Below, one piece after another: positions 1-57,874 of a DNA stretch of 57,874 nucleotides. The position numbers and the translations under genes are program-made. The notes under the pieces were generated by a model. It was given only the letters and a program-made list of their open reading frames with translations, had not been told where the DNA came from and ran no database searches. How positions within the stretch are numbered: the stretch's first letter is position 1; each line of letters begins with the position of its first letter. Source of the stretch: Bacteroidaceae bacterium (GTDB lineage: Bacteria; Bacteroidota; Bacteroidia; Bacteroidales; Bacteroidaceae); assembly GCA_017933995.1 (NCBI GenBank), contig JAGBKI010000048.1, positions 1-57,874 of the forward strand, written 5' to 3'.

Positions 1-2
1 AC

Positions 3-626
3 ATGGCCGCGCGCTACGGCACGCGCCTCCACATCGCCCACGTCAGCACCGCCGACGAGGCCGAACTGCTGCGCGGCGCCCCCGAGCACGTCACGGGCGA
101 AACCTGCCCCACCTACCTGCTGTTCTGCGACGCCGACTATGCCCGCCTGGGTGCGCGCATCAAGTGCAACCCCGCCGTGAAAACCGCCGCCGACCGCGAC
201 GCCCTGCGCGCTGCCATCGGCGATGGCACGCTCTATTCCATCGCTACCGACCACGCGCCCCACCGCCTCCGTGAAAAGCGCGGCGGCGCGCTGCGGGCGG
301 CCAGCGGTGTGCCGATGGTGCAGTTCTCACTGCCCGCTATGCTCGACCTCGTGGCCGAAGGCGTGCTCTCCGTCGAGCGGCTCGTTGAATTGATGTGCCA
401 CCACCCCGCCGCCCTTTTCGGCCTCAACGACCGTGGGCACGTGCGCCCCGGACTGGCCGCCGACCTTGTGCTCGTCGCCCCCCACGCCCCGTGGACGCTC
501 ACGCCCAACCGCATCCTCAGCCGCTGCAACTGGTCGCCCCTCGAAGGCCACACCTTCCGCAGCCGCGTGCTGCGCACCTGGGTGGGCGGCAGGTGCGTGT
601 ACGCCAATGAATTTTCCGCACGATGA
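3..626 (+). CDS. pyrC: Dihydroorotase, C-terminal part (truncated by window edge)
   Basis: This is the C-terminal 207 residues of a class I dihydroorotase, the amidohydrolase that closes N-carbamoyl-aspartate to dihydroorotate in pyrimidine synthesis. The visible signatures are the metal-ligand strand HIAHVST near the start, KCNPAVK in the middle and IATDHAPH, which carries the catalytic Asp and substrate-binding residues. The tail ends in the usual composite beta-sandwich (GHVRPGLAADLVLV). Family members have about 430-450 residues, so roughly half the gene lies to the left of the window and the first ATG seen is internal. Its stop overlaps the next start by ATGA, so the two genes are probably translationally coupled. 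Confidence 0.93.
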   Translation: MAARYGTRLHIAHVSTADEAELLRGAPEHVTGETCPTYLLFCDADYARLGARIKCNPAVKTAADRDALRAAIGDGTLYSIATDHAPHRLREKRGGALRAASGVPMVQFSLPAMLDLVAEGVLSVERLVELMCHHPAALFGLNDRGHVRPGLAADLVLVAPHAPWTLTPNRILSRCNWSPLEGHTFRSRVLRTWVGGRCVYANEFSAR

Positions 627-1501
627 CCCTCGTCTACCGCCCCTCCGAACTTGCGGCCTACATCTCGTGGCCGTACTTCTTCCACGCCTGGCAGTTGCAG
701 GCGCGCTTCGCCGCCGTGGCCTCCGTCCACGCTTGCACAGCATGCCGCGCCGCGTGGGTGGAAAGTTTCCCCGCTGCCGACCGCGACCAGGCGCGCGAGG
801 CGTTGCGCCTCTTTGAGGACGCCGAGGCGTGCCTGCACGAACTGGAGCGCGAGGGCGGCGAGGTGCGCGCGCGCTTCCTCATCCTGCCCTGCCGCAGCGA
901 CGGCGACGACCTGCTGTTCGAGGACACCTGGCGCCTGCCCTGCCTGCGCCAGCAACGGGCCGACGCGGGAAAGCCCTCCCTCTGCCTTGCTGACTTCGTG
1001 CTGCCCCGTGGGCGCGAGGGCGGCGACGGGGTGAGCGACCGCGTGGGCCTCTTCGCCACCTGCGTGGAGCGCGCTATGGAACGCGAAGAAAGCGGCGACC
1101 CCTACCGCACAATGCTGCGCCAAACCGTCTGCGACCGCCTGGCCGAGGCCGCCGCCGAGCGGATGCACGAGGAGGTGCGCAAACGCCACTGGGGCTACGC
1201 GCCCGATGAGGCACTGACCCAGGAGGAACTCCACCGCGAGGCGTTCCAAGGCATCCGCCCCGCCGTGGGCTACCCCTGCCTGCCCGACCAGCGCGCCATC
1301 TTCCCCATTGCCCGCCGCCTCGGTTTCGACGAACTGGGCATCGCGCTCACCGAGAGCGGTGCGATGCTGCCCCACGCCGCCACCTGCGGCCTGATGCTCG
1401 CCCATCCCGCCGCCCGTTATTTCGCCGTCGGCGAGGTAAGCCCCGACCAGCGCGCCGACTACGAGCGACGGATGCGCGATGCGCTGGCTCAAGATTTTTA
1501 G
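623..1501 (+). CDS. Free-standing methionine synthase (MetH) activation-domain protein
   Basis: The 292 residues match the C-terminal reactivation module of cobalamin-dependent methionine synthase. An N-terminal YISWPYFFHAWQL stretch is followed by CLADFVLP, a helix-rich WGYAPDE segment, RPAVGYPCLPDQR (the S-adenosylmethionine-binding signature) and LTESGAMLPHAATCG. In E. coli this module is the last domain of MetH, where it binds AdoMet and flavodoxin to rescue oxidised cob(II)alamin. Here it is a complete protein with its own start and stop and no methyltransferase or B12 domain beside it. The catalytic subunit must therefore be encoded elsewhere. The start overlaps the pyrC stop by four bases. 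The role is inferred from the family; no partner gene is visible. Confidence 0.88.
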   Translation: MTLVYRPSELAAYISWPYFFHAWQLQARFAAVASVHACTACRAAWVESFPAADRDQAREALRLFEDAEACLHELEREGGEVRARFLILPCRSDGDDLLFEDTWRLPCLRQQRADAGKPSLCLADFVLPRGREGGDGVSDRVGLFATCVERAMEREESGDPYRTMLRQTVCDRLAEAAAERMHEEVRKRHWGYAPDEALTQEELHREAFQGIRPAVGYPCLPDQRAIFPIARRLGFDELGIALTESGAMLPHAATCGLMLAHPAARYFAVGEVSPDQRADYERRMRDALAQDF

Positions 1502-1520
1502 ATATTTCCCCTGCCCCACT

Positions 1521-2681
1521 ATGCTTCTCCGCGTCTCCCTCTCATTCATCCTGCTCGCCATCGTACCTGCGCTGGCCATATATGCCTGCCTGCCGCGCTG
1601 GCGCAGGTGGTGGATGCTGGCGCCCAATCTGTTGTTGCTCGTCGGCACCGTGTTCCTCTTTGCTGCGGCAGGGTTCATCAGCCTGGAGCCGACGGTTTGG
1701 CGCACGAGGCTGCTCACCACCGTGCTGTGCGTGGCCATGCCGCAATGTGTGGCCGCCCTGTTTATGCTCTTCGGGTTATTGTTCCGGCGGGCGAATCCCA
1801 GCGTGCGCCGATTCTTTAACGGCGTGGGCATTGCGGGCGCGGCGACGGTATTCTTCACGCTGGTCTACGGCATTACTACAGGAAGCGAACGTTTTGTGCG
1901 CAAGGAATACCTCGTGGCCGACGAGCGAATCCCGGCGGCGTTCGACGGCTACCGAATCGCCGTGGTGAGCGACCTTCATGTGGGCACGCACACCGCCGAC
2001 ACCGCTGCCGTAGGGCGGATGGTGGACTTCGTGAATGCCACCAGGGCCGACCTTGTGTGCTTCGTGGGCGACGCGGTGAACTTCAGCGACCGCGAACTCG
2101 ACGAATTCATGCCCCAACTTTCGCGCCTCTGCGCACCCGACGGCGTGGTCAGCGTGATGGGCAACCACGACTACTTGCTCTATTACGCTTGGCCCGATTC
2201 CGCCTGTCAGGCTGCCCACATCGCCCGATTGCAACAGGCGGAGCACACGTTGGGCTGGCAGTTGCTACTCAACAAGCACACCGTCGTTCGGCGCGGAGCG
2301 GACAGCCTCGTCATTGCAGGTGTCGAAAACGACAGTAAGCGCGCAGACCTGCCGCGTCTGGCCGATTTGTCTCGAGCGCTACAAGGCGTGAACGGCACAC
2401 CCTACACCGTGCTGCTCACCCACGACCCCACGCACTGGCGACGCGGCGTGGTGGGACAAATGGACATCCCCCTTACCTTCTCTGGCCACACGCACGGTAT
2501 GCAGTTCTCTCTCTTCGGCTGGTCGCCCGCCGCGCTGGTCTACGACGAATGGGGCGGACGCTACACCGCCGGGCGACAGACACTCATCGTCACCACGGGC
2601 CTCGGCTCAAGCCTTGTGCCCTTCCGCCTCGGCGCGTGGCCCGAAGTGGCTGTATGCACCCTGCGCCACGTGGACAGGTAG
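1521..2681 (+). CDS. Membrane-anchored metallophosphoesterase
   Basis: A calcineurin-type phosphoesterase with an N-terminal membrane part. About four hydrophobic segments fill the first 125 residues, then come the metal-ligand motifs in order: SDLHVGTH, VGDAVN, MGNHDY, LTHDPTHW and SGHTHGMQF. This layout resembles the YkuE/YaeI group, some of which hydrolyse UDP-diacylglucosamine or other lipid-linked substrates; the substrate here is unknown. An in-frame ATG exists at 1479, inside the preceding gene. The ATG at 1521 is preferred because it opens directly into the first membrane helix. The gene converges on mutS, with a shared hairpin terminator between them. Confidence 0.85.
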   Translation: MLLRVSLSFILLAIVPALAIYACLPRWRRWWMLAPNLLLLVGTVFLFAAAGFISLEPTVWRTRLLTTVLCVAMPQCVAALFMLFGLLFRRANPSVRRFFNGVGIAGAATVFFTLVYGITTGSERFVRKEYLVADERIPAAFDGYRIAVVSDLHVGTHTADTAAVGRMVDFVNATRADLVCFVGDAVNFSDRELDEFMPQLSRLCAPDGVVSVMGNHDYLLYYAWPDSACQAAHIARLQQAEHTLGWQLLLNKHTVVRRGADSLVIAGVENDSKRADLPRLADLSRALQGVNGTPYTVLLTHDPTHWRRGVVGQMDIPLTFSGHTHGMQFSLFGWSPAALVYDEWGGRYTAGRQTLIVTTGLGSSLVPFRLGAWPEVAVCTLRHVDR

Positions 2682-2710
2682 GCGCACGGGGGCAAAGCGT
2701 AAAGAACAAA

Positions 2711-2751
2711 GCAATCGGCGCAGACCACCTATCAGTGGCTGCGCCGATTGC
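2711..2751. terminator. Bidirectional hairpin terminator between convergent genes
   Basis: A perfect 13-bp inverted repeat (2711-2723 with 2739-2751) is extended inward by a further 4 bp across a one-base bulge. It lies between the stops of the phosphoesterase (+) and mutS (-). On the minus strand the stem is followed by a T-rich run (2701-2710); on the plus strand the T tract is weaker. Its position and shape suit a terminator for both genes. Confidence 0.8.
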
Positions 2752-2770
2752 TCGTGATTTGTAGACGTTC

Positions 2771-5386
2771 TTACCGCTCGCCCACGATGCGCTTGATGTC
2801 GCTGAGTTTGTTGAGGGCTTCGAGCGGCGTGAGGTTGTTCACGTCGAGGCCGAGCAGTTCGTCGCGTATCTGCTCCAGCACGGGGTCGTCGAGTTTGAAG
2901 AAGTTGAGTTGCGTGGCCGTCTCGCCCTCGCTGCGTATGGCCTCGGGCTTGACTTCGCCTGCCGCCCGCGAGGCGCGCTCCAGGTCGGCGAGCACCTGCT
3001 CGGCGCGGCGCACGATGGCGGGCGGCATACCGGCCAGGCGCGCCACGTGGATGCCGAAACTGTGTTCCGAGCCGCCGCGTGCCAGACGGCGCAGGAAGAT
3101 AACCTGGCCGTCGACCTCGCGCACGCTGACGTTGTAGTTCTTGATGCGCTCGAAGCGGCTCTCCATCTCGTTGAGCTCGTGGTAGTGGGTGGCGAAGAGG
3201 GTGCGCGCGTGGGCGGAGGCGTTCTCGTGCAGGTATTCCACCACGGCCCAGGCTATGGATATGCCGTCGTAGGTGCTTGTGCCGCGTCCCAGTTCGTCGA
3301 AAAGCACGAGGGAGCGTTGCGTGAGGTTGTTCATGATGTTGGCGGCCTCGACCATCTCGTTCATAAAGGTGCTTTCGCCCATCGAGATGTTGTCGCTGGC
3401 GCCGACGCGGGTGAAGATTTTGTCGACGACGCCGATGCGCGCCGCAGCCGCCGGGACGTAGCTGCCTATTTGCGCCAGGAGGGTGATGAGGGCCGTCTGG
3501 CGCAGCAGGGCGCTCTTGCCCGACATGTTGGGACCCGTGACGACGACAATCTGCTGCCGCTCGGTGTCCAGTTCGATGTCGTTGGCCACATACTCCTCGC
3601 CAGGCGGCATCAGCGTCTCGATGACGGGGTGGCGCCCTTGCGCGATGTCAATCTCGGTGGTGTTGTCCACGACGGGACGTATGTAGCGGTGCGCCTTTGC
3701 CGTGGTAGCCAGCGAGAAGAGGCAGTCGAGCGTGCTCACCGCCTGCGCCGTCTGTTGTATCTGCGGGATGAACTTGATGGTGTACGCCAGCAGTTTGGCG
3801 AAGATATCGGCTTCGAGGGCCACAATCTTGTCCTCGGCGCCGAGTATTTTCTCCTCCAGTTCCTTGAGTTCCTCGGTGATGTACCGCTCGGCGCTGACCA
3901 GCGTCTGCTTGCGTATCCAGTTGGACGGCACGAGGTCGCGGTACGTGTTGCGCACTTCGAGGTAGTAGCCGAAGGTGGTGCTGTAGCCCACCTTGAGCGA
4001 GGCGATGCCGGTCTGCTTGCTCTCACGCTGCTCAATCTGCGCCAGCACGTCGCGCGAGGAGGTTGAGAGCAGGCGCAACTGGTCGAGTTCCTCGTTCACG
4101 CCCTGCCCGATGTAGCCCCCGGCGGTGGTTTTGGCGGGCGGGTCGGGGCGCAGGGTGCGCTTGAGGGTCTGCACCAGTTCGGGCAGCGGCGCGATGCGTT
4201 TGCCCAGCGCGCTGACGGCCTCCTCCTGCAATCCTGCCGCCACGTGGCCGATGCGCGCCGCACCCTCCAGGGCGTGGCGCAGTTGCTGCATCTCGCGCGG
4301 GTTGGCGCGGGCGGTGCTGACTTTCGAGACGAGGCGTTCCAGGTCGCCCACGCGCGGCAGGTCGAGTTCGCACACTTCGCGCAGGGCGGTGTGGCGGAAA
4401 AACTGCTCCACGCCGTCGTGGCGCGTGCGGATGGCCACCACGTCGCGCAGGGGGAACAACAGCCAGCGGCGCAGCATACGCCCGCCCATCGGCGTGATGG
4501 TCTGGTCGATGACGTCGAGCAGCGCCGTGCCGCCTGGCTGCATCGGCGTGACAAGTTCGAGGTTGCGCACGGTGAACGGGTCGATACGCACAAAGCGTTC
4601 CTCCTCGATGCGCTGGATGCGCGTGATGTGCTGCGTGGCCGTGTGCTGCGTCAGTTCGAGGTAGCACAGTATGGCACCGGCGGCCACGAGGCCCTCCTTG
4701 AGGTGGTCGACGCCGAAGCCGCGCAGGCTCTTCACCTTGAAAAGCGCGTGGAGGGAGTTTTCGGCGGTGGCGGCTGAAAACGTCCAGTCGTCGGTCTCGT
4801 AGGTGTAGTGGCCCGTACCGAAAAACTTCTCGAAGCGCGCCTTCATGCCCCGCACGACGAGGATTTCCTTGGGCGCGAAACTGTCGATGAGTTTTTTCAC
4901 CGTGTCGGTGGCACCCTCGGTGACAAGGAACTCGCCCGTGGAGAGGTCGAGCAGCGACAGGCCGAGGCTTTGTGCGCCGAAGTGCACGGCGGCCAGGAAG
5001 TTGTTCTCCTTGTCGGCCAGCACGCCGGGTTGCATCGCCACGCCGGGCGTGACCAGTTCGGTGATGCCGCGCTTGACCAGCGTCTTGGTCAGTTTGGGGT
5101 CTTCCAACTGGTCGCAGATGGCCACGCGGTAGCCCGCGCGCACCAGGCGCGGCAGGTAGGTGTCGAGCGCGTGGAAGGGGAAGCCCGCCATCTCGATGGT
5201 GCCCATACCGCTCTTGCCGTTGTTGCGGCGTGTCAGCGTGATGCCCAGCACCTTGGCCGCCGTCACAGCGTCCTCGCCGTATGTCTCGTAAAAGTCGCCG
5301 CAACGGAACAGCAGCAGCGCGTCGGGATGTTTCGCCTTGAAGTCGAAGAACTGCTTCATCATCGGCGTCATCATTTCCTTGGCCAT
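2771..5386 (-). CDS. mutS: DNA mismatch repair protein MutS
   Basis: Full-length MutS of 871 residues, which recognises mismatches and small loops and recruits MutL in an ATP-dependent way. The N-terminal mismatch-binding domain starts with [20 protein letters not shown] and contains the GDFYETY segment that includes the intercalating Phe-x-Glu. The Walker A motif GPNMSGKS lies near residue 618, followed by the signature STFMNEM and the Walker B region [16 protein letters not shown], then ATHYHEL. Length and order are normal for MutS1. The start gives the expected N-terminus. The stop lies 20 bp from the hairpin terminator. Confidence 0.97.
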
Positions 5387-5559
5387 AAGTCTGTGGGAAT
5401 CCTTTTTGGGAAAAACGAATATCGGAAGCCTTGCTCAGAAAAGTTGTGCTGGAAAAAACAAACGGCGTCCGGGGCTGAAATTGTTTCTCTGTGGGGCAAC
5501 ACAAACCCAAACAGGGCGCATGTGCCAACAGACGGGAAGCGTCTCATTCCATTGAACTG

Positions 5560-5567
5560 CAAAGGTA
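5560..5567 (-). promoter_or_regulatory. Candidate -7 box upstream of mutS
   Basis: Read on the minus strand this is TACCTTTG, a perfect match to the Bacteroidetes -7 consensus TAnnTTTG, about 175 bases upstream of the mutS start. No convincing TTTG -33 box stands at 19-21 bp, so the call rests on the -7 box and position. The 5387-5840 gap holds no gene I can recognise. Confidence 0.45.
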
Positions 5568-5672
5568 CGACAAAATAGTGTAAATCATCATTTTTGTGCA
5601 AACGGCGATAAAGCCACGCCGCTCGCGCAGGCCTTATTTGGCTCGTTTTTATGGCAAAACGGACTTTATTTG

Positions 5673-5680
5673 TATTTTTG
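5673..5680 (+). promoter_or_regulatory. Candidate -7 box upstream of the beta-galactosidase gene
   Basis: TATTTTTG fits TAnnTTTG and lies about 160 bases before the beta-galactosidase start, in a locally AT-rich stretch of the divergent mutS/galactosidase gap. The -33 element is unclear. A long 5' leader would follow. Confidence 0.4.
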
Positions 5681-5837
5681 CCCGGGAAAGCCGCAGCCTT
5701 TTCGCCAAGACGCAGACACTCCGTATTATATATATAGGGCGGTCTGAATGTTACCCGTCCGCATTTCGCGCTTCCGCGTTTGGCAGAAAAAAGACTGGCA
5801 GGCCTTTCAAAAGATTTCCATCCCATTTAAGCAATAA

Positions 5838-9611
<3,774 letters not shown>

Positions 9612-9639
9612 GCGGCGGTCATTGCGACGCTTAATATCC

Positions 9640-9674
9640 AAAGGACGGAAGCCACCCGCTTCCGCCCTTTTTTT
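9640..9674 (+). terminator. Rho-independent terminator after the beta-galactosidase gene
   Basis: A 13-bp stem with one mismatch (9640-9652 with 9658-9670) is followed on the plus strand by an uninterrupted T run (9668-9674). It lies about 30 bases after the galactosidase stop. Confidence 0.85.
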
Positions 9675-9792
9675 GGCAGCCATCCTCCCGAAACGGCATC
9701 GGGCCGCACCGCTCTCCCCCGCAATTTGTACCCGTCGCCCTCAAAATCGCACGCAAAGCCCCGCAATTCGTGTCTGCGCCCACCAAAATCTG

Positions 9793-9876
9793 CAAATTAA
9801 GGCTTAGTTTGTACAAACTAAGGTTAAGTTTCGCCAAACTAAGGCTTAATTTGTAAAAACTTAGGCTTAATTTGCA
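9793..9876. repeat. 21-bp tandem array, four units
   Basis: Four consecutive 21-bp units (9793-9813, 9814-9834, 9835-9855, 9856-9876) share the core CAAACTAAGGCTTAATTTG with small changes, followed by a partial unit. Each unit is itself nearly palindromic (CAAACTAA-GGC-TTAGTTTG), so the array can fold in many registers. The same family recurs at 51210-51293. The remainder of the 9612-10104 gap holds the terminator and a promoter, and no gene that I recognise. Confidence 0.85.
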
Positions 9877-9984
9877 GAATTAACCCACGACAGGAACGAT
9901 TTAAGCCGCCGAGGGGGAGAATTACGCCGCTGGAAGCGAAAAAACGACCGCGCGCGGGAAACTTTTTCACCCGCGCCAAGGAAG

Positions 9985-10016
9985 TTTGGCGGATTATTCC
10001 GAAAGCACTAACTTTG
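9985..10016 (+). promoter_or_regulatory. Bacteroidetes-type promoter for the Sel1-repeat gene
   Basis: TTTG at 9985-9988 and TAACTTTG at 10009-10016 are separated by 20 bp, which fits the -33/-7 consensus TTTG-N19-21-TAnnTTTG. The Sel1-repeat gene starts 88 bases further on. Confidence 0.7.
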
Positions 10017-10104
10017 CCACAAATTCGACAAGGAAAATAGGAAGGCGACTGCACCACCCTTTCCCGCAAAGGCAGTCGGTGCGCCGCAAAAACATCACAC
10101 TGAC

Positions 10105-11481
10105 ATGGAAGAAACCCCGATGACCACAGAACACGCGGCTCCCCCCGCACCCCCTACCCGGAAGCGCAGCGCTTGGCGCACTTTATTCAAATGGCTGTTT
10201 ATCCTCGTTGTGCTCGGTGCGCTGGGCGCAGGTGGCTGGTTCGGCTACGGCTACTACCAGAGCCACCAGCCCGCAGGCGATGCCCACTACATCGACTCGC
10301 TCACCCAGCGGGCCGAAGCGGGCAGCCTGAAAGCACAATGCGAACTGGCACGCGCCTATTTCAGCGGCATGCGCGCAGAACAAAACGACACGCTGGCCTT
10401 CCGTTGGGCCTCGGTGGCCGCCGAGCGCGGCAGCGGTCCGGCGCAGCACATCCTGGCCTGGCTCTATGACGCGGGCCGGGGCGTCAAGGCCGATGCCGCC
10501 AAAGCTTTCACGTGGTTTCACGAAGCCGCCCGGCGCGGCAACAGTGCGGCACAGCGCGAAACGGGTTTGCGCTATTTTGAAGGCAAGGGTGTGCCGCAGG
10601 ATTTCACCCGCGCCACCCGTTGGCTGAAACACGCCGCCGTGCAAGGCGACACCCAGGCGCAACTTGCGCTGGCCCGTTGCTATCGCGAGGGAAAAGGCGT
10701 GGCGCGCAACGCTGCCGAAGCCGTGAAATGGTTGGAGCAAGCCTCGGAAACGGGTGTTGCCGCTGCGGCGCGCGAACTGGGACACCTGTACACCGACACC
10801 CTGTCGCGCGACTCGGCAAAAGCCATCTTCTGGTATCAGAAAGCCGCCCTGCAAGGCGACGCTTGGTCGCAGAACCATGTGGGCGACTGGCGCTACGAAA
10901 AGGGTGAGTACAAACAAGCCGCCGAAGCCTATTCAAAAGCCGCCGCACAGGGCAACAACGACGCGCAATACAGCCTGGCCTATCTCTACGAACACGGCGA
11001 AGGCGTGGCCAAAGAACTCACGACCGCCGTGGCATGGTACGAAAAAGCCGCAGCGGGCGGCAACATGAAAGCGCAGTTCAACCTGGGCTGCGTGCTCGAC
11101 GAGTTGGGACAGCCCGAACAGGCTTTCGCAGCCTATAAAAAGGCTGCCGAAGCGGGCAACGTGGAAGCCGTCAACAACCTGGCCTATTGCTACATTTATG
11201 GAAGCGGTGTAACCGCCGACACCAACAAAGGCGTCGCGCTGCTGCGCAAAGCGGCTGGCGAGGGATACGCTTTGGCCTATCGCAACTTGGGCGACTGCTA
11301 CTACAACGGCAAGGGCGTGGCGCTCGACTACGCGCAGGCCGCCATGTGGTACGCCCGCGCTGCCGAGGCTGGCGACAAGGATGCGATGGGCAAACTTGGT
11401 ATTTGCTACGAAAACGGACAAGGCGTGCCCAAGGACGTGCAGGCGGCCAACCGCTGGTACGAAAAGGCCAACGAACCCTAA
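10105..11481 (+). CDS. Membrane-anchored Sel1-repeat protein
   Basis: A 458-residue protein with a short cytoplasmic tail, one membrane helix near residues 26-48 (LFKWLFILVVLGALGAGGWFG) and about ten Sel1-like repeats of about 36 residues over the rest of the chain. Typical repeat cores are AQCELARAYFSG, AQLALARCYREGKGVARN and AQYSLAYLYEHGEGVAKE. Sel1 repeats form an alpha-solenoid that scaffolds protein complexes. One N-terminal helix implies an anchored periplasmic solenoid, though topology is only inferred. The ATG at 10105 is used; an ATG five codons later is also possible. A good promoter lies upstream and aroA follows after 66 bp. No specific partner can be named. Confidence 0.85.
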   Translation: MEETPMTTEHAAPPAPPTRKRSAWRTLFKWLFILVVLGALGAGGWFGYGYYQSHQPAGDAHYIDSLTQRAEAGSLKAQCELARAYFSGMRAEQNDTLAFRWASVAAERGSGPAQHILAWLYDAGRGVKADAAKAFTWFHEAARRGNSAAQRETGLRYFEGKGVPQDFTRATRWLKHAAVQGDTQAQLALARCYREGKGVARNAAEAVKWLEQASETGVAAAARELGHLYTDTLSRDSAKAIFWYQKAALQGDAWSQNHVGDWRYEKGEYKQAAEAYSKAAAQGNNDAQYSLAYLYEHGEGVAKELTTAVAWYEKAAAGGNMKAQFNLGCVLDELGQPEQAFAAYKKAAEAGNVEAVNNLAYCYIYGSGVTADTNKGVALLRKAAGEGYALAYRNLGDCYYNGKGVALDYAQAAMWYARAAEAGDKDAMGKLGICYENGQGVPKDVQAANRWYEKANEP

Positions 11482-11547
11482 ACCCCGTCCGCCCCAAACC
11501 CAGAGACGAAAAAACTGCAACCAACCAAGCACACTCCCATACCCACT

Positions 11548-12780
11548 ATGCGCCTGTCTTTCAAGCCGGAACTGCGGGGGCGGGTTGCCCTGCCCGCGTC
11601 CAAAAGCATAACGAACCGCGTGCTGCTCATCCGCGCGCTGGGCAACCTCGTTTGCGCCATCGACAACGCGGCAGTCTGCGACGACACCGAGGCCATGGCC
11701 CGGGCCATCAACGCTACAGCCGCCGACACCGTGGTCGACATCGGGGCGGCAGGCACAGCCATGCGTTTCGCCACGGCACTGCTTGCCACGCGCGAGGGCG
11801 AGCGCCACACGCTCTGTGGCACGGAGCGGATGCACAGCCGCCCCATCGGCGTGTTGGTCGACGCGCTGCGCGCCCTCGGTGCCGACATCGCCTACGAAGG
11901 CCGCGAGGGATATCCCCCGCTCGCCATCGCGGGGTGCCGCCTCACGGGAAACACCGCCGAGTTGCCCGCCCACATCAGTTCGCAGTACATCTCGGCCCTG
12001 CTGATGCTCGGCCCGGTGATGCCCCTTGGCTTGCAGGTGAAACTCCACGGCGACATCGTTTCGCGTCCCTACATCGACCTCACGCTGGGACTGATGGAAG
12101 AGTTCGGCGCAAGCACCGCGTGGGTGGGCGACAGCGTCATCAACATCCGCCCAGGCGGCTACGCCCGCACCCGTCCCTTTACCGTGGAGAGCGACTGGAG
12201 CGCAGCCTCTTATTGGTACGAACTCGTGGCGCTTTCGCCCGATGAAAATGCCAGCGTCTCCCTCGCCGGACTCAGCCGCTACAGTATGCAGGGCGACAGT
12301 CGCGTGGCCGAGTTTTTCAATAACCTCGGCGTGCACACCGCCTACACTGACAGTGGCGTGCGGCTCACCAAACAACCCCTCCCCGCAGCACCATTCTTGC
12401 AATTAGACCTGAGCGAACAGCCCGACTTGGCACAAACGCTCGTCGTGACGTGCGCCATGCTCCGCGTGCCGTTCCACTTCACCGGCCTACAGTCGCTGCG
12501 CATCAAAGAGACCGACCGCATAGCCGCGCTGTCCACCGAGCTGGAAAAATTCGGTGTGTCGCTGCAAACGCGCAGCGGCGGCGAACTGCTTTGGGACGGC
12601 CACGCCGGCGAACCTTTCGTGTTCCTGCAAGTCGACACCTACGACGACCACCGCATGGCCATGGCCTTCGCGCCCTGCGCCCTGCGCTATCCGGGACTCA
12701 CCATCAACAACCCCGAAGTGGTCAGCAAGTCCTACCCCCGTTTCTGGGACACGCTGCGCCCCTATCTGCGCAAATCCTAA
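11548..12780 (+). CDS. aroA: 3-phosphoshikimate 1-carboxyvinyltransferase (EPSP synthase)
   Basis: A 410-residue EPSP synthase, which joins phosphoenolpyruvate to shikimate-3-phosphate in the sixth step of the shikimate pathway. Conserved features are LPASKSITNR near the N-terminus (PEP/S3P-binding Lys and Ser), GAAGTAMRF, the SSQYISALLM segment, SLRIKETDRI and the C-terminal DDHRMAMAF. It is shorter than E. coli AroA (427), as is usual in Bacteroidales. It follows the Sel1 gene by 66 bp and is 12 bp from the next gene, suggesting a short operon. Confidence 0.95.
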   Translation: MRLSFKPELRGRVALPASKSITNRVLLIRALGNLVCAIDNAAVCDDTEAMARAINATAADTVVDIGAAGTAMRFATALLATREGERHTLCGTERMHSRPIGVLVDALRALGADIAYEGREGYPPLAIAGCRLTGNTAELPAHISSQYISALLMLGPVMPLGLQVKLHGDIVSRPYIDLTLGLMEEFGASTAWVGDSVINIRPGGYARTRPFTVESDWSAASYWYELVALSPDENASVSLAGLSRYSMQGDSRVAEFFNNLGVHTAYTDSGVRLTKQPLPAAPFLQLDLSEQPDLAQTLVVTCAMLRVPFHFTGLQSLRIKETDRIAALSTELEKFGVSLQTRSGGELLWDGHAGEPFVFLQVDTYDDHRMAMAFAPCALRYPGLTINNPEVVSKSYPRFWDTLRPYLRKS

Positions 12781-12792
12781 AGCGAAACACCT

Positions 12793-13215
12793 ATGTGGGT
12801 ACTGCTGGCCATGCTTGTTGCGCTGGGCTTGTTCGCGGCTGCGGCAAACCTCATCGCCTCTTCCCGAAACAGCGGAACGGAGGAAGGAAACGCCCTGACT
12901 CCCGCGGCCCCACCTACAACGGACTCAGCCAGTCCAGCCTGCAACAACTGCGCTGCCGAAGGCACAGGGTGCTACGCCGAACGCATCTTGCGACACACGC
13001 AGAACCAAGCCGCGCAATATTTTGAGGACGAAGAACTCGATGCCTACAAAGGCCGCGCCGCCGATGCCTACAACGAGGCCGAGACCAGCGAATTTGCCGA
13101 GGTCTTGGACACACTGCGCCAAGAGGAAGTGGCCGACTGGCTCCACGCACTCACCGTGCGGGGCATCGAACTCCCCGTCGCGCTGCGCGACGAAGCCATC
13201 CTGCTTTTGGGATAG
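12793..13215 (+). CDS. Conserved small membrane-anchored protein of unknown function
   Basis: A 140-residue protein with one N-terminal membrane helix (residues 2-22), a Ser/Pro/Thr-rich linker and a cysteine cluster (ACNNCAAEGTGCY). A well-ordered helical C-terminal half carries FEDEELDAYKGRAADAY and VADWLHALTVRGIELP. From memory, proteins with this EELDAYKG signature sit next to aroA in other Bacteroidales and are sometimes labelled phospholipase without clear reason. I would not assign a function. The cysteines might bind a metal. It is only 12 bp from aroA and probably co-transcribed. Confidence 0.75.
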   Translation: MWVLLAMLVALGLFAAAANLIASSRNSGTEEGNALTPAAPPTTDSASPACNNCAAEGTGCYAERILRHTQNQAAQYFEDEELDAYKGRAADAYNEAETSEFAEVLDTLRQEEVADWLHALTVRGIELPVALRDEAILLLG

Positions 13216-13270
13216 CCCAGCCCGCCACACAAAAAAAGCCAATCGGAAACGCCGTGTCCGGATTATTCAG

Positions 13271-13278
13271 TAACTTTG
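13271..13278 (+). promoter_or_regulatory. -7 box of the dnaN promoter
   Basis: TAACTTTG matches the Bacteroidetes -7 consensus exactly, 69 bases before the dnaN start. The preceding GGATTATTC also precedes the promoter box at 10009. A TTTG -33 box is not evident. Confidence 0.55.
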
Positions 13279-13347
13279 CGCCGCAAAGGTTTCGCCTTGT
13301 GGCGTCAAGCCCGAACAAGACAATCAGAAAATAAAAATACAACAGCA

Positions 13348-14472
13348 ATGAAATTCATCATTTCCAGCACCGCTCTCTCCACGCGCCTGCAAGCCCTGGG
13401 GCGTGTGGTGAACAGCAAGAACAGCGTCTCCATCCTGGAGTGCTTCGTCTTCGACATCAGCGACATGAAGCTCACGCTCACCGCCAGCGACAACGAGAAC
13501 ACCCTGACCTCCGTGCTGCCCCTCGTGGAGCAGGAGGGCGACATCCGCTTCGCCGTGAACGCCAAGACCGTTCAGGACGCAATGAAGGAGATACCCGAAC
13601 AGCCCCTCGAAATCTTCGTGAACGAGCAGACGCTCGAAGTGACCGTGGCCTACCAGAACGGCCAGTACCGTTTCATGGGCCAGAGCGCGGAGGAGTATCC
13701 CGTGCCGCCCGCGCTGGACGGAGAGGTGACGGAGTTCGGCATCAACACCGACCGCCTGCTGACGGGCGTGGGCCGCGAGCTCTTCGCCACCGCCGACGAC
13801 ACGCTGCGCCCCGTGATGAACGGCGTGTTCTTCGACGTGAAGACCGACGGCGTGACGTTCGTGGCCAGCGACGGCCACAAACTGGCCTGCTCCACCGTGA
13901 AGGACATCAAGGCTGACAAGGAGGGTTCGTTCATCCTGCCCAAGAAGCCCGCCACGCTACTCAAGAACCTCTTCGGTAAGGAGGAATACGAGGTGACGGT
14001 GCGCTTCAACCAGCGCAGTGCCGTGTTCTCCACGCCCGAGTCGACGCTGACCTGCCGCCTCATTGAGGGCCACTACCCCAACTACCGCAGCGTCATCCCC
14101 GCCAACAACCCCAACGTGGCCACGCTCAACCGCCAGGCGCTGCTCAGCGTGCTGCGCCGCGTGATGATTTTCTCGAACGTGAACAGCGCGCTCGTGAAAC
14201 TCAACTTCGACATGGGCAAACTCAGCGTGTCGAGCCAGGACATCGACTTCGCTATGTCGGCTGACGAGAGCATGATTTGCGACTACGCCGGTATGCCCAT
14301 GCGCATCGGCTTCAAGGGTCCGTTCCTCACCGAACTGCTGGGCAACCTGACCAGCGAGGAAGTGACGTTCCGCCTGGCCGACGCCACCCGCGCCGGAGTC
14401 ATCATCCCCGCCGTGCAGCCCGAGGGCGAGGAAATCCTGATGATTCTGATGCCGATGATGCTTAACGACTAA
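13348..14472 (+). CDS. dnaN: DNA polymerase III beta subunit (sliding clamp)
   Basis: A 374-residue beta clamp, the ring that tethers DNA polymerase III to the template. It shows the three-domain pattern of DnaN: MKFIISSTALSTRLQALGRV at the start, the middle domain with GVFFDVKTDGVTFVASDGHKLA, and a C-terminus ending in EEILMILMPMML, where the hydrophobic residues form part of the protein-binding cleft. The frame is open upstream, but this ATG gives the standard N-terminus and has an A-rich leader (AATAAAAATACAACAGCA). It is not next to dnaA, as is usual for Bacteroidetes. A hairpin of 9-bp repeats follows. Confidence 0.97.
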   Translation: MKFIISSTALSTRLQALGRVVNSKNSVSILECFVFDISDMKLTLTASDNENTLTSVLPLVEQEGDIRFAVNAKTVQDAMKEIPEQPLEIFVNEQTLEVTVAYQNGQYRFMGQSAEEYPVPPALDGEVTEFGINTDRLLTGVGRELFATADDTLRPVMNGVFFDVKTDGVTFVASDGHKLACSTVKDIKADKEGSFILPKKPATLLKNLFGKEEYEVTVRFNQRSAVFSTPESTLTCRLIEGHYPNYRSVIPANNPNVATLNRQALLSVLRRVMIFSNVNSALVKLNFDMGKLSVSSQDIDFAMSADESMICDYAGMPMRIGFKGPFLTELLGNLTSEEVTFRLADATRAGVIIPAVQPEGEEILMILMPMMLND

Positions 14473-14478
14473 TTATAA

Positions 14479-14581
14479 GGTTTAAGAGGTTTAAGGGGTT
14501 TAAGAGGTTTAATCCATCCGGCTACGGTGCAGCCACGATGCACAGCCTTAAACCTCTTAAACTTCTTAAACCTCTTAAACT
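14479..14581. repeat. 9-bp tandem repeats forming a 34-bp inverted repeat
   Basis: The left arm (14479-14512) is four units of GGTTTAAGA or a close variant. The right arm (14548-14581) is the complementary set, with three mismatches to a perfect reverse complement. The 35-base loop is unrelated. The whole would fold into a long hairpin between dnaN and coaBC and could end dnaN transcription; another TCTTAAACC copy lies at 14595-14603. Confidence 0.8.
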
Positions 14582-14609
14582 TTCCCTCCTTTCCTCTTAA
14601 ACCTCTTCC

Positions 14610-15800
14610 ATGCACATCGTCCTCGGCATAACCGGCAGCATCGCGGCCTATAAGGCGTGCGAACTCATACGCCTCTTCGTCAAGGCGGGGCACGAGGTGC
14701 AGACTGTCATCACGCCCGCCGGGCGCGAGTTCATCACCCCCGTCACACTCAGCGCGCTGACGCGCAAGCCCGTCATTACCGAGTTCTTCAGCAGCCGCGA
14801 CGGCTCGTGGCACAGCCACGTGGACCTCGGCCTCTGGGCCGACGCGATGGTCGTGGCACCCGCCACAGCCTCGACGCTGGCCAAGATGGCCACGGGCGTG
14901 GCCGACAACATGCTGCTCACCACCTACCTGTCGATGAAGGCGCCCGTCTTCGTGGCGCCCGCCATGGACCTCGACATGTACGCCCACCCCGCCACGCAGG
15001 CCAACCTCGACACGCTGCGCGCGCGGGGCGTCACCGTGGTGGAACCCGCCAGCGGCGAACTGGCCAGCGGTCTGGTGGGCAAAGGACGGATGGAAGAGCC
15101 GCAGCGCATCTTCGAGACGGTGTGCGGCGCTAAATATAATAAGGAACGCGCGCGCGAACTTGCGGGCCGCCACGTCCTCATCACCGCCGGCCCCACCCAC
15201 GAACGCATCGACCCGGTGCGTTTCCTGGGCAACCACTCGTCGGGCAAGATGGGGTTCGCACTGGCTGCCGCCTGCGCCCGTCGCGGGGCGCGCGTGACGC
15301 TGGTGGCCGGCCCTGTCGGCCTGCCCACGCCGCAGGGTGTGGAGCGCATCGACGTGGTGACGGCGGCGGATATGTACGACACCGTGACGACGGCATTCCC
15401 CACGTGCGACGCTGCCATACTCTGCGCCGCCGTGGCCGACTACACCGTGGCCGCGCCCGCCGCGCAGAAACTCAAGCGCACAGCCGACGACCTCACCCTG
15501 ACGCTGCTCCCCACGCGCGACATCGCAGCGGCGGTGGGGCGGATGAAACGCGAGGGGCAGGTGCTGGTGGGCTTCGCCCTCGAAACCGACGACGGGCGGG
15601 AGAGCGCACGCGCCAAACTGGCGAAGAAGAACCTGGACTTTATCGTGCTCAACACGCTGGCCGACCCCGGCGCGGGCTTCGGCACCGACACCAACAAGGT
15701 GACGCTCATCGCCAACGGCGGCGAGCGCGCCCTGCCGCTCAAACCCAAGGCCGAGGTGGCCGACGACATCATCGACGAACTATGCGCACGCTTCGTTTGA
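14610..15800 (+). CDS. coaBC: Bifunctional phosphopantothenoylcysteine synthetase/decarboxylase
   Basis: A 396-residue CoaBC fusion for coenzyme A synthesis. The N-terminal flavin-dependent decarboxylase (about residues 1-180) has GITGSIAAYKA, the histidine-containing HSHVDLGLWAD segment, PATASTLAKMATGVADNML and APAMDLDMY. The C-terminal synthetase ligates cysteine to 4'-phosphopantothenate and shows ITAGPTHERIDPVRFLGNHS and GKMGFALA, then FALETDD and a KKNLDFIVLN segment with the expected Lys residues. Length is normal. Its last 19 bases overlap the start of porD. Confidence 0.95.
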   Translation: MHIVLGITGSIAAYKACELIRLFVKAGHEVQTVITPAGREFITPVTLSALTRKPVITEFFSSRDGSWHSHVDLGLWADAMVVAPATASTLAKMATGVADNMLLTTYLSMKAPVFVAPAMDLDMYAHPATQANLDTLRARGVTVVEPASGELASGLVGKGRMEEPQRIFETVCGAKYNKERARELAGRHVLITAGPTHERIDPVRFLGNHSSGKMGFALAAACARRGARVTLVAGPVGLPTPQGVERIDVVTAADMYDTVTTAFPTCDAAILCAAVADYTVAAPAAQKLKRTADDLTLTLLPTRDIAAAVGRMKREGQVLVGFALETDDGRESARAKLAKKNLDFIVLNTLADPGAGFGTDTNKVTLIANGGERALPLKPKAEVADDIIDELCARFV

Positions 15801-16693
15801 TACTCCTACTCCTCGCCTGCCTCGTGGGCGGCGCGGCGCAGGCGCAGGAACTCAACGCCCGCGTCAATGTGAACCACCAGAAGGTGCAGGGCACGGACGC
15901 CTCCGTCTTCGACAACCTGCAAGAGGCACTGACACGCTTCATCAACGAGCGGCAGTGGACGCAGTTGCAGTACGCCCGCAACGAGCGCATCAACTGTGCG
16001 TTCAACATCACGGTGAACAAGTACGACAGCGGCAACCAGACCTTCGAGTGCACACTGACCGTGCAAGCCACGCGCCCCGTCTACGGCTCCACCTACACCA
16101 CCCCCATCTTCGCCACCACCGACGAGAGCTTCAACTTCCGCTACGTGGAGTTCGAGAACCTGGAGTTCCGTCCCGAGATGCTCGACAACGACCTGACGGC
16201 ACTCGTGGCCTACTACTGCTACCTCATCATCGGCCTCGACCTTGACACGTTCGCGCCGATGGGCGGCACGGACGTGCTGGAGCAGGCGCGCAACATCACG
16301 CAAGGCAGCCAGAGCCTCGTGCTGTCAGCCAAGGGCTGGAAGGCGTTCGACGACATGAAGAACCGCTACGCCATCATCAACGACTACCTGGACAGCGGGC
16401 TTGAGTCGATGCGCCGCCTGATGTACACCTACCACCGCGAGGGCCTCGACGTGATGGCCGAGAACGCCGAGCGCGGACGCTCCGCCATCACCGACGCCAT
16501 CGAACTGCTCGGCCAGGCGCACAGCGACAAACCGCTCAGCCTGCTGCCCCAACTGTTCACCGAGTTCAAGCGCGACGAAATAGTAGCCATCTATCAGGGC
16601 AAGGCCACGGCCAAAGAGAAGGACGACATCTACAACACCCTCTCGTCCATCAACGCCTCGATGAATGTGCAGTGGCGCAAGATACAGCAATAA
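15782..16693 (+). CDS. porD: PorD-like DUF4835 protein, type IX secretion associated
   Basis: A 303-residue exported protein with a clear signal peptide (LILLLLACLVGGAAQAQ, cleavage near residue 22). The body starts ELNARVNVNHQKVQG and continues with PVYGSTYTTPIF and NDLTALVAYYCYLIIGLDLDTFAPMGG, the DUF4835 pattern. DUF4835 proteins are annotated as PorD in Bacteroidetes with type IX secretion and regularly lie between coaBC and recN, as here. The ATG at 15782 overlaps the coaBC end by 19 bases, implying translational coupling. Its biochemical role is not well defined; the family label rests on recognition and gene order. Confidence 0.82.
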   Translation: MRTLRLILLLLACLVGGAAQAQELNARVNVNHQKVQGTDASVFDNLQEALTRFINERQWTQLQYARNERINCAFNITVNKYDSGNQTFECTLTVQATRPVYGSTYTTPIFATTDESFNFRYVEFENLEFRPEMLDNDLTALVAYYCYLIIGLDLDTFAPMGGTDVLEQARNITQGSQSLVLSAKGWKAFDDMKNRYAIINDYLDSGLESMRRLMYTYHREGLDVMAENAERGRSAITDAIELLGQAHSDKPLSLLPQLFTEFKRDEIVAIYQGKATAKEKDDIYNTLSSINASMNVQWRKIQQ

Positions 16694-16735
16694 GCGCATC
16701 ACACTCCCCCACTCTACCCTCCCCTAAGAAACAAA

Positions 16736-18403
16736 ATGCTCCGCAGCCTGCACATCGCCAACTACGTGCTCATCGAGCGGCTCGACCTGTCGCTCCCAGG
16801 CGGTTTCAGCGTCATCACCGGCGAGACGGGCGCGGGCAAGAGCATTCTGCTCGGCGCGCTGGGCCTGCTCACGGGCCGCCGCGCCGACGCCAAATCCATA
16901 CGCAGCGGCGCGGCCAAGTGCGTCGTGGAGGCCGTGTTCGACGTCAGCGCACTTGGCCTCGGCGCGTTTTTCGCCGACAACGACATCGACTTCGACGGCA
17001 CGGAGTGCATCGTGCGGCGCGAAGTGACGGCGGCGGGCAAGAGCCGTGCCTTCATCAACGACACGCCCGTGAGCCTCGCCGTGCTGCGGCGGCTCACCGA
17101 CACGCTGGTGGACATCCATTCGCAACACCAGAACCTGCTGATGGGCGACGAGCGTTTCCTGCTCGACGTGCTCGACAGTTTCGGCAACGACGCCACGCTG
17201 CCCACCCGCTACCGCGAAGCGCACACCGCCTGGCACACCGCCGCCCGCGAACTGGCCGCACTGAAAGACGAAGCCGCACTCAGCGCGCGCGAGGCCGACT
17301 ATATGCGCTTCCAACTCGCCCAACTCGACGAGGCCGCCCTGCGCGACGGCGAGCAGGAGGAACTGGAGGCCGAGCAAGAACAACTGGCGCACAGCGAGGA
17401 GATAAAGGACGCGCTCTACCGCGTGTCGGCCCACCTCACCGACGAGCAGGCCGACCTCATCGGTTCGCTGCGCGCCGACGCACACACCCTGGGCGGCGTG
17501 GCAGGCGTTTTCCCCGCCGCCGCAGCCCTGGAAGAGCGCATCGAGAGCGTGCGCATCGAGATTGAGGACATCGCCGCCGAGGCCGAGCAGGCATACGAGC
17601 GGCTGGACTTCGACCCCGCGCGCCTCGCCTTTGTGGAGGAGCGTCTCGCCACGCTCTACGACCTGCAAAAGAAGCACCGCGCCGACACCGTGGCCGACCT
17701 CATCGCGCTGGCCGACGACCTGCGCGCGAAACTGGGCCGCGTGGACAATGCCGACGAACTGATACAAGCCAAGGAGCAGGAGGTCGAGGCGGCGCGCGAG
17801 GCGATGCAACGCCTGGCTGACACTTTGACCACCGCGCGCCAGCAGGCCGCCGCGACGCTGACGGACACAATGCTCAAGACCGTGGCCGACCTCGGAATGC
17901 CCGGCGCACGCCTGCAAGTGACGTTCGACCGCCGACAGCCCGATGCCACAGGCCAAGACGAGGTGGTGTTGCGCTTCTCGGCCAACAAGAGCACCGCGCC
18001 GCAGGACGTGGCGCGCGTGGCCAGCGGCGGCGAGGTGGCGCGCCTGATGCTGGCGCTCAAAGCCGCCGTGGCCGCCCGCAAAGCCCTGCCTACCATCATC
18101 TTCGACGAGATTGACACGGGCGTCTCCGGGCGGATGGCCGACGCGATGGCCGGTGTGATGGCGCGTATGGCCGACAACTGCCAGGTGCTATGCATCACCC
18201 ACCTGCCGCAAATCGCCGCCGTGGGTGCCGCCCACTACAAAGTATACAAGGAAGATACCGGCGACGCAACCGCCACCCACATCGCCCGCCTCGACGAGGC
18301 CGGACGCCTGCGCGAGGTGGCCACGATGCTCAGCGGTGCCGACGTCACCGACGCCGCCCTCGGCAACGCCCGCGAGTTGCTGGCGGGGGCGAGGAAGAAA
18401 TAA
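16736..18403 (+). CDS. recN: DNA repair protein RecN
   Basis: A 555-residue SMC-like ATPase of double-strand-break repair. It begins MLRSLHIANYVLIERLDLSL, has Walker A GETGAGKS at residues 29-36, IHSQHQNLLMG, a long coiled-coil-prone middle (about residues 160-370, rich in Glu/Ala/Arg), the signature RVASGGEVARLMLALK and Walker B IIFDEIDTGVSG near residue 455, then CITHLPQIAAVG. All expected motifs are present and the length is normal. It lies 42 bp after porD and 30 bp before the next gene, so coaBC-porD-recN and the following gene may share a transcript. Confidence 0.96.
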   Translation: MLRSLHIANYVLIERLDLSLPGGFSVITGETGAGKSILLGALGLLTGRRADAKSIRSGAAKCVVEAVFDVSALGLGAFFADNDIDFDGTECIVRREVTAAGKSRAFINDTPVSLAVLRRLTDTLVDIHSQHQNLLMGDERFLLDVLDSFGNDATLPTRYREAHTAWHTAARELAALKDEAALSAREADYMRFQLAQLDEAALRDGEQEELEAEQEQLAHSEEIKDALYRVSAHLTDEQADLIGSLRADAHTLGGVAGVFPAAAALEERIESVRIEIEDIAAEAEQAYERLDFDPARLAFVEERLATLYDLQKKHRADTVADLIALADDLRAKLGRVDNADELIQAKEQEVEAAREAMQRLADTLTTARQQAAATLTDTMLKTVADLGMPGARLQVTFDRRQPDATGQDEVVLRFSANKSTAPQDVARVASGGEVARLMLALKAAVAARKALPTIIFDEIDTGVSGRMADAMAGVMARMADNCQVLCITHLPQIAAVGAAHYKVYKEDTGDATATHIARLDEAGRLREVATMLSGADVTDAALGNARELLAGARKK

Positions 18404-18433
18404 ACAAATATAGCCAAGACAATAAAAAACAAA

Positions 18434-20101
18434 ATGAAACGTATACTTGTTTTCGCCCTTTCCGCACTCGCCGTCCTCGCCGCCCTGGCGCAGCCTAAGG
18501 ACGCGTGGAAGGCCACGGCCACGCTCACGGCCTACGACGCGCAAGGCACGGCGGTCTACAGCGGGCCGACGTTCTTCGTCAGCGCGGACGGCACCATCGT
18601 CGCCCCCTACTCCGCATTCCAAAAGGCCGTGCGCGCCGAGGTGGCCGACGTGAAAGGCAAGCGCTACGCCGTGAGCCGCATCCTCGGTGCGAGCGAGAAC
18701 TACGACATGGTGCGCGCCACGACCGAGGCACGCCCGTCCGACTTCCTCGCTCCCATCGCCGACAGCACGGCTGTGGCCACCGCTGGGACACACCTCTATG
18801 CCGTGGGCTACAGCCGCGTGAAAAAGGAAAAGCCCGTCGACGCCACCGTCACGAAGGCCACGCCCTACGACGGCGCGCGCTTCTACGAAATCTCCCTCGC
18901 CGACGCGAAGTTCGCAGGCTGTCCGCTGATTGACGCCGCCGGGCGCGTCGTGGCCATCGTGAGCCAGCACACGGGCGAGGCACTCGACATACGCTTCGCC
19001 ACCGCCCTCGCCATCACGGCCAACAGCGCGTTCGACCGCGAACTGCGCAGTCTGCCAATGGCCAAGGCCATCCCCGCCGACAAGGACGAGGCACAGAAAT
19101 ATATCACCCTGCTCGACGCGCTCAGCCCCACCGATGCGCTGGTGGCGATGGACGACTTCGTGGCCGCCCACCCCGACAACCCCACGGGCTACACCACGCG
19201 CGCCGCCCGCCGCGCCGCGCAGCACGACTACCGTGGTGCCGCTGCTGACTATGAGGCCGCGCTGCGCCACGCCAACAACGAGACACCCGCCGATGCCGTG
19301 CACTACGCCTTCAGCCGCAGCCTCTACAACGCGGCGACCAACGACGCCGAGGCCGCTACGGCGGCAGGCTGGACCTACGAACGCGCCTTGCAGGAGGCCG
19401 ACGCGGCACAGACTGCCAAGCCCGCGCCCGTCTACGTGATGCAGCAGGGTTCGTGCCTCTACGCCCTGGAACGCTACGGCGAGGCATACAACAAGTACAC
19501 CGCCGTGAACCGCACCGAACTGGCCAGCGACGAGACATTCTTCACCGCCGCACTCGCCCTGGAACGCGCAGGGGGCGACAGCACACAGATACTGGCCCTG
19601 ATGGACAGCGTCATCGCACGCCAGGAACGCCCCTACACGCAACGCGCGGCGGGCTACTTCCTGGAACGCGCCGGACGCCTGGTGCGCTACGGCCAGCACC
19701 GACGCGCCGTGCAGGACTACAACGAGGTGGAACACATCATCGGCCCGCGCAACCTGACCGACACGTTCTACTACCTGCGCGAGCAGAGCGAATTGCAGGC
19801 GCACATGTACCAGCAGGCGCTTGACGACATACAGTCCGCCACGCTCTCCGCCCCCGCCGAACGCAAGCCCTACTACCAGACGGAGGAGGCGTTCATCTAT
19901 CTGACCTGCGGCGAGTACGAGAGTGCGAAAGCCCCTGCCGAGGCTGCGCTGGCCGCCCTGCCCGACAACGTCGACGCCCTGCGTGTGCTGGGTGTGGCCT
20001 GCGGCGAGACGGGCGACAAAGTCCGCGCCCTGGAGTGCCTAAAAAAGGCTAAGGCACTGGGCGACATCAATGTAGACACGCTGATTGCGAAATACCAATA
20101 G
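18434..20101 (+). CDS. Secreted trypsin-fold (probably inactive) protein with TPR repeats
   Basis: A 555-residue exported protein. A signal peptide (residues 1-20, ending ALAALAQ) is followed by a domain of about 190 residues that looks like a trypsin/HtrA fold (GPTFFVSADGTIVAPYSAF, YDMVRA, CPLIDAAGRVVAIVS). The rest is tetratricopeptide-like repeats (GYTTRAARRAAQHDYRGAAADYEAAL, NVDALRVLGVACGETGDKVRALECLKKA). The catalytic triad seems lost: the His position reads Tyr-Ser-Ala and the GxSGGP motif reads FAGCPLI. It may be a binding or scaffold protein rather than a protease. A strong terminator follows. Confidence 0.75.
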   Translation: MKRILVFALSALAVLAALAQPKDAWKATATLTAYDAQGTAVYSGPTFFVSADGTIVAPYSAFQKAVRAEVADVKGKRYAVSRILGASENYDMVRATTEARPSDFLAPIADSTAVATAGTHLYAVGYSRVKKEKPVDATVTKATPYDGARFYEISLADAKFAGCPLIDAAGRVVAIVSQHTGEALDIRFATALAITANSAFDRELRSLPMAKAIPADKDEAQKYITLLDALSPTDALVAMDDFVAAHPDNPTGYTTRAARRAAQHDYRGAAADYEAALRHANNETPADAVHYAFSRSLYNAATNDAEAATAAGWTYERALQEADAAQTAKPAPVYVMQQGSCLYALERYGEAYNKYTAVNRTELASDETFFTAALALERAGGDSTQILALMDSVIARQERPYTQRAAGYFLERAGRLVRYGQHRRAVQDYNEVEHIIGPRNLTDTFYYLREQSELQAHMYQQALDDIQSATLSAPAERKPYYQTEEAFIYLTCGEYESAKAPAEAALAALPDNVDALRVLGVACGETGDKVRALECLKKAKALGDINVDTLIAKYQ

Positions 20102-20116
20102 CCTCCCTTCATCAAA

Positions 20117-20167
20117 CAAACGGCGGAAAAGTAGGGCATATGCAACCCGAACTTTCCGCCGTTTTTT
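20117..20167 (+). terminator. Rho-independent terminator
   Basis: A stem of about 14 bp with a one-base bulge (AAACGGCGGAAA arm at about 20117-20132, TTTCCGCCGTTT arm at 20153-20164) is followed by seven Ts on the plus strand. It ends the transcript that contains the trypsin-fold/TPR gene. Confidence 0.85.
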
Positions 20168-20188
20168 TATATACGTATTTATATATGT

Positions 20189-20380
20189 CTACAGTCCGCC
20201 CATAGCACGCCCAAAGTCTTGTAGGATGAGGGCGCGCTGCGTGTCGTCGAGAGGGGCGCGCTGAAGGAGCGCGCGCAAGGTTTCGAGGGCGCGCGTCAAG
20301 GTCTGGGCGCGCCCTGCGCGGAAGCCGCTTTGGTAGTCGCGGTACGGGAGGAGGTTGCGGTTGTAGTTGCCGTCGGACAT
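20189..20380 (-). CDS. Small conserved protein of unknown function
   Basis: A 63-residue protein with a distinctive N-terminus (SDGNYNRNLLPYRDYQSG, then FRAGRAQ) and an amphipathic helical C-terminal half. From memory, short Bacteroidales proteins with the same GNYNRNLLPY start exist, which argues that this is a real gene and not chance reading. No signal peptide or membrane segment is seen. It is downstream of relA on the same strand, separated by a 100-bp gap with an 18-bp repeat array. Function unknown. Confidence 0.6.
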   Translation of the reverse strand: MSDGNYNRNLLPYRDYQSGFRAGRAQTLTRALETLRALLQRAPLDDTQRALILQDFGRAMGGL

Positions 20381-20419
20381 TGGAAGAAAGTTCTTAGTGT
20401 TGTAGGATTGGGCGGGAGG

Positions 20420-20473
20420 CTCGGATTAGTCTGAGCACTCCGAGTATTCAGAGAACTCCGAAATCATCTGAGC
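20420..20473. repeat. 18-bp tandem array, three units
   Basis: Three 18-bp units (20420-20437, 20438-20455, 20456-20473) follow the pattern CTCCGAnnnnTCnGAGnn. Each unit is a weak dyad (CTCnGA/TCnGAG). The array fills the gap between the relA stop and the small protein gene. Confidence 0.7.
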
Positions 20474-20481
20474 GCGCGGCT

Positions 20482-22662
20482 TCACACCCTCGTGACGCTC
20501 TTCACGCCTTTCACCGTGCCGAGTTTCTTGACGAGGGCGCCGAGTTCGTCGGTGTTTTCGACGAGGATGGTGAGGATGCCGGAGAAGAGGCCGTCGTGAC
20601 TGTCAAGGCGTATGCTGCGCAGCATCACGCGGGCCTCGCGCGAGATGATGCTCGTGAGGTTGTTGACGATGCCGATGTCGTCCTTGCCGACTACGCGCAG
20701 GGTGATGGGGTATGTGCCGCCGCCTTTGCCGGCCCAGCGGGCGCGGACGACGCGGTAGCCGTAGCGCTCGCGCATGGACGGGGCGTTGGGGCAGCCGGTG
20801 CGGTGGATAGTGATGCCGCCGCTGACGGTGACAAAGCCGAACACGTCGTCGCCGTAGACGGGGTTGCAGCACTTGGCCATGCGGAACTCCACGCCTTTCA
20901 GGTTGCGGTCGATGACTAACACGTCGTCGCTGCCCTTGTGCGCCGCGCCGGCCTGTTGCTGCTGGTCGAGGCTGTATTCCTCGGCACTGGTGCGGCGGAC
21001 GGGCTGGGCGGCGGTGTCGGCCTGCAGCAGGTTGGAGTAGGCATCGATGATGGCGTTCACGTCGAGACGGCCGTTAGCGATGTCGCTGAAAAACTCGTTG
21101 GCCTCCTTGTATCCCTGCTTGCGCACGAGGCGGTTCCACGCCGTCTCCTCCCAGGCCAGTTTGCGGTTCTTCAGACGACGCTCAAGTTGCTCGCGCGCTA
21201 ACACGGCCTGTCGCGCACCAAGTTCCTTGACGGCTGCGCGTATCTTGCTGCGGGCGTGGCTGCTGACGGCTATCTGCTCCCACTCGGCCTTGGGCTCCTG
21301 GCGGCTGCTGGTGATGACCTCTACGCGCTCGCCGCTCTTGAGTTCGCGGCGCAGGGAGACGTTGCGCCCGTCGATTTTGGCGCCCGTGCAGTGGTTGCCC
21401 ACGGCGCTGTGGATGTGGTAGGCGAAGTCGAGCACGGTGGCGTGGGCGGGCAGGCTGTAGAGGTCGCCCTTGGGCGTGAAGACGTAGGTGCGGTCTTCCT
21501 GCAACTTCTCGGCCAAGCTGTCGGCCAGGCGGCTGTCGTCGCCCTGCTCCAACGCGCCGCGTATGTCGGCCAGCCAGTGCTCGATGTTGGCGCCGCTGCT
21601 CTTCACGCCCTTGTAGCGCCAGTGGGCGGCGAGGCCGTGCTCGGCAATCTCGTCCATGCGCTCGGAGCGTATCTGCACCTCCACCCATTTGTCCTCGGGG
21701 CCGCGCACGGTGATGTGCAGGCTCTCGTAGCCGTTGCTTTTGGGCACGGTGAGCCAGTCGCGAAGGCGTTTGAGGTTGCTCTCGTGGTCGTTAGTGATGA
21801 TGCTGAACACCTTCCAGCACTGCGCTTTCTCCTGCTTCTGCGGCGCGTCGAGGATGATGCGTATGGCGAAGAGGTCGTAGACGCCCTCGAACTCGCACCG
21901 CTGCTTCTTCATCTTCTGCCAGATGGAGTGTATGCTCTTGGTGCGCGCCTTCATGTGGTAGCGCAGTCCCTCGGCGTCAAGCTGCGCCTTGATGGGGGCG
22001 GTGAAGCATTCGATGTAGGCGTCGCGCGCCTGCTTCGTGGCGTTGAGCTTCTCCTTGATGTGGTAGTAGGCGTCGTGCTCCAGGTATTTCAGCGAGAGGT
22101 CTTCGAGTTCGCTCTTGAGGCGGTAGAGACCTAATTTGTGGGCTAACGGGGCGTAGACGTGGGCGGCTTCGAGCGAGAAGCGGCACACGGCCTCGGCCTG
22201 CGGGTTGTCCTTGATCTGCCGCATCACGTAGACGTGGTGGGCAACGAGCAGCAGCACGACGCGCACGTCGCCCGCCTGCGAGACGAGCAGGTTGCGGAAG
22301 TTGTCGGTCTGCAGCGCCTGCGTACTGGTGTCGAGGGCGGCCACGCGGCGGAAGCCCGCTAAGAAGTCGGCCACGGAGCGTCCGAAGCGGCGCGCCACGA
22401 CGGTCTCTATCTCGTCGGTGGGAGCCACGGTGTTGAGTACGAAAGCCGTGGCTACGTCGCCCGTCACGCCGATTTCGGCGCGCGCCAGGCGTATGCTCTC
22501 CAAGGCCGTGAGCAGTTTGTCGAGGCCGAATACGTCGGCGGTCGCCGCGCCTTTGTCAATACACTGGTCAACATAGCGCACGACTTCGCGCGCCGCCTTG
22601 CGCTGCTGGGCGAATGCAGGGTCGCGAACGAGGGAGAGGAGGGGGAGAATGGTGCGGGGCAT
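20482..22662 (-). CDS. relA: RelA/SpoT-family (p)ppGpp synthetase with degenerate hydrolase domain
   Basis: A 726-residue long Rel protein from the ATG at 22662; an upstream ATG would add ten residues. The HD hydrolase domain is present by shape but its catalytic LLHDxxED segment reads VLNTVAPTDE, so hydrolysis is probably lost. The synthetase domain is intact (ARTKSIHSIWQKMKK, VYDLFAIRIIL, KSNGYESLHITV). TGS (VFTPKGDLYSLPAHATVLDFAYHIHS), a zinc-finger-like CCNPVYGDDVFGF segment and a C-terminal ACT domain follow. It most likely makes (p)ppGpp during the stringent response, with hydrolysis left to another Rel protein. Its 5' end and leader have a second, truncated copy at 23627-23713. Confidence 0.9.
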   Translation of the reverse strand: MPRTILPLLSLVRDPAFAQQRKAAREVVRYVDQCIDKGAATADVFGLDKLLTALESIRLARAEIGVTGDVATAFVLNTVAPTDEIETVVARRFGRSVADFLAGFRRVAALDTSTQALQTDNFRNLLVSQAGDVRVVLLLVAHHVYVMRQIKDNPQAEAVCRFSLEAAHVYAPLAHKLGLYRLKSELEDLSLKYLEHDAYYHIKEKLNATKQARDAYIECFTAPIKAQLDAEGLRYHMKARTKSIHSIWQKMKKQRCEFEGVYDLFAIRIILDAPQKQEKAQCWKVFSIITNDHESNLKRLRDWLTVPKSNGYESLHITVRGPEDKWVEVQIRSERMDEIAEHGLAAHWRYKGVKSSGANIEHWLADIRGALEQGDDSRLADSLAEKLQEDRTYVFTPKGDLYSLPAHATVLDFAYHIHSAVGNHCTGAKIDGRNVSLRRELKSGERVEVITSSRQEPKAEWEQIAVSSHARSKIRAAVKELGARQAVLAREQLERRLKNRKLAWEETAWNRLVRKQGYKEANEFFSDIANGRLDVNAIIDAYSNLLQADTAAQPVRRTSAEEYSLDQQQQAGAAHKGSDDVLVIDRNLKGVEFRMAKCCNPVYGDDVFGFVTVSGGITIHRTGCPNAPSMRERYGYRVVRARWAGKGGGTYPITLRVVGKDDIGIVNNLTSIISREARVMLRSIRLDSHDGLFSGILTILVENTDELGALVKKLGTVKGVKSVTRV

Positions 22663-22694
22663 ATATAATATGGTGTGTGGGCAGGAGCGCAAAT

Positions 22695-23561
22695 CTATTT
22701 TTCCTTGTCTTCGTTGTCCTCTGTTGTATTAGAAACTTGCAGTAAATAGTCGTTGGCACGGTTGGAAGAAATAACGCTATGTCCGAGTTCGCGTTCCAGT
22801 TCAAGACGGGCAGTCTTTGCCACATGGCCGCCCTTGCGGGCAACCTCGCCGCTCTCACGCATTCCTTTCGGGCTGTGTTCGCGGGATAGATCGGTAGTGG
22901 CGGCTTCAGCCAGCGTATTGAGTGCCAGTTCGGTGAGCGTCATATTGTCGCGCAAACTTTCTTTCTTCAAGCCTTTGTGTTGTTTGTACTGCTTTACGGT
23001 TTTGCCGCTCCACTCCCGCGTGATAATGTTTGTCAATATGGCAAAGTCACGACCCTCTTGTACGCTGCTGCGCTTCCACTCGTCTGTAAGGTATTTGCGC
23101 ACCTCTATACTTTTGAGCCGCTGGTTTATCCAGTTGTCGGAATAGCCCAGCCGCTTGTAGTCGGCCATTGCTTGCTCTATGGAAAGTTCCGGGTCTTGCA
23201 ACTGGTCGATGCGCGTCTGGGCCACTTCTGCCATCCACACTTTGAACGGCTCTGCCTTGGGTGAGGGGATGGACTGGATGAGACGGAACATCTGGCTCAT
23301 CGTCGCCACGTCCGTCAGTCGCATCTTGCCGTCGGCAGCACGAAGTTTCAACTGGTGACAATTTGTCACCGTTTCATTTCCTTCTTCTCTGAGGCGTTGT
23401 TTGAGCTTATTCCAATACTTGCGGGCTGTCAACGGGTCTTTGCTGTCCGTAAGTGCTTCAACCACGTCTACGACAGAAAAGTACCACTCCTCCTGTTCCG
23501 CGTCCCAAGCGGTGCGGATTTTCCTGTCTTCGTAGAGTTGCAGGGCTTGTTTGGTATCCAT
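22695..23561 (-). CDS. BRO-N/antirepressor-like DNA-binding protein
   Basis: A 288-residue protein of the BRO-N (phage antirepressor/DinD-like) group. The N-terminal domain (KIRTAWDAEQEEWYFSVVDVV, then EALTDSKDPLTARKYWNKLKQR) is the BRO-N fold. The C-terminal part (GHVAKTARLELERELGHSVISSNRANDYL) resembles the end of DinD-type proteins. Such genes occur in prophages and islands, usually as regulators of unknown target. It starts about 20 bp after a copied fragment of the methyltransferase 3' end and stops just before relA. Codon usage is more AT-leaning than relA. No phage structural genes are nearby, so it looks like an island gene. Confidence 0.78.
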   Translation of the reverse strand: MDTKQALQLYEDRKIRTAWDAEQEEWYFSVVDVVEALTDSKDPLTARKYWNKLKQRLREEGNETVTNCHQLKLRAADGKMRLTDVATMSQMFRLIQSIPSPKAEPFKVWMAEVAQTRIDQLQDPELSIEQAMADYKRLGYSDNWINQRLKSIEVRKYLTDEWKRSSVQEGRDFAILTNIITREWSGKTVKQYKQHKGLKKESLRDNMTLTELALNTLAEAATTDLSREHSPKGMRESGEVARKGGHVAKTARLELERELGHSVISSNRANDYLLQVSNTTEDNEDKEK

Positions 23562-23582
23562 TGTTTTCTTTGTTATTTATCG

Positions 23583-23614
23583 TTTCAAGAAGCCGTATTG
23601 GTAGACTTTGGGGG
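23583..23614 (-). repeat. Duplicated 3' tail of the methyltransferase gene
   Basis: These 32 bp match 26925-26956 with one mismatch. There the sequence encodes the last residues of the methyltransferase (PKVYQYGFLK). Here the same frame ends in an Arg codon and a stop. It is immediately preceded, on the minus strand, by the duplicated relA 5' end and followed by the BRO gene start. Confidence 0.85.
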
Positions 23615-23626
23615 GGGTAACAGTAC

Positions 23627-23713
23627 GCCTTGCGCTGCGAGGCGAATGCGGGGGCGCGAACGAGGGAAAGGAGGGGGAGAATGGTGCGGGGCATATATAT
23701 AATATGGTGTGTA
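23627..23713 (-). pseudogene. Truncated duplicate of the relA 5' end
   Basis: About 85 bp match 22595-22679 with only a handful of differences, including the leader (ACCATATTATAT) and the first 23 or so codons of relA (MPRTILPLLSLVR, then AFASQRKA). The copy breaks off into the methyltransferase-tail copy, so it is a dead fragment. Its promoter-proximal part may still initiate translation. Confidence 0.85.
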
Positions 23714-23736
23714 GGTTTTTGGGTTCTTTTACGAGG

Positions 23737-23761
23737 AGTTGTCAAAGATTATTTGACAACT
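23737..23761. repeat. 25-bp palindromic element, copy 1
   Basis: A near-palindrome with 10-bp arms (AGTTGTCAAA / TTTGACAACT) and a 5-base centre. Its exact reverse complement occurs inside rhuM at 24706-24730. It lies between the rhuM stop and the relA 5' fragment. Confidence 0.85.
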
Positions 23762-23871
23762 GGCCTTGCGGCTAAACCTTTTGCTTTGAGGTAGTTAGAC
23801 GTAGTGAATGGGCGCGGTGCGTGAAGGTGGCAAGTTTTTCTTTTAGTTTGTTAGCGTGTTTTGGGCGTGAC

Positions 23872-23903
23872 AGACGCTGGAAGCGTCTCCCTTTCTGTAA
23901 CCG
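23872..23903. repeat. AGACGCT-AAGCGTCT palindromic repeat with conserved tail
   Basis: The motif AGACGCTGGAAGCGTCT is followed by CCCTTTCTGTAACC. The same motif plus tail forms both arms of the inverted repeat at 49967-50208. It lies just downstream of the rhuM stop. The rest of the 23562-23913 gap consists of the duplicated fragments and the 25-bp palindrome. Confidence 0.7.
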
Positions 23904-23913
23904 TTTGGGATAG

Positions 23914-24921
23914 TTAACGTTTTTGCTTGATTTCCTTTTCAAGGTTCTCCAACAGGCGGAGGTCTTCGCGGTCGGCTTCGGCGGCTTCGTATCGGCGGCG
24001 GCGCGCGTCAAATTCGCGGTAGATGCGCTTGGCCTGCTGCTCCATCTCTTGGTTCGTCACACAGCCGCGTCCTTGCAGCACGTCGCGCCCGTTGAACGCG
24101 AGCAGGCTGTCCACGTTCTGCCGCCAGTAGTCGAGCGTGAGGTCGCGGCGGTCGCGCACGCGCAACTCGGCGGTTTCAAGGAAAATGGTCACGAGGCGGT
24201 TCAGCGTGTCTATCTCTTCGGCGTGCAGGTAGTTCTTGGCTATCACCACGTCGCCCGTGCGCACGATGCTGCCTTTCCACGTCGTCAGCCCCATATTGGG
24301 CTTCGTGGCGTCGGCGCGTGCGCATACCAGTTCGGCAGCGGTCTGGTGCGTAACGGCGTAGAGCAGTTTGTTCTGTGTCTCGGCAAAGAACATCTGCGTG
24401 GCTTTGTCGTCGGGCTGGTAGTCGGAACTGAGTGCAAAGAGGTCGCGCAGTTTCTGATAGAAACGCTTTTCCGAGGCACGGATATCGCGGATGCGCGCCA
24501 GCATCTCGTCGAAGTAGTCGGGGCGGCCGTCGGGGTTCTTCAGTCGCTCGTCGTCCATCGTGAAGCCTTTTACGAGGTACTCGGAGAGGTGGCGCGTGGC
24601 CCACTGCCGGAACTGCGTGCCGCGCAGACCACGCACACGATAGCCCACGGCGATAATCATCTCCAAGGCATAGAACGTGACGTTGTATTGCTTGCCGTCG
24701 GCGGCAGTTGTCAAATAATCTTTGACAACTGACTCAAAGGATAACTCTTTCTCTTTGAGGATGTTAAGGATGTGATAGCTCACGCTTTGCTTGGAGGTGG
24801 CAAAAAGTTCGGCAAGTTGTTGTTGGTTGAGCCACACTTTGCCGTCGCGTGCCATAAGGGCGACGCTCGCTTTGCCGTCGGGCGAGCGGTAAATGATGAG
24901 GTTTTGTCCGGTGGTATTCAT
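23914..24921 (-). CDS. RhuM-family protein
   Basis: A 335-residue member of the RhuM (virulence protein RhuM) family, named from a Salmonella pathogenicity island gene; biochemical role unknown. Family traits are an N-terminal winged-helix-like segment (VWLNQQQLAELFATSKQSVSYH), YALEMIIAVGYRVRG, FRQWATRHLSEYLVKGF and a C-terminal FNGRDVLQGRGCVTNQEME with a coiled tail. The N-terminal resemblance to BRO/KilA-N and death-on-curing-linked regulators suggests DNA binding. The gene starts 60 bp after hipT on the same strand with no clear terminator between, so it may be read from the hip promoter. A 25-bp palindrome lies in its coding DNA at 24706-24730. Confidence 0.85.
   Translation of the reverse strand: MNTTGQNLIIYRSPDGKASVALMARDGKVWLNQQQLAELFATSKQSVSYHILNILKEKELSFESVVKDYLTTAADGKQYNVTFYALEMIIAVGYRVRGLRGTQFRQWATRHLSEYLVKGFTMDDERLKNPDGRPDYFDEMLARIRDIRASEKRFYQKLRDLFALSSDYQPDDKATQMFFAETQNKLLYAVTHQTAAELVCARADATKPNMGLTTWKGSIVRTGDVVIAKNYLHAEEIDTLNRLVTIFLETAELRVRDRRDLTLDYWRQNVDSLLAFNGRDVLQGRGCVTNQEMEQQAKRIYREFDARRRRYEAAEADREDLRLLENLEKEIKQKR
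24706..24730. repeat. 25-bp palindromic element, copy 2 (inside rhuM)
   Basis: Exact reverse complement of 23737-23761, here inside the rhuM reading frame where it encodes SVVKDYLTT. Because similar residues occur in RhuM homologues, this copy may be the source of the downstream one. Confidence 0.85.
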
Positions 24922-24981
24922 CGTGGGACAGTCTGATTGTTGTTTATATTAGCATTGGGGAGTGATAGAACCTACCTTTAC

Positions 24982-25983
24982 TCAAAGCAAAGTCGTGCGG
25001 CGATAATTGTATGAATGCCAATAGTTTCGTTTTAGTGAATCGGACAAGAAGGAGCGTTCTGTCAGTTCCTTTGCCAGCGGGTGTTCTGCGGAAAAGAAAT
25101 CCAATTCTCGCTTCACCAATCTTGCGGACAGACCTATTCTTCTTCCAAACTCCTCAAAGTCCTCTCTGCAAACGGCTCGGGTGTCGGAGAGTTTCATACC
25201 TTCCCGAAACAATCCTTTGTCAAGGGCGAAGATGCGTGGCACGCTCAAGTGCAGACTGGTATTGATGAGGTCGTAGGCAGGTGCGAGGTGGTATTCCCCA
25301 TCGCCACGGTTGATGAGCGAGAAGTTCTTCAGGTGGGCATCGTCGTTGAGCGTGAGATAATTGAAAACAATCATTCGGAAGAACTTCAGGATTTCAACGG
25401 GGGCTGCCGTTGCATATTTGCGGATGATGCCTGCACATTCCTCGTAGCTGAGATTGCTATATTTGTAGTCGCTGCCCCCATCGGCATTGGTCAAACCAGC
25501 AAGTGAGGCAAAATCCTCCTGGCTATATTTCTGTCCGCCTGGCCCGACATCGAAGCGTCGGCACAGGTAGGCCGCTTCACCGTCACGGAAGAAACACAGT
25601 GCGTTGGCTGCCGTTTCTATGCGGTAGACCTGTGAGGCCAACTGCATGGTCAAATGCTCATTGGCGGGACAGTACTTGCGGTCGAACAAAGCGTATGAAG
25701 TCGGTGCCGGTTTCAGAATGTGCGTTCCACGTTCCCCCTCTTCGGGTTTTACCAACTTCCCCGCTTCACCCACAACCATACTCGCCTTTGGTTGCACGCC
25801 GGATAAGGAGATACGACCTATGTTCTTCAAATAAGTGCCATTGTCGCTCCTTTCGTTATTCGGGCTGTCAAAGACGAGAATATGCGAAACCTCCTTTCCG
25901 TCGAACAGTTGCTTTCGGGCTGCTGGCGAATAAGTATCAAAACCTTCCTGCAAGGTGCAGGGACACACATGGAGTTCTATCAT
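24982..25983 (-). CDS. hipT: HipT-like serine/threonine kinase toxin (HipA core)
   Basis: A 333-residue HipA-fold kinase lacking the usual N-terminal subdomain, which is encoded separately by the gene just upstream. It keeps the Gly/Ser loop ISLSGVQPK with serines at residues 59 and 61, equivalent to the SxS autophosphorylation site of HipT. It also has the catalytic loop LTLNDDAHLKNFS (NxDxHxKN, Asp215) and the metal-binding PAYDLINT (Asp238). HipA and HipT phosphorylate aminoacyl-tRNA synthetases (GltX or TrpS) and so trigger the stringent response and dormancy; the target here is not known. The start lies two bases after the hipS stop. Base composition is more AT-rich than the flanking core genes, consistent with acquisition. 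Confidence 0.85.
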   Translation of the reverse strand: MIELHVCPCTLQEGFDTYSPAARKQLFDGKEVSHILVFDSPNNERSDNGTYLKNIGRISLSGVQPKASMVVGEAGKLVKPEEGERGTHILKPAPTSYALFDRKYCPANEHLTMQLASQVYRIETAANALCFFRDGEAAYLCRRFDVGPGGQKYSQEDFASLAGLTNADGGSDYKYSNLSYEECAGIIRKYATAAPVEILKFFRMIVFNYLTLNDDAHLKNFSLINRGDGEYHLAPAYDLINTSLHLSVPRIFALDKGLFREGMKLSDTRAVCREDFEEFGRRIGLSARLVKRELDFFSAEHPLAKELTERSFLSDSLKRNYWHSYNYRRTTLL

Positions 25984-25985
25984 AC

Positions 25986-26294
25986 TTACACGGGTTTTAT
26001 GGTAACGGCTCCGATAGTATCGTGTTGTGCGGTGGCCAGCATAATGCCGAAATCGTCGTTTTCGTCAATGTGGTGCAACATAGATTGCACCTGCCGGTTT
26101 GCTCCTTCAGACAGCATATTGAAGAAATAGGGAAAGAGATGGTTGGAGCGATAGACGCTCTTCGTTACAGGCATCGCCAGGCAGACGGGGGCTCCCCTGT
26201 AGCCGTCACGATAGGTAAAAACATATTCTCGTGCATCCGTCTCTGTCAGGAGGCCTGCTTCCACATCGTGGACATACACTTTACACTTTCTCAT
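25986..26294 (-). CDS. hipS: HipS-like protein (free-standing HipA N-terminal domain)
   Basis: A 102-residue protein equal to the N-subdomain-1 of HipA. It contains GAPVCLAMPVTKSVYRS and HLFPYFFNMLSEGANRQV, the pattern that precedes the kinase core in full-length HipA. In the E. coli O127 HipBST system the matching small protein HipS, not HipB, neutralises the HipT kinase. The same role is likely here but unproven. It overlaps the hipB end by 14 bases and ends two bases before hipT, a tight operon order B-S-T. Confidence 0.8.
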   Translation of the reverse strand: MRKCKVYVHDVEAGLLTETDAREYVFTYRDGYRGAPVCLAMPVTKSVYRSNHLFPYFFNMLSEGANRQVQSMLHHIDENDDFGIMLATAQHDTIGAVTIKPV

Positions 26295-26502
26295 ACTCCA
26301 GCTGCTTGAGGTTGATGTCTATCTGTAGTCCTAACGTGTCAATAATCGTCAGCAGCGTGGAGAGCTGTGGATTCCCCTCTCCTCGTTCAATGGCAACGAT
26401 GGTGTTTACGGCCACGCTCGCCAAATCAGCTAACGTCTGTTGGTTGATGCCGAGTTTTTTCCGTCTTTCCCTGACTGTCCGTCCTATTTCTTGCTGCGTC
26501 AT
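26281..26502 (-). CDS. hipB: HipB-like helix-turn-helix regulator
   Basis: A 73-residue XRE-family protein with a helix-turn-helix (RKKLGINQQTLADLASVAVN, TIVAIERGEGNPQLSTLLTI) and a short C-terminal tail (LGLQIDINLKQLE). It fits HipB, the DNA-binding autorepressor of hip operons. The ATG at 26502 gives the normal HipB start; a TTG at 26532 would add ten residues. A dyad TCGCA-N6-TGCGA at 26567-26582 upstream is a possible operator. A minus-strand TATTTTTG at 26530-26537 is a possible -7 box close to the start. Confidence 0.82.
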   Translation of the reverse strand: MTQQEIGRTVRERRKKLGINQQTLADLASVAVNTIVAIERGEGNPQLSTLLTIIDTLGLQIDINLKQLEYEKV

Positions 26503-26548
26503 AATCTCAATGTGTTGCGATTTCTGCGGCAAAAATAAACATCTCCCT

Positions 26549-26677
26549 TCAAAAAGAGGCTGAATTTCGCAATAAAATGCGATTTCGGTTCTGTCCTTCG
26601 CTATTATCTCGCTTCAACTGCCGAATCGTTGCCTTGAGGTCTTCCAGCTGGCGGAGGTCTTCGCGGTCAGTATCCAT
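26549..26677 (-). pseudogene. Remnant of a second rhuM 3' end
   Basis: A short open frame of 42 codons begins MDTDREDLRQLEDLKATI. Its DNA shares GACCGCGAAGACCTCCGCC with the C-terminal coding part of rhuM (ADREDLRLLENLEKEI at about 23940-23970). Nothing else of a rhuM gene remains next to it. It is best read as the leftover of an earlier rhuM copy, now lying in the hipB promoter region. Confidence 0.55.
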
Positions 26678-26687
26678 AGTGTATGTC

Positions 26688-26914
26688 AACCCGTTGGCGG
26701 AATTACCAGAATTTGTTCAATTTTGATATAAATTTTGATGAATTTCTTCGACGAGCGAAGCGAGTAGAACTCGGTTACTGCGCGAAGCGCATAAAGAGTA
26801 GTCGCCAACGGCGAGTTATCGAGTTCAACTCGCTTCGCTCGTCGAAGAAATTTTTCAAAATTAAATTCAAAATTATTCAAAATCCGCACTATTGGTCTAA
26901 TTCCGCCAACGCGT
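26688..26914. mobile_element. MITE-like inverted-repeat element
   Basis: An AT-rich element of about 227 bp. Its ends, AAC(C)GTTGGCGGAATTA and the reverse complement TAATTCCGCCAACG(C)GTT, are inverted. An inner pair (GAATTTCTTCGACGAGCG at 26739-26756 and its complement at about 26835-26852) continues the symmetry, so most of the element can fold on itself. ATGTC flanks it on both sides (26683-26687 and 26916-26920), like a 5-bp target-site duplication. It encodes no transposase; chance reading frames cross it on both strands. The right flank includes the methyltransferase stop codon. Confidence 0.6.
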
Positions 26915-26918
26915 TATG

Positions 26919-29564
26919 TCATTCTTTCAGGAAGCCGTATTGGTAGACTTTGGGGGCGAGGCGGGTTTGGGCGAGTTCCTTCAGGGCGGCGCGGAGGGTG
27001 CGGATGAGGGCGGTGTAGCAGGCGTCGGGGCTGTCGGGGTTCATCTGCTGCTTGCCGCTCTTGGTGGTCTTGGTGCCTTGGAAGTGGAGGCGGATGTCGT
27101 AGAAGGAGGCGTCGGGGTGCTGGCGCGCGGCGGGCTGGGCGTGGTAGTAGCGCCACAGGGCGAGGCCGGCGGCGTAGACGGCGCGGGCTTCTTCGCTCAT
27201 GCAGTCCAACAACGAAAGCCGAGGTACGTCGGGTTTGTCCGTCGCCCCTTCGGGGCTTGCTTCAGTGCTTGCGTTTACAGGGGTTCCATTCGCTTCGCTC
27301 ATTCCACCCCTGCCTGTGGTCTGTCGTGCTTTCAGCACTTCGTCTTCGGCGGACGCAGAAGAGAAGAGGTCGGGCGAAGCGGTGCTGGCACTCTGTACGT
27401 CACGCAGGGGCTGGCGGAGGAAGTCGCTCATAAAGTGGCTTTGGAACACTTCCTGCGCGCCCACTTCCTCTTCGGTGAAGGGGAGCCAGTGGTTCTCGCC
27501 GCTTTCCGCGCTGATGCGGTTCTGGCCGTGGAAGAGGGTGTAGACAAGGCAGTCGGCCTGGAAACCGTAGTCCGTCTGCCAACCGTCGCTCGGATAAAGG
27601 AACTGGTCGCGGTCGTTGAGCCAGGTGGCGGGGTTGCACAAGCGCGCGGAGAAGTAGACCGCCATGGGGATGAGGTTCTCAGGCGTGATGGCGTACTTGC
27701 AGGCGTTCTTGGGATTGCCGCTCTTGAGGAGGCTCTGCTCGCTTTGTATGCAGAGGTATTGGTTATTCTGAAAGTCGGGGCCGTTGTTGCCCGTATAGCC
27801 GATAACGTTCTTGGGCGTGCGGCTGACGTAGCGCGTAATCCACTTGGTGATGGCTGCGTCTGGAGTCGTGCTGCTGATGGTTTTGTTGCCAAGGAACGTG
27901 CCGTCGGCGTCGTAAACATCGGCGGTTATGCTTTGGAACACCTCCTGCTGGTCGGTGCGCCAGATGAAGAAGCCGATGGGGAACTGCCCCTTCACGTTGT
28001 CGAAAGTGGCTGCCGGGACGACGAACATCCGACAAAGCTTCGCTTTGAACCAATTTCGGAAATACGCGAAGGCGCTGCCTTGCAGAATTTTCAAAGTTGA
28101 AAATTCTGCAAGGCAGCACGATGGTATTTCGCTGTAAATGCGGGCGAAGAACTGGACGTAGAGTTCGCGTATGCCAAGTCCGAAGTCTTTGCGGTAGGTC
28201 TCCCAAACGGAAGAGGTGTTGCTTACGCCCGTCTTGTTTTCGCCGCCGCCTGTCACTTGCGTGGCCGTGCCCGCCTCCGCATACGGCGGGTTAATATATA
28301 TAATAAGGTGTCGGCGGCGTTCGGGGTCGTTGATGATGTCTTGCAGCGACTGGGGCAGGCGGGTGAAGGGGTCGTTGAGGAAGTCGAACTGGAAGACGTG
28401 GCTCTCCAACAGGTTGGCGCCGCCGCTGCCGGGGGTGCGCGCGGCGGCGTTCATGGCGGCGATGCGCTGGTGGATGGCCTGCACGTCGGCCTTGTCGAGC
28501 GTGGAGGCGTAGACGTGGTATTTGTTGGTGAGGCCGGCCAGCAGGTTGCCCGTGCCGGCGCAGCAGTCCCAAATGTAGTATTCGTCCTGCCAGTTTTCGC
28601 CGAGTTCGGCGGCGATGTACTGCTGCGAGAGTTCCACCCAGCGGGCGGGGGTGAAGAAGGAGCCTTTGCGCTCGCGCACGTCCTGCGGCACGAGGAGGTC
28701 GCGGCGGTTCACGATGTCGTCCCAGTATTCGCGGCGCGGGGGGCGGGCGTAGCGGTTCCAGAAGAGGCGGTGGGCCTGCTGGCGGTCGTTGAAGCGCACG
28801 CGGGTGAGTTCTTCGAGGCCCAGGTCGTTGACGCGGCGGTCGAGCAGGTAGTGGTCGTCCTGGAGGAGCACGAAGAGTTTCTCGCCGAGCGTCTGGTTGT
28901 CCTTGGCGAGGATGTCGGCGAGGTAGAAGTCGGCGTCGATGATGCCTGCCTGCTTGGCGAGGTCCCAGTCGATGTTGATGGTGGGCTTGACGGCCTGCAG
29001 CCACTTGAGGTAGATGTGGGTGAAGTTGTTGCGGTTGATGCGTATGTGGCTGCCGGCCTTGCTGCGCGTGGCGAAGTTGCGGCGGATGAAGTGGAAGAGT
29101 TCGGGGGCGTCGGTGTCGTAGCGGTAGATTTCGAGGCCGCTGTGGAGGCTGTCGTGCAGCAGGCCGAGGAGCTGGCGGAACTCCTTGGTGTGGTGGTCGC
29201 TGGGGGGCACGTTCCAGTTGAAGTCGTTCTGCCGCAGTACGGGGAGCACGGTGCTGTAGGGCAGGAAGGCTATCTTCTCGGCGTCGAAGGCGCCGAGGTA
29301 GGCGGGGGGCAGGTGGCGGTCCTGCGGGCGTTCCTTGCCGAGGGTGAGGATGAGCTGTATGACGGACTCGAAGATGTCGTGGCTTGTGCCGCGCTTGGCT
29401 TCGGCCCAGAGGAGGGGTTCGGGCTCGTTGAGGCCGAGGGGGTCGGCGGGCAGGCAGACGCAGAAGTCCACGCGGCCCACTATCTGCGTGGTGTCGAAGC
29501 GCGGGAACAGGTCGCGCGCCACCTCGTTCTTCAGTTGCTCTTCAAGGATGGTGGTGGGGTACAT
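26919..29564 (-). CDS. Single-chain nuclease-DNA methyltransferase (type IIG-like restriction enzyme)
   Basis: An 881-residue protein. An N-terminal segment has the order Asp33 (RVDFCV) then Glu55-x-Lys57 (LLWAEAKRG), which fits a PD-(D/E)XK nuclease core. The middle carries the AdoMet motif WDCCAGTGNLL near residue 335 and the catalytic NPPY (IYINPPYAEAG) near residue 425, typical of N6-adenine methyltransferases. The C-terminal third probably holds specificity, and ends KVYQYGFLKE. One chain with both activities and no partner subunit suggests a type IIG enzyme; a solitary methyltransferase is the alternative. A Ser/Thr/Ala-rich insert near residues 720-790 is encoded by hairpin-rich DNA, and a 44-bp palindrome lies within the coding DNA at 28074-28117. 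Confidence 0.78.
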   Translation of the reverse strand: MYPTTILEEQLKNEVARDLFPRFDTTQIVGRVDFCVCLPADPLGLNEPEPLLWAEAKRGTSHDIFESVIQLILTLGKERPQDRHLPPAYLGAFDAEKIAFLPYSTVLPVLRQNDFNWNVPPSDHHTKEFRQLLGLLHDSLHSGLEIYRYDTDAPELFHFIRRNFATRSKAGSHIRINRNNFTHIYLKWLQAVKPTINIDWDLAKQAGIIDADFYLADILAKDNQTLGEKLFVLLQDDHYLLDRRVNDLGLEELTRVRFNDRQQAHRLFWNRYARPPRREYWDDIVNRRDLLVPQDVRERKGSFFTPARWVELSQQYIAAELGENWQDEYYIWDCCAGTGNLLAGLTNKYHVYASTLDKADVQAIHQRIAAMNAAARTPGSGGANLLESHVFQFDFLNDPFTRLPQSLQDIINDPERRRHLIIYINPPYAEAGTATQVTGGGENKTGVSNTSSVWETYRKDFGLGIRELYVQFFARIYSEIPSCCLAEFSTLKILQGSAFAYFRNWFKAKLCRMFVVPAATFDNVKGQFPIGFFIWRTDQQEVFQSITADVYDADGTFLGNKTISSTTPDAAITKWITRYVSRTPKNVIGYTGNNGPDFQNNQYLCIQSEQSLLKSGNPKNACKYAITPENLIPMAVYFSARLCNPATWLNDRDQFLYPSDGWQTDYGFQADCLVYTLFHGQNRISAESGENHWLPFTEEEVGAQEVFQSHFMSDFLRQPLRDVQSASTASPDLFSSASAEDEVLKARQTTGRGGMSEANGTPVNASTEASPEGATDKPDVPRLSLLDCMSEEARAVYAAGLALWRYYHAQPAARQHPDASFYDIRLHFQGTKTTKSGKQQMNPDSPDACYTALIRTLRAALKELAQTRLAPKVYQYGFLKE
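27188..27410. repeat. Hairpin-rich in-frame insert in the methyltransferase gene
   Basis: Several short stem-loops are packed here: GCCCC-TTC-GGGGC, GTGC-TTTCA-GCAC, and AGGGGT...ACCCCT around an ATTCGCTTCGCTCAT core. The encoded stretch is low-complexity and lies between two well-ordered parts of the protein, so it is probably a variable linker. Confidence 0.5.
28074..28117. repeat. 44-bp palindrome inside the methyltransferase gene
   Basis: Two perfect 21-bp arms (28074-28094 and 28097-28117) separated by two bases. They encode CLAEFSTLKILQGS, which is a conserved-looking part of the methyltransferase domain. A smaller stem, CAAAGC-TTC-GCTTTG, lies just to its left near 28033-28047. Confidence 0.85.
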
Positions 29565-30014
29565 GTTGGGGGGGGATTATATGTTATCGTACTGTGAATG
29601 ACGTTGGAGCCGTGTCCTATGACGAGAGGAAATGACTTTTCTGCATTAGTGGGGCACGCTTTCTTGCAGTGGCAAGCGCTTCGCGATTACAGCGTCATAG
29701 CGTCGGTTCATTGTCTCATTTATCCCAAATCTGTCATTAAAATTTATTTATGAAAATTCTTGCCTTGCAAGCGCTTCGCGATTACATGGGCATTAATGGT
29801 CATTCGTGTTAAAAAAAGCCCTACAGTTGTTTTATTTCTTAACATAAATGTTCACGAATGTCCACGAATTTATCATTAATAATAAGTTCAGTCCTCTAAT
29901 GACCGATTTGGGTTTATTTAGTAAACACAAGTAATTTTTTTCAAAAGTGGGACAAAGTGCGTCCCGAATTGCCCAAGGACGGTTTGAAGGTTTCTCTATT
30001 TGTGACACAGTGCG
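29565..30014. other. Intergenic region without a recognised gene
   Basis: This AT-rich gap between the methyltransferase start and the nudC stop holds a 20-bp direct repeat (GCAAGCGCTTCGCGATTACA at 29672-29691 and 29767-29786). It also has complementary CATTCGTG/CACGAATG blocks near 29800 and 29860, and two related hairpins described separately. I see no coding frame of note and no clear promoter for the methyltransferase. Confidence 0.6.
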
Positions 30015-30019
30015 TCACA
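29949..30019. repeat. Pair of related hairpins GACGCACTKTGTC at the nudC 3' end
   Basis: Two dyads, 29949-29965 (GGGAC-AAAGTGC-GTCCC) and 30001-30019 (TGTGAC-ACAGTGC-GTCACA), share 12 of 13 core bases. The second overlaps the nudC stop codon. On the minus strand the first is followed by CACTTTTGAAAAAAATT. They may form a tandem terminator for the pgm-nudC transcript, or a repeated protein-binding site. Confidence 0.5.
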
Positions 30020-30779
30020 TTTCCGCCTCACAGCGCTCTTGCAGCCACATGTCAATCAGTTTGCGGGCGAGGCTGGGGGGTGAGGGGAGCGTGGGGAGGG
30101 TGGCGGGTGTGAACCAGCCGCCTTTGCGGAGCTCTTCGTCTTGGAGGCGGAGGGTGCCGGCGGCGTAGCGGGCGCGGAAGCCCACCATCAGTTGGATGGG
30201 GAAGGGCCAGGGTTGGGAGGCGACGTAGCGCGGCGGGGAGATTTCGAGGCCGGTCTCCTCGCGCACCTCGCGGCGCACGCAGTCCTCCAAACTCTCGCCC
30301 GTCTCGACGAACCCGGCCACGAGGCCGTAGAAGTCGTGGCGGAACGAGCGGCTCTGCACCAACAGCACCTCGTCGCCGCGCTCCACAAGCACCAGTACGG
30401 CGGTCTGCAACTGCGGCCACTGCTCTTCGCCACAGGCGGGGCAGCGCTTGGAGATGTCGGTCTGCCGCACGAGGCGCGTGCCGCAGACGGGGCAGTGGCG
30501 GGTGTGGGCGTCCCAGTGGAGGAGTTCGGCGGCTTTCGTGGCAAGCGCGTAAAGGGCGGGCGGCAGGACGGCGTGGGCGGTGCGCAAGTCCCACAACTGC
30601 GCGCCGGGCAGCGCGGCATCCACCACGCGGGCGGCGCGACACGGTGTGCCGTCGGGGGCGGGGAGGTCAAACGCGAGGCCGTCCGCCACGGGCGTGAAAG
30701 AAGCCGCCGCCAATGGCAGCCACGTGCCATCGGCGGCGGGAGTGAGAAATAGCTGTGTGTCGTGAAAGAGGAACAGCAT
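30015..30779 (-). CDS. nudC: NADH pyrophosphatase / RNA deNADding Nudix hydrolase
   Basis: A 254-residue NudC-type enzyme, which cleaves NAD(H) to NMN(H) and AMP and removes NAD caps from RNA in E. coli. The zinc ribbon uses Cys96, Cys99, Cys113 and Cys116 (HCPVCG, RCPACG). The Nudix box runs from Gly156 to Ile180 (GFVETGESLEDCVRREVREE). SQPWPFP at 188-194 is the signature that separates NADH diphosphatases from other Nudix proteins. The start at 30779 is seven bases after the phosphoglucomutase stop, so the two genes form an operon; an upstream open frame overlapping pgm is not used. Confidence 0.92.
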   Translation of the reverse strand: MLFLFHDTQLFLTPAADGTWLPLAAASFTPVADGLAFDLPAPDGTPCRAARVVDAALPGAQLWDLRTAHAVLPPALYALATKAAELLHWDAHTRHCPVCGTRLVRQTDISKRCPACGEEQWPQLQTAVLVLVERGDEVLLVQSRSFRHDFYGLVAGFVETGESLEDCVRREVREETGLEISPPRYVASQPWPFPIQLMVGFRARYAAGTLRLQDEELRKGGWFTPATLPTLPSPPSLARKLIDMWLQERCEAEM

Positions 30780-30786
30780 AGGCTTT

Positions 30787-32538
30787 TTAGATTCCCAGCG
30801 ACGCCTTGACGGCCTCGACCTTCTGCTGGGCCTGGGCGCGGGCGGCATCGTAGTCGGCGGCGGTGGGCATGGGAGCCTTGACCTCGATGTAGAACTTGAT
30901 CTTCGGCTCGGTGCCGCTGGGGCGCACGCTGACCTTGGTGCCGTCGGCGGTGTACCACTGCAACACGTTGCTCGTGGCGGGCATGTCAAGGGGCTGCACG
31001 TTGCCCTCGCCGTCGGTGGCGGTGAGCGCCTCGTAGTCCTTGGCGCAAACCACCTTGGAACCGGCGATTTCCTTGGGCGGCTCCTGGCGGAAACGCTCCA
31101 TCATGGCCTTGATTTCGTCGGCACCGCTCTTGCCGGGCTTCACGACGTTCACGGTGCTTTCGAGCGAGAAGCCGTATTCCACGTAGATCTGGCGCAGGAG
31201 GTCGAAGAGCGTCTTGCCCTGGTCTTTCGCCCACGCTGCAATCTCGCAGATGAGGCAGATGGAGGCGGGGGCGTCCTTGTCGCGCACCTTGTCGTAGGGC
31301 AGGAAGCCGAAGCTCTCCTCGCCGCCACCGATGTACTTCTGCTTGCCCTCGCTGATGGCGATTTCGCGGGCGATCCACTTGAAGCCGGTGTAGCAGTCGC
31401 GCAGTTCCACGCCGTTCTTCTTGGCAATCTCGGCGATGAGTTCGGTGGTGACGATGGTCTTCACGAGGAAGTCGGTGGGTTTGAGCTGGCCGAGGGCGAT
31501 CTTGTTCTTGATGATGTAGTAGGAGAACATCAGGCAGGTCTGGTTGCCGTTGATGATGACCCACTCGCCCTTGTCGTCGCGGCATACGATGGCCAGGCGG
31601 TCGGCGTCGGGGTCGGTGGCCACGACGAGGTCAGCGCCGAGCTTGGTGCCGAGTTTCATGCCGAGCGTCATGGCTTCGGCGTTCTCGGGGTTGGGGCTGA
31701 CGACGGTGGGGAAGTTGCCGTCGACGACCATCTGCTCGGGCACGACGTTGATGTTCTGGAAGCCCCAGCTGCGGAGGCAAAGCGGCACAATAACCCTGCC
31801 CGTGCCGTGCATAGCGCTGTAGACGATGTTGAGGTCTTTCTGACGCTCGATGACGTCGGCGTCGATGCGTGCCTCGCGCACGGCCATCATGTAGTCGTAG
31901 TCCATCTCGCCGCCGATGATCTTGATGAGGTCGGCATCGGCCTCGAACTTCACGTCGGCGATTTTCACCTTGTTCACCTCGTCGATGATGCCCGTGTCGT
32001 GGGGCGTGAGCACCTGTGCGCCGTCGCTCCAGTAGGCTTTGTAGCCGTTGTATTCCTTGGGGTTGTGGGAGGCGGTGACGTTCACGCCTGCCACCGCGCC
32101 GAGCTGGCGGATGGCGAAACTGATTTCGGGCGTGGGGCGCAGTCCCTCGAAGAGGAAGGCGCGGATGCCGTTGGCGGAGAAGATGGCGGCCACGGTCTCG
32201 GCGAAGAGGCGCGAGTTGTTGCGGCAGTCGTGGCCCACAACGACGCTCAGTTCGCCTTTGGCCTTGCCGGGGAAGGCTTTGTGGATGTAGTTGGCGAAGC
32301 CCTGCGTGGCGGTGCCCACGATGTAGCGGTTCATGCGGTTGGTGCCGGGGCCCATGATGCCGCGCAGACCGCCGGTGCCGAACTCCAGGGTTTTGTAGAA
32401 GCTGTCGATGAGTTCGGTCTTGTCGGGGTTGTCGAGCATGGCGCGCACGGCCTGGCGCGTCTCCTCGTCGTAGAGCGGCGACTCGGCCCATTCGCGGGCG
32501 GCGAGCTCGCACTGCTTGATGAGTTCTTGGTTTTCCAT
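30787..32538 (-). CDS. Phosphoglucomutase/phosphomannomutase-type phosphohexomutase
   Basis: A 583-residue alpha-D-phosphohexomutase that interconverts sugar-1- and sugar-6-phosphates. The phosphoserine loop TASHNPKEYNGYK is near residue 155, the magnesium loop DPDADRLAIV near 309 and the sugar-binding GEESFGF near 404. The C-terminal phosphate-binding segment is VRPSGTEPKIKFY. Length fits the PgcA group acting on glucose, possibly with mannose activity. The ATG at 32538 (MENQELIKQ) is chosen; the frame is open upstream without plausible coding. A minus-strand TACCTTTG box lies about 40 bases upstream. Confidence 0.93.
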   Translation of the reverse strand: MENQELIKQCELAAREWAESPLYDEETRQAVRAMLDNPDKTELIDSFYKTLEFGTGGLRGIMGPGTNRMNRYIVGTATQGFANYIHKAFPGKAKGELSVVVGHDCRNNSRLFAETVAAIFSANGIRAFLFEGLRPTPEISFAIRQLGAVAGVNVTASHNPKEYNGYKAYWSDGAQVLTPHDTGIIDEVNKVKIADVKFEADADLIKIIGGEMDYDYMMAVREARIDADVIERQKDLNIVYSAMHGTGRVIVPLCLRSWGFQNINVVPEQMVVDGNFPTVVSPNPENAEAMTLGMKLGTKLGADLVVATDPDADRLAIVCRDDKGEWVIINGNQTCLMFSYYIIKNKIALGQLKPTDFLVKTIVTTELIAEIAKKNGVELRDCYTGFKWIAREIAISEGKQKYIGGGEESFGFLPYDKVRDKDAPASICLICEIAAWAKDQGKTLFDLLRQIYVEYGFSLESTVNVVKPGKSGADEIKAMMERFRQEPPKEIAGSKVVCAKDYEALTATDGEGNVQPLDMPATSNVLQWYTADGTKVSVRPSGTEPKIKFYIEVKAPMPTAADYDAARAQAQQKVEAVKASLGI

Positions 32539-32574
32539 TGTGGTATTGTTTGGATGAATAAAGTTTGTCCACGG

Positions 32575-32582
32575 CAAAGGTA
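32575..32582 (-). promoter_or_regulatory. -7 box of the phosphoglucomutase promoter
   Basis: Minus-strand TACCTTTG, an exact TAnnTTTG match, 37 bases before the gene start. No clear -33 box. Confidence 0.55.
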
Positions 32583-32719
32583 GGGCTTTCGGGCTTAACG
32601 CAGGGCGGGAAGCGGGGAAAAAGTGAGACGCGGCGCGGGTTTTGGAAAGCGCGACGTTTTTTAACCGCAAAAGGTGCGTTGTGTCTCTCACGGTTTATTT
32701 TCCGCACTTACACCGAAAC

Positions 32720-32807
32720 ACAAAAGTACTTCCTTGAAAGTACAAAAGTATTTCCTTGAAAGTACAAAAGTACTTTGAGGAAAGTACAAAAGTACTTTCA
32801 GGGAAGT
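32720..32807. repeat. 22-bp tandem array, four units
   Basis: Four consecutive 22-bp units (32720-32741, 32742-32763, 32764-32785, 32786-32807) share ACAAAAGTACTTTC at the left and GAAAGT at the right, followed by a partial fifth. The core is a dyad (AAAAGTACTTT). The array lies between the divergent ends of the cotH terminator and the pgm promoter; no gene is seen in 32583-32882. Confidence 0.85.
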
Positions 32808-32882
32808 ACTTTTTAACAATGGTCAAAAGCGGGAGGCGCAAGGACTGGTTATAGAACCAAGAGCCGGCAAGGATGGCAAAAA

Positions 32883-32920
32883 GCGGCGCGGGCTTTGGTC
32901 TTTTCACAAAGCCCGCGCCG
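32883..32920 (-). terminator. Terminator of the cotH gene
   Basis: A 14-bp perfect stem (arm CGGCGCGGGCTTTG at 32883-32896, complement at 32907-32920) is followed on the minus strand by CTTTTTGCC. It lies about 40 bases beyond the cotH stop. Confidence 0.8.
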
Positions 32921-32960
32921 GATTTGTCGGGAAGGAGGAGGGGAGGCGGCTTGGGAGGGG

Positions 32961-35192
32961 TCAGCGCACGGTCTTCCGCCCGTTTACGATGTAGACGCCC
33001 GGGGGAAGTTGCTGCCATGTGCGCCCCGTGACGCGGCGTCCGTCGAGGGTGTAGATGCCCTCGGTGCCTGCGGGAACAAACGTAGAGCTGCCGATGCCGG
33101 TGGGCAGCGGGGGCAAGAGTTCGTCGAGGTAGTCGCGGTTGCGCCGGTACCAGGCCAAGACATAGTCAACCTCGTCGTAAAGGTTTTCGTTGAGTTCAGC
33201 GGCGGCGCCCCACTTGGCATATTCACGCCCCCAGGCACCACTACCCACGAATAGGTCGGCATAGCGCGTCAAGCGCTCGGATAGGCTTTCATAAGAAAGC
33301 GTCGACTCGCGCAGCTGCTCCCAGCGCTGCCTTACGCTGTCGCGGAAACTCATCCAGTTACGCGAGAAAAGCCGAGCCAATGGGTAAACGCGCGTAACGT
33401 AGGTGGTATCGGCCACCTGGTCGTTGTGCGTCCCGTCCCACAGGCCGCCGAGCGATGAGTCCATGTCCCACACGGTGAATATCATTTGTTTGCCAGCCTT
33501 TTGAATGTTCTTTGTGCTGATGAACATGTTCTTCATGCCATTGTCCTCAAGGTTATAGGCCAGTTGTAGAGTCACGTAGTTCACGAGATTGGGCAGGTAG
33601 TAATTCTCTGCGAATTGGGCTTCAAACCGCGCTTGTGACATCTTGCCATAATTTATGAGGTTGCGTAGCGGCGTCCATGCGGCAACCGAGGGATAGTCAT
33701 CAGGATACTCGAGTTCCCAGCCGCCCCACGTGACTGAGGCCGACATACTGCCGCTTGGCACGGCCTTGAGATAGGTTTCGTCGCCCCACTGCTTACCTTT
33801 GTAGAGCAGGCCACGCGGCGTGACCTCAGTGCTGTCGACGTTGAACTGCACTTTGGTGAGATTGAGCAGTTTCCGATTGATTTTGTCGGTGAAGCAATAC
33901 AGGCCGCGATACTCGCCGTTTACGAAAACTTCGACAAAGCGTCCGACTGTCCCGTTTCGGCTACCATAATTTGTAGCGTAGGGCAGGCGGTCCATCTCAT
34001 TCCACGTGTCGAAGCACACGCGGTTGCGCATGCGGATTCCGTCTACGTACATCGCATCGAGAATCCACGTGTGCGTGTTGCGCAGGCCGAGCAGGTTGGC
34101 ATCGAGGTCGGTCACGCCGTCGGCTTCGAGCAGTTTCACGTTGAACGACTTCTTGGCATAACGCTGTGCCGTTGCGCCACGGTACTTAAACTGCGCGGTA
34201 TAGGTTGTATCGGGGCGGGTGGTAGCGTTATCCTGCAAGCGGAAAGAACCCACTACATAGGTGCTGCCGTTTGCTCCCTTACAAGTTATTTCGGCTATAG
34301 GCATCGTGGTGAAGTAGAAACGCGAAGTGGTAACTTCCTCATCCTCTGTGCCGACGATGCGGAAGGGATAGGGCTGGCGAAAGTCGGCTCCAGCTATACG
34401 GAAGCCCGTTTCTGTCGTCTCGGCACCTTCTATCTCCAGGCGTAAGCCCGTTTGCAGCCAAGTAACATCAGCTTCGAGCGTACCACTTGTCGGCATTTCG
34501 GGTACTGTCACCATATAGCCGCTACCTTCGGCATAGGCCACAGGCATCTTTCCGCCAATGCGGAGAGAAGCAAGCGTACCGCCGGGCGTGCCTTGTCCAC
34601 TAAGAACCGTGCCGTCCTCAGCGTAGATGGTCATCAAGTTGGAATAGACGGCGTTGTAAGCCTCCGTGCCACGCACGTATGCGTCGATGCGGCTATAGGT
34701 GTAGGTATCGCCCTCCTCCCACGTATAAGTGTAGGCATATACACCCAAGAAAACTTCGGGATTGGCCTTGTTACAGAATGTGTACGAGCCGTTTTCGAAG
34801 TCTATGAGCCACACGGCACTGTCGCCGTTGGCCACCGTACGGGGCTTTATGCCGCGTGAGTCGTAGGAATGGGTCTCACCATTCCAGTTGTAGGTCACGG
34901 TATACTCCTGATAGGCTAGGTAGCGCAACGTGGCGGCGTTCTGGACCGTCCAACCGTCGCCCGCGCGGCGTATGTACCAAAGACTCTCCTGCCCAATAGG
35001 ATTTTCCTGTCCCTCCACACGGTAATAGGCGGAATTGACCTCGGGATCGGTGCTGTAGACGGCTGCTCGGTCGGCAATATCACCAGCAAAAGCAGTGAGT
35101 TCAATGCGATAGCGCGTGGCGGGGTCGAATGCCTGCGCGACGACGTTGGCTGCGGTCGCGGCCAAAAGGAGGATAAAGAAAAGGCGTTTCAC
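32961..35192 (-). CDS. Secreted CotH-family protein with T9SS-like tail
   Basis: A 743-residue exported protein. The GTG at 35192 opens directly into a signal peptide (KRLFFILLLAATAANVVAQ); a longer frame from 35255 would bury it. Residues 25-190 look like a beta-trefoil-type module (YFRVEGQ-like repeats, WYIRRAGDGWTVQNAATLRYL). The CotH kinase-like domain follows (YNLEDNGMKNMFIST, VWDMDSSLGGLWDG). The C-terminus (GIYTLDGRRVTGR, then PPGVYIVNGRKTVR) resembles a type IX secretion sorting tail. CotH proteins are atypical protein kinases in Bacillus spores; secreted bacterial members are of unknown role and sometimes linked to polysaccharide or adhesion. No partner gene is evident. Confidence 0.82.
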   Translation of the reverse strand: MKRLFFILLLAATAANVVAQAFDPATRYRIELTAFAGDIADRAAVYSTDPEVNSAYYRVEGQENPIGQESLWYIRRAGDGWTVQNAATLRYLAYQEYTVTYNWNGETHSYDSRGIKPRTVANGDSAVWLIDFENGSYTFCNKANPEVFLGVYAYTYTWEEGDTYTYSRIDAYVRGTEAYNAVYSNLMTIYAEDGTVLSGQGTPGGTLASLRIGGKMPVAYAEGSGYMVTVPEMPTSGTLEADVTWLQTGLRLEIEGAETTETGFRIAGADFRQPYPFRIVGTEDEEVTTSRFYFTTMPIAEITCKGANGSTYVVGSFRLQDNATTRPDTTYTAQFKYRGATAQRYAKKSFNVKLLEADGVTDLDANLLGLRNTHTWILDAMYVDGIRMRNRVCFDTWNEMDRLPYATNYGSRNGTVGRFVEVFVNGEYRGLYCFTDKINRKLLNLTKVQFNVDSTEVTPRGLLYKGKQWGDETYLKAVPSGSMSASVTWGGWELEYPDDYPSVAAWTPLRNLINYGKMSQARFEAQFAENYYLPNLVNYVTLQLAYNLEDNGMKNMFISTKNIQKAGKQMIFTVWDMDSSLGGLWDGTHNDQVADTTYVTRVYPLARLFSRNWMSFRDSVRQRWEQLRESTLSYESLSERLTRYADLFVGSGAWGREYAKWGAAAELNENLYDEVDYVLAWYRRNRDYLDELLPPLPTGIGSSTFVPAGTEGIYTLDGRRVTGRTWQQLPPGVYIVNGRKTVR

Positions 35193-35278
35193 GATAAACA
35201 AGATTAGTGACTGCGTTTCGGGGTGCAAAGGTGCGTAAAAACGGGATACGAACACGCCCTTATGGGCGCGCCAAGAGT

Positions 35279-38131
35279 TTAACTACGGCTCACCTGGAAG
35301 CCCGTCTGGCTAACGCCCATCCCGACGAAACGGGCGCCGGGCGCGGGCGGGTTTTCGGCCAGCAGGCGGCGGATGCGTTTGGCTGCGTCAGCATCCTTGG
35401 CCACCATATAGAGGTAGCCTCCCCCACCGGCACCAGGCAGCTTATAGCCCAGACAGAGGTCGTCAATCATGGTGCAGAGTTTCGTGATGGCTATCGGCGA
35501 CGTACCCGCATCAAGCCGTTTGTTCTGCTCCCAGGTGCGGCGCAGCAGGCATCCGTAGCTGTCGAAATCCAGCCGTTGCAAGGCTTCGTACATACGGAGC
35601 GTGTGTGTCTTCATTTCTCCGAGAAGCTGCAAGTGGGCAGTGCTGTTAAGGAACATACCGCGCACGATTTCGGCCAGAATCTGCTTAGCCGTGCGCGTCA
35701 GCCCCGTGTAATAGAGCAGATGGCACGAAGACAGCTCGGGAGCGGTGAAGATCGTATCGGGCAGGTAGTGCGTCAGCGGCACCTGGCCGAAGCCCGTGTC
35801 TGTCTGCAAAAGTTTCAAGCCTGGCAGCACACCGCCGTACTGGTCTTGCCAGCCGCCGCCTGTTGTGAGCAACTGCTCCAGCACAAGTACGCGGCGGCAC
35901 ACTTCCGTGCTATCCCAGCCCAAAGCGCAGAAATCCGACAGTGCGCCCAGTACCGTAGCAGCCAGGATGGAACTAGTGCCCAAGCCACTGCCTGCTGGGA
36001 TGGCCGAGAGTAACGTGATCTCGATGCCTGCCCCGAAAGATTCGAGTTGCGCACGAAGCGAGGGAAACTCTTCAACACCGAAGCCAGGCAAGAATCCACA
36101 CAGGGCCAGCGCGGCCTTGGGAATGGAAAAGGGCGAACCCACGCGGTTGAATTGCGCTAAGTCTTCGTAGGTCTCCAGCCGTTCCGTGGCACCGAGATCA
36201 ATGCTGCGGCATATCACCACCAGCTCTTTGCAAGGTTTCACATAGACCTGGAGCGGTTGCTGCCCATTGAGGTTTATGGCCAAGTTGATGACGCTTCCAC
36301 CGCGTGTGAGTGAATAGGGGGGCGTGTCCGTCCAGCCTCCAGCCAGGTCGATGCGCACGGGACTGCGTCCCCACACAATCTGGTCGGCATAAACATCCAA
36401 ACGCGGGTCGACTGGCTTGCGGCGCACCTCGTTGGTAAGCCCCTCGGCCAGAAGAGTGAACGCTTCTTTAGAATAAGCCGCTGCCTCTGTGCTGCCTTGC
36501 AAGCGCATTGTCTCGGAGCGGAACATCGCATCGTGGATGCGCGTCATGAGTGGTGCGTTCGTAGGAAGTGGCGGCGGCAGGTGAAGTTGCTCTTCATGGT
36601 ACTTGGCGGCAAGGTCAGCAAGGTTGGTTTGGTAAAACACACTCTTCTGCCAATTTCTGGACAAAGTGGACAGGTTTTCGCGTAAAAAGGCGCGACGCTG
36701 GGCGAAAAGGCGCGGCAGATTGGCTTGTGCCGAAAGTGCCTCTGCACTGAGACGCGGTAATGCAAGGTAATCTGCCCGCAACGCAATGTCGGGCGAGGCG
36801 GTCATATAAGCAAACCACTTGGGCAATTCCGTAAGGTCAGCAAGCACGGGGAATAGGGAGGCGGTCTGGAGATCATCACTCCCAACTATGTCAGTGGCCG
36901 AGATGCCTCGTTCGGCGAGCCATTTACCGAAAGGTGCACCTAAGAAATCTGCCTCCAACCCGCCTCGGAACGCATCATTGTAGCCGTAGGGACGTAACGC
37001 ATAGGCCGCGTCGCCCACAGGAACTACATCGAGACATACGCCCTCGGGTAGGCTCAGTGCCCAGTCACCATGAGGTACACCTGTCACAATATTATGGCGC
37101 GTCAGCGTCCACTTGGAGCCGACGTGGGCATTTTCAACCCATACATACTTGTTGCTACTGTCGAAAGGACGCTCCAGCACGGCATTTTGCACGAAAAGCG
37201 AAGGATGAGGCTTGAGGTGCTGCTGAATGATGAGCCGCTGGTCGCGCACCAAATTCTGTAATGCGACGGACGATTCCAGCAGTTCGGGTGCTGTGCCAAA
37301 ATGATAGAACTCGCCACCGGGCAACGGGAGAACCACGGTCTTGAGGTCTGCTAAGTCAGCATCGGGCTTGGAGGGATTTGTACCCAGTGCGCAACCAAAC
37401 TGGCTGTAGAGGTCGTAGCACAGCATGTCGGTGGCCTGCGTTGGCGAGCCTCCAGGGCGCACGCTCTTGCGCATCAGCCGCTCCACGGCACGGGGCGAGA
37501 GCAACCAAAGACCGATGTCGAGCAATTGATAGTGAGTGGCAACATACTTACGCTGGGCTTCGACACTGGGCTTTTGCAACATGAAGTCCAGTGCACCGTG
37601 ACCGTCACGGCGGATAAGGAACACGCCGTGGTGCTCGGCGGTGTGAGCGTCACCCCAAAGGCCGTAGCACACCACGTCAGCGTCCGCTGGAATGTCCTGT
37701 AAGGGATCGGTGGCTCGCAGAAAAACGTCACCACTGGCTATGAGCGTGCGCGGCTCGCCCGCAGCCTTTGAAAGCACACGCCGATAGAGTGGCATCTGTG
37801 TGTCAAGCAATGTCTGGTCTATGCACTGCCCACTCTCCCAACGGAAAACGGGCATGGGAAGCAACGCCTTCCCAGACGGGGCATAAGCGGGCAGGCGGCG
37901 GCTCTGACCACCAGCGTGGATAAGCACACGCGACTCCTCACGCAACCACTCCTCGAACGGTTTTTCGGGACGTTGCGCCGCGTGGCAGGCTGCCAGGAGC
38001 CAAGCCGTTCCGCCGCCAGAACCGAGTTTGTGGCCCACGGGGTCGTTCGTGCAAAACCAGTCATGACTCGAGAGACACGACAATTCGTGGAAGTGGGGAA
38101 CAACGTTGGGGGGGAGCGAAATGAGATGCAT
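35279..38131 (-). CDS. fkp: Bifunctional L-fucokinase / fucose-1-phosphate guanylyltransferase
   Basis: A 950-residue Fkp, the salvage enzyme that turns free L-fucose into GDP-fucose for fucosylated capsules and glycoproteins in Bacteroides. The N-terminal guanylyltransferase has KLGSGGGTAWLL near residue 36 and SRRLPAYAPSGKALLPMPVF. A beta-helix-like linker follows. The C-terminal GHMP kinase shows PVRIDLAGGWTDTPP, PAGSGLGTSSILAA and LPGAGGGGYLYMVAK. All parts are intact and the length is typical. It follows plsC by 33 bp on the same strand. Presence implies that the organism uses external fucose, for example from mucin. Confidence 0.95.
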   Translation of the reverse strand: MHLISLPPNVVPHFHELSCLSSHDWFCTNDPVGHKLGSGGGTAWLLAACHAAQRPEKPFEEWLREESRVLIHAGGQSRRLPAYAPSGKALLPMPVFRWESGQCIDQTLLDTQMPLYRRVLSKAAGEPRTLIASGDVFLRATDPLQDIPADADVVCYGLWGDAHTAEHHGVFLIRRDGHGALDFMLQKPSVEAQRKYVATHYQLLDIGLWLLSPRAVERLMRKSVRPGGSPTQATDMLCYDLYSQFGCALGTNPSKPDADLADLKTVVLPLPGGEFYHFGTAPELLESSVALQNLVRDQRLIIQQHLKPHPSLFVQNAVLERPFDSSNKYVWVENAHVGSKWTLTRHNIVTGVPHGDWALSLPEGVCLDVVPVGDAAYALRPYGYNDAFRGGLEADFLGAPFGKWLAERGISATDIVGSDDLQTASLFPVLADLTELPKWFAYMTASPDIALRADYLALPRLSAEALSAQANLPRLFAQRRAFLRENLSTLSRNWQKSVFYQTNLADLAAKYHEEQLHLPPPLPTNAPLMTRIHDAMFRSETMRLQGSTEAAAYSKEAFTLLAEGLTNEVRRKPVDPRLDVYADQIVWGRSPVRIDLAGGWTDTPPYSLTRGGSVINLAINLNGQQPLQVYVKPCKELVVICRSIDLGATERLETYEDLAQFNRVGSPFSIPKAALALCGFLPGFGVEEFPSLRAQLESFGAGIEITLLSAIPAGSGLGTSSILAATVLGALSDFCALGWDSTEVCRRVLVLEQLLTTGGGWQDQYGGVLPGLKLLQTDTGFGQVPLTHYLPDTIFTAPELSSCHLLYYTGLTRTAKQILAEIVRGMFLNSTAHLQLLGEMKTHTLRMYEALQRLDFDSYGCLLRRTWEQNKRLDAGTSPIAITKLCTMIDDLCLGYKLPGAGGGGYLYMVAKDADAAKRIRRLLAENPPAPGARFVGMGVSQTGFQVSRS

Positions 38132-38164
38132 AATATAATAAATAGGTATACCCGCCAGGGGCGT

Positions 38165-38908
38165 TCACTGGTCGGCATTGGCCACATAGCCTTTGTGATG
38201 GTCGGGAAGCGCGGCCATGATGGTGTTCCACGACATGTCCATAACCTCTTTCAAATCGGACGCATCAAGAGGCGGATGAATGGTGAGGCGTAAGGGATGC
38301 CACGCCACGAAGCCTACACCCCGCATACGCGGCAGCACATCGAAACTTCCGTCAATCGTCATCGGCACGACGGGCAGACCGAGATCGTGGGCCAACGCAA
38401 AGGCTCCGCGTCGAAAAAGAGCCATGTGACCAGTAAACGTACGCGCTCCCTCGGGGAACACTGTCAGAGACATGCCATTCTGAAGCGTGCGGCGCGCAGA
38501 TTCGAGGGTATGCTGGGTGGACTTGGCGTTGCGCTTGTCTACGAAGACCTGCCCCGCTTTCTCGCAGGCATAACCTACAAAGGGAATTTTCCGAAGTCCA
38601 CGCTTCATCATCCATTTGAAATTACGACCCAGGTAGCCATAGATTAAAAAAATATCGAAAGCACCTTGGTGGTTGGCCACAAAAACATAACTCTGTCCCT
38701 CTTGCAGATGTTCGCGCCCCTCGACCCGCACGGGCAACAGGAGTACCTTGCAGATGAACATGCTCCAAAGCTTGCCGGGATAATATCCCCAAAAACGGCC
38801 TCCACCAAACATACAACCAGCAGAGGTGACCAATGCAGTCACGATGGTGGCCACGATAATAAGCGGCGCAGCGACCACAAGTTGGTACAAACGGTAGAGG
38901 AATTTCAT
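38165..38908 (-). CDS. plsC: 1-acylglycerol-3-phosphate acyltransferase (PlsC family)
   Basis: A 247-residue membrane-associated acyltransferase that makes phosphatidic acid from lysophosphatidic acid. The catalytic NHQGAFD (HX4D form), the FVDKRNAKSTQ segment and the acceptor-binding VFPEGART are all present, after one or two N-terminal hydrophobic helices (VVAAPLIIVATIVTALVTSAG). It leads a minus-strand run plsC-fkp. A minus-strand TATCTTTG box is about 97 bases upstream, back to back with the promoter region of the LytTR gene. Confidence 0.92.
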   Translation of the reverse strand: MKFLYRLYQLVVAAPLIIVATIVTALVTSAGCMFGGGRFWGYYPGKLWSMFICKVLLLPVRVEGREHLQEGQSYVFVANHQGAFDIFLIYGYLGRNFKWMMKRGLRKIPFVGYACEKAGQVFVDKRNAKSTQHTLESARRTLQNGMSLTVFPEGARTFTGHMALFRRGAFALAHDLGLPVVPMTIDGSFDVLPRMRGVGFVAWHPLRLTIHPPLDASDLKEVMDMSWNTIMAALPDHHKGYVANADQ

Positions 38909-39004
38909 CTTCGTGAGGAATCGGGGAGAGTTTTCTTGAATAAGATGCCTCGAAAGCAGTACATAAGAGTATTTCTATCTACTGCGTATCTTCGTGGGGT
39001 GGTG

Positions 39005-39012
39005 CAAAGATA
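39005..39012 (-). promoter_or_regulatory. -7 box of the plsC promoter
   Basis: Minus-strand TATCTTTG fits TAnnTTTG. A minus-strand TTTG lies 22 bp upstream (39035-39038), slightly wide for the -33 box. It is divergent from the box at 39076. Confidence 0.5.
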
Positions 39013-39075
39013 CGGCAAGGCGGTTGCAAAGAAACAAAAAAGGCTTGTTTTCTTTCCTCTACACTCACCTTGCAC

Positions 39076-39083
39076 TATCTTTG
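39076..39083 (+). promoter_or_regulatory. -7 box upstream of the LytTR gene
   Basis: TATCTTTG fits TAnnTTTG about 105 bases before the LytTR start. A TTG-rich stretch upstream is too far for a standard -33 element. Confidence 0.5.
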
Positions 39084-39186
39084 CACGGTCTATCCGCTTC
39101 TTCCAGCCAACATCGACAAGACGAACTGGACTGATAAGCACCCCTTCCTTTCGGCAGACTTTAGGAACCCCATAAAAACAAAAATC

Positions 39187-39555
39187 ATGACGAATTCAAA
39201 TCTCGTTTACTTCAACTCGCGTGACGAGTTGCTGCGTATTGACCTTTCCAACGTGGTCTACATTGAGGCCGACGGCAACATCACCGAAGTGGTTTGCGCT
39301 AACAAGTTGAAAGCCCCCGTGTCCATGAACCTCGCGGCTATGGAGCAGTTTCTCTCGAAACAGACTGGCGAACTCGCACGCAGTTTCGTGCGCATCGGTA
39401 AGCGCTACATCGTAAACCTTACAACCATCTACCGCATCAACCTGCGCCTGCAAAAGCTCACGCTGAGCGACAACGACCGTTTCGTGTATCAGCTTGACAT
39501 CAGCAAAGAAGCACTAAAGAAACTCCGCGAGCTGATGCTGGAACTCAGAAAGTGA
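39187..39555 (+). CDS. LytTR-type DNA-binding protein without receiver domain
   Basis: A 122-residue protein made almost entirely of a LytTR domain (NVVYIEADGNITEVVC, FVRIGKRYIVNLTTIYRI, then LQKLTLSDNDRFVYQLDIS). LytTR domains bind DNA through a beta fold and normally sit behind a response-regulator receiver. Here there is none, so the activity must be controlled by another protein or by amount. The ATG at 39187 follows a typical A-rich leader; the frame is open further upstream but without domain content. The stop overlaps a possible GTG start (39552) of the next frame, so this gene probably heads the FHA/PP2C locus. Confidence 0.85.
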   Translation: MTNSNLVYFNSRDELLRIDLSNVVYIEADGNITEVVCANKLKAPVSMNLAAMEQFLSKQTGELARSFVRIGKRYIVNLTTIYRINLRLQKLTLSDNDRFVYQLDISKEALKKLRELMLELRK

Positions 39556-39587
39556 GCGCACACTTCCCCTATACACCGTATTTATAT

Positions 39588-40307
39588 ATGACTATTCTCA
39601 TCGGCCGCGACAGCAACAACGGATGTCTGAAAATCTGTGTCGATGGCGGAAAGCCCCAAACGATAAAAAATACCGACGGACTTTCGGCTTCGGTGAGTAA
39701 GGAACACTTGCGGCTCGAAACGGACGACGGTATAAACTTCACCCTCACCAACCTCAAAGACACGGGCGTGACCTACGTAGGCGACGTACCCGTGGTGCGA
39801 TATCGCATCAAGGTGGGCGACCAAGTTTACATGGGGCTGGAACGACAGCCACTGGATTGGGAAGGTCTCGCTCCGTTCCTCCCGAAATTCGTGGACATAC
39901 GTCCGCTGCGCGACGTGTGGGATGAGTTCAACCAGCGGCAACTCGAAATCAATATCGAGCGGCAGAAAGCCATGCAGAAACGCACACTGCTGCCCGCGCT
40001 GATGATGGCGGGCGGACTGTTGGGTGCCGTGGTGCCACTCATCGTGCCCGACCTCACACCCGTAGCGCGGGCAGCGGTCAGCATACCTTTTCCGCTTGTC
40101 GGTATTTTGGCCTCCGTTTATTTCTATGTCAAGGGCAACAAGGACGCCGAGCGCTATCCCACTATACTTGAGGCACTAAAGGGAAACTTCAGGAAAACAT
40201 ACGTCTGTCCCAACCCTGACTGCGGCCACCACTTCGGCATGATGCACTATGAGCAATTGGCATCGAGCGGGTCGTGCCCCAAGTGCAGGCGCAAGTTTAT
40301 CGTCTGA
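39588..40307 (+). CDS. FHA-domain membrane protein with C-terminal zinc ribbon
   Basis: A 239-residue protein. Residues 2-85 form an FHA-like phosphothreonine-binding domain (ILIGRDSNNGCL with Arg7, SASVSKEHLRL, TNLKDTGVTYVGDVPV). Two hydrophobic helices at about 134-153 and 161-182 follow. The C-terminus is a zinc ribbon with Cys207, Cys212, Cys230 and Cys233 (CPNPDCG, SCPKCRRKF). An in-frame GTG at 39552 overlaps the LytTR stop, but the ATG at 39588 gives the natural FHA start. It probably docks a phosphorylated partner at the inner membrane. A 29-bp hairpin follows, separating it from the next gene. Confidence 0.82.
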   Translation: MTILIGRDSNNGCLKICVDGGKPQTIKNTDGLSASVSKEHLRLETDDGINFTLTNLKDTGVTYVGDVPVVRYRIKVGDQVYMGLERQPLDWEGLAPFLPKFVDIRPLRDVWDEFNQRQLEINIERQKAMQKRTLLPALMMAGGLLGAVVPLIVPDLTPVARAAVSIPFPLVGILASVYFYVKGNKDAERYPTILEALKGNFRKTYVCPNPDCGHHFGMMHYEQLASSGSCPKCRRKFIV

Positions 40308-40336
40308 AGGCGGCCAGAAAGAAGCTTCGGTGAATC

Positions 40337-40408
40337 GTTAAAAGGTAAAAGCTGAGTTATGTTTGTAGGCGAGCAGCAACAAACATAACTCAGCTTTTAC
40401 CTTTTAAC
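40337..40408. terminator. Long perfect hairpin after the FHA gene
   Basis: Two perfect 29-bp arms (40337-40365 and 40380-40408) with a 14-base loop. The arms are AT-rich, including TTTTACCTTTTAAC at the 3' side, and lie 30 bases after the FHA gene stop. A terminator is the simplest reading, though the arm length is unusual. Confidence 0.65.
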
Positions 40409-40480
40409 TGAAAGTATATTCCATACAGCGACACATTTCATAACGAAAAGCCAGCATTTTGTACCGAAAGCGCACAAACG

Positions 40481-40513
40481 TTTGCACAGACGCGGCAACA
40501 CGGCATACTTTTG
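40481..40513 (+). promoter_or_regulatory. Bacteroidetes-type promoter for the acidic membrane protein
   Basis: TTTG at 40481-40484 and TACTTTTG at 40506-40513 are 21 bp apart, a good -33/-7 pair, 38 bases before the next gene start. It gives the acidic protein gene, and perhaps the FHA and PP2C genes after it, a separate transcript from LytTR. Confidence 0.7.
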
Positions 40514-40551
40514 CACCATCAAATCAAAACAAACCCTAAAAAACAAAAGCC

Positions 40552-41712
40552 ATGAAACCTTATTTCAACGAAGACACGGTATTGGCCAACGCCAATGAGG
40601 AAACCCGAATGAACGAAACCTTGCAGGCCAATGCTCCCGCTCAGGAGGGAAAGCGCGGCTCGGACAATGCCAAAATCGCAGCAGGCTTAGGTGCCGCCGC
40701 AATTGGCGGAGGCACGTTAGGCGCCGGTGTGATGTACGCCACGGGAGCCATGGCTTCCGACGAAGAACCTGCCGCAACCAAAGCTGTTGTCAATAGCATC
40801 AACGAAAAGCCTGTCGTAGTGGAAGAGCCGCAGGTCACTGTAGACGAAGACACGGCCCATAAAGCCGCAACCGCTCAGGCCGCAATTGAAGTGCCTGCAC
40901 CCCACATGCACTCCGCCCAGGTGAACAACGGAATGAGTTTTGCCGATGCCTTTGCCGCTGCCCGTGCGGAGGTCGGCCCTGGTGGGATATTTGAATGGCA
41001 CGGCGGCGTTTACGGCACCTACACCAAGAACGAATGGAACGCTATGACACCCGCGCAGCAGGCCAGTTTCACTGCCAATGCTATGAACCGCTACGGCGTG
41101 ACCCACGCAGAAAACGACGCAATCCAAACGGAAGGTGGTGAAATCCACATCCACCACCACTACCACAACAATGGCAACGGCATGGGACACGCAGCGGCTG
41201 ATGCCGACACAAGCGCAACGCTCCTAAAAGCAGTCGACGGTGAACTCGATCTTGACGGCGAGCCCGAAGTGCACATCATCGGTATGCACACGGTCGACGC
41301 AGCAGGTGACGTGTTGGACATAGCCGACATCGAAGTGGGCGGATACAGTGGCCTACTGGTCGACACCGACCGCGACGGAGCAGCAGACTTCATGGCAGTA
41401 GACTTCGACGGAGACGGAGAGTTCAGCGAGGACGAGATTGTGTTGCTTAGTGGCGACTACATCAACCCTGAAAACGGCCGCACCCTTGCCCTGCAAGATA
41501 TTGACGACGTGCAGGTAATCGACACGGATGCCGTAGTGCCTGACGACAACTATACGGCTGACGCACCCGCCAGCGAAACGGAATCTGACGAAAACTATAT
41601 GGCCGAAGACACTTTTGCGTCCGACGCATCAGACTTCTATCTGACAGGTGGAGACGCTGCCGACGCGCTGGACAACTTCACCGACACCGACGGTGCTGAT
41701 TTCATCATCTGA
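40552..41712 (+). CDS. Acidic membrane protein with EF-hand-like calcium loops
   Basis: A 386-residue protein of unknown function. A 42-residue N-terminal part precedes one Gly/Ala-rich hydrophobic helix (about residues 43-67). The outer part has a conserved-looking module MSFADAFAAARAEVGPGG, FEWHGGVYGTY, KNEWNAMTP (about 128-170), a His cluster at 199-205 (HIHHHYH) and two adjacent Asp-rich loops at about 271-282 and 284-295 (DTDRDGAADF, DFDGDGEFSEDE) that look like calcium-binding EF-hand or dockerin-type loops. The C-terminal 80 residues are strongly acidic with Thr/Ser/Asp. Similar FEWHG-YGTY proteins occur in Bacteroidales near FHA and phosphatase genes, from memory. It may be a phosphorylated or metal-sensing partner of the flanking FHA proteins; this is inference. 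Confidence 0.75.
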   Translation: MKPYFNEDTVLANANEETRMNETLQANAPAQEGKRGSDNAKIAAGLGAAAIGGGTLGAGVMYATGAMASDEEPAATKAVVNSINEKPVVVEEPQVTVDEDTAHKAATAQAAIEVPAPHMHSAQVNNGMSFADAFAAARAEVGPGGIFEWHGGVYGTYTKNEWNAMTPAQQASFTANAMNRYGVTHAENDAIQTEGGEIHIHHHYHNNGNGMGHAAADADTSATLLKAVDGELDLDGEPEVHIIGMHTVDAAGDVLDIADIEVGGYSGLLVDTDRDGAADFMAVDFDGDGEFSEDEIVLLSGDYINPENGRTLALQDIDDVQVIDTDAVVPDDNYTADAPASETESDENYMAEDTFASDASDFYLTGGDAADALDNFTDTDGADFII

Positions 41713-41918
41713 CAAGCCCTTCCCAAGAACCGGAACGGACACTATAACTTCTAATCCCCAACGATGAGGAAGGTATTACTCTCTCATGTTGCCCTGCGTC
41801 CTGGTTTGTGTACTTTTTTACACAGGCCGGGGCGCCTTTTTCCTTTCGCGCCTTTCGGCTCTGAACTCTATTTTAAGTATTTCACCCTTCTCCCACCCCA
41901 TTCAAACCCTACAGCAGA

Positions 41919-42464
41919 ATGTCCAAAATTTTATCGCAGAAAAAAGTGGTGTGTCCTTGTTGCGGCTCCATTCTTTCTGTGCGCAACCGCACGGGCGCAC
42001 CAAGCACGGAGTGCGAATGCCCAAAATGCGGGCAAACACTGGCAGTAAACTTCATTGTGGCTGAGGCCGACACAGCACCCGTGCGCGAGGGGGCCAACAC
42101 CCTCCTGCCCGATAAAGGTCGCTGGCCTGTAAGCCCTGGACGCCTACAGGCAGGAGGTATCACAAAGGAACTGCGCCCGGGAAGAAACATCGTCGGAAAG
42201 CAAGCCGACACGTCGCGAGCCGACATCCAATTTCCGTTGGACGACACGGGCGTGTCGCGCGAACATTTCGACATCAATGTGAGGCAGCGCACCGATGGGG
42301 CATTCCGAGTAAGCGTCAGCCCACATAAGGAGCGCATCAGCTACACCACGGTCGACGGCCTGCCCATCCAATACGGCGACGAGGTGCTGCTACGCGAGGG
42401 CAGCGTCATCAAAGCCCACCACACACGCTTCGTCTACACTTCCAAAGAACAACCGCAATCATGA
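41919..42464 (+). CDS. Zinc-ribbon and FHA-domain protein
   Basis: A 181-residue soluble protein. The N-terminus is a zinc ribbon (CPCCGS with Cys12, 14, 15; CECPKCG with Cys32, 34, 37). Residues 85-175 form an FHA domain (LRPGRNIVGKQ, SRADIQFPLDDTGVSREHF, TTVDGLPIQYGDEVLL), the fold that binds phosphothreonine peptides. The order is the reverse of the membrane FHA protein upstream. The stop overlaps the PP2C start as ATGA, which ties the two products together. The 206-bp gap before it contains short frames that I do not regard as genes. Confidence 0.85.
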   Translation: MSKILSQKKVVCPCCGSILSVRNRTGAPSTECECPKCGQTLAVNFIVAEADTAPVREGANTLLPDKGRWPVSPGRLQAGGITKELRPGRNIVGKQADTSRADIQFPLDDTGVSREHFDINVRQRTDGAFRVSVSPHKERISYTTVDGLPIQYGDEVLLREGSVIKAHHTRFVYTSKEQPQS

Positions 42465-43528
42465 ATATCACACTTAAAGAGCCACTTGCCATACACGAAT
42501 TGGGACAGCGCAAAAACCAAGAAGACAGCCTATATCCTGCACTGGGCAGCGCCACACTGGACAGCCGCCTGTTTGTCGTCTGCGACGGGATGGGCGGTCA
42601 CGAAAAGGGAGAAGTGGCCAGTGCCACGGTGTGCCGCGCCTTCAGTGACTACATCGCTGGGCGGGCCGACTTTTCCGACGTAATTGACGACAACCTGCTT
42701 CACAACGCATTGGACTACGCTTATACTCAACTTGATGCAGCCGACGACGGGGCGTACAAGAAAATGGGCACAACCCTCACGCTTGTACTTTTCCACAAAG
42801 GCGGTGTGACCATGACTCATATAGGCGACAGCCGCATCTACCACATCCGTCCTGGAATACCGCGTCTGCTCTACGTGTCACGCGACCACTCACTCGTATT
42901 CGACCTTTACGCCGCCGGGGAATTGGCCTACGGGGAAATGAAGACCGACCGCCGCAAGAACATCGTTACACGAGCACTGATGCCAGGTGAAGACGTGCGC
43001 ACCACGCTGGCCATCGCCCACACTACCGACGTGCAGCCTGGCGACTATTTCTACCTCTGTTCTGACGGTATGCTCGAAAATATGGATGACGGCGAACTCA
43101 CTGATATTCTCTGTGGCACGGGAAGCAACGAGGACAAAGCACACGAACTCGTCCGCCGCACGGCTGACAACAGGGATAACCACACGGCCTATCTCATACA
43201 AGTTGCTGCCGTCCGACGCGAGGAGGGCGACAACCAGTTGCGCCATGATGAGCACACAACCCGTTGCAACGCCCTCAACATCCGTCCCCACAGCAATGAA
43301 GACGAAAATCACAATGCCTACAACGGCAACGCAAACGAGGGATTTGTGACACCGCCCAAACAGGCCGCACCGACACCCAGCCCAACCCAAACGCAACCCG
43401 CCCGCAGACATTCCACGCGCGTGTCCGACTTGGGCGCACAAATCTCCCTGCGGTGGCTGGCGGCTGGATTGGTTTTGGCCATCTTCGGTTTAGCACTTGC
43501 TTTCATTCTGTATCTACTACGTGCTTGA
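42461..43528 (+). CDS. PP2C-type protein serine/threonine phosphatase, tail-anchored
   Basis: A 355-residue protein. Residues 5-250 form a bacterial PP2C (PPM) phosphatase: KNQEDS, metal-binding Asp42 in CDGMGGHEKG, TTLTLVLFHKGGVTMTHIGDSRIY with Asp123, and LCSDGMLENMDDGE with Asp202. A polar, Asn/Thr/Pro-rich linker (about 255-320) leads to a C-terminal membrane helix (about 330-353) with only a few residues after it. The catalytic domain therefore hangs in the cytoplasm from the membrane. It overlaps the FHA gene by four bases. PP2C enzymes reverse Hanks-type kinase signalling, but no such kinase is present in the window. Confidence 0.92.
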   Translation: MNITLKEPLAIHELGQRKNQEDSLYPALGSATLDSRLFVVCDGMGGHEKGEVASATVCRAFSDYIAGRADFSDVIDDNLLHNALDYAYTQLDAADDGAYKKMGTTLTLVLFHKGGVTMTHIGDSRIYHIRPGIPRLLYVSRDHSLVFDLYAAGELAYGEMKTDRRKNIVTRALMPGEDVRTTLAIAHTTDVQPGDYFYLCSDGMLENMDDGELTDILCGTGSNEDKAHELVRRTADNRDNHTAYLIQVAAVRREEGDNQLRHDEHTTRCNALNIRPHSNEDENHNAYNGNANEGFVTPPKQAAPTPSPTQTQPARRHSTRVSDLGAQISLRWLAAGLVLAIFGLALAFILYLLRA

Positions 43529-43593
43529 GACGCATGAACAGCATAACGTAGTACTCGCCCGAAAAGATAGTTTTTGAATCCCTTCCTTTTTAT

Positions 43594-44349
43594 TTACAAG
43601 CGCTTCGCAGGCACGGCGAGCAACCGTTCGACCGCTCCGATGGGAACATCGGGCAGCACGTTGTGGAGACGGTCGGTCAGAAGGCGCAGCGACGCATCGG
43701 GTGCACAAGCGGCGGGCGGCAGTTCGTCGCCGTACATCAAGCTTGGAGTGGTGTAGCGCGCCACGCCCCAGCCGTAACGTCGTCCCTCGCGGTCGTACTT
43801 ATAAGCGAAGTCGGCGATGCAGACGCGACCTGCCATTTGGAGGCGTGCCATAAGAGTGTCGAAACTGGGCGTATGCCCATTGCGTTTACGCGGGGCCTTG
43901 GCGCGCTCGACACGCTCTATGGGGTTCGTCCGTCCAGAATGCGGACGGGTGAAACCACACAGCTTCTTGAGTTCGTGAGAAAGCAGGGATCCGTGGGCTT
44001 CGAGAGCTTGGAGAATACACTCCTCGGTTTCCGAAAGTTGAGGTGCGGCGGCCAAACGAACGTTGAGGAAATGGGGGAAAAGTTCAAGGCTGACAAAGCA
44101 GGCTTTACCATGAAGAAACTTGCCGTAGGCCAGACTGCCACGCCCGATGAGCGGTCCCTTCCATTCCCAAGGGCCGTCCTCGTCTTGAAACCACAACTCT
44201 TCGGGCGTATGCTCTGCTATGGAGAAGCCCGCTATCGGGTTCTCGAAAAACGGGAGCAAACCTGCGAAAAGGGCCATGCGCTCCACATCGTCAATGGTGC
44301 GAATGGGGTGAATGCCGAAAGGGAATGCGGAGGAAGGATGCGAATACAT
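43594..44349 (-). CDS. AlkZ-related protein, function unproven
   Basis: A 251-residue protein matching, from memory, Bacteroidetes proteins labelled AlkZ-related. Characteristic stretches are VGLLPFFENPIAGFS-like (LFAGLLPFFENPIAGFSIAE), ELWFQDEDGPWEWKGPLIG, YGKFLHGKACFVSLELFPHF, HGSLLSHELKKLCGF and MARLQMAGRVCIADFAYKYD, then GWGVARYTTP. AlkZ proteins are winged-helix DNA glycosylases that unhook crosslinks. This group is distant and whether it has glycosylase activity is unknown. It is convergent with the PP2C gene. The repeated helix-loop pattern around residues 110-185 fits winged helices. Confidence 0.7.
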   Translation of the reverse strand: MYSHPSSAFPFGIHPIRTIDDVERMALFAGLLPFFENPIAGFSIAEHTPEELWFQDEDGPWEWKGPLIGRGSLAYGKFLHGKACFVSLELFPHFLNVRLAAAPQLSETEECILQALEAHGSLLSHELKKLCGFTRPHSGRTNPIERVERAKAPRKRNGHTPSFDTLMARLQMAGRVCIADFAYKYDREGRRYGWGVARYTTPSLMYGDELPPAACAPDASLRLLTDRLHNVLPDVPIGAVERLLAVPAKRL

Positions 44350-44455
44350 CGGGGGAAACTGAAAGTCTATAGGGTTGAAATCTTATCGGAAGAAAACAAG
44401 CTGCAAGCCAGAAGGCACGCACGAAACGCCACAGCAAACAGCCCGGCAGGGATTA

Positions 44456-45517
44456 TCAGGAAGTTTGCCTGCGCTTCCCTTTGGGCAACAGCGGATTGAC
44501 AACAAAGGCTACGGCCAAAGAACTTACCAGCACCAGCGGCACGAGCACGAACCACCATAGGCCAAACTGCGACTGCGTGGTGAAAAAACGCGCGGTGAAC
44601 CACGGATAATAAACAGAGTCGAACACATAGCTCACCAAAAACACATCGAGCGAGAGCACCGAGACCTTGGCCAAAACGCTGCGCACCAACGGGCGGCGTA
44701 CCTCGCAGCGATAGAGGAGCAGAAACACACAAACCGCAAGCACAAGGCCGAAAGGATAGTACGAACCGCTGATATACGGCGTTATCGGCGCAGCGGGATG
44801 CAACAAGCCCAGCAAGGGGTCGACTGAAAGCAGAATACAGACGACGGCTAACAAGACACGAGGACGAACCGTGGGACGGAACTCGCGTATATACGAACCT
44901 GTGAAGTAGAACGCCAGTGGGTAAATGTCTTCCCAAAGGCGCGGCCATACGTGGTAGCCCTTGCGGTTGAGAAAGAGAGGGAGCAAGGAAATCACGGCAA
45001 GGGTGGCGATAAGCACCTGTTTGTGGCGCTTCGAAGGGAGTGCCTTATAAAGTATGTTGAGGAAAGGGGCGAGCAGGAACAGCCCCAACCACATTTCAAT
45101 GTACCACGCATAGGGGATGGCCTCGAAGCCCACCACGGCGAGCAGCCAGGCCAGCGGGGAACGGTGGTCGCCCACAAAGAGTTCGAGCACAGCGACCGTG
45201 AGCAGCGAATAGGCCACATAGGCCGATATCACCCGCAGCAAACCTTTGTAGTAGCTGCGCGAGAGGCTCTTCTCGGCATTGAGATAGCCCGTGAGTAGCA
45301 AGAAGAGCGGCACACCTGCCAACATGAGTTCAGCCAACAGGGACTGTGCGAACATCGAAACGCCCCGAAACGGAGTAGTGTAGAACTGTGTATTGACGAA
45401 AAAGTGCAACCCTACGACCATCGCCACAGCGCCGCAACGCACCAAGTCCAGCCCCGCGACGCGGGAGGTTCCGGCTATGGACGAAAGCCCCGTCGTTTTA
45501 TTTGTATCACTGTCCAT
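44456..45517 (-). CDS. Membrane O-acyltransferase (acyltransferase family 3)
   Basis: A 353-residue integral membrane protein with about ten hydrophobic segments. The family-3 start is recognisable (RVAGLDLVRCGAVAMVVGLHFF), followed by GVPLFLLLTGYL and AWYIEMWLGLFLLAPFLN. These enzymes transfer acetyl or succinyl groups to extracellular polysaccharides, lipopolysaccharide or peptidoglycan; the acceptor is unknown. The ATG at 45517 is preferred. Upstream in-frame ATGs at 45535 and 45553 are possible, but a TATTTTTG box lies between. A GC-rich hairpin separates it from rubrerythrin. Confidence 0.82.
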   Translation of the reverse strand: MDSDTNKTTGLSSIAGTSRVAGLDLVRCGAVAMVVGLHFFVNTQFYTTPFRGVSMFAQSLLAELMLAGVPLFLLLTGYLNAEKSLSRSYYKGLLRVISAYVAYSLLTVAVLELFVGDHRSPLAWLLAVVGFEAIPYAWYIEMWLGLFLLAPFLNILYKALPSKRHKQVLIATLAVISLLPLFLNRKGYHVWPRLWEDIYPLAFYFTGSYIREFRPTVRPRVLLAVVCILLSVDPLLGLLHPAAPITPYISGSYYPFGLVLAVCVFLLLYRCEVRRPLVRSVLAKVSVLSLDVFLVSYVFDSVYYPWFTARFFTTQSQFGLWWFVLVPLVLVSSLAVAFVVNPLLPKGKRRQTS

Positions 45518-45597
45518 CACAGCAAAAATAGACATTCCGCGCCACACAACCAAGCACGGGGAGTTTTTGTACGCTTTCCAAGACTGCTAATGCAATT

Positions 45598-45626
45598 ACG
45601 GGGAGTGCCGCGCAGGCACTCCCCGT
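45598..45626. terminator. GC-rich hairpin between rubrerythrin and acyltransferase genes
   Basis: Perfect 12-bp arms ACGGGGAGTGCC and GGCACTCCCCGT with a 5-base loop. It lies 50 bases beyond the rubrerythrin stop on the minus strand. The flanking T tract is weak, so its strength is uncertain. Confidence 0.65.
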
Positions 45627-45677
45627 AAACAATTCATATACATGGCAAACGGCTACAGCCGCTGCGCACACCGCTTG

Positions 45678-46232
45678 TCACTTCTTGTCGGCGAAGTAGC
45701 GGTTGAAGAGACCCTGGAAGCCCTGGCCGTGGCGAGCCTCGTCGCGTGCCATCTCGTGTACGGTGTCGTGGATGGCATCCAGGCCGAGTTCCTTGGCGCG
45801 CTTGGCGATGCGCGTCTTGTCCTCGCAGGCACCAGCCTCAGCATTCATACGCTTCTCCAGGTTCGTCTTGGTGTCCCAAACGACGTCGCCCAACAGTTCG
45901 GCGAACTTAGCGGCGTGTTCGGCCTCTTCCCAAGCGTAGCGCTTGAAAGCCTCGGCCACCTCGGGATAGCCCTCGCGGTCGGCCTGGCGACTCATGGCGA
46001 GATACATACCCACTTCGCCGCATTCGCCGAGGAAGTGGTTGTTGAGGTCCTTAATCATCTCGTCGTCGCAGCCCTTGGCTACGCCTACGACGTGCTCGGA
46101 AACGAACTGCAAAGCAGCATCTTCCATCTCCTTGAACTTGCTGGCGGGAACGCCGCAGATGGGGCACTTTTCGGGAGCCTCGGGGCCTTCGTGTACATAG
46201 CCGCACACGGTGCAAATGAATTTCTTGTTCAT
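45678..46232 (-). CDS. Rubrerythrin with N-terminal rubredoxin domain (reverse rubrerythrin)
   Basis: A 184-residue peroxide-scavenging iron protein. The N-terminal rubredoxin-type site is [10 protein letters not shown]...CPICGVP (four Cys). The four-helix di-iron domain follows with [27 protein letters not shown] and [14 protein letters not shown], which supply the Glu and His ligands. Classical rubrerythrins have the rubredoxin part at the C-terminus, so this is the reversed arrangement found in anaerobes such as Clostridium and Bacteroidales. It reduces hydrogen peroxide with electrons from NADH or rubredoxin and suits an anaerobic lifestyle. Confidence 0.93.
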
Positions 46233-46310
46233 AATAGAAAAGAATTAAGTGAAAGAATAAAAAGTTAATAAAAAGGGGTTCTGTGTCCCTATGTTCTTGC
46301 TACGACCGTG

Positions 46311-46847
46311 TCAGAACACGAACTCGTAGTTTTCTGCAAAATAGGAAACGACCGTGCTGCCGAAAGTGGAAACCAGGAACAACAACCAAACGACCGAAAC
46401 GAGCAGCGCCACGACGCTCCAGCCCATGGCCAGATGGCTGCGGCGCACGGCTTCTTGCGTATTTCCGGAAAGGTTGTAGAAGTCCACCTTGGCCGCGTGG
46501 TGAACGGCCACAATACCCAGCGGATTGAGCATAAAGAGAGCGGAGAGCACCGCAAGCCAAAGATTCGAGGAGACCCCGGCTGGCGCAGTGCTTACAGCTT
46601 GTGCTGGCATGGGCTGCGAAAACGCCGCATTGGCTGGGCGCGAGGCGAGCGAGGCGACAGGTGCCTCCACAATGCTCTCGGTGGCGAACAGCGGCGCAAG
46701 TTCTTCGACCTCGGCGGCAGGTGTCCATTCGTCAAGCCCCTTGCGCCACACGAGCGTCGAAGCGGTCACACCCGCTTCGACAAAGTGCTCGGGCGAGACG
46801 GGGCCAGCCTGCTGCTGGTCTTGGTCTACGTAAAAATAGTCTTGCAT
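46311..46847 (-). CDS. GYF_2 and CD225/dispanin-like membrane protein
   Basis: A 178-residue protein from the ATG at 46847; a frame from 46925 would add 26 residues without domain content. Residues 3-55 match a GYF_2-type module (DYFYVDQDQQQAGPVSPEHF, TLVWRKGLDEWTPAAEVEELAPLF). An Ala/Pro-rich linker follows. The C-terminal part has two membrane helices with the CD225-like pattern LSALFMLNPLGIVAVHHAAK, then AVRRSHLAMGWSVVALLVSV. Such proteins are common in Bacteroidetes and Actinobacteria; function unknown, possibly membrane shaping or recruitment of proline-rich ligands. Confidence 0.78.
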   Translation of the reverse strand: MQDYFYVDQDQQQAGPVSPEHFVEAGVTASTLVWRKGLDEWTPAAEVEELAPLFATESIVEAPVASLASRPANAAFSQPMPAQAVSTAPAGVSSNLWLAVLSALFMLNPLGIVAVHHAAKVDFYNLSGNTQEAVRRSHLAMGWSVVALLVSVVWLLFLVSTFGSTVVSYFAENYEFVF

Positions 46848-46925
46848 CGGTCTTGTGGCAAAAGGGGCTGTGGGGATTTTAGGTTCGTAAGCTTTTAGAG
46901 GGTTGGGGATATCGCGATAACTCAA

Positions 46926-46965
46926 AACTCACAAACCTCAAAACTCAAGAACCCAAAAACCTACG
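46926..46965. repeat. 8-bp phased repeat array
   Basis: Read on the minus strand, five or so 8-bp units of the form GGTTTTTG, GGTTCTTG, AGTTTTGA, GGTTTGTG and AGTTTTGA follow each other just after the pepD stop. An 18-bp part (46947-46964) is identical to 23711-23728 in the opposite orientation. Confidence 0.55.
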
Positions 46966-46967
46966 TT

Positions 46968-48425
46968 TCACTTTTTCTCCGGCACACGTGCCAGCACTTC
47001 CTTAACGAAGTCCCAGTACTTGCCGACGGTGGCGATGAGGCAGCGCTCGTTGGGCGTGTGGGGGCTGCGCAGCGTGGGGCCGAACGAGACGATGTCCATG
47101 TGGGGGTACATCGCGCCGATGATGCTGCACTCCAGACCGGCGTGTACCACCTGTACCTTGGCGTCCTCGCCGTACATGTCCTTGTAGACCGTGCGCATCA
47201 GGTCGACCATCTCATTCTTCAACGCGGGCTGCCACTCGGTGTAGGCACCGCCCACCTCGACCTTCATACCCGCAAGCTGGAAGCAGCTGGTGAGTATCTC
47301 CTCGACGTATTCGCGCTGCGAGCGCATGGAGGAACGGATGAGGTCTTTGAAGAACGCCTTGCCGCCACCGATTTCCACGATGGCGAGGTTGGATGAGGTC
47401 TCCACGATGTCGCCGATGCCGGGGATGAAGCGCAGCACGCCGTTGTGGCAAGCGCCGATGGCGTTGATGAGGCGGTCCTGCACGTCGATGGGCACGCGCT
47501 CGGCGGGTACGGCCACGGGTTCGGCCTCGATGCGGATGGCGTCCTCTATGCCGTCGTATTCAGCACGGAACACGTCGCCCCATGCGGCCACGTCTTTTTG
47601 CAGCTGCGCCACCTTGTCGGCGGGCACGGCCACCACGGCTTCAACGCTGCTGGGAATGGCGTTGCGCATGTTGCCGCCCACCCATGTGGCGAGCTCTGCA
47701 CCGAGGTTGGCCACGGCCTTGCGCACCACGCGGGCCATCAGTTTGTTGGCGTTGGCGCGGCCCTCGTTGATTTCCAGACCGCTGTGGCCACCTTTCAAGC
47801 CTTGCAGCACAATTTTCACGGCGGCGTCGGCCTGCGGGGCTGCGGGAGCGTACGCCAGTTCGGCGGTCAGGTTGATGCCGCCCGCGCTGCCGATGACGAA
47901 CTCGCCCTCGGTCTCGTTGTCGAGGTTCATCAGGTAGTCGCCGTGCAGCGTGCCGGGTTGCATGTGGTTCACGCCGTACATAGTGGTCTCCTCGTCGGCG
48001 GTGATGAAGCCCTCGATGGGGCCGTGAGGGATGTCGGTGGCCTCCATCACGGCCATAATCGTGGCTACGCCCATGCCGTCGTCGCTGCCCAGCGTGGTGC
48101 CGCGCGCTTTCACCCACTCGCCGTCAATGTAGGGCTGAATGGGGTCGTTCTCGAAGTCGTGGGTGGAGTCTTTGGCCTTTTGGGGCACCATGTCCATGTG
48201 CGCCTGCATCGTCACAACCTTGCGGCCTTCCATACCGGGTGTGGCGGGCTTGCGCATCACGATGTTCTCGCCAGCGTCCTTGAACGCCTCGATGCCCCGC
48301 TCGGCTGCCCAGTCGAGCAGGAACTGCTGTATGCGCGCCAAGTGGCCGCTGGGGTGGGGCACGGCGCAGAGTTTGTCGAAGTTCTCCCAAATGGCTTGGG
48401 GCTGGAGATTACGGATTTCTGACAT
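46968..48425 (-). CDS. pepD: Cytosol non-specific dipeptidase (aminoacyl-histidine dipeptidase)
   Basis: A 485-residue M20-family metallopeptidase that cleaves dipeptides such as carnosine in the cytoplasm. It begins IWENFDKLCAVPHPSGHLAR and has MQAHMDMVPQK with zinc-binding His and catalytic Asp. LGSDDGMGVA holds the bridging Asp and TADEETTMYG the catalytic Glu. It also has GLKGGHSGLEIN and the C-terminal VVHAGLECSIIG. Length and order match PepD. Both sides of the gene carry arrays of 8-bp repeats. Confidence 0.95.
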   Translation of the reverse strand: MSEIRNLQPQAIWENFDKLCAVPHPSGHLARIQQFLLDWAAERGIEAFKDAGENIVMRKPATPGMEGRKVVTMQAHMDMVPQKAKDSTHDFENDPIQPYIDGEWVKARGTTLGSDDGMGVATIMAVMEATDIPHGPIEGFITADEETTMYGVNHMQPGTLHGDYLMNLDNETEGEFVIGSAGGINLTAELAYAPAAPQADAAVKIVLQGLKGGHSGLEINEGRANANKLMARVVRKAVANLGAELATWVGGNMRNAIPSSVEAVVAVPADKVAQLQKDVAAWGDVFRAEYDGIEDAIRIEAEPVAVPAERVPIDVQDRLINAIGACHNGVLRFIPGIGDIVETSSNLAIVEIGGGKAFFKDLIRSSMRSQREYVEEILTSCFQLAGMKVEVGGAYTEWQPALKNEMVDLMRTVYKDMYGEDAKVQVVHAGLECSIIGAMYPHMDIVSFGPTLRSPHTPNERCLIATVGKYWDFVKEVLARVPEKK

Positions 48426-48465
48426 AGTTAATCAGTTTATAAGTTTATCAGTTAATCAGTTGTTA
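48426..48465. repeat. 8-bp tandem array, five units
   Basis: Five 8-bp units (AGTTAATC, AGTTTATA, AGTTTATC, AGTTAATC, AGTTGTTA) begin immediately next to the pepD start codon on the minus strand. They run into the end of the flippase-like gene, and therefore occupy the pepD leader. Confidence 0.75.
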
Positions 48466-49490
48466 GTAGCGGGAAAGGGTTGCTGCGATGCAGCAACAGG
48501 TACAACGTCATCGGCTGGCGTCCGCCTCTTCACGAGGCCGAGGTCGGCCCACGCGCCGATGCCGAGCACGGCTACAAGGAGCGTCTGCACGGTGTGCACC
48601 ACGAGGGCGAACGTCACCGCCGGGGCCTCGGCCACGCCGTATATGACGAGCATCGTCTTCACGGCGAAGTGCCACGGACCCGCGCCGTTGGGAGTGGGGA
48701 CGAGCACAGCGAAGGTGCCGACGCAGAACACGAGGAATGCGGCCAGCACGGGGAAGCCCGACGTGGCCTCGAAACAGAAGAAAGCCGTGTAGAAATGGAG
48801 GAAGTAGCACACCCAGATGCCCAGCGACAGCAGCCAGTAGAGCCACTGCCGCCGCACACGCCGCAACGACAGGATGCCGTCGCGCAGGTCGCGCAGCAGG
48901 TCGCGCCCTTTGCGCACAGCGGCGTAGCGGTTCGCCACGAACACCAGCCCGCCCACGAGAGCGACGAGGCAGAGGGCGGTGACAAGGTAGCCCGTCTGCG
49001 TGAAGCGGCCCACGAGGCCGGCGGGCGTGATGCCCGTGGTGCGCAGGAAATTGAGGAAAACAGGCAACTGTGATGCCAGTGCCACGAGCGTGAGCAGCAC
49101 GATGAGCGCGGAGTCGACGATGCGCTCGGTAACGACGGTGCCCAAGGCTTTCGAGAACGACGTGCCGTCAGTGCGCTTCAGCGTGCCGCAGCGCGTCACT
49201 TCGCCGATGCGAGGCACGACGAGACTGGCGGCGTAGGACACGAACACGGCGTCCACCGCCGTGCGCAGCCTGGGGCGTTCGCCAAGCGGCGCGAGTGTCA
49301 TGCGCCAGCGCACGGCTCGCACCACCATCGCCAACGCGCCGAAGACGAACGAGAAAAGCATCCAGTCCCACCGCATTCCGCCCGTGACCACCGCCCACAG
49401 CGCGCCGAAGTCCTCGCCACGGTACATCCACCAAAGGATGCCCGCGCCGAGCGCGAACGGCAGCAGTGTTTTCAGGATGGTTTTTGGCAT
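48456..49490 (-). CDS. Flippase-like integral membrane protein (LPG synthase TM-domain family)
   Basis: A 344-residue polytopic membrane protein with about eight helices. The family-typical segments are ALWAVVTGGMRWDWML, VRAVRWRMTLAPLG, FVSYAASLVVPRIGEVTRC with the conserved Pro-Arg-x-Gly-Glu, and FAVLVPTPNGAGPWHFA. This is the flippase domain of lysylphosphatidylglycerol synthases without the cytoplasmic synthase. Stand-alone members are of unclear role, some linked to polyprenol-lipid or glycolipid movement. The C-terminal coding end overlaps a repeat array before pepD. Confidence 0.85.
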   Translation of the reverse strand: MPKTILKTLLPFALGAGILWWMYRGEDFGALWAVVTGGMRWDWMLFSFVFGALAMVVRAVRWRMTLAPLGERPRLRTAVDAVFVSYAASLVVPRIGEVTRCGTLKRTDGTSFSKALGTVVTERIVDSALIVLLTLVALASQLPVFLNFLRTTGITPAGLVGRFTQTGYLVTALCLVALVGGLVFVANRYAAVRKGRDLLRDLRDGILSLRRVRRQWLYWLLSLGIWVCYFLHFYTAFFCFEATSGFPVLAAFLVFCVGTFAVLVPTPNGAGPWHFAVKTMLVIYGVAEAPAVTFALVVHTVQTLLVAVLGIGAWADLGLVKRRTPADDVVPVAASQQPFPATNN

Positions 49491-49508
49491 AATAATAAAG
49501 GGGCGCGT

Positions 49509-49775
49509 TCAGGTTTCGTGCCTATAGTTGGCGTAGTTCCCCAGCACCTGCTCGACATGGATGACTTCGGGACAGGAGTCCCAAGTCACGCCGCCGCCCA
49601 TCAGGTACCAGTTGGCGCGCTCTTTCACCGGCACTTTCTTCAGGCTCGGAAAGGCTGAGATTGGAATCACGACGGAACGCCCGTCTTGCAAGTCCACCTG
49701 AAACTTCCCGCGCTTAGGGAAAGAAAGCGACTTGATGCGCGGCACGACGTTCCAATATCCTTCTGAGTTGTACAT
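49509..49775 (-). CDS. DUF2442-family small protein
   Basis: An 88-residue protein with the DUF2442 outline: an N-terminal beta strand pair (KFQVDLQDGRSVVIPISAFPSL), a KERANWYLMGGGVTWD segment and a short C-terminal helix (VIHVEQVLGNYANY). DUF2442 proteins often lie beside DUF4160 genes in small two-gene modules of unknown function, some thought to be toxin-antitoxin pairs. No DUF4160 gene is seen here, so it may be solitary. It ends 18 bp before the flippase-like gene on the same strand. Confidence 0.7.
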   Translation of the reverse strand: MYNSEGYWNVVPRIKSLSFPKRGKFQVDLQDGRSVVIPISAFPSLKKVPVKERANWYLMGGGVTWDSCPEVIHVEQVLGNYANYRHET

Positions 49776-49966
49776 AACGATATTCGCAGGGCAAATATAC
49801 GCACTTGGAATTTATCGGCCAAGCGCGGGGCGGGTTATTGCGCGCGAGCGGGCGTTTTCTTCTCCGCACGGCGCGCCATTCGGGCGGAAGTGCCTACCTT
49901 TGTGGCGGAAAGAGAAAGACCGTTTCCCGCCGACACCCACAACCTTGCCGCCAATAGCGACCAGCA

Positions 49967-50208
49967 AGACGCTGAAAGCGTCTCCCCCTCTGTAACCGCA
50001 GGTACGCAAAGTGGAACGGAGCGCACCTGCGGCAAGGGAACGCAGGGGGACGGACGCTGAAAGCGTCCCCCACGACGGGAAAACGGACACTGATACGCTT
50101 GTGGGGCACGCCTTCAGCGTGCGTTCATTAGATGACAGCCCGCTGTAGGTGCGCTCCGTTCCACTTCGCGTACCTACAGTTACAGAAAGGGAGACGCTTT
50201 CAGCGTCT
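49967..50208. repeat. Long inverted repeat with GACGCT-AAGCGTC ends
   Basis: Left arm 49967-50031 and right arm 50145-50208 are reverse complements at roughly 90% identity. Each starts with AGACGCTGAAAGCGTCT and a CTCTGTAAC-type tail and ends with AAGTGGAACGGAGCGCACCT. A further GGACGCTGAAAGCGTCC copy lies near 50051-50067. No transposase is present. The element fills most of the 49776-50271 gap between DUF2442 and ksgA, and I see no gene there. Confidence 0.75.
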
Positions 50209-50271
50209 GAACTTCCACCCGAACCTTTCCCGTCTTGCCGCATAACCTTTTTCACACACACCATCCCGCCT

Positions 50272-51084
50272 ATGCGCCGCGTCCGACCCAAGAAAGCTCT
50301 CGGGCAACACTTCCTGACCGACCTCGCCACGGCTTCGCGCATCGCCGACACCGTGGACGCCTGCCCCGGCCTGCCCATACTCGAAGTGGGGCCAGGAACG
50401 GGCGTACTCACGCAGTTCCTGCTGAAAAAGGAGAGGCCGCTCAAAGTCGTTGAACTCGACCACGAGAGCGTCGACTACCTGTTGCGCAACTTTCCCGGCC
50501 TGGCCGACGAGGACATTATCCCCGACGACTTTCTCAAGATGCACCTTGCGCGCACTTTCGGCCAGCCTTTTGTGCTCACAGGCAACTACCCGTACAACAT
50601 CAGTTCGCAGATTTTCTTCCGCGTCGTGGACCACCGCGACCTCATCCCCTGCTGCACGGGCATGATACAGAAAGAAGTGGCCGAACGTCTGGCCGCCCGC
50701 CCCGGCACCAAGGACTTCGGCATACTGAGCGCGCTGGTGCAGTTGTGGTATGACGTGGAATACCTTTTTACGGTGGAGCCCGACGTGTTCGACCCGCCGC
50801 CCAAAGTGCGCAGCGCCGTTGTGCGCCTGACGCGCAACACACGGCAGGACGCGGGCTGCGACGCCGCGCTATACAAACGCATCGTAAAGGCCACTTTCAA
50901 CCAGCGGCGCAAGATGCTTCGCGGCACGCTGCGCCCCCTGCTGGCCTCACTCGCCTCCGAACGCGGACAGGCGGCGGACTTCAGCCCCCTGCTGGCCGAC
51001 CCGCTCCTCACTCGCCGCCCCGAACAACTTTCCGTGGAGGACTTCATCGCCCTGACGCAGCGCGTGGAGGCGGCTTTGCGATGA
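50272..51084 (+). CDS. rsmA: 16S rRNA dimethyladenosine transferase (RsmA/KsgA)
   Basis: A 270-residue AdoMet-dependent enzyme that dimethylates two adjacent adenines near the 3' end of 16S rRNA. The start MRRVRPKKALGQHFLTD is typical, then the AdoMet motif LEVGPGTGVLTQFLL, the acidic ELDHESVDY, the catalytic NYPYNISSQIFF (NxPY form) and the C-terminal FDPPPKVRSAVVRL and FNQRRKMLRGTL. The frame is open further upstream through the inverted repeat, but only this start makes sense. A 19-bp hairpin follows the stop. Confidence 0.95.
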   Translation: MRRVRPKKALGQHFLTDLATASRIADTVDACPGLPILEVGPGTGVLTQFLLKKERPLKVVELDHESVDYLLRNFPGLADEDIIPDDFLKMHLARTFGQPFVLTGNYPYNISSQIFFRVVDHRDLIPCCTGMIQKEVAERLAARPGTKDFGILSALVQLWYDVEYLFTVEPDVFDPPPKVRSAVVRLTRNTRQDAGCDAALYKRIVKATFNQRRKMLRGTLRPLLASLASERGQAADFSPLLADPLLTRRPEQLSVEDFIALTQRVEAALR

Positions 51085-51141
51085 GGAAACACACGAGGCG
51101 AAACAGCGCCTCGGGCTTGCTTGAAAGTCTAACAAAATCCT

Positions 51142-51190
51142 GAAAGAATTAGCCCGCTTGGAAAACCAACTCAAGCGGGCTAATTCTTTC
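51142..51190. terminator. Perfect 19-bp hairpin after rsmA
   Basis: Arms at 51142-51160 and 51172-51190 are exact reverse complements with an 11-base loop. It lies 57 bases after the rsmA stop. There is no good T tract on the plus strand, so it may act as a terminator with help from the adjacent repeat hairpin. Confidence 0.65.
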
Positions 51191-51195
51191 CGGTT

Positions 51196-51308
51196 GGCCT
51201 TCAATTCTCCAAATTAAGGCTTAAATTGTAAAAACTTAGGCTTAATTTCGCCAAACTTAGGCTTAGTTTGTAGAAATTAAGCCTTAATTTGGAGAATTGA
51301 AAGCCAAC
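51196..51308. repeat. 21-bp tandem array inside a long inverted repeat
   Basis: Four 21-bp units (51210-51230, 51231-51251, 51252-51272, 51273-51293) of the same family as 9793-9876. The outer flanks TCAATTCTCC and GGAGAATTGA extend the symmetry. Arms 51201-51223 and 51278-51300 are perfectly complementary, and pairing continues outward with one mismatch to about 51193 and 51308. The array lies between the convergent rsmA and panB genes. Confidence 0.85.
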
Positions 51309-51311
51309 AGA

Positions 51312-51350
51312 TGAAAAACAAAAGCCACTGGAAACGTTTCCAATGGCTTT
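51312..51350 (-). terminator. Rho-independent terminator of panB
   Basis: A 15-bp stem (51321-51335 with 51336-51350, tight loop, one G-U pair on the minus strand) is followed on the minus strand by TTGTTTTTC. It lies about 95 bases after the panB stop. Confidence 0.75.
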
Positions 51351-51443
51351 CGTTGTGAATAAATCGGCCAAAAAATGCGGTGAGGGCGGCAAGCGATGGC
51401 AAGCAACGTATGCGCGGGCGAGAGGAAGCGGGGTTCAGACGGC

Positions 51444-52265
51444 TCAATAGCTCTCGGCGGCGGTGGGGAAAGCACGCTGCTTCACGTCGGCCACATAGCG
51501 GTTGGCCGCGTCGGTGACTTGCGCGCCAAGGTCGGCGTAGGTACGCAGAAACTTGGGGCGGAAAGCGTCGTTCATGCCGAGCATGTCCTGCAACACCAGC
51601 ACCTGACCGTCGGTCGCCGCGCCTGCGCCGATGCCGATGGTGGGAATGGAAAGTGCTGCGGTGGCTTCGGCTGCGAGTGTGGCGGGTATCTTTTCGAGCA
51701 CAAGGGCGAAACATCCAGCGTCTTCGAGCAGACGGGCATCTTCGAGCAGGCGTTCGGCCTCGGCGCCGCCCTTTGCGCGCAGGCCGTAGCCACCATAGGC
51801 ATGGACGCTCTGGGGCATCAGTCCGAGGTGGCCCACCACGGGAATACCGGCGGCCACGATGCGGCGCACGGTTTCGAGATGCTCGCGTCCGCCTTCGAGT
51901 TTCACAGCGTCGCAGCCCGTCTCCTTCATCAGGCGCACGGCGCTGCGCACGCCTTCCTCGGGCGAAGCCTGATAGGAGCCGAAGGGCATGTCGACCACAA
52001 CCATAGCGCGCTTCACACCGCGCACCACGCCACGGGCGTAGACCACCATTTCGTCGAGCGTGATGGGCAAAGTGGTGGCGTAACCCGCCATGGTGTTTGC
52101 GGCACTGTCGCCCACAAGGACAATGTCCACCCCAGCGCGGTCGAGGAGCGTGGCCATCGTGAAGTCATAGGCTGTGAGCATCGCTATCTTCTCGCCCGAT
52201 GCTTTCATGACGCGGACGGTGGCGGTGGTAATCTTCTTGTCGTTTTCTATGAGGTATGCTGGCAT
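51444..52265 (-). CDS. panB: 3-methyl-2-oxobutanoate hydroxymethyltransferase
   Basis: A 273-residue PanB, which adds a hydroxymethyl group from methylene-tetrahydrofolate to 2-oxoisovalerate in pantothenate synthesis. Landmarks are [92 protein letters not shown] and [18 protein letters not shown]. All catalytic segments are intact. The ATG at 52265 is the standard start; the frame continues open upstream only by chance. The HAD phosphatase gene ends 47 bp upstream on the same strand. Confidence 0.96.
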
Positions 52266-52312
52266 AATCGGATTGTTTTTAATGGAAAGCCGGAGGGCTA
52301 CTGCGCAAAAAG

Positions 52313-52951
52313 TCAATGCGCCCGGGCCATCCCTATAAGGTCGGCAACGGAAAGATGACTGAGGTCGGGCACGACGAGGTCGGCAAACTGTTCGACCACG
52401 GTGCGCGGCGTAGTGGTGAGCAGGCCGACAATGCGCATCCCAGCCGCGCTGGCGGCACGCAGACCGTTGGGGCTGTCCTCCACCACGATACACTCTCCGG
52501 GCTTCCGTCCGAACCATTTTGCGGCGTTGAGGAAACAGTCGGGCGCAGGTTTGGAGCGGGCGGCGTCCTCGGCAGTGAAAATACGACTGACACGGGCGGG
52601 GAGGTCGGGATGCTCGCGCAGGACAAAAGCCATCTTGGGCTTGGATGAACTGGTGACGATGGCCGTTTCATAGCCTTGGGACTTCAACTCGTCTAACAAG
52701 GTCTCGGCACCGGGCAGGAAGGGGTAAGTCATCTGCGTCTCGTGCTCGCGCAGGCGTTGGCGCATAGCGGTCTGCGCGGCCTCGTTGTCGGCAAACCACG
52801 TGTCGAAGATGTGACGGAGCGTGTTGCCCTTGACCAAAATTGGAAAGTCCGGGCGGTCGGGAAAAAGCTCTGCGCCCACTTGCGTCCAGAACCTGGAATA
52901 TTGCGGCTCCGTGTCGAGCAAAACGCCGTCAAGATCGAAGAGTATCGTCAT
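52313..52951 (-). CDS. HAD-family sugar-phosphate phosphatase (beta-phosphoglucomutase-like)
   Basis: A 212-residue HAD hydrolase of subfamily I. Motif I is [15 protein letters not shown] with the nucleophile Asp and acid/base Asp near the N-terminus. Motif II is IVTSSSK, the Lys motif is RSKPAPDCF and motif III/IV is [14 protein letters not shown]. The four-helix cap is between. Likely substrates are phosphosugars, but the family is broad. It precedes panB on the same strand. Confidence 0.88.
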
Positions 52952-53119
52952 AGCGGGGGCAAAAGTAGTGAAAACGGATGGAAACCGTTTTTATTTGCCT
53001 TAAAAGGGCGGGCGGGAAAGGGTGGAGACAAGCACAAAAGCGAACAGAGATACAGCGCGAAGCACAATATCTAAAAAAATCGAGAAGAGGCAACAAAAAG
53101 GGATGGGCTATAAAAGTTA

Positions 53120-53186
53120 TTGGTGTCCGCCAAAAAATGTATGTTCGGGTGTTACCGTATCCATACGATTTCTTGGCGGACACCAA
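53120..53186. repeat. Inverted repeat with TTGGTGTCCGCCAA ends
   Basis: Perfect 14-bp arms (53120-53133 and 53173-53186), extended by an imperfect TTAT/ATAA and AAAAAT/ATTTC context, enclose about 39 bases. It resembles a pair of transposon ends with no coding content between. The wider 52952-53279 gap is AT-rich and shows no gene. Confidence 0.65.
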
Positions 53187-53279
53187 ATAAACCATTTATA
53201 TCTCTCAACGGCTTACATATACATATTTATCATTGAACAGGAGATATTGTCAAGCATAAGTGGAACTAAGGGAGACTTC

Positions 53280-53527
53280 TCACCAGTCTTCAATACTGTT
53301 ATAAGGAATTTCCTTGCCCCACTTTTGTTTAGCCGCCTTGCGTAAACGCTTCATCTCACTCTGGACATGTTGTTTATCTGATGCCGAATAGCCATTTTGG
53401 TACTTACCTCCAGCTGTTTTCATAGCCATAAGATCTTGTGCCACTTCTGATAAGTATTACGCATCGTGTTATAATTCTGTTGGTCAGCCGCAGACATTTT
53501 TGGCGATGCAATAAGTGTGCTTTTCAT
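53280..53527 (-). pseudogene. Frameshifted small Bacteroidales gene
   Basis: From the ATG at 53527 the frame reads MKSTLIASPKMSAADQQNYN and stops at 53420. A different frame then continues from about 53450 to 53280 (SEVAQDLMAMKTAGGKYQNG, YSASDKQHVQSEMKRLRKAA, IPYNSIEDW). The two halves make one sensible helical protein if a single base is added or lost near the RNTYQ codons. Possible causes are a true pseudogene or a base error. It follows the secreted zinc-finger gene on the same strand, 20 bases after its stop. Confidence 0.6.
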
Positions 53528-53547
53528 ATCTTTGGCTTGTTATCTAT

Positions 53548-54189
53548 TTAATACCTTGGTACATTGCAGGAAGCGCATCGATCATGGAAATGTGATGAAT
53601 AGTTTCCGCAGTAAGGACATTTATTACCTTGAGAGTTATAGTGAGCAACCCAAGAAGTGCGCGAACCGCCTGTATTAGGGGTTCTATTAACGCCTGTACC
53701 ACCACAAGACCGGCACGTACCGTTGTTGTGATTATTACTACTTGACCCTATTGTTCCTCTTCCAGCTGCTGCCCGCGCATTTCCCCACGCTTGCGCTGCT
53801 CGACCACCATCAGCACCCATAGTAGTATAAGTGTTGATCATATTAAGGCTTTGATATCCGTAAGTGGAGGTCATACGCTCTTCAAGGCGGCTTCTGTCCG
53901 ATGAAACAAGGACGGCATTCAGTATGCCTAACAGAGATTCACCCGCATAGCCTGTCGGTACATAGGTTGTAGAACCGTCTGCGTTTCTACTTACAGCTCG
54001 CAGTTTTCCATAAGGCAAATAGGAAATGTAGCCGTCATAGAATGTAACAGCGATACATTTTCCACCGCCTAACATATCGCCTGTTTGTGGACAAAAACAA
54101 CTAATTTGTCCGTAGCTGATTGTGGTTTGAGCAATGCTTCCTAAACTTGATATAAAAAGCATTGCAAAGCATAATAAGTGCCTAATCAT
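53548..54189 (-). CDS. Exported cysteine-rich protein of unknown function
   Basis: A 213-residue protein with a signal peptide (MIRHLLCFAMLFISSLGSIAQ). The middle (ITVTFYDGYISYLPYGKLRA-like, here VTFYDGYISYLPYGKL, then RNADGSTTYVPTG) is beta-rich. A Gly/Asn/Ser linker leads to CRSCGGTG, a DnaJ-like zinc motif, and a second Cys cluster CPYCGNYSSHFHDRCASC. The ATG at 54189 is chosen because it opens into the signal peptide; upstream codons run through the 54270-54401 inverted repeat. An exported protein with zinc-finger-like Cys pairs is unusual. Composition is more AT-rich than neighbours, suggesting acquisition. Confidence 0.7.
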   Translation of the reverse strand: MIRHLLCFAMLFISSLGSIAQTTISYGQISCFCPQTGDMLGGGKCIAVTFYDGYISYLPYGKLRAVSRNADGSTTYVPTGYAGESLLGILNAVLVSSDRSRLEERMTSTYGYQSLNMINTYTTMGADGGRAAQAWGNARAAAGRGTIGSSSNNHNNGTCRSCGGTGVNRTPNTGGSRTSWVAHYNSQGNKCPYCGNYSSHFHDRCASCNVPRY

Positions 54190-54269
54190 GGCTTTCGTGT
54201 TTTTCCCGCTGTCCCCTAACGAGTTGTTCTTAATGCAACGCAAAAAGCGTGGGACTGGTGATGCCCACT

Positions 54270-54401
54270 GCGAAGTTGAGGTCGTAGGAAAGAACCTTGA
54301 AGCAAGAATGGATATAGCAGCCCCACGCGTGTACACGTGAGAAACGGCTATGCCCTCTTCTTGCTTCGCGAATTGAAATTTCCTACGTTCCAACTTCGCA
54401 A
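54270..54401. repeat. 132-bp imperfect inverted repeat
   Basis: Outer arms TGCGAAGTTG...GTAGGAAA (54270-54292) and TTTCCTACGTTCCAACTTCGCA (54380-54401), and inner arms GAAGCAAGAA (54299-54308) and TTCTTGCTTC (54358-54367), are complementary with small gaps. Pairing continues through ATAGC/GCTAT toward the centre. It lies in the leader region of the exported Cys-rich gene; no target-site duplication is obvious. Confidence 0.6.
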
Positions 54402-54464
54402 GAATAAGCATAACGCTCGCGTCGAAATTATGTCTCGGTCATGTCACTATGAACATTTCCGTTG

Positions 54465-54472
54465 CAAAAATA
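54465..54472 (-). promoter_or_regulatory. Candidate -7 box upstream of the exported Cys-rich gene
   Basis: Minus-strand TATTTTTG fits TAnnTTTG, about 276 bases upstream of the gene start and outside the 132-bp inverted repeat. If used, the repeat would be part of the mRNA leader. The -33 box is unclear. Confidence 0.35.
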
Positions 54473-54551
54473 CGAGTTGAGACTGTAAAAGTTACATTGA
54501 AAGCAATTTTTCTTCTTTCTTGTTAGAAAAAGATTAAAGATAAAAACAGAA

Positions 54552-57500
54552 CTATTTCATTTTGGAGAACTGCGTCACAATCTGGAGGGCGACGGCGGCG
54601 GAGGGGATGCGGGCGAGGGTCATGCGGCGGTGGCCGGCGCGCTCGTCGAGGCGTACGTCGGCGGGGTGGGCCATGGCGTAGTCGATGATGCGGTCGAAGA
54701 CGGCGCTGCGGTAGAAGGGGCTGGCGGCGTTGCCCACGAAGTAGACCACCATGCGCCCGCCCTTGAGCAGTATGCGCTCGGCGGCGATGGCGCGCCCGGC
54801 GCGGCGCAGGGAGGCGATGGCGAGCAGTTCCTCGGCCTCGGGCGGCAGGGCGCCGAAGCGGTCGCGCAGGCGGCGGGCGTAGAGTTCCTGGGCGGCGTCG
54901 CTTTCGAGTGCGCCCAGTTCGCGGTAAAGCAGCATACGTTCGCCCGCGCCGGGGACGTAGGTTTCGGGATAGAAGGCGGGGCGATCACTCTCGACGGTGG
55001 TTTCGTCGATGAACGAAGCAGCGGCGAATACCGGGGCTTCGGCTGCCGTCGGCGCGGTGGCGGCTGCGGACGAGGGGGTGTTGGCGTCGGACGGGGCGGG
55101 AAGGGCGGCACCCTCCTCGTTGCGCAATTCGGCGACAGCCTGCGAGAGGATTTTCTGGTAGGTCTCGTAGCCCAGTTCGGCCATGAAGCCGCTCTGCTCC
55201 GCGCCGAGCATATTGCCCGCTCCGCGTATCTCAAGGTCCTGCATGGCGATGCTGATGCCGCTGCCCAGGTCGCTGAACGTCTCGATGGCTTCGAGGCGGC
55301 GGCGGGCGTCGTCGGGCAGGAGTTCCTTGGGCGGGGCGAGGAGGTAGCAGAAAGCCTTGCGGTTGGAGCGTCCCACGCGCCCGCGCATCTGGTGGAGGTC
55401 GCTGAGGCCGAAGGTGTGGGCGGCGTCGATGATGATGGTGTTGGCGTTGGGGATGTCGATGCCGTTCTCGACGATGGTGGTGGAGATGAGCACGTCGTAC
55501 TCGCCCTCGATGAAGTCGATGACGGTGCGTTCGAGTTCCTCAGGCTTCATGCGCCCGTGGCCGGTGGCAACGCGCACGCCGGGGACGTGGCGCTCGACGA
55601 GGCGTTGCAGGTTGTCGAGCGCGCCGATGCGGTTGGTGACGATGAACGCCTGTCCGCCCCGGCTCAGCTCGAAGTTCACGGCCTCGGCTATGACTTCGTG
55701 GCCGAACGTGTGGAGTTCGGTCTGGATGGGGCGGCGGTTGGGGGGCGGCGTCTGCAGCGTGCTGAAGTCGCGCGCGCCCATCAGGGAGAATTGCAGTGTG
55801 CGCGGGATGGGCGTGGCCGACATAGTGAGCGTGTCGACGCTGACTTTGAGTTGGCGCAGCTTTTCCTTGACGGCTACGCCGAACTTCTGCTCTTCGTCGA
55901 TGACCAGCAGGCCGAGGTCTTTGAACTTGACACCCTTGCCGATGAGGCGGTGGGTGCCGATGAGGATGTCTATCTTGCCCTCGGCGAGGTCGGCGAGGAG
56001 TTCGCGTGTCTGTTTGGCGGTGCGTGCGCGGGTGAGGTAGTCGACGCGCACGGGCATGTCGGCCAGGCGCTGCGCGAAGGTGCGGTAGTGCTGCAGGGCC
56101 AGCACCGTGGTGGGCACCAGCACGGCGGTCTGCTTGCCGTCGCAGGCGGCCTTGAAGGCGGCGCGCACGGCTATCTCGGTCTTGCCGAAGCCCACGTCGC
56201 CGCATACGAGGCGGTCCATGGGGCGGCGGCTCTCCATGTCGTGCTTCACCTCCTGAGTGACGCGCAGTTGGTCGGGCGTGTCCTCGTAGGTGAAACTGGC
56301 CTCAAGTTCGTGTTGCAGGTAACTGTCGGCGCTGAAGGCGAAGCCCCGGCTGTCGCGCCGCTCGGAGTAGAGGCGTATGAGGTCGCGCGCAATGTCCTTG
56401 AGTTTCTTCTTGGTTTTCTCCTTGAGCCGTTCCCAGGCGCCGGTGCCGAGGCGCGAGAGGGTGGGCGGCGCGCCGTCCTGGCCGCGATACTTGCTGACCT
56501 TGTGGAGGGCGTGGATGGAGACGTAGACCACGTCGCCGCCGTGGAAGAGGATTTTGATGGCCTCGTTCATGGCGCCGTCCTGGCCGGGCATGCGCACCAG
56601 TCCGCCGAACTGGCCCACGCCGTGGTCGATGTGGACGACGTAGTCGCCATACTGGAACGTCTTGAGTTCCTTGAGCGTGAGGGCCATCTTGCCCTGCTTG
56701 GCCACGTCGCTGCGCAGGGTGTACTTGTGGTAGCGGTCGAATATCTGGTGGTCGGTGAAGAGGCAGAGGCGGGTGTCGGCGTCGCTGAAACCGGCGTGGA
56801 GGGTGGGGGAGAGGGGCGTGAAGAGCGTGGGTGCGTCGGCGGACGGAGGGGCGTCGTCGGGCCGCTGCCCGGCGAGGATGGCCTTGAGGCGCTCGTGCTG
56901 TTTGGCGCTGTCGGCCAGCAGCAGTACGGCGTAGCCGCGCTCGCGGAAGTCGGCGAGCGACGATTGGAGCAGTTCGTAGTTCTTGTGGTAGACGGGCTGG
57001 GGCGAGGTGTGGAAGGTGACGGTGGCGCTTTTCCCGTCGGCGGGCGCTGCTCCGTCCTGCCCCGTGGCAGCGGCCACCTCCACGCGCTGCAGGGCCAGCA
57101 GGGCGGGTTCGAGGATGGAGCGGGGGCAGAGCAGGGTGTCGCGCGAGAGGGTTTCGTCCGTCTCGCCCGCCACGAGGGCCTGGCGCGAGAAACCGTCGTC
57201 GTAGACCTTGCCCATTGTGGCGAGGCAGAGCGCGAGGTCGCGCACGACGAGTGTGGTCTCGGTGGGCAGGAGGTCGGTGGCCAGCACACCGGCGGCCTGC
57301 GTGTCGGGCGCGGCCACGAGGACGGCCTCGGCGCGCTGCTCGTGGCTGAGTTGGGTGTCGATGTGGAACGTGCGGATGGTGTCCACCTCGTCGCCGAAGA
57401 AGTCGATGCGCAGGGGCAGTTCCTCGGAGAAGGAATAGACGTCGAGCAGTGAGCCGCGCACGGCGAAGTCGCCGGGTTCGTAGACGTAGTCGGTGCGCCG

Positions 57501-57874
57501 GAAACCGAGGTCGGCGAGGCGCGCCGCGAGGTCGGTGAGGTCGATGGTATCGCCGCGTTTGAGGGCGAGGGTGCGGCTGGCCAGGCTTTCGCCCGTCGGC
57601 ACGCGCTCGGCCAGTGCGGCGGCGTGGGTGACGATGAACGCGGGGCGGCCACCGGCGGTGCGCGGCGCGGCCAGCCGTTCGAGGGTTTCGGTGCGCAGGA
57701 TTTCGGCGGCGGTGTCGCGCTGTCCGTATTTGGCGGCGCGACGGAAAGCGGAGGGCAACAGGCTCACGTCGGCGCAGCCGCCTGCGTCGCCGCCGCCGAG
57801 CAGGGCGCAGAGGTCTTGGAAGAGGTAGCCCGCCGCTTCCTCGTCGGGTTCGAGCAGCAGGTAGGTGCGCTCGG
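54552..57874 (-). CDS. mfd: Transcription-repair coupling factor Mfd (N-terminus outside window)
   Basis: At least 1107 residues of Mfd, the ATP-dependent translocase that removes stalled RNA polymerase from DNA lesions and recruits UvrA. The frame runs to the window edge (ERTYLLLEPDEEAAGYLFQD at the right end), so the first ATG within the window (57767) is internal. Visible parts are the UvrB-homology region (TDYVYEPGDFAVRGSLLDVY in shortened form as RTDYVYEPGDFAVRG), the RNA-polymerase interaction segment (GDYVVHIDHGVGQFGGL), the helicase motifs GDVGFGKTEIAVRAAF, GTHRLI, DEEQKFGV, SATPIPRTLQ and QMRGRVGRSNRKAF, and the C-terminal TRCF domain. An Ala/Pro/Thr-rich linker (about 160-200 residues before the end) is specific to this protein. 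Confidence 0.95.
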   Translation of the reverse strand, partial: ERTYLLLEPDEEAAGYLFQDLCALLGGGDAGGCADVSLLPSAFRRAAKYGQRDTAAEILRTETLERLAAPRTAGGRPAFIVTHAAALAERVPTGESLASRTLALKRGDTIDLTDLAARLADLGFRRTDYVYEPGDFAVRGSLLDVYSFSEELPLRIDFFGDEVDTIRTFHIDTQLSHEQRAEAVLVAAPDTQAAGVLATDLLPTETTLVVRDLALCLATMGKVYDDGFSRQALVAGETDETLSRDTLLCPRSILEPALLALQRVEVAAATGQDGAAPADGKSATVTFHTSPQPVYHKNYELLQSSLADFRERGYAVLLLADSAKQHERLKAILAGQRPDDAPPSADAPTLFTPLSPTLHAGFSDADTRLCLFTDHQIFDRYHKYTLRSDVAKQGKMALTLKELKTFQYGDYVVHIDHGVGQFGGLVRMPGQDGAMNEAIKILFHGGDVVYVSIHALHKVSKYRGQDGAPPTLSRLGTGAWERLKEKTKKKLKDIARDLIRLYSERRDSRGFAFSADSYLQHELEASFTYEDTPDQLRVTQEVKHDMESRRPMDRLVCGDVGFGKTEIAVRAAFKAACDGKQTAVLVPTTVLALQHYRTFAQRLADMPVRVDYLTRARTAKQTRELLADLAEGKIDILIGTHRLIGKGVKFKDLGLLVIDEEQKFGVAVKEKLRQLKVSVDTLTMSATPIPRTLQFSLMGARDFSTLQTPPPNRRPIQTELHTFGHEVIAEAVNFELSRGGQAFIVTNRIGALDNLQRLVERHVPGVRVATGHGRMKPEELERTVIDFIEGEYDVLISTTIVENGIDIPNANTIIIDAAHTFGLSDLHQMRGRVGRSNRKAFCYLLAPPKELLPDDARRRLEAIETFSDLGSGISIAMQDLEIRGAGNMLGAEQSGFMAELGYETYQKILSQAVAELRNEEGAALPAPSDANTPSSAAATAPTAAEAPVFAAASFIDETTVESDRPAFYPETYVPGAGERMLLYRELGALESDAAQELYARRLRDRFGALPPEAEELLAIASLRRAGRAIAAERILLKGGRMVVYFVGNAASPFYRSAVFDRIIDYAMAHPADVRLDERAGHRRMTLARIPSAAVALQIVTQFSKMK

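What the first reader, a model, noticed from the sequence alone, without database searches (positions are those of the whole stretch)
22595..26960. Two cargoes of one hotspot joined in tandem between the methyltransferase gene and relA
The minus-strand order is: intact methyltransferase 3' end, hipBST, rhuM, copy of the relA 5' end (23627-23713), copy of the methyltransferase 3' tail (23583-23614), BRO gene, intact relA. Both cargo blocks are thus bounded by a methyltransferase tail and a relA head. The simplest history is that strains carried either hipBST-rhuM or the BRO gene at the same site, and homologous recombination or tandem duplication placed both in one chromosome. The site may be a general cargo hotspot.
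Basis: partly seen in the sequence, partly recalled or inferred. Interest (0 to 1): 0.75.

Follow-up and report, generated by a model that had tools for sequence, protein, structure and literature searches.

The report
Two defence-gene cargoes fused at relA
In a gut-bacterium genome, two sets of probable phage-defence genes lie end to end in front of relA, separated by a scrap of relA joined to a scrap of a neighbouring DNA-modification gene, which is best read as one rough recombination event that combined two versions of the same chromosomal site.

Summary
Observation confirmed. Minus-strand order: MTase, hipBST, rhuM, relA-head copy (23626-23711, about 90% identical), 11 bp of filler, MTase-tail copy (23577-23614, with stop codon), BRO, intact relA. 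The fused fragment is single-copy in its genome. Best explanation: two alleles of one site (MTase-hipBST-rhuM-relA and MTase-BRO-relA) were combined through a single illegitimate joint, by one-sided homologous recombination (HFIR) or single crossover plus deletion; HFIR is what was proposed for Vibrio T6SS immunity arrays. Single-cargo strains could not be sought: no second genome of the species is held. A general hotspot is not supported: among 48 relA loci of related species, nudix lies directly upstream of relA in 23, and in none is it farther upstream with an insert between. Refinements: the MTase is itself accessory and multi-copy; a MITE with a 7-bp target duplication abuts its 3' end; rhuM-like remnants lie on both sides of hipBST-rhuM. 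RhuM and BRO match PADLOC candidates PDC-S05 and PDC-S13. An assembly artefact is unlikely but not excluded. A well-preserved new example of a known kind of event; modest interest.

The parts
20485..22662 (-). intact relA (RelA/SpoT, 726 aa)
   Evidence: Pfam RelA_SpoT, HD_4, TGS, ACT_4; a match in 57 of 58 genus genomes, of which G035 and G050 have only a 31-33% paralogue
22695..23561 (-). BRO-family gene (288 aa), cargo of block 2
   Evidence: Pfam Bro-N 1.1e-11; PADLOC PDC-S13 3.6e-127
23577..23614 (-). copy of the MTase 3' end, 38 nt including its own stop codon, 15 nt upstream of the BRO start codon
   Evidence: 31 of 32, 34 of 38 with the stop
23615..23625 (-). 11-bp filler at the illegitimate joint between relA copy and MTase copy
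   Evidence: assigned to neither parent gene
23626..23711 (-). copy of the relA 5' end: leader plus first 23 codons (ATG at 23692-23694), 5 substitutions in 69 coding nt, 2-bp indel in the TA-rich leader
23737..23797 (-). rhuM-like fragment downstream of rhuM, with a 26-bp palindromic word that is also a perfect inverted copy of 24705-24730
   Evidence: 74% over 61 nt direct, 100% over 26 nt inverted; perfect matches to the palindrome only at these two places in the own genome, while at up to 3 mismatches the reversed control gives the same count, 3 and 3
23914..24921 (-). rhuM (335 aa), cargo of block 1
   Evidence: Pfam Virulence_RhuM 3.3e-108; PADLOC PDC-S05 2.6e-145
24982..25983 (-). hipT (HipA C-terminal kinase toxin), cargo of block 1
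   Evidence: Pfam HipA_C 4.8e-40
25986..26294 (-). hipS (separate HipA N-terminal domain)
   Evidence: Pfam Couple_hipA 4.8e-17; TIGR03071 above its cut-off
26281..26532 (-). hipB (HTH regulator/antitoxin)
   Evidence: Pfam HTH_3; TIGR03070 just below its cut-off
26600..26677 (-). remnant of a rhuM-like 3' end (TDREDLRQLEDLK...; matched core 26637-26668), preceded by the 8 nt ATGGATAC that also begin the BRO gene
   Evidence: 28 of 32 nt to the rhuM tail; three-frame translation
26689..26914 (.). foldback MITE with TIR CGTTGGCGGAATTA and 7-bp target duplication TATGTCA (26682-26688 and 26915-26921, the latter overlapping the MTase stop codon)
   Evidence: 11 further full-length copies and a 12th in two pieces in the own genome; TIR and flank words
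26919..29564 (-). intact type IIG-like DNA methyltransferase gene (881 aa; N-terminal E-x-K nuclease-like motif, NPPY methylase motif)
   Evidence: family named by motif
30015..30989 (-). nudix (NADH pyrophosphatase-like), the probable ancestral upstream neighbour of relA
   Evidence: Pfam; directly upstream of relA in 23 of 48 relatives examined

Best explanation
The site once existed as two alleles, MTase-hipBST-rhuM-relA and MTase-BRO-relA. Incoming DNA carrying one allele recombined homologously with the other at one end (inside the MTase, or inside relA) and was joined illegitimately at the other end. This left the first 23 codons of one relA stitched through 11 bp of filler to the last codons of the other MTase. 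The result carries both cargoes with one intact MTase and one intact relA. A single-crossover integration followed by a deletion would give the same structure. Shown: the structure, the single unnatural joint, the absence of dispersed copies, and the uninterrupted nudix-relA neighbourhood in many relatives. Inferred: the two single-cargo alleles, the mechanism, and which allele was the recipient. The cargo probably acts in phage defence (PDC-S05 RhuM, PDC-S13 BRO) and as a toxin-antitoxin module (HipBST), so keeping both could be useful; that too is inferred.
For: Both copies are true gene ends: the relA start with its leader, and the MTase end with its stop codon. They diverge from the intact copies by similar amounts, 5 of 69 and 4 of 38 nt, as expected of two diverged alleles. 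The MTase copy's last 18 nt differ from those of relative G015 at 2 places, the intact copy's at 4 (sequences, counted by eye). No other sequence is shared between the two blocks at E up to 1e-4. MTase directly followed by BRO exists in G026 at another locus. The fused fragment occurs once in the genome. In relatives nudix lies directly upstream of relA in 23 of 48 loci. The same kind of product, older downstream genes and an effector 3' end kept behind a new module, ascribed tentatively to HFIR, is described for Vibrio T6SS arrays (PMC5361080, passages).
Against: No strain with a single cargo was available, and neither block was seen at this site in the 48 relA loci examined. The two nearest species, G015 and G037, have other genes upstream of relA, so they do not show the state before insertion. 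MTase-BRO adjacency is rare: 1 of 5 other genus genomes with a full or split MTase (G026), 0 of 80 MTase loci in GTDB and 0 of 36 further BRO loci. The joint has filler rather than microhomology, which fits several end-joining routes. The D14A change in the relA copy could also be decay after duplication.
Confidence: 0.58

Rival explanations
1. Tandem duplication of one interval (MTase tail to relA head) that already held all the cargo, followed by loss of BRO from one copy and of hipBST-rhuM from the other.
For: The joint relA head to MTase tail is exactly a tandem-duplication joint. Deletion scars exist: a rhuM-like 3' remnant before hipB, possibly fused to the first 8 nt of a BRO gene, and BRO-rhuM neighbours exist in G062 and G282 (2 of 36 BRO loci).
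Against: Apart from the 8-nt word ATGGATAC (expected by chance about 0.014 times in two 30-bp stretches, my own estimate), I saw no cargo sequence shared between the two blocks. It needs two complementary deletions. The ends of the copies differ by 7-10% from the intact genes.
Confidence: 0.17
2. Assembly artefact: two strain variants in the sample were joined into one contig.
For: The genome is a fragmented assembly (66 contigs, 84% complete), and contigs break inside MTase paralogues (C12, C24, C44).
Against: The script found no exact word of 9 nt or more shared, on one strand, by the intact relA-start and MTase-end regions, and the joint holds filler, so no k-mer overlap is apparent that could create the path. 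The repeats that could confuse an assembler share exact words of only 31 and 26 nt.
Confidence: 0.12
3. A mobile cassette with an MTase-tail end and a relA-head end moves as a circle and integrates by recombination in the short end sequences.
For: The circle junction of such a cassette would be precisely relA head to MTase tail.
Against: None of the genes identified in the interval is a recombinase. No cassette was seen elsewhere: 0 of 80 MTase loci and none of 48 relA loci. The end homology is short.
Confidence: 0.06
4. Two unrelated sequential insertions, with the relA and MTase scraps captured by chance during transposition.
For: The region carries mobile DNA: a MITE with a target duplication.
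Against: Two captured gene ends, both from the genes that flank the interval and both in the right orientation, are not expected by chance; none of the genes identified in the interval is a transposase.
Confidence: 0.07

Closest known systems
Homology-facilitated illegitimate recombination (HFIR; Streptococcus, Acinetobacter, Pseudomonas, E. coli conjugation; PMC3240628, abstract and passages)
   Same: One homologous end, one illegitimate end, foreign DNA added
   Different: Here inferred from one genome of an uncultured gut bacterium; whether it takes up DNA is unknown to me; the illegitimate joint holds 11 bp of filler
Orphan immunity-gene arrays of Vibrio cholerae T6SS clusters (PMC5361080, passages)
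   Same: A new module displaces the resident gene, a 3' end of it can remain, and the older downstream gene is kept behind the new module
   Different: Cargo is candidate defence and toxin-antitoxin genes behind a DNA methyltransferase; one round only; a relA head is also captured
Chromosomal defence islands (for example E. coli, PMC10121019, start of abstract in the listing)
   Same: Different defence genes cluster at one chromosomal place
   Different: No sign that relatives use this site (48 relA loci examined)
HipBST toxin-antitoxin modules (PMC6581861, PMC10627512, starts of abstracts in the listing)
   Same: Gene order hipB-hipS-hipT, HipS is the separate N-terminal domain
   Different: Function not tested; it is linked here to a rhuM gene

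Membership tests
HFIR product | One illegitimate joint between two gene fragments that belong to the flanking genes | tested here: met
   relA codon 23 joined by 11 bp of filler to the MTase end
HFIR product | A homologous recombination tract on the other side (mosaic MTase or relA) | not testable with these tools
   needs the parental strains; nearest relA 81% identical
HFIR product | Parental single-cargo alleles exist | not testable with these tools
   no other genome of the species is held
General integration hotspot | Different cargo at the same interval in related genomes | tested here: not met
   48 of 54 other orthologous relA loci examined: nudix directly upstream in 23, pgm in 2, neither in 23 (several of these cut by contig ends); none with nudix and an insert between. 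Six further orthologs were not fetched.
Dispersed repeat / mobile element ends | The two fragments recur at unrelated loci | tested here: not met
   no other copy of the fused fragment in the own genome; 20-nt junction word absent from viral contigs
HipBST | Three genes hipB-hipS-hipT with a split HipA | tested here: met
HipBST | Kinase toxin neutralised by HipS/HipB | not tested
   needs experiment
PADLOC PDC-S05 / PDC-S13 candidate defence genes | Strong profile match over the whole protein | tested here: met
   RhuM 2.6e-145 over residues 3-334, BRO 3.6e-127 over 1-286
Type IIG restriction-modification enzyme | Nuclease and N6-methylase domains in one chain | tested here: inconclusive

The most novel reading that the evidence does not exclude
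The cargo travels as a cassette with a DNA-methyltransferase tail at one end and a relA head at the other, so that it can dock by short homology wherever this methyltransferase lies upstream of relA. The docking also places the relA leader (a motif found at 19 sites in this genome) in front of the BRO gene, putting a phage-defence gene under the control of the (p)ppGpp synthetase's promoter.
Probability: 0.05. Interest if true: 0.6.

Novelty: new member of a known kind. Interest (0 to 1): 0.36.

Why it matters
It is a well-preserved scar of how a small defence locus can grow by addition instead of replacement in an uncultured Bacteroidales gut lineage, with the joint still readable to the base. 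If strains with single cargoes are found, it would make the additive mechanism directly testable in this group. I do not know of a description there, but I made no search aimed at that question.

Tried and rejected
Hotspot model: relA upstream regions of 48 of the 54 other genus genomes with a relA ortholog were examined (fetched; counted). 23 have nudix directly upstream (22 within about 220 bp of the extrapolated relA start, one at 370), 2 have pgm directly upstream, 23 have neither (at least four of these end within 700 bp at a contig edge). One (G010) has a shortened rhuM one gene away from relA. In none was nudix found with an insert between it and relA. Not fetched: G001, G002, G031, G032, G033, G036; without an ortholog: G021, G035, G050.

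MTase-BRO as a standard pair: it looked attractive from G026 but was not found in the 80 GTDB MTase loci kept of 345 (many of these hold less than 6 kb on a side) or in 36 further BRO loci (only 36 of the loci matched were examined, with about 1.5 kb on each side). BRO-rhuM as a standard pair: 2 of 36 BRO loci; of 29 rhuM loci, 1 has a full BRO neighbour (the same G062 locus) and 1 a weak Bro-N match. hipBST-rhuM as a pair: in the 4 best other hip loci of the genus, rhuM is absent from the 13-18 kb read or about 8-14 kb away.

Phage carriage: the viral-contig scans gave 1 BRO relative, 0 HipT and 3 MTase relatives; rhuM was not scanned. Nothing there explains the locus. Solved structures for the MTase gave only implausible Rab GTPase matches. 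Invertible rhuM: the 26-bp perfect inverted pair (23737-23762 and 24705-24730) could in principle flip 942 bp; not tested further.

Full report
Observation. The finding is real. One search recovers an 86-bp direct repeat (22594-22679 and 23626-23711) and a 32-bp one (26925-26956 and 23583-23614). Gapped, the first is 91% identical. In the own genome the E-values are 1.6e-29 and 1.3e-8, and the fused 138-bp query has no second full match among 66 contigs. The relA copy is the leader plus 23 codons with 5 substitutions and no frameshift; the MTase copy runs through a stop codon (38 nt, 34 identical). Between them lie 11 bp that I cannot assign to either gene. As background, a self-comparison of the window at E up to 1e-4 gives 18 repeat pairs, nearly all of them self-complementary elements. 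The order on the minus strand is therefore: MTase, MITE, rhuM-like remnant, hipBST, rhuM, rhuM-like fragment, relA head copy, filler, MTase tail copy, BRO, relA.

Gene identities. Pfam gives RelA/SpoT, Bro-N, RhuM, HipA_C, Couple_hipA and HTH_3. PADLOC matches RhuM to PDC-S05 (2.6e-145) and BRO to PDC-S13 (3.6e-127); that PDC stands for phage-defence candidate is recalled. The MTase matches nothing at E 0.001 in Pfam, NCBIfam or PADLOC, yet 345 relatives were found in GTDB contigs, of which the best 80 were kept. In an alignment of 48, E55 and K57, DCxxGTGN and INPP are invariant, and 25 of 48 members match Pfam N6_Mtase at E up to 1 (best 0.0015; the window protein 0.04, below the cut-off). 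I take it as a type IIG-like enzyme, by motif; the motif names are recalled.

Where the interval came from. Of 58 genus genomes (own included), 57 have a relA match; 54 others have an ortholog by my reading of identities, and I examined 48 of these. In 23, nudix lies directly upstream of relA; in 2, pgm does; in 23 neither was found, several of these at contig edges. The two nearest species, G015 and G037, belong to the last group and have other genes there, which limits the inference. In the window pgm-nudix is followed by MTase plus cargo and then relA, so everything from the MTase to BRO looks like an acquired stretch. The MTase occurs in 8 of 58 genus genomes, of which 2 hits are weak and partial. 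It is multi-copy in the own genome: tails at the ends of contigs C44 and C24, a head at the end of C12. The C24 and C44 tails are followed at once by other genes; the C24 neighbour, a glucanotransferase-like gene (named by eye, not from a search), also follows the MTase tail in relative G015. The genus is probably Alloprevotella-like: contig lengths of G042, G038 and G015 equal those of records titled uncultured Alloprevotella sp., uncultured Prevotellaceae bacterium and Bacteroidaceae bacterium; this is an inference.

Hotspot test. No examined relative shows nudix and relA with an insert between (0 of 48, of which 23 have nudix next to relA and could show it most directly). Of 80 MTase loci in GTDB, 0 have BRO, rhuM or hip genes in the DNA held around them. 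BRO genes are common in the family (180 of 399 genomes). The nine in the genus that I read with wider flanks lie apart from this MTase and from hip genes; in two of them (L133, L137) a neighbouring gene looks by eye like another DNA methyltransferase, and L133 has a broken rhuM about 8 kb away. So the site is not a general hotspot on this evidence, and the cargo genes seem to be individually mobile.

What joined the blocks. The only unnatural joint is relA codon 23 to MTase tail. MTase tail to BRO is a plausible natural joint: in G026 the same two genes lie about 107 bp apart at another place, though this adjacency is rare elsewhere (0 of 80 and 0 of 36). rhuM to relA head is the other edge that I take as natural. 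The two scraps differ from the intact genes by 7% and 10%, which fits two diverged alleles. This is the product expected of one-sided homologous recombination with an illegitimate end (HFIR), or of single-crossover integration plus deletion. The closest described product is the Vibrio T6SS immunity array (PMC5361080, passages read), where a displaced effector's 3' end and kept older immunity genes are explained in the same way; HFIR is described there as rare, and as 3x10^-10 per recipient in E. coli conjugation (PMC3240628 abstract and passages). Direction cannot be settled: the donor may be the hipBST-rhuM allele anchored in the MTase, or the BRO allele anchored in relA.

Later and older scars. 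A MITE (26689-26914) with TIR CGTTGGCGGAATTA abuts the MTase end with the 7-bp duplication TATGTCA. The own genome has 11 more full-length copies and a 12th in two pieces; of these 12, five show flank words of 6-10 bp at about matching offsets (L276, L277, L281, L283, L284), the others shorter, shifted or none. Before its insertion the MTase stop would have been followed closely by ATGGATAC and a rhuM-like 3' end; ATGGATAC also starts the BRO gene. This might be a BRO-head/rhuM-tail deletion scar, but an 8-nt match is weak (about 0.014 expected by chance, my own estimate).

Artefact. The assembly is fragmented and reads are not available. Against a chimera: the script found no exact word of 9 nt or more shared on one strand by the intact relA-start and MTase-end regions, and the repeats share words of only 31 and 26 nt. 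I leave 12%.

Verdict. Observation confirmed; the two-allele reading is the best of the available ones (0.58); the general hotspot is not supported. Known kind of event, new place.

Noticed in passing
window 26689-26914: Foldback MITE family: 11 other full-length copies and one in two pieces in the genome (roughly 155-204 bp against about 226 here), TIR CGTTGGCGGAATTA, flank duplications of 6-10 bp in five of 12; no autonomous partner was sought.
   Followed up: partly
window 23737-23762 and 24705-24730: A perfect 26-bp inverted pair, itself palindromic, one arm inside rhuM (VVKDYLTT) and one behind it; it could allow a 942-bp inversion or be a hairpin or operator. Perfect matches occur only here in the genome.
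   Followed up: partly
window 22658-22678, 23692-23712 and 17 other places in the genome: Recurrent leader motif ACACNCCRTATTATATATA, in several cases just before a start codon (by eye); 19 matches with up to 3 mismatches against 0 for the reversed control. Looks like a promoter-type element of this genome.
   Followed up: partly
window 26919-29564: Widespread type IIG-like nuclease-methylase family (345 relatives found in GTDB contigs) with no Pfam, NCBIfam or PADLOC match at E 0.001 for the window protein; at least three other assemblies hold two copies.
   Followed up: partly
window about 27190-27340: The MTase carries a stretch of about 40 residues that the four relatives in alignment A1 lack; part of it matches the translation of DNA on contig C65, so it looks like an in-frame repeat insertion.
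   Followed up: no
window 23871-23904 and 49967-50209: 34-bp word behind rhuM shared with a 242-bp self-complementary element; further self-complementary stretches at 9786-9881, 14477-14583, 32722-32813, 40337-40408 and 51193-51308.
   Followed up: no
L323/L362 (G062) and L311/L363 (G282): BRO gene directly followed by a rhuM gene in two other genomes of the family; in G282 rhuM seems to lack its middle.
   Followed up: partly
L133 (G057) and L137 (G009): BRO genes beside genes that look by eye like other DNA methyltransferases.
   Followed up: no
L266 (G010): Shortened rhuM ORF (215 aa) one gene upstream of relA.
   Followed up: no
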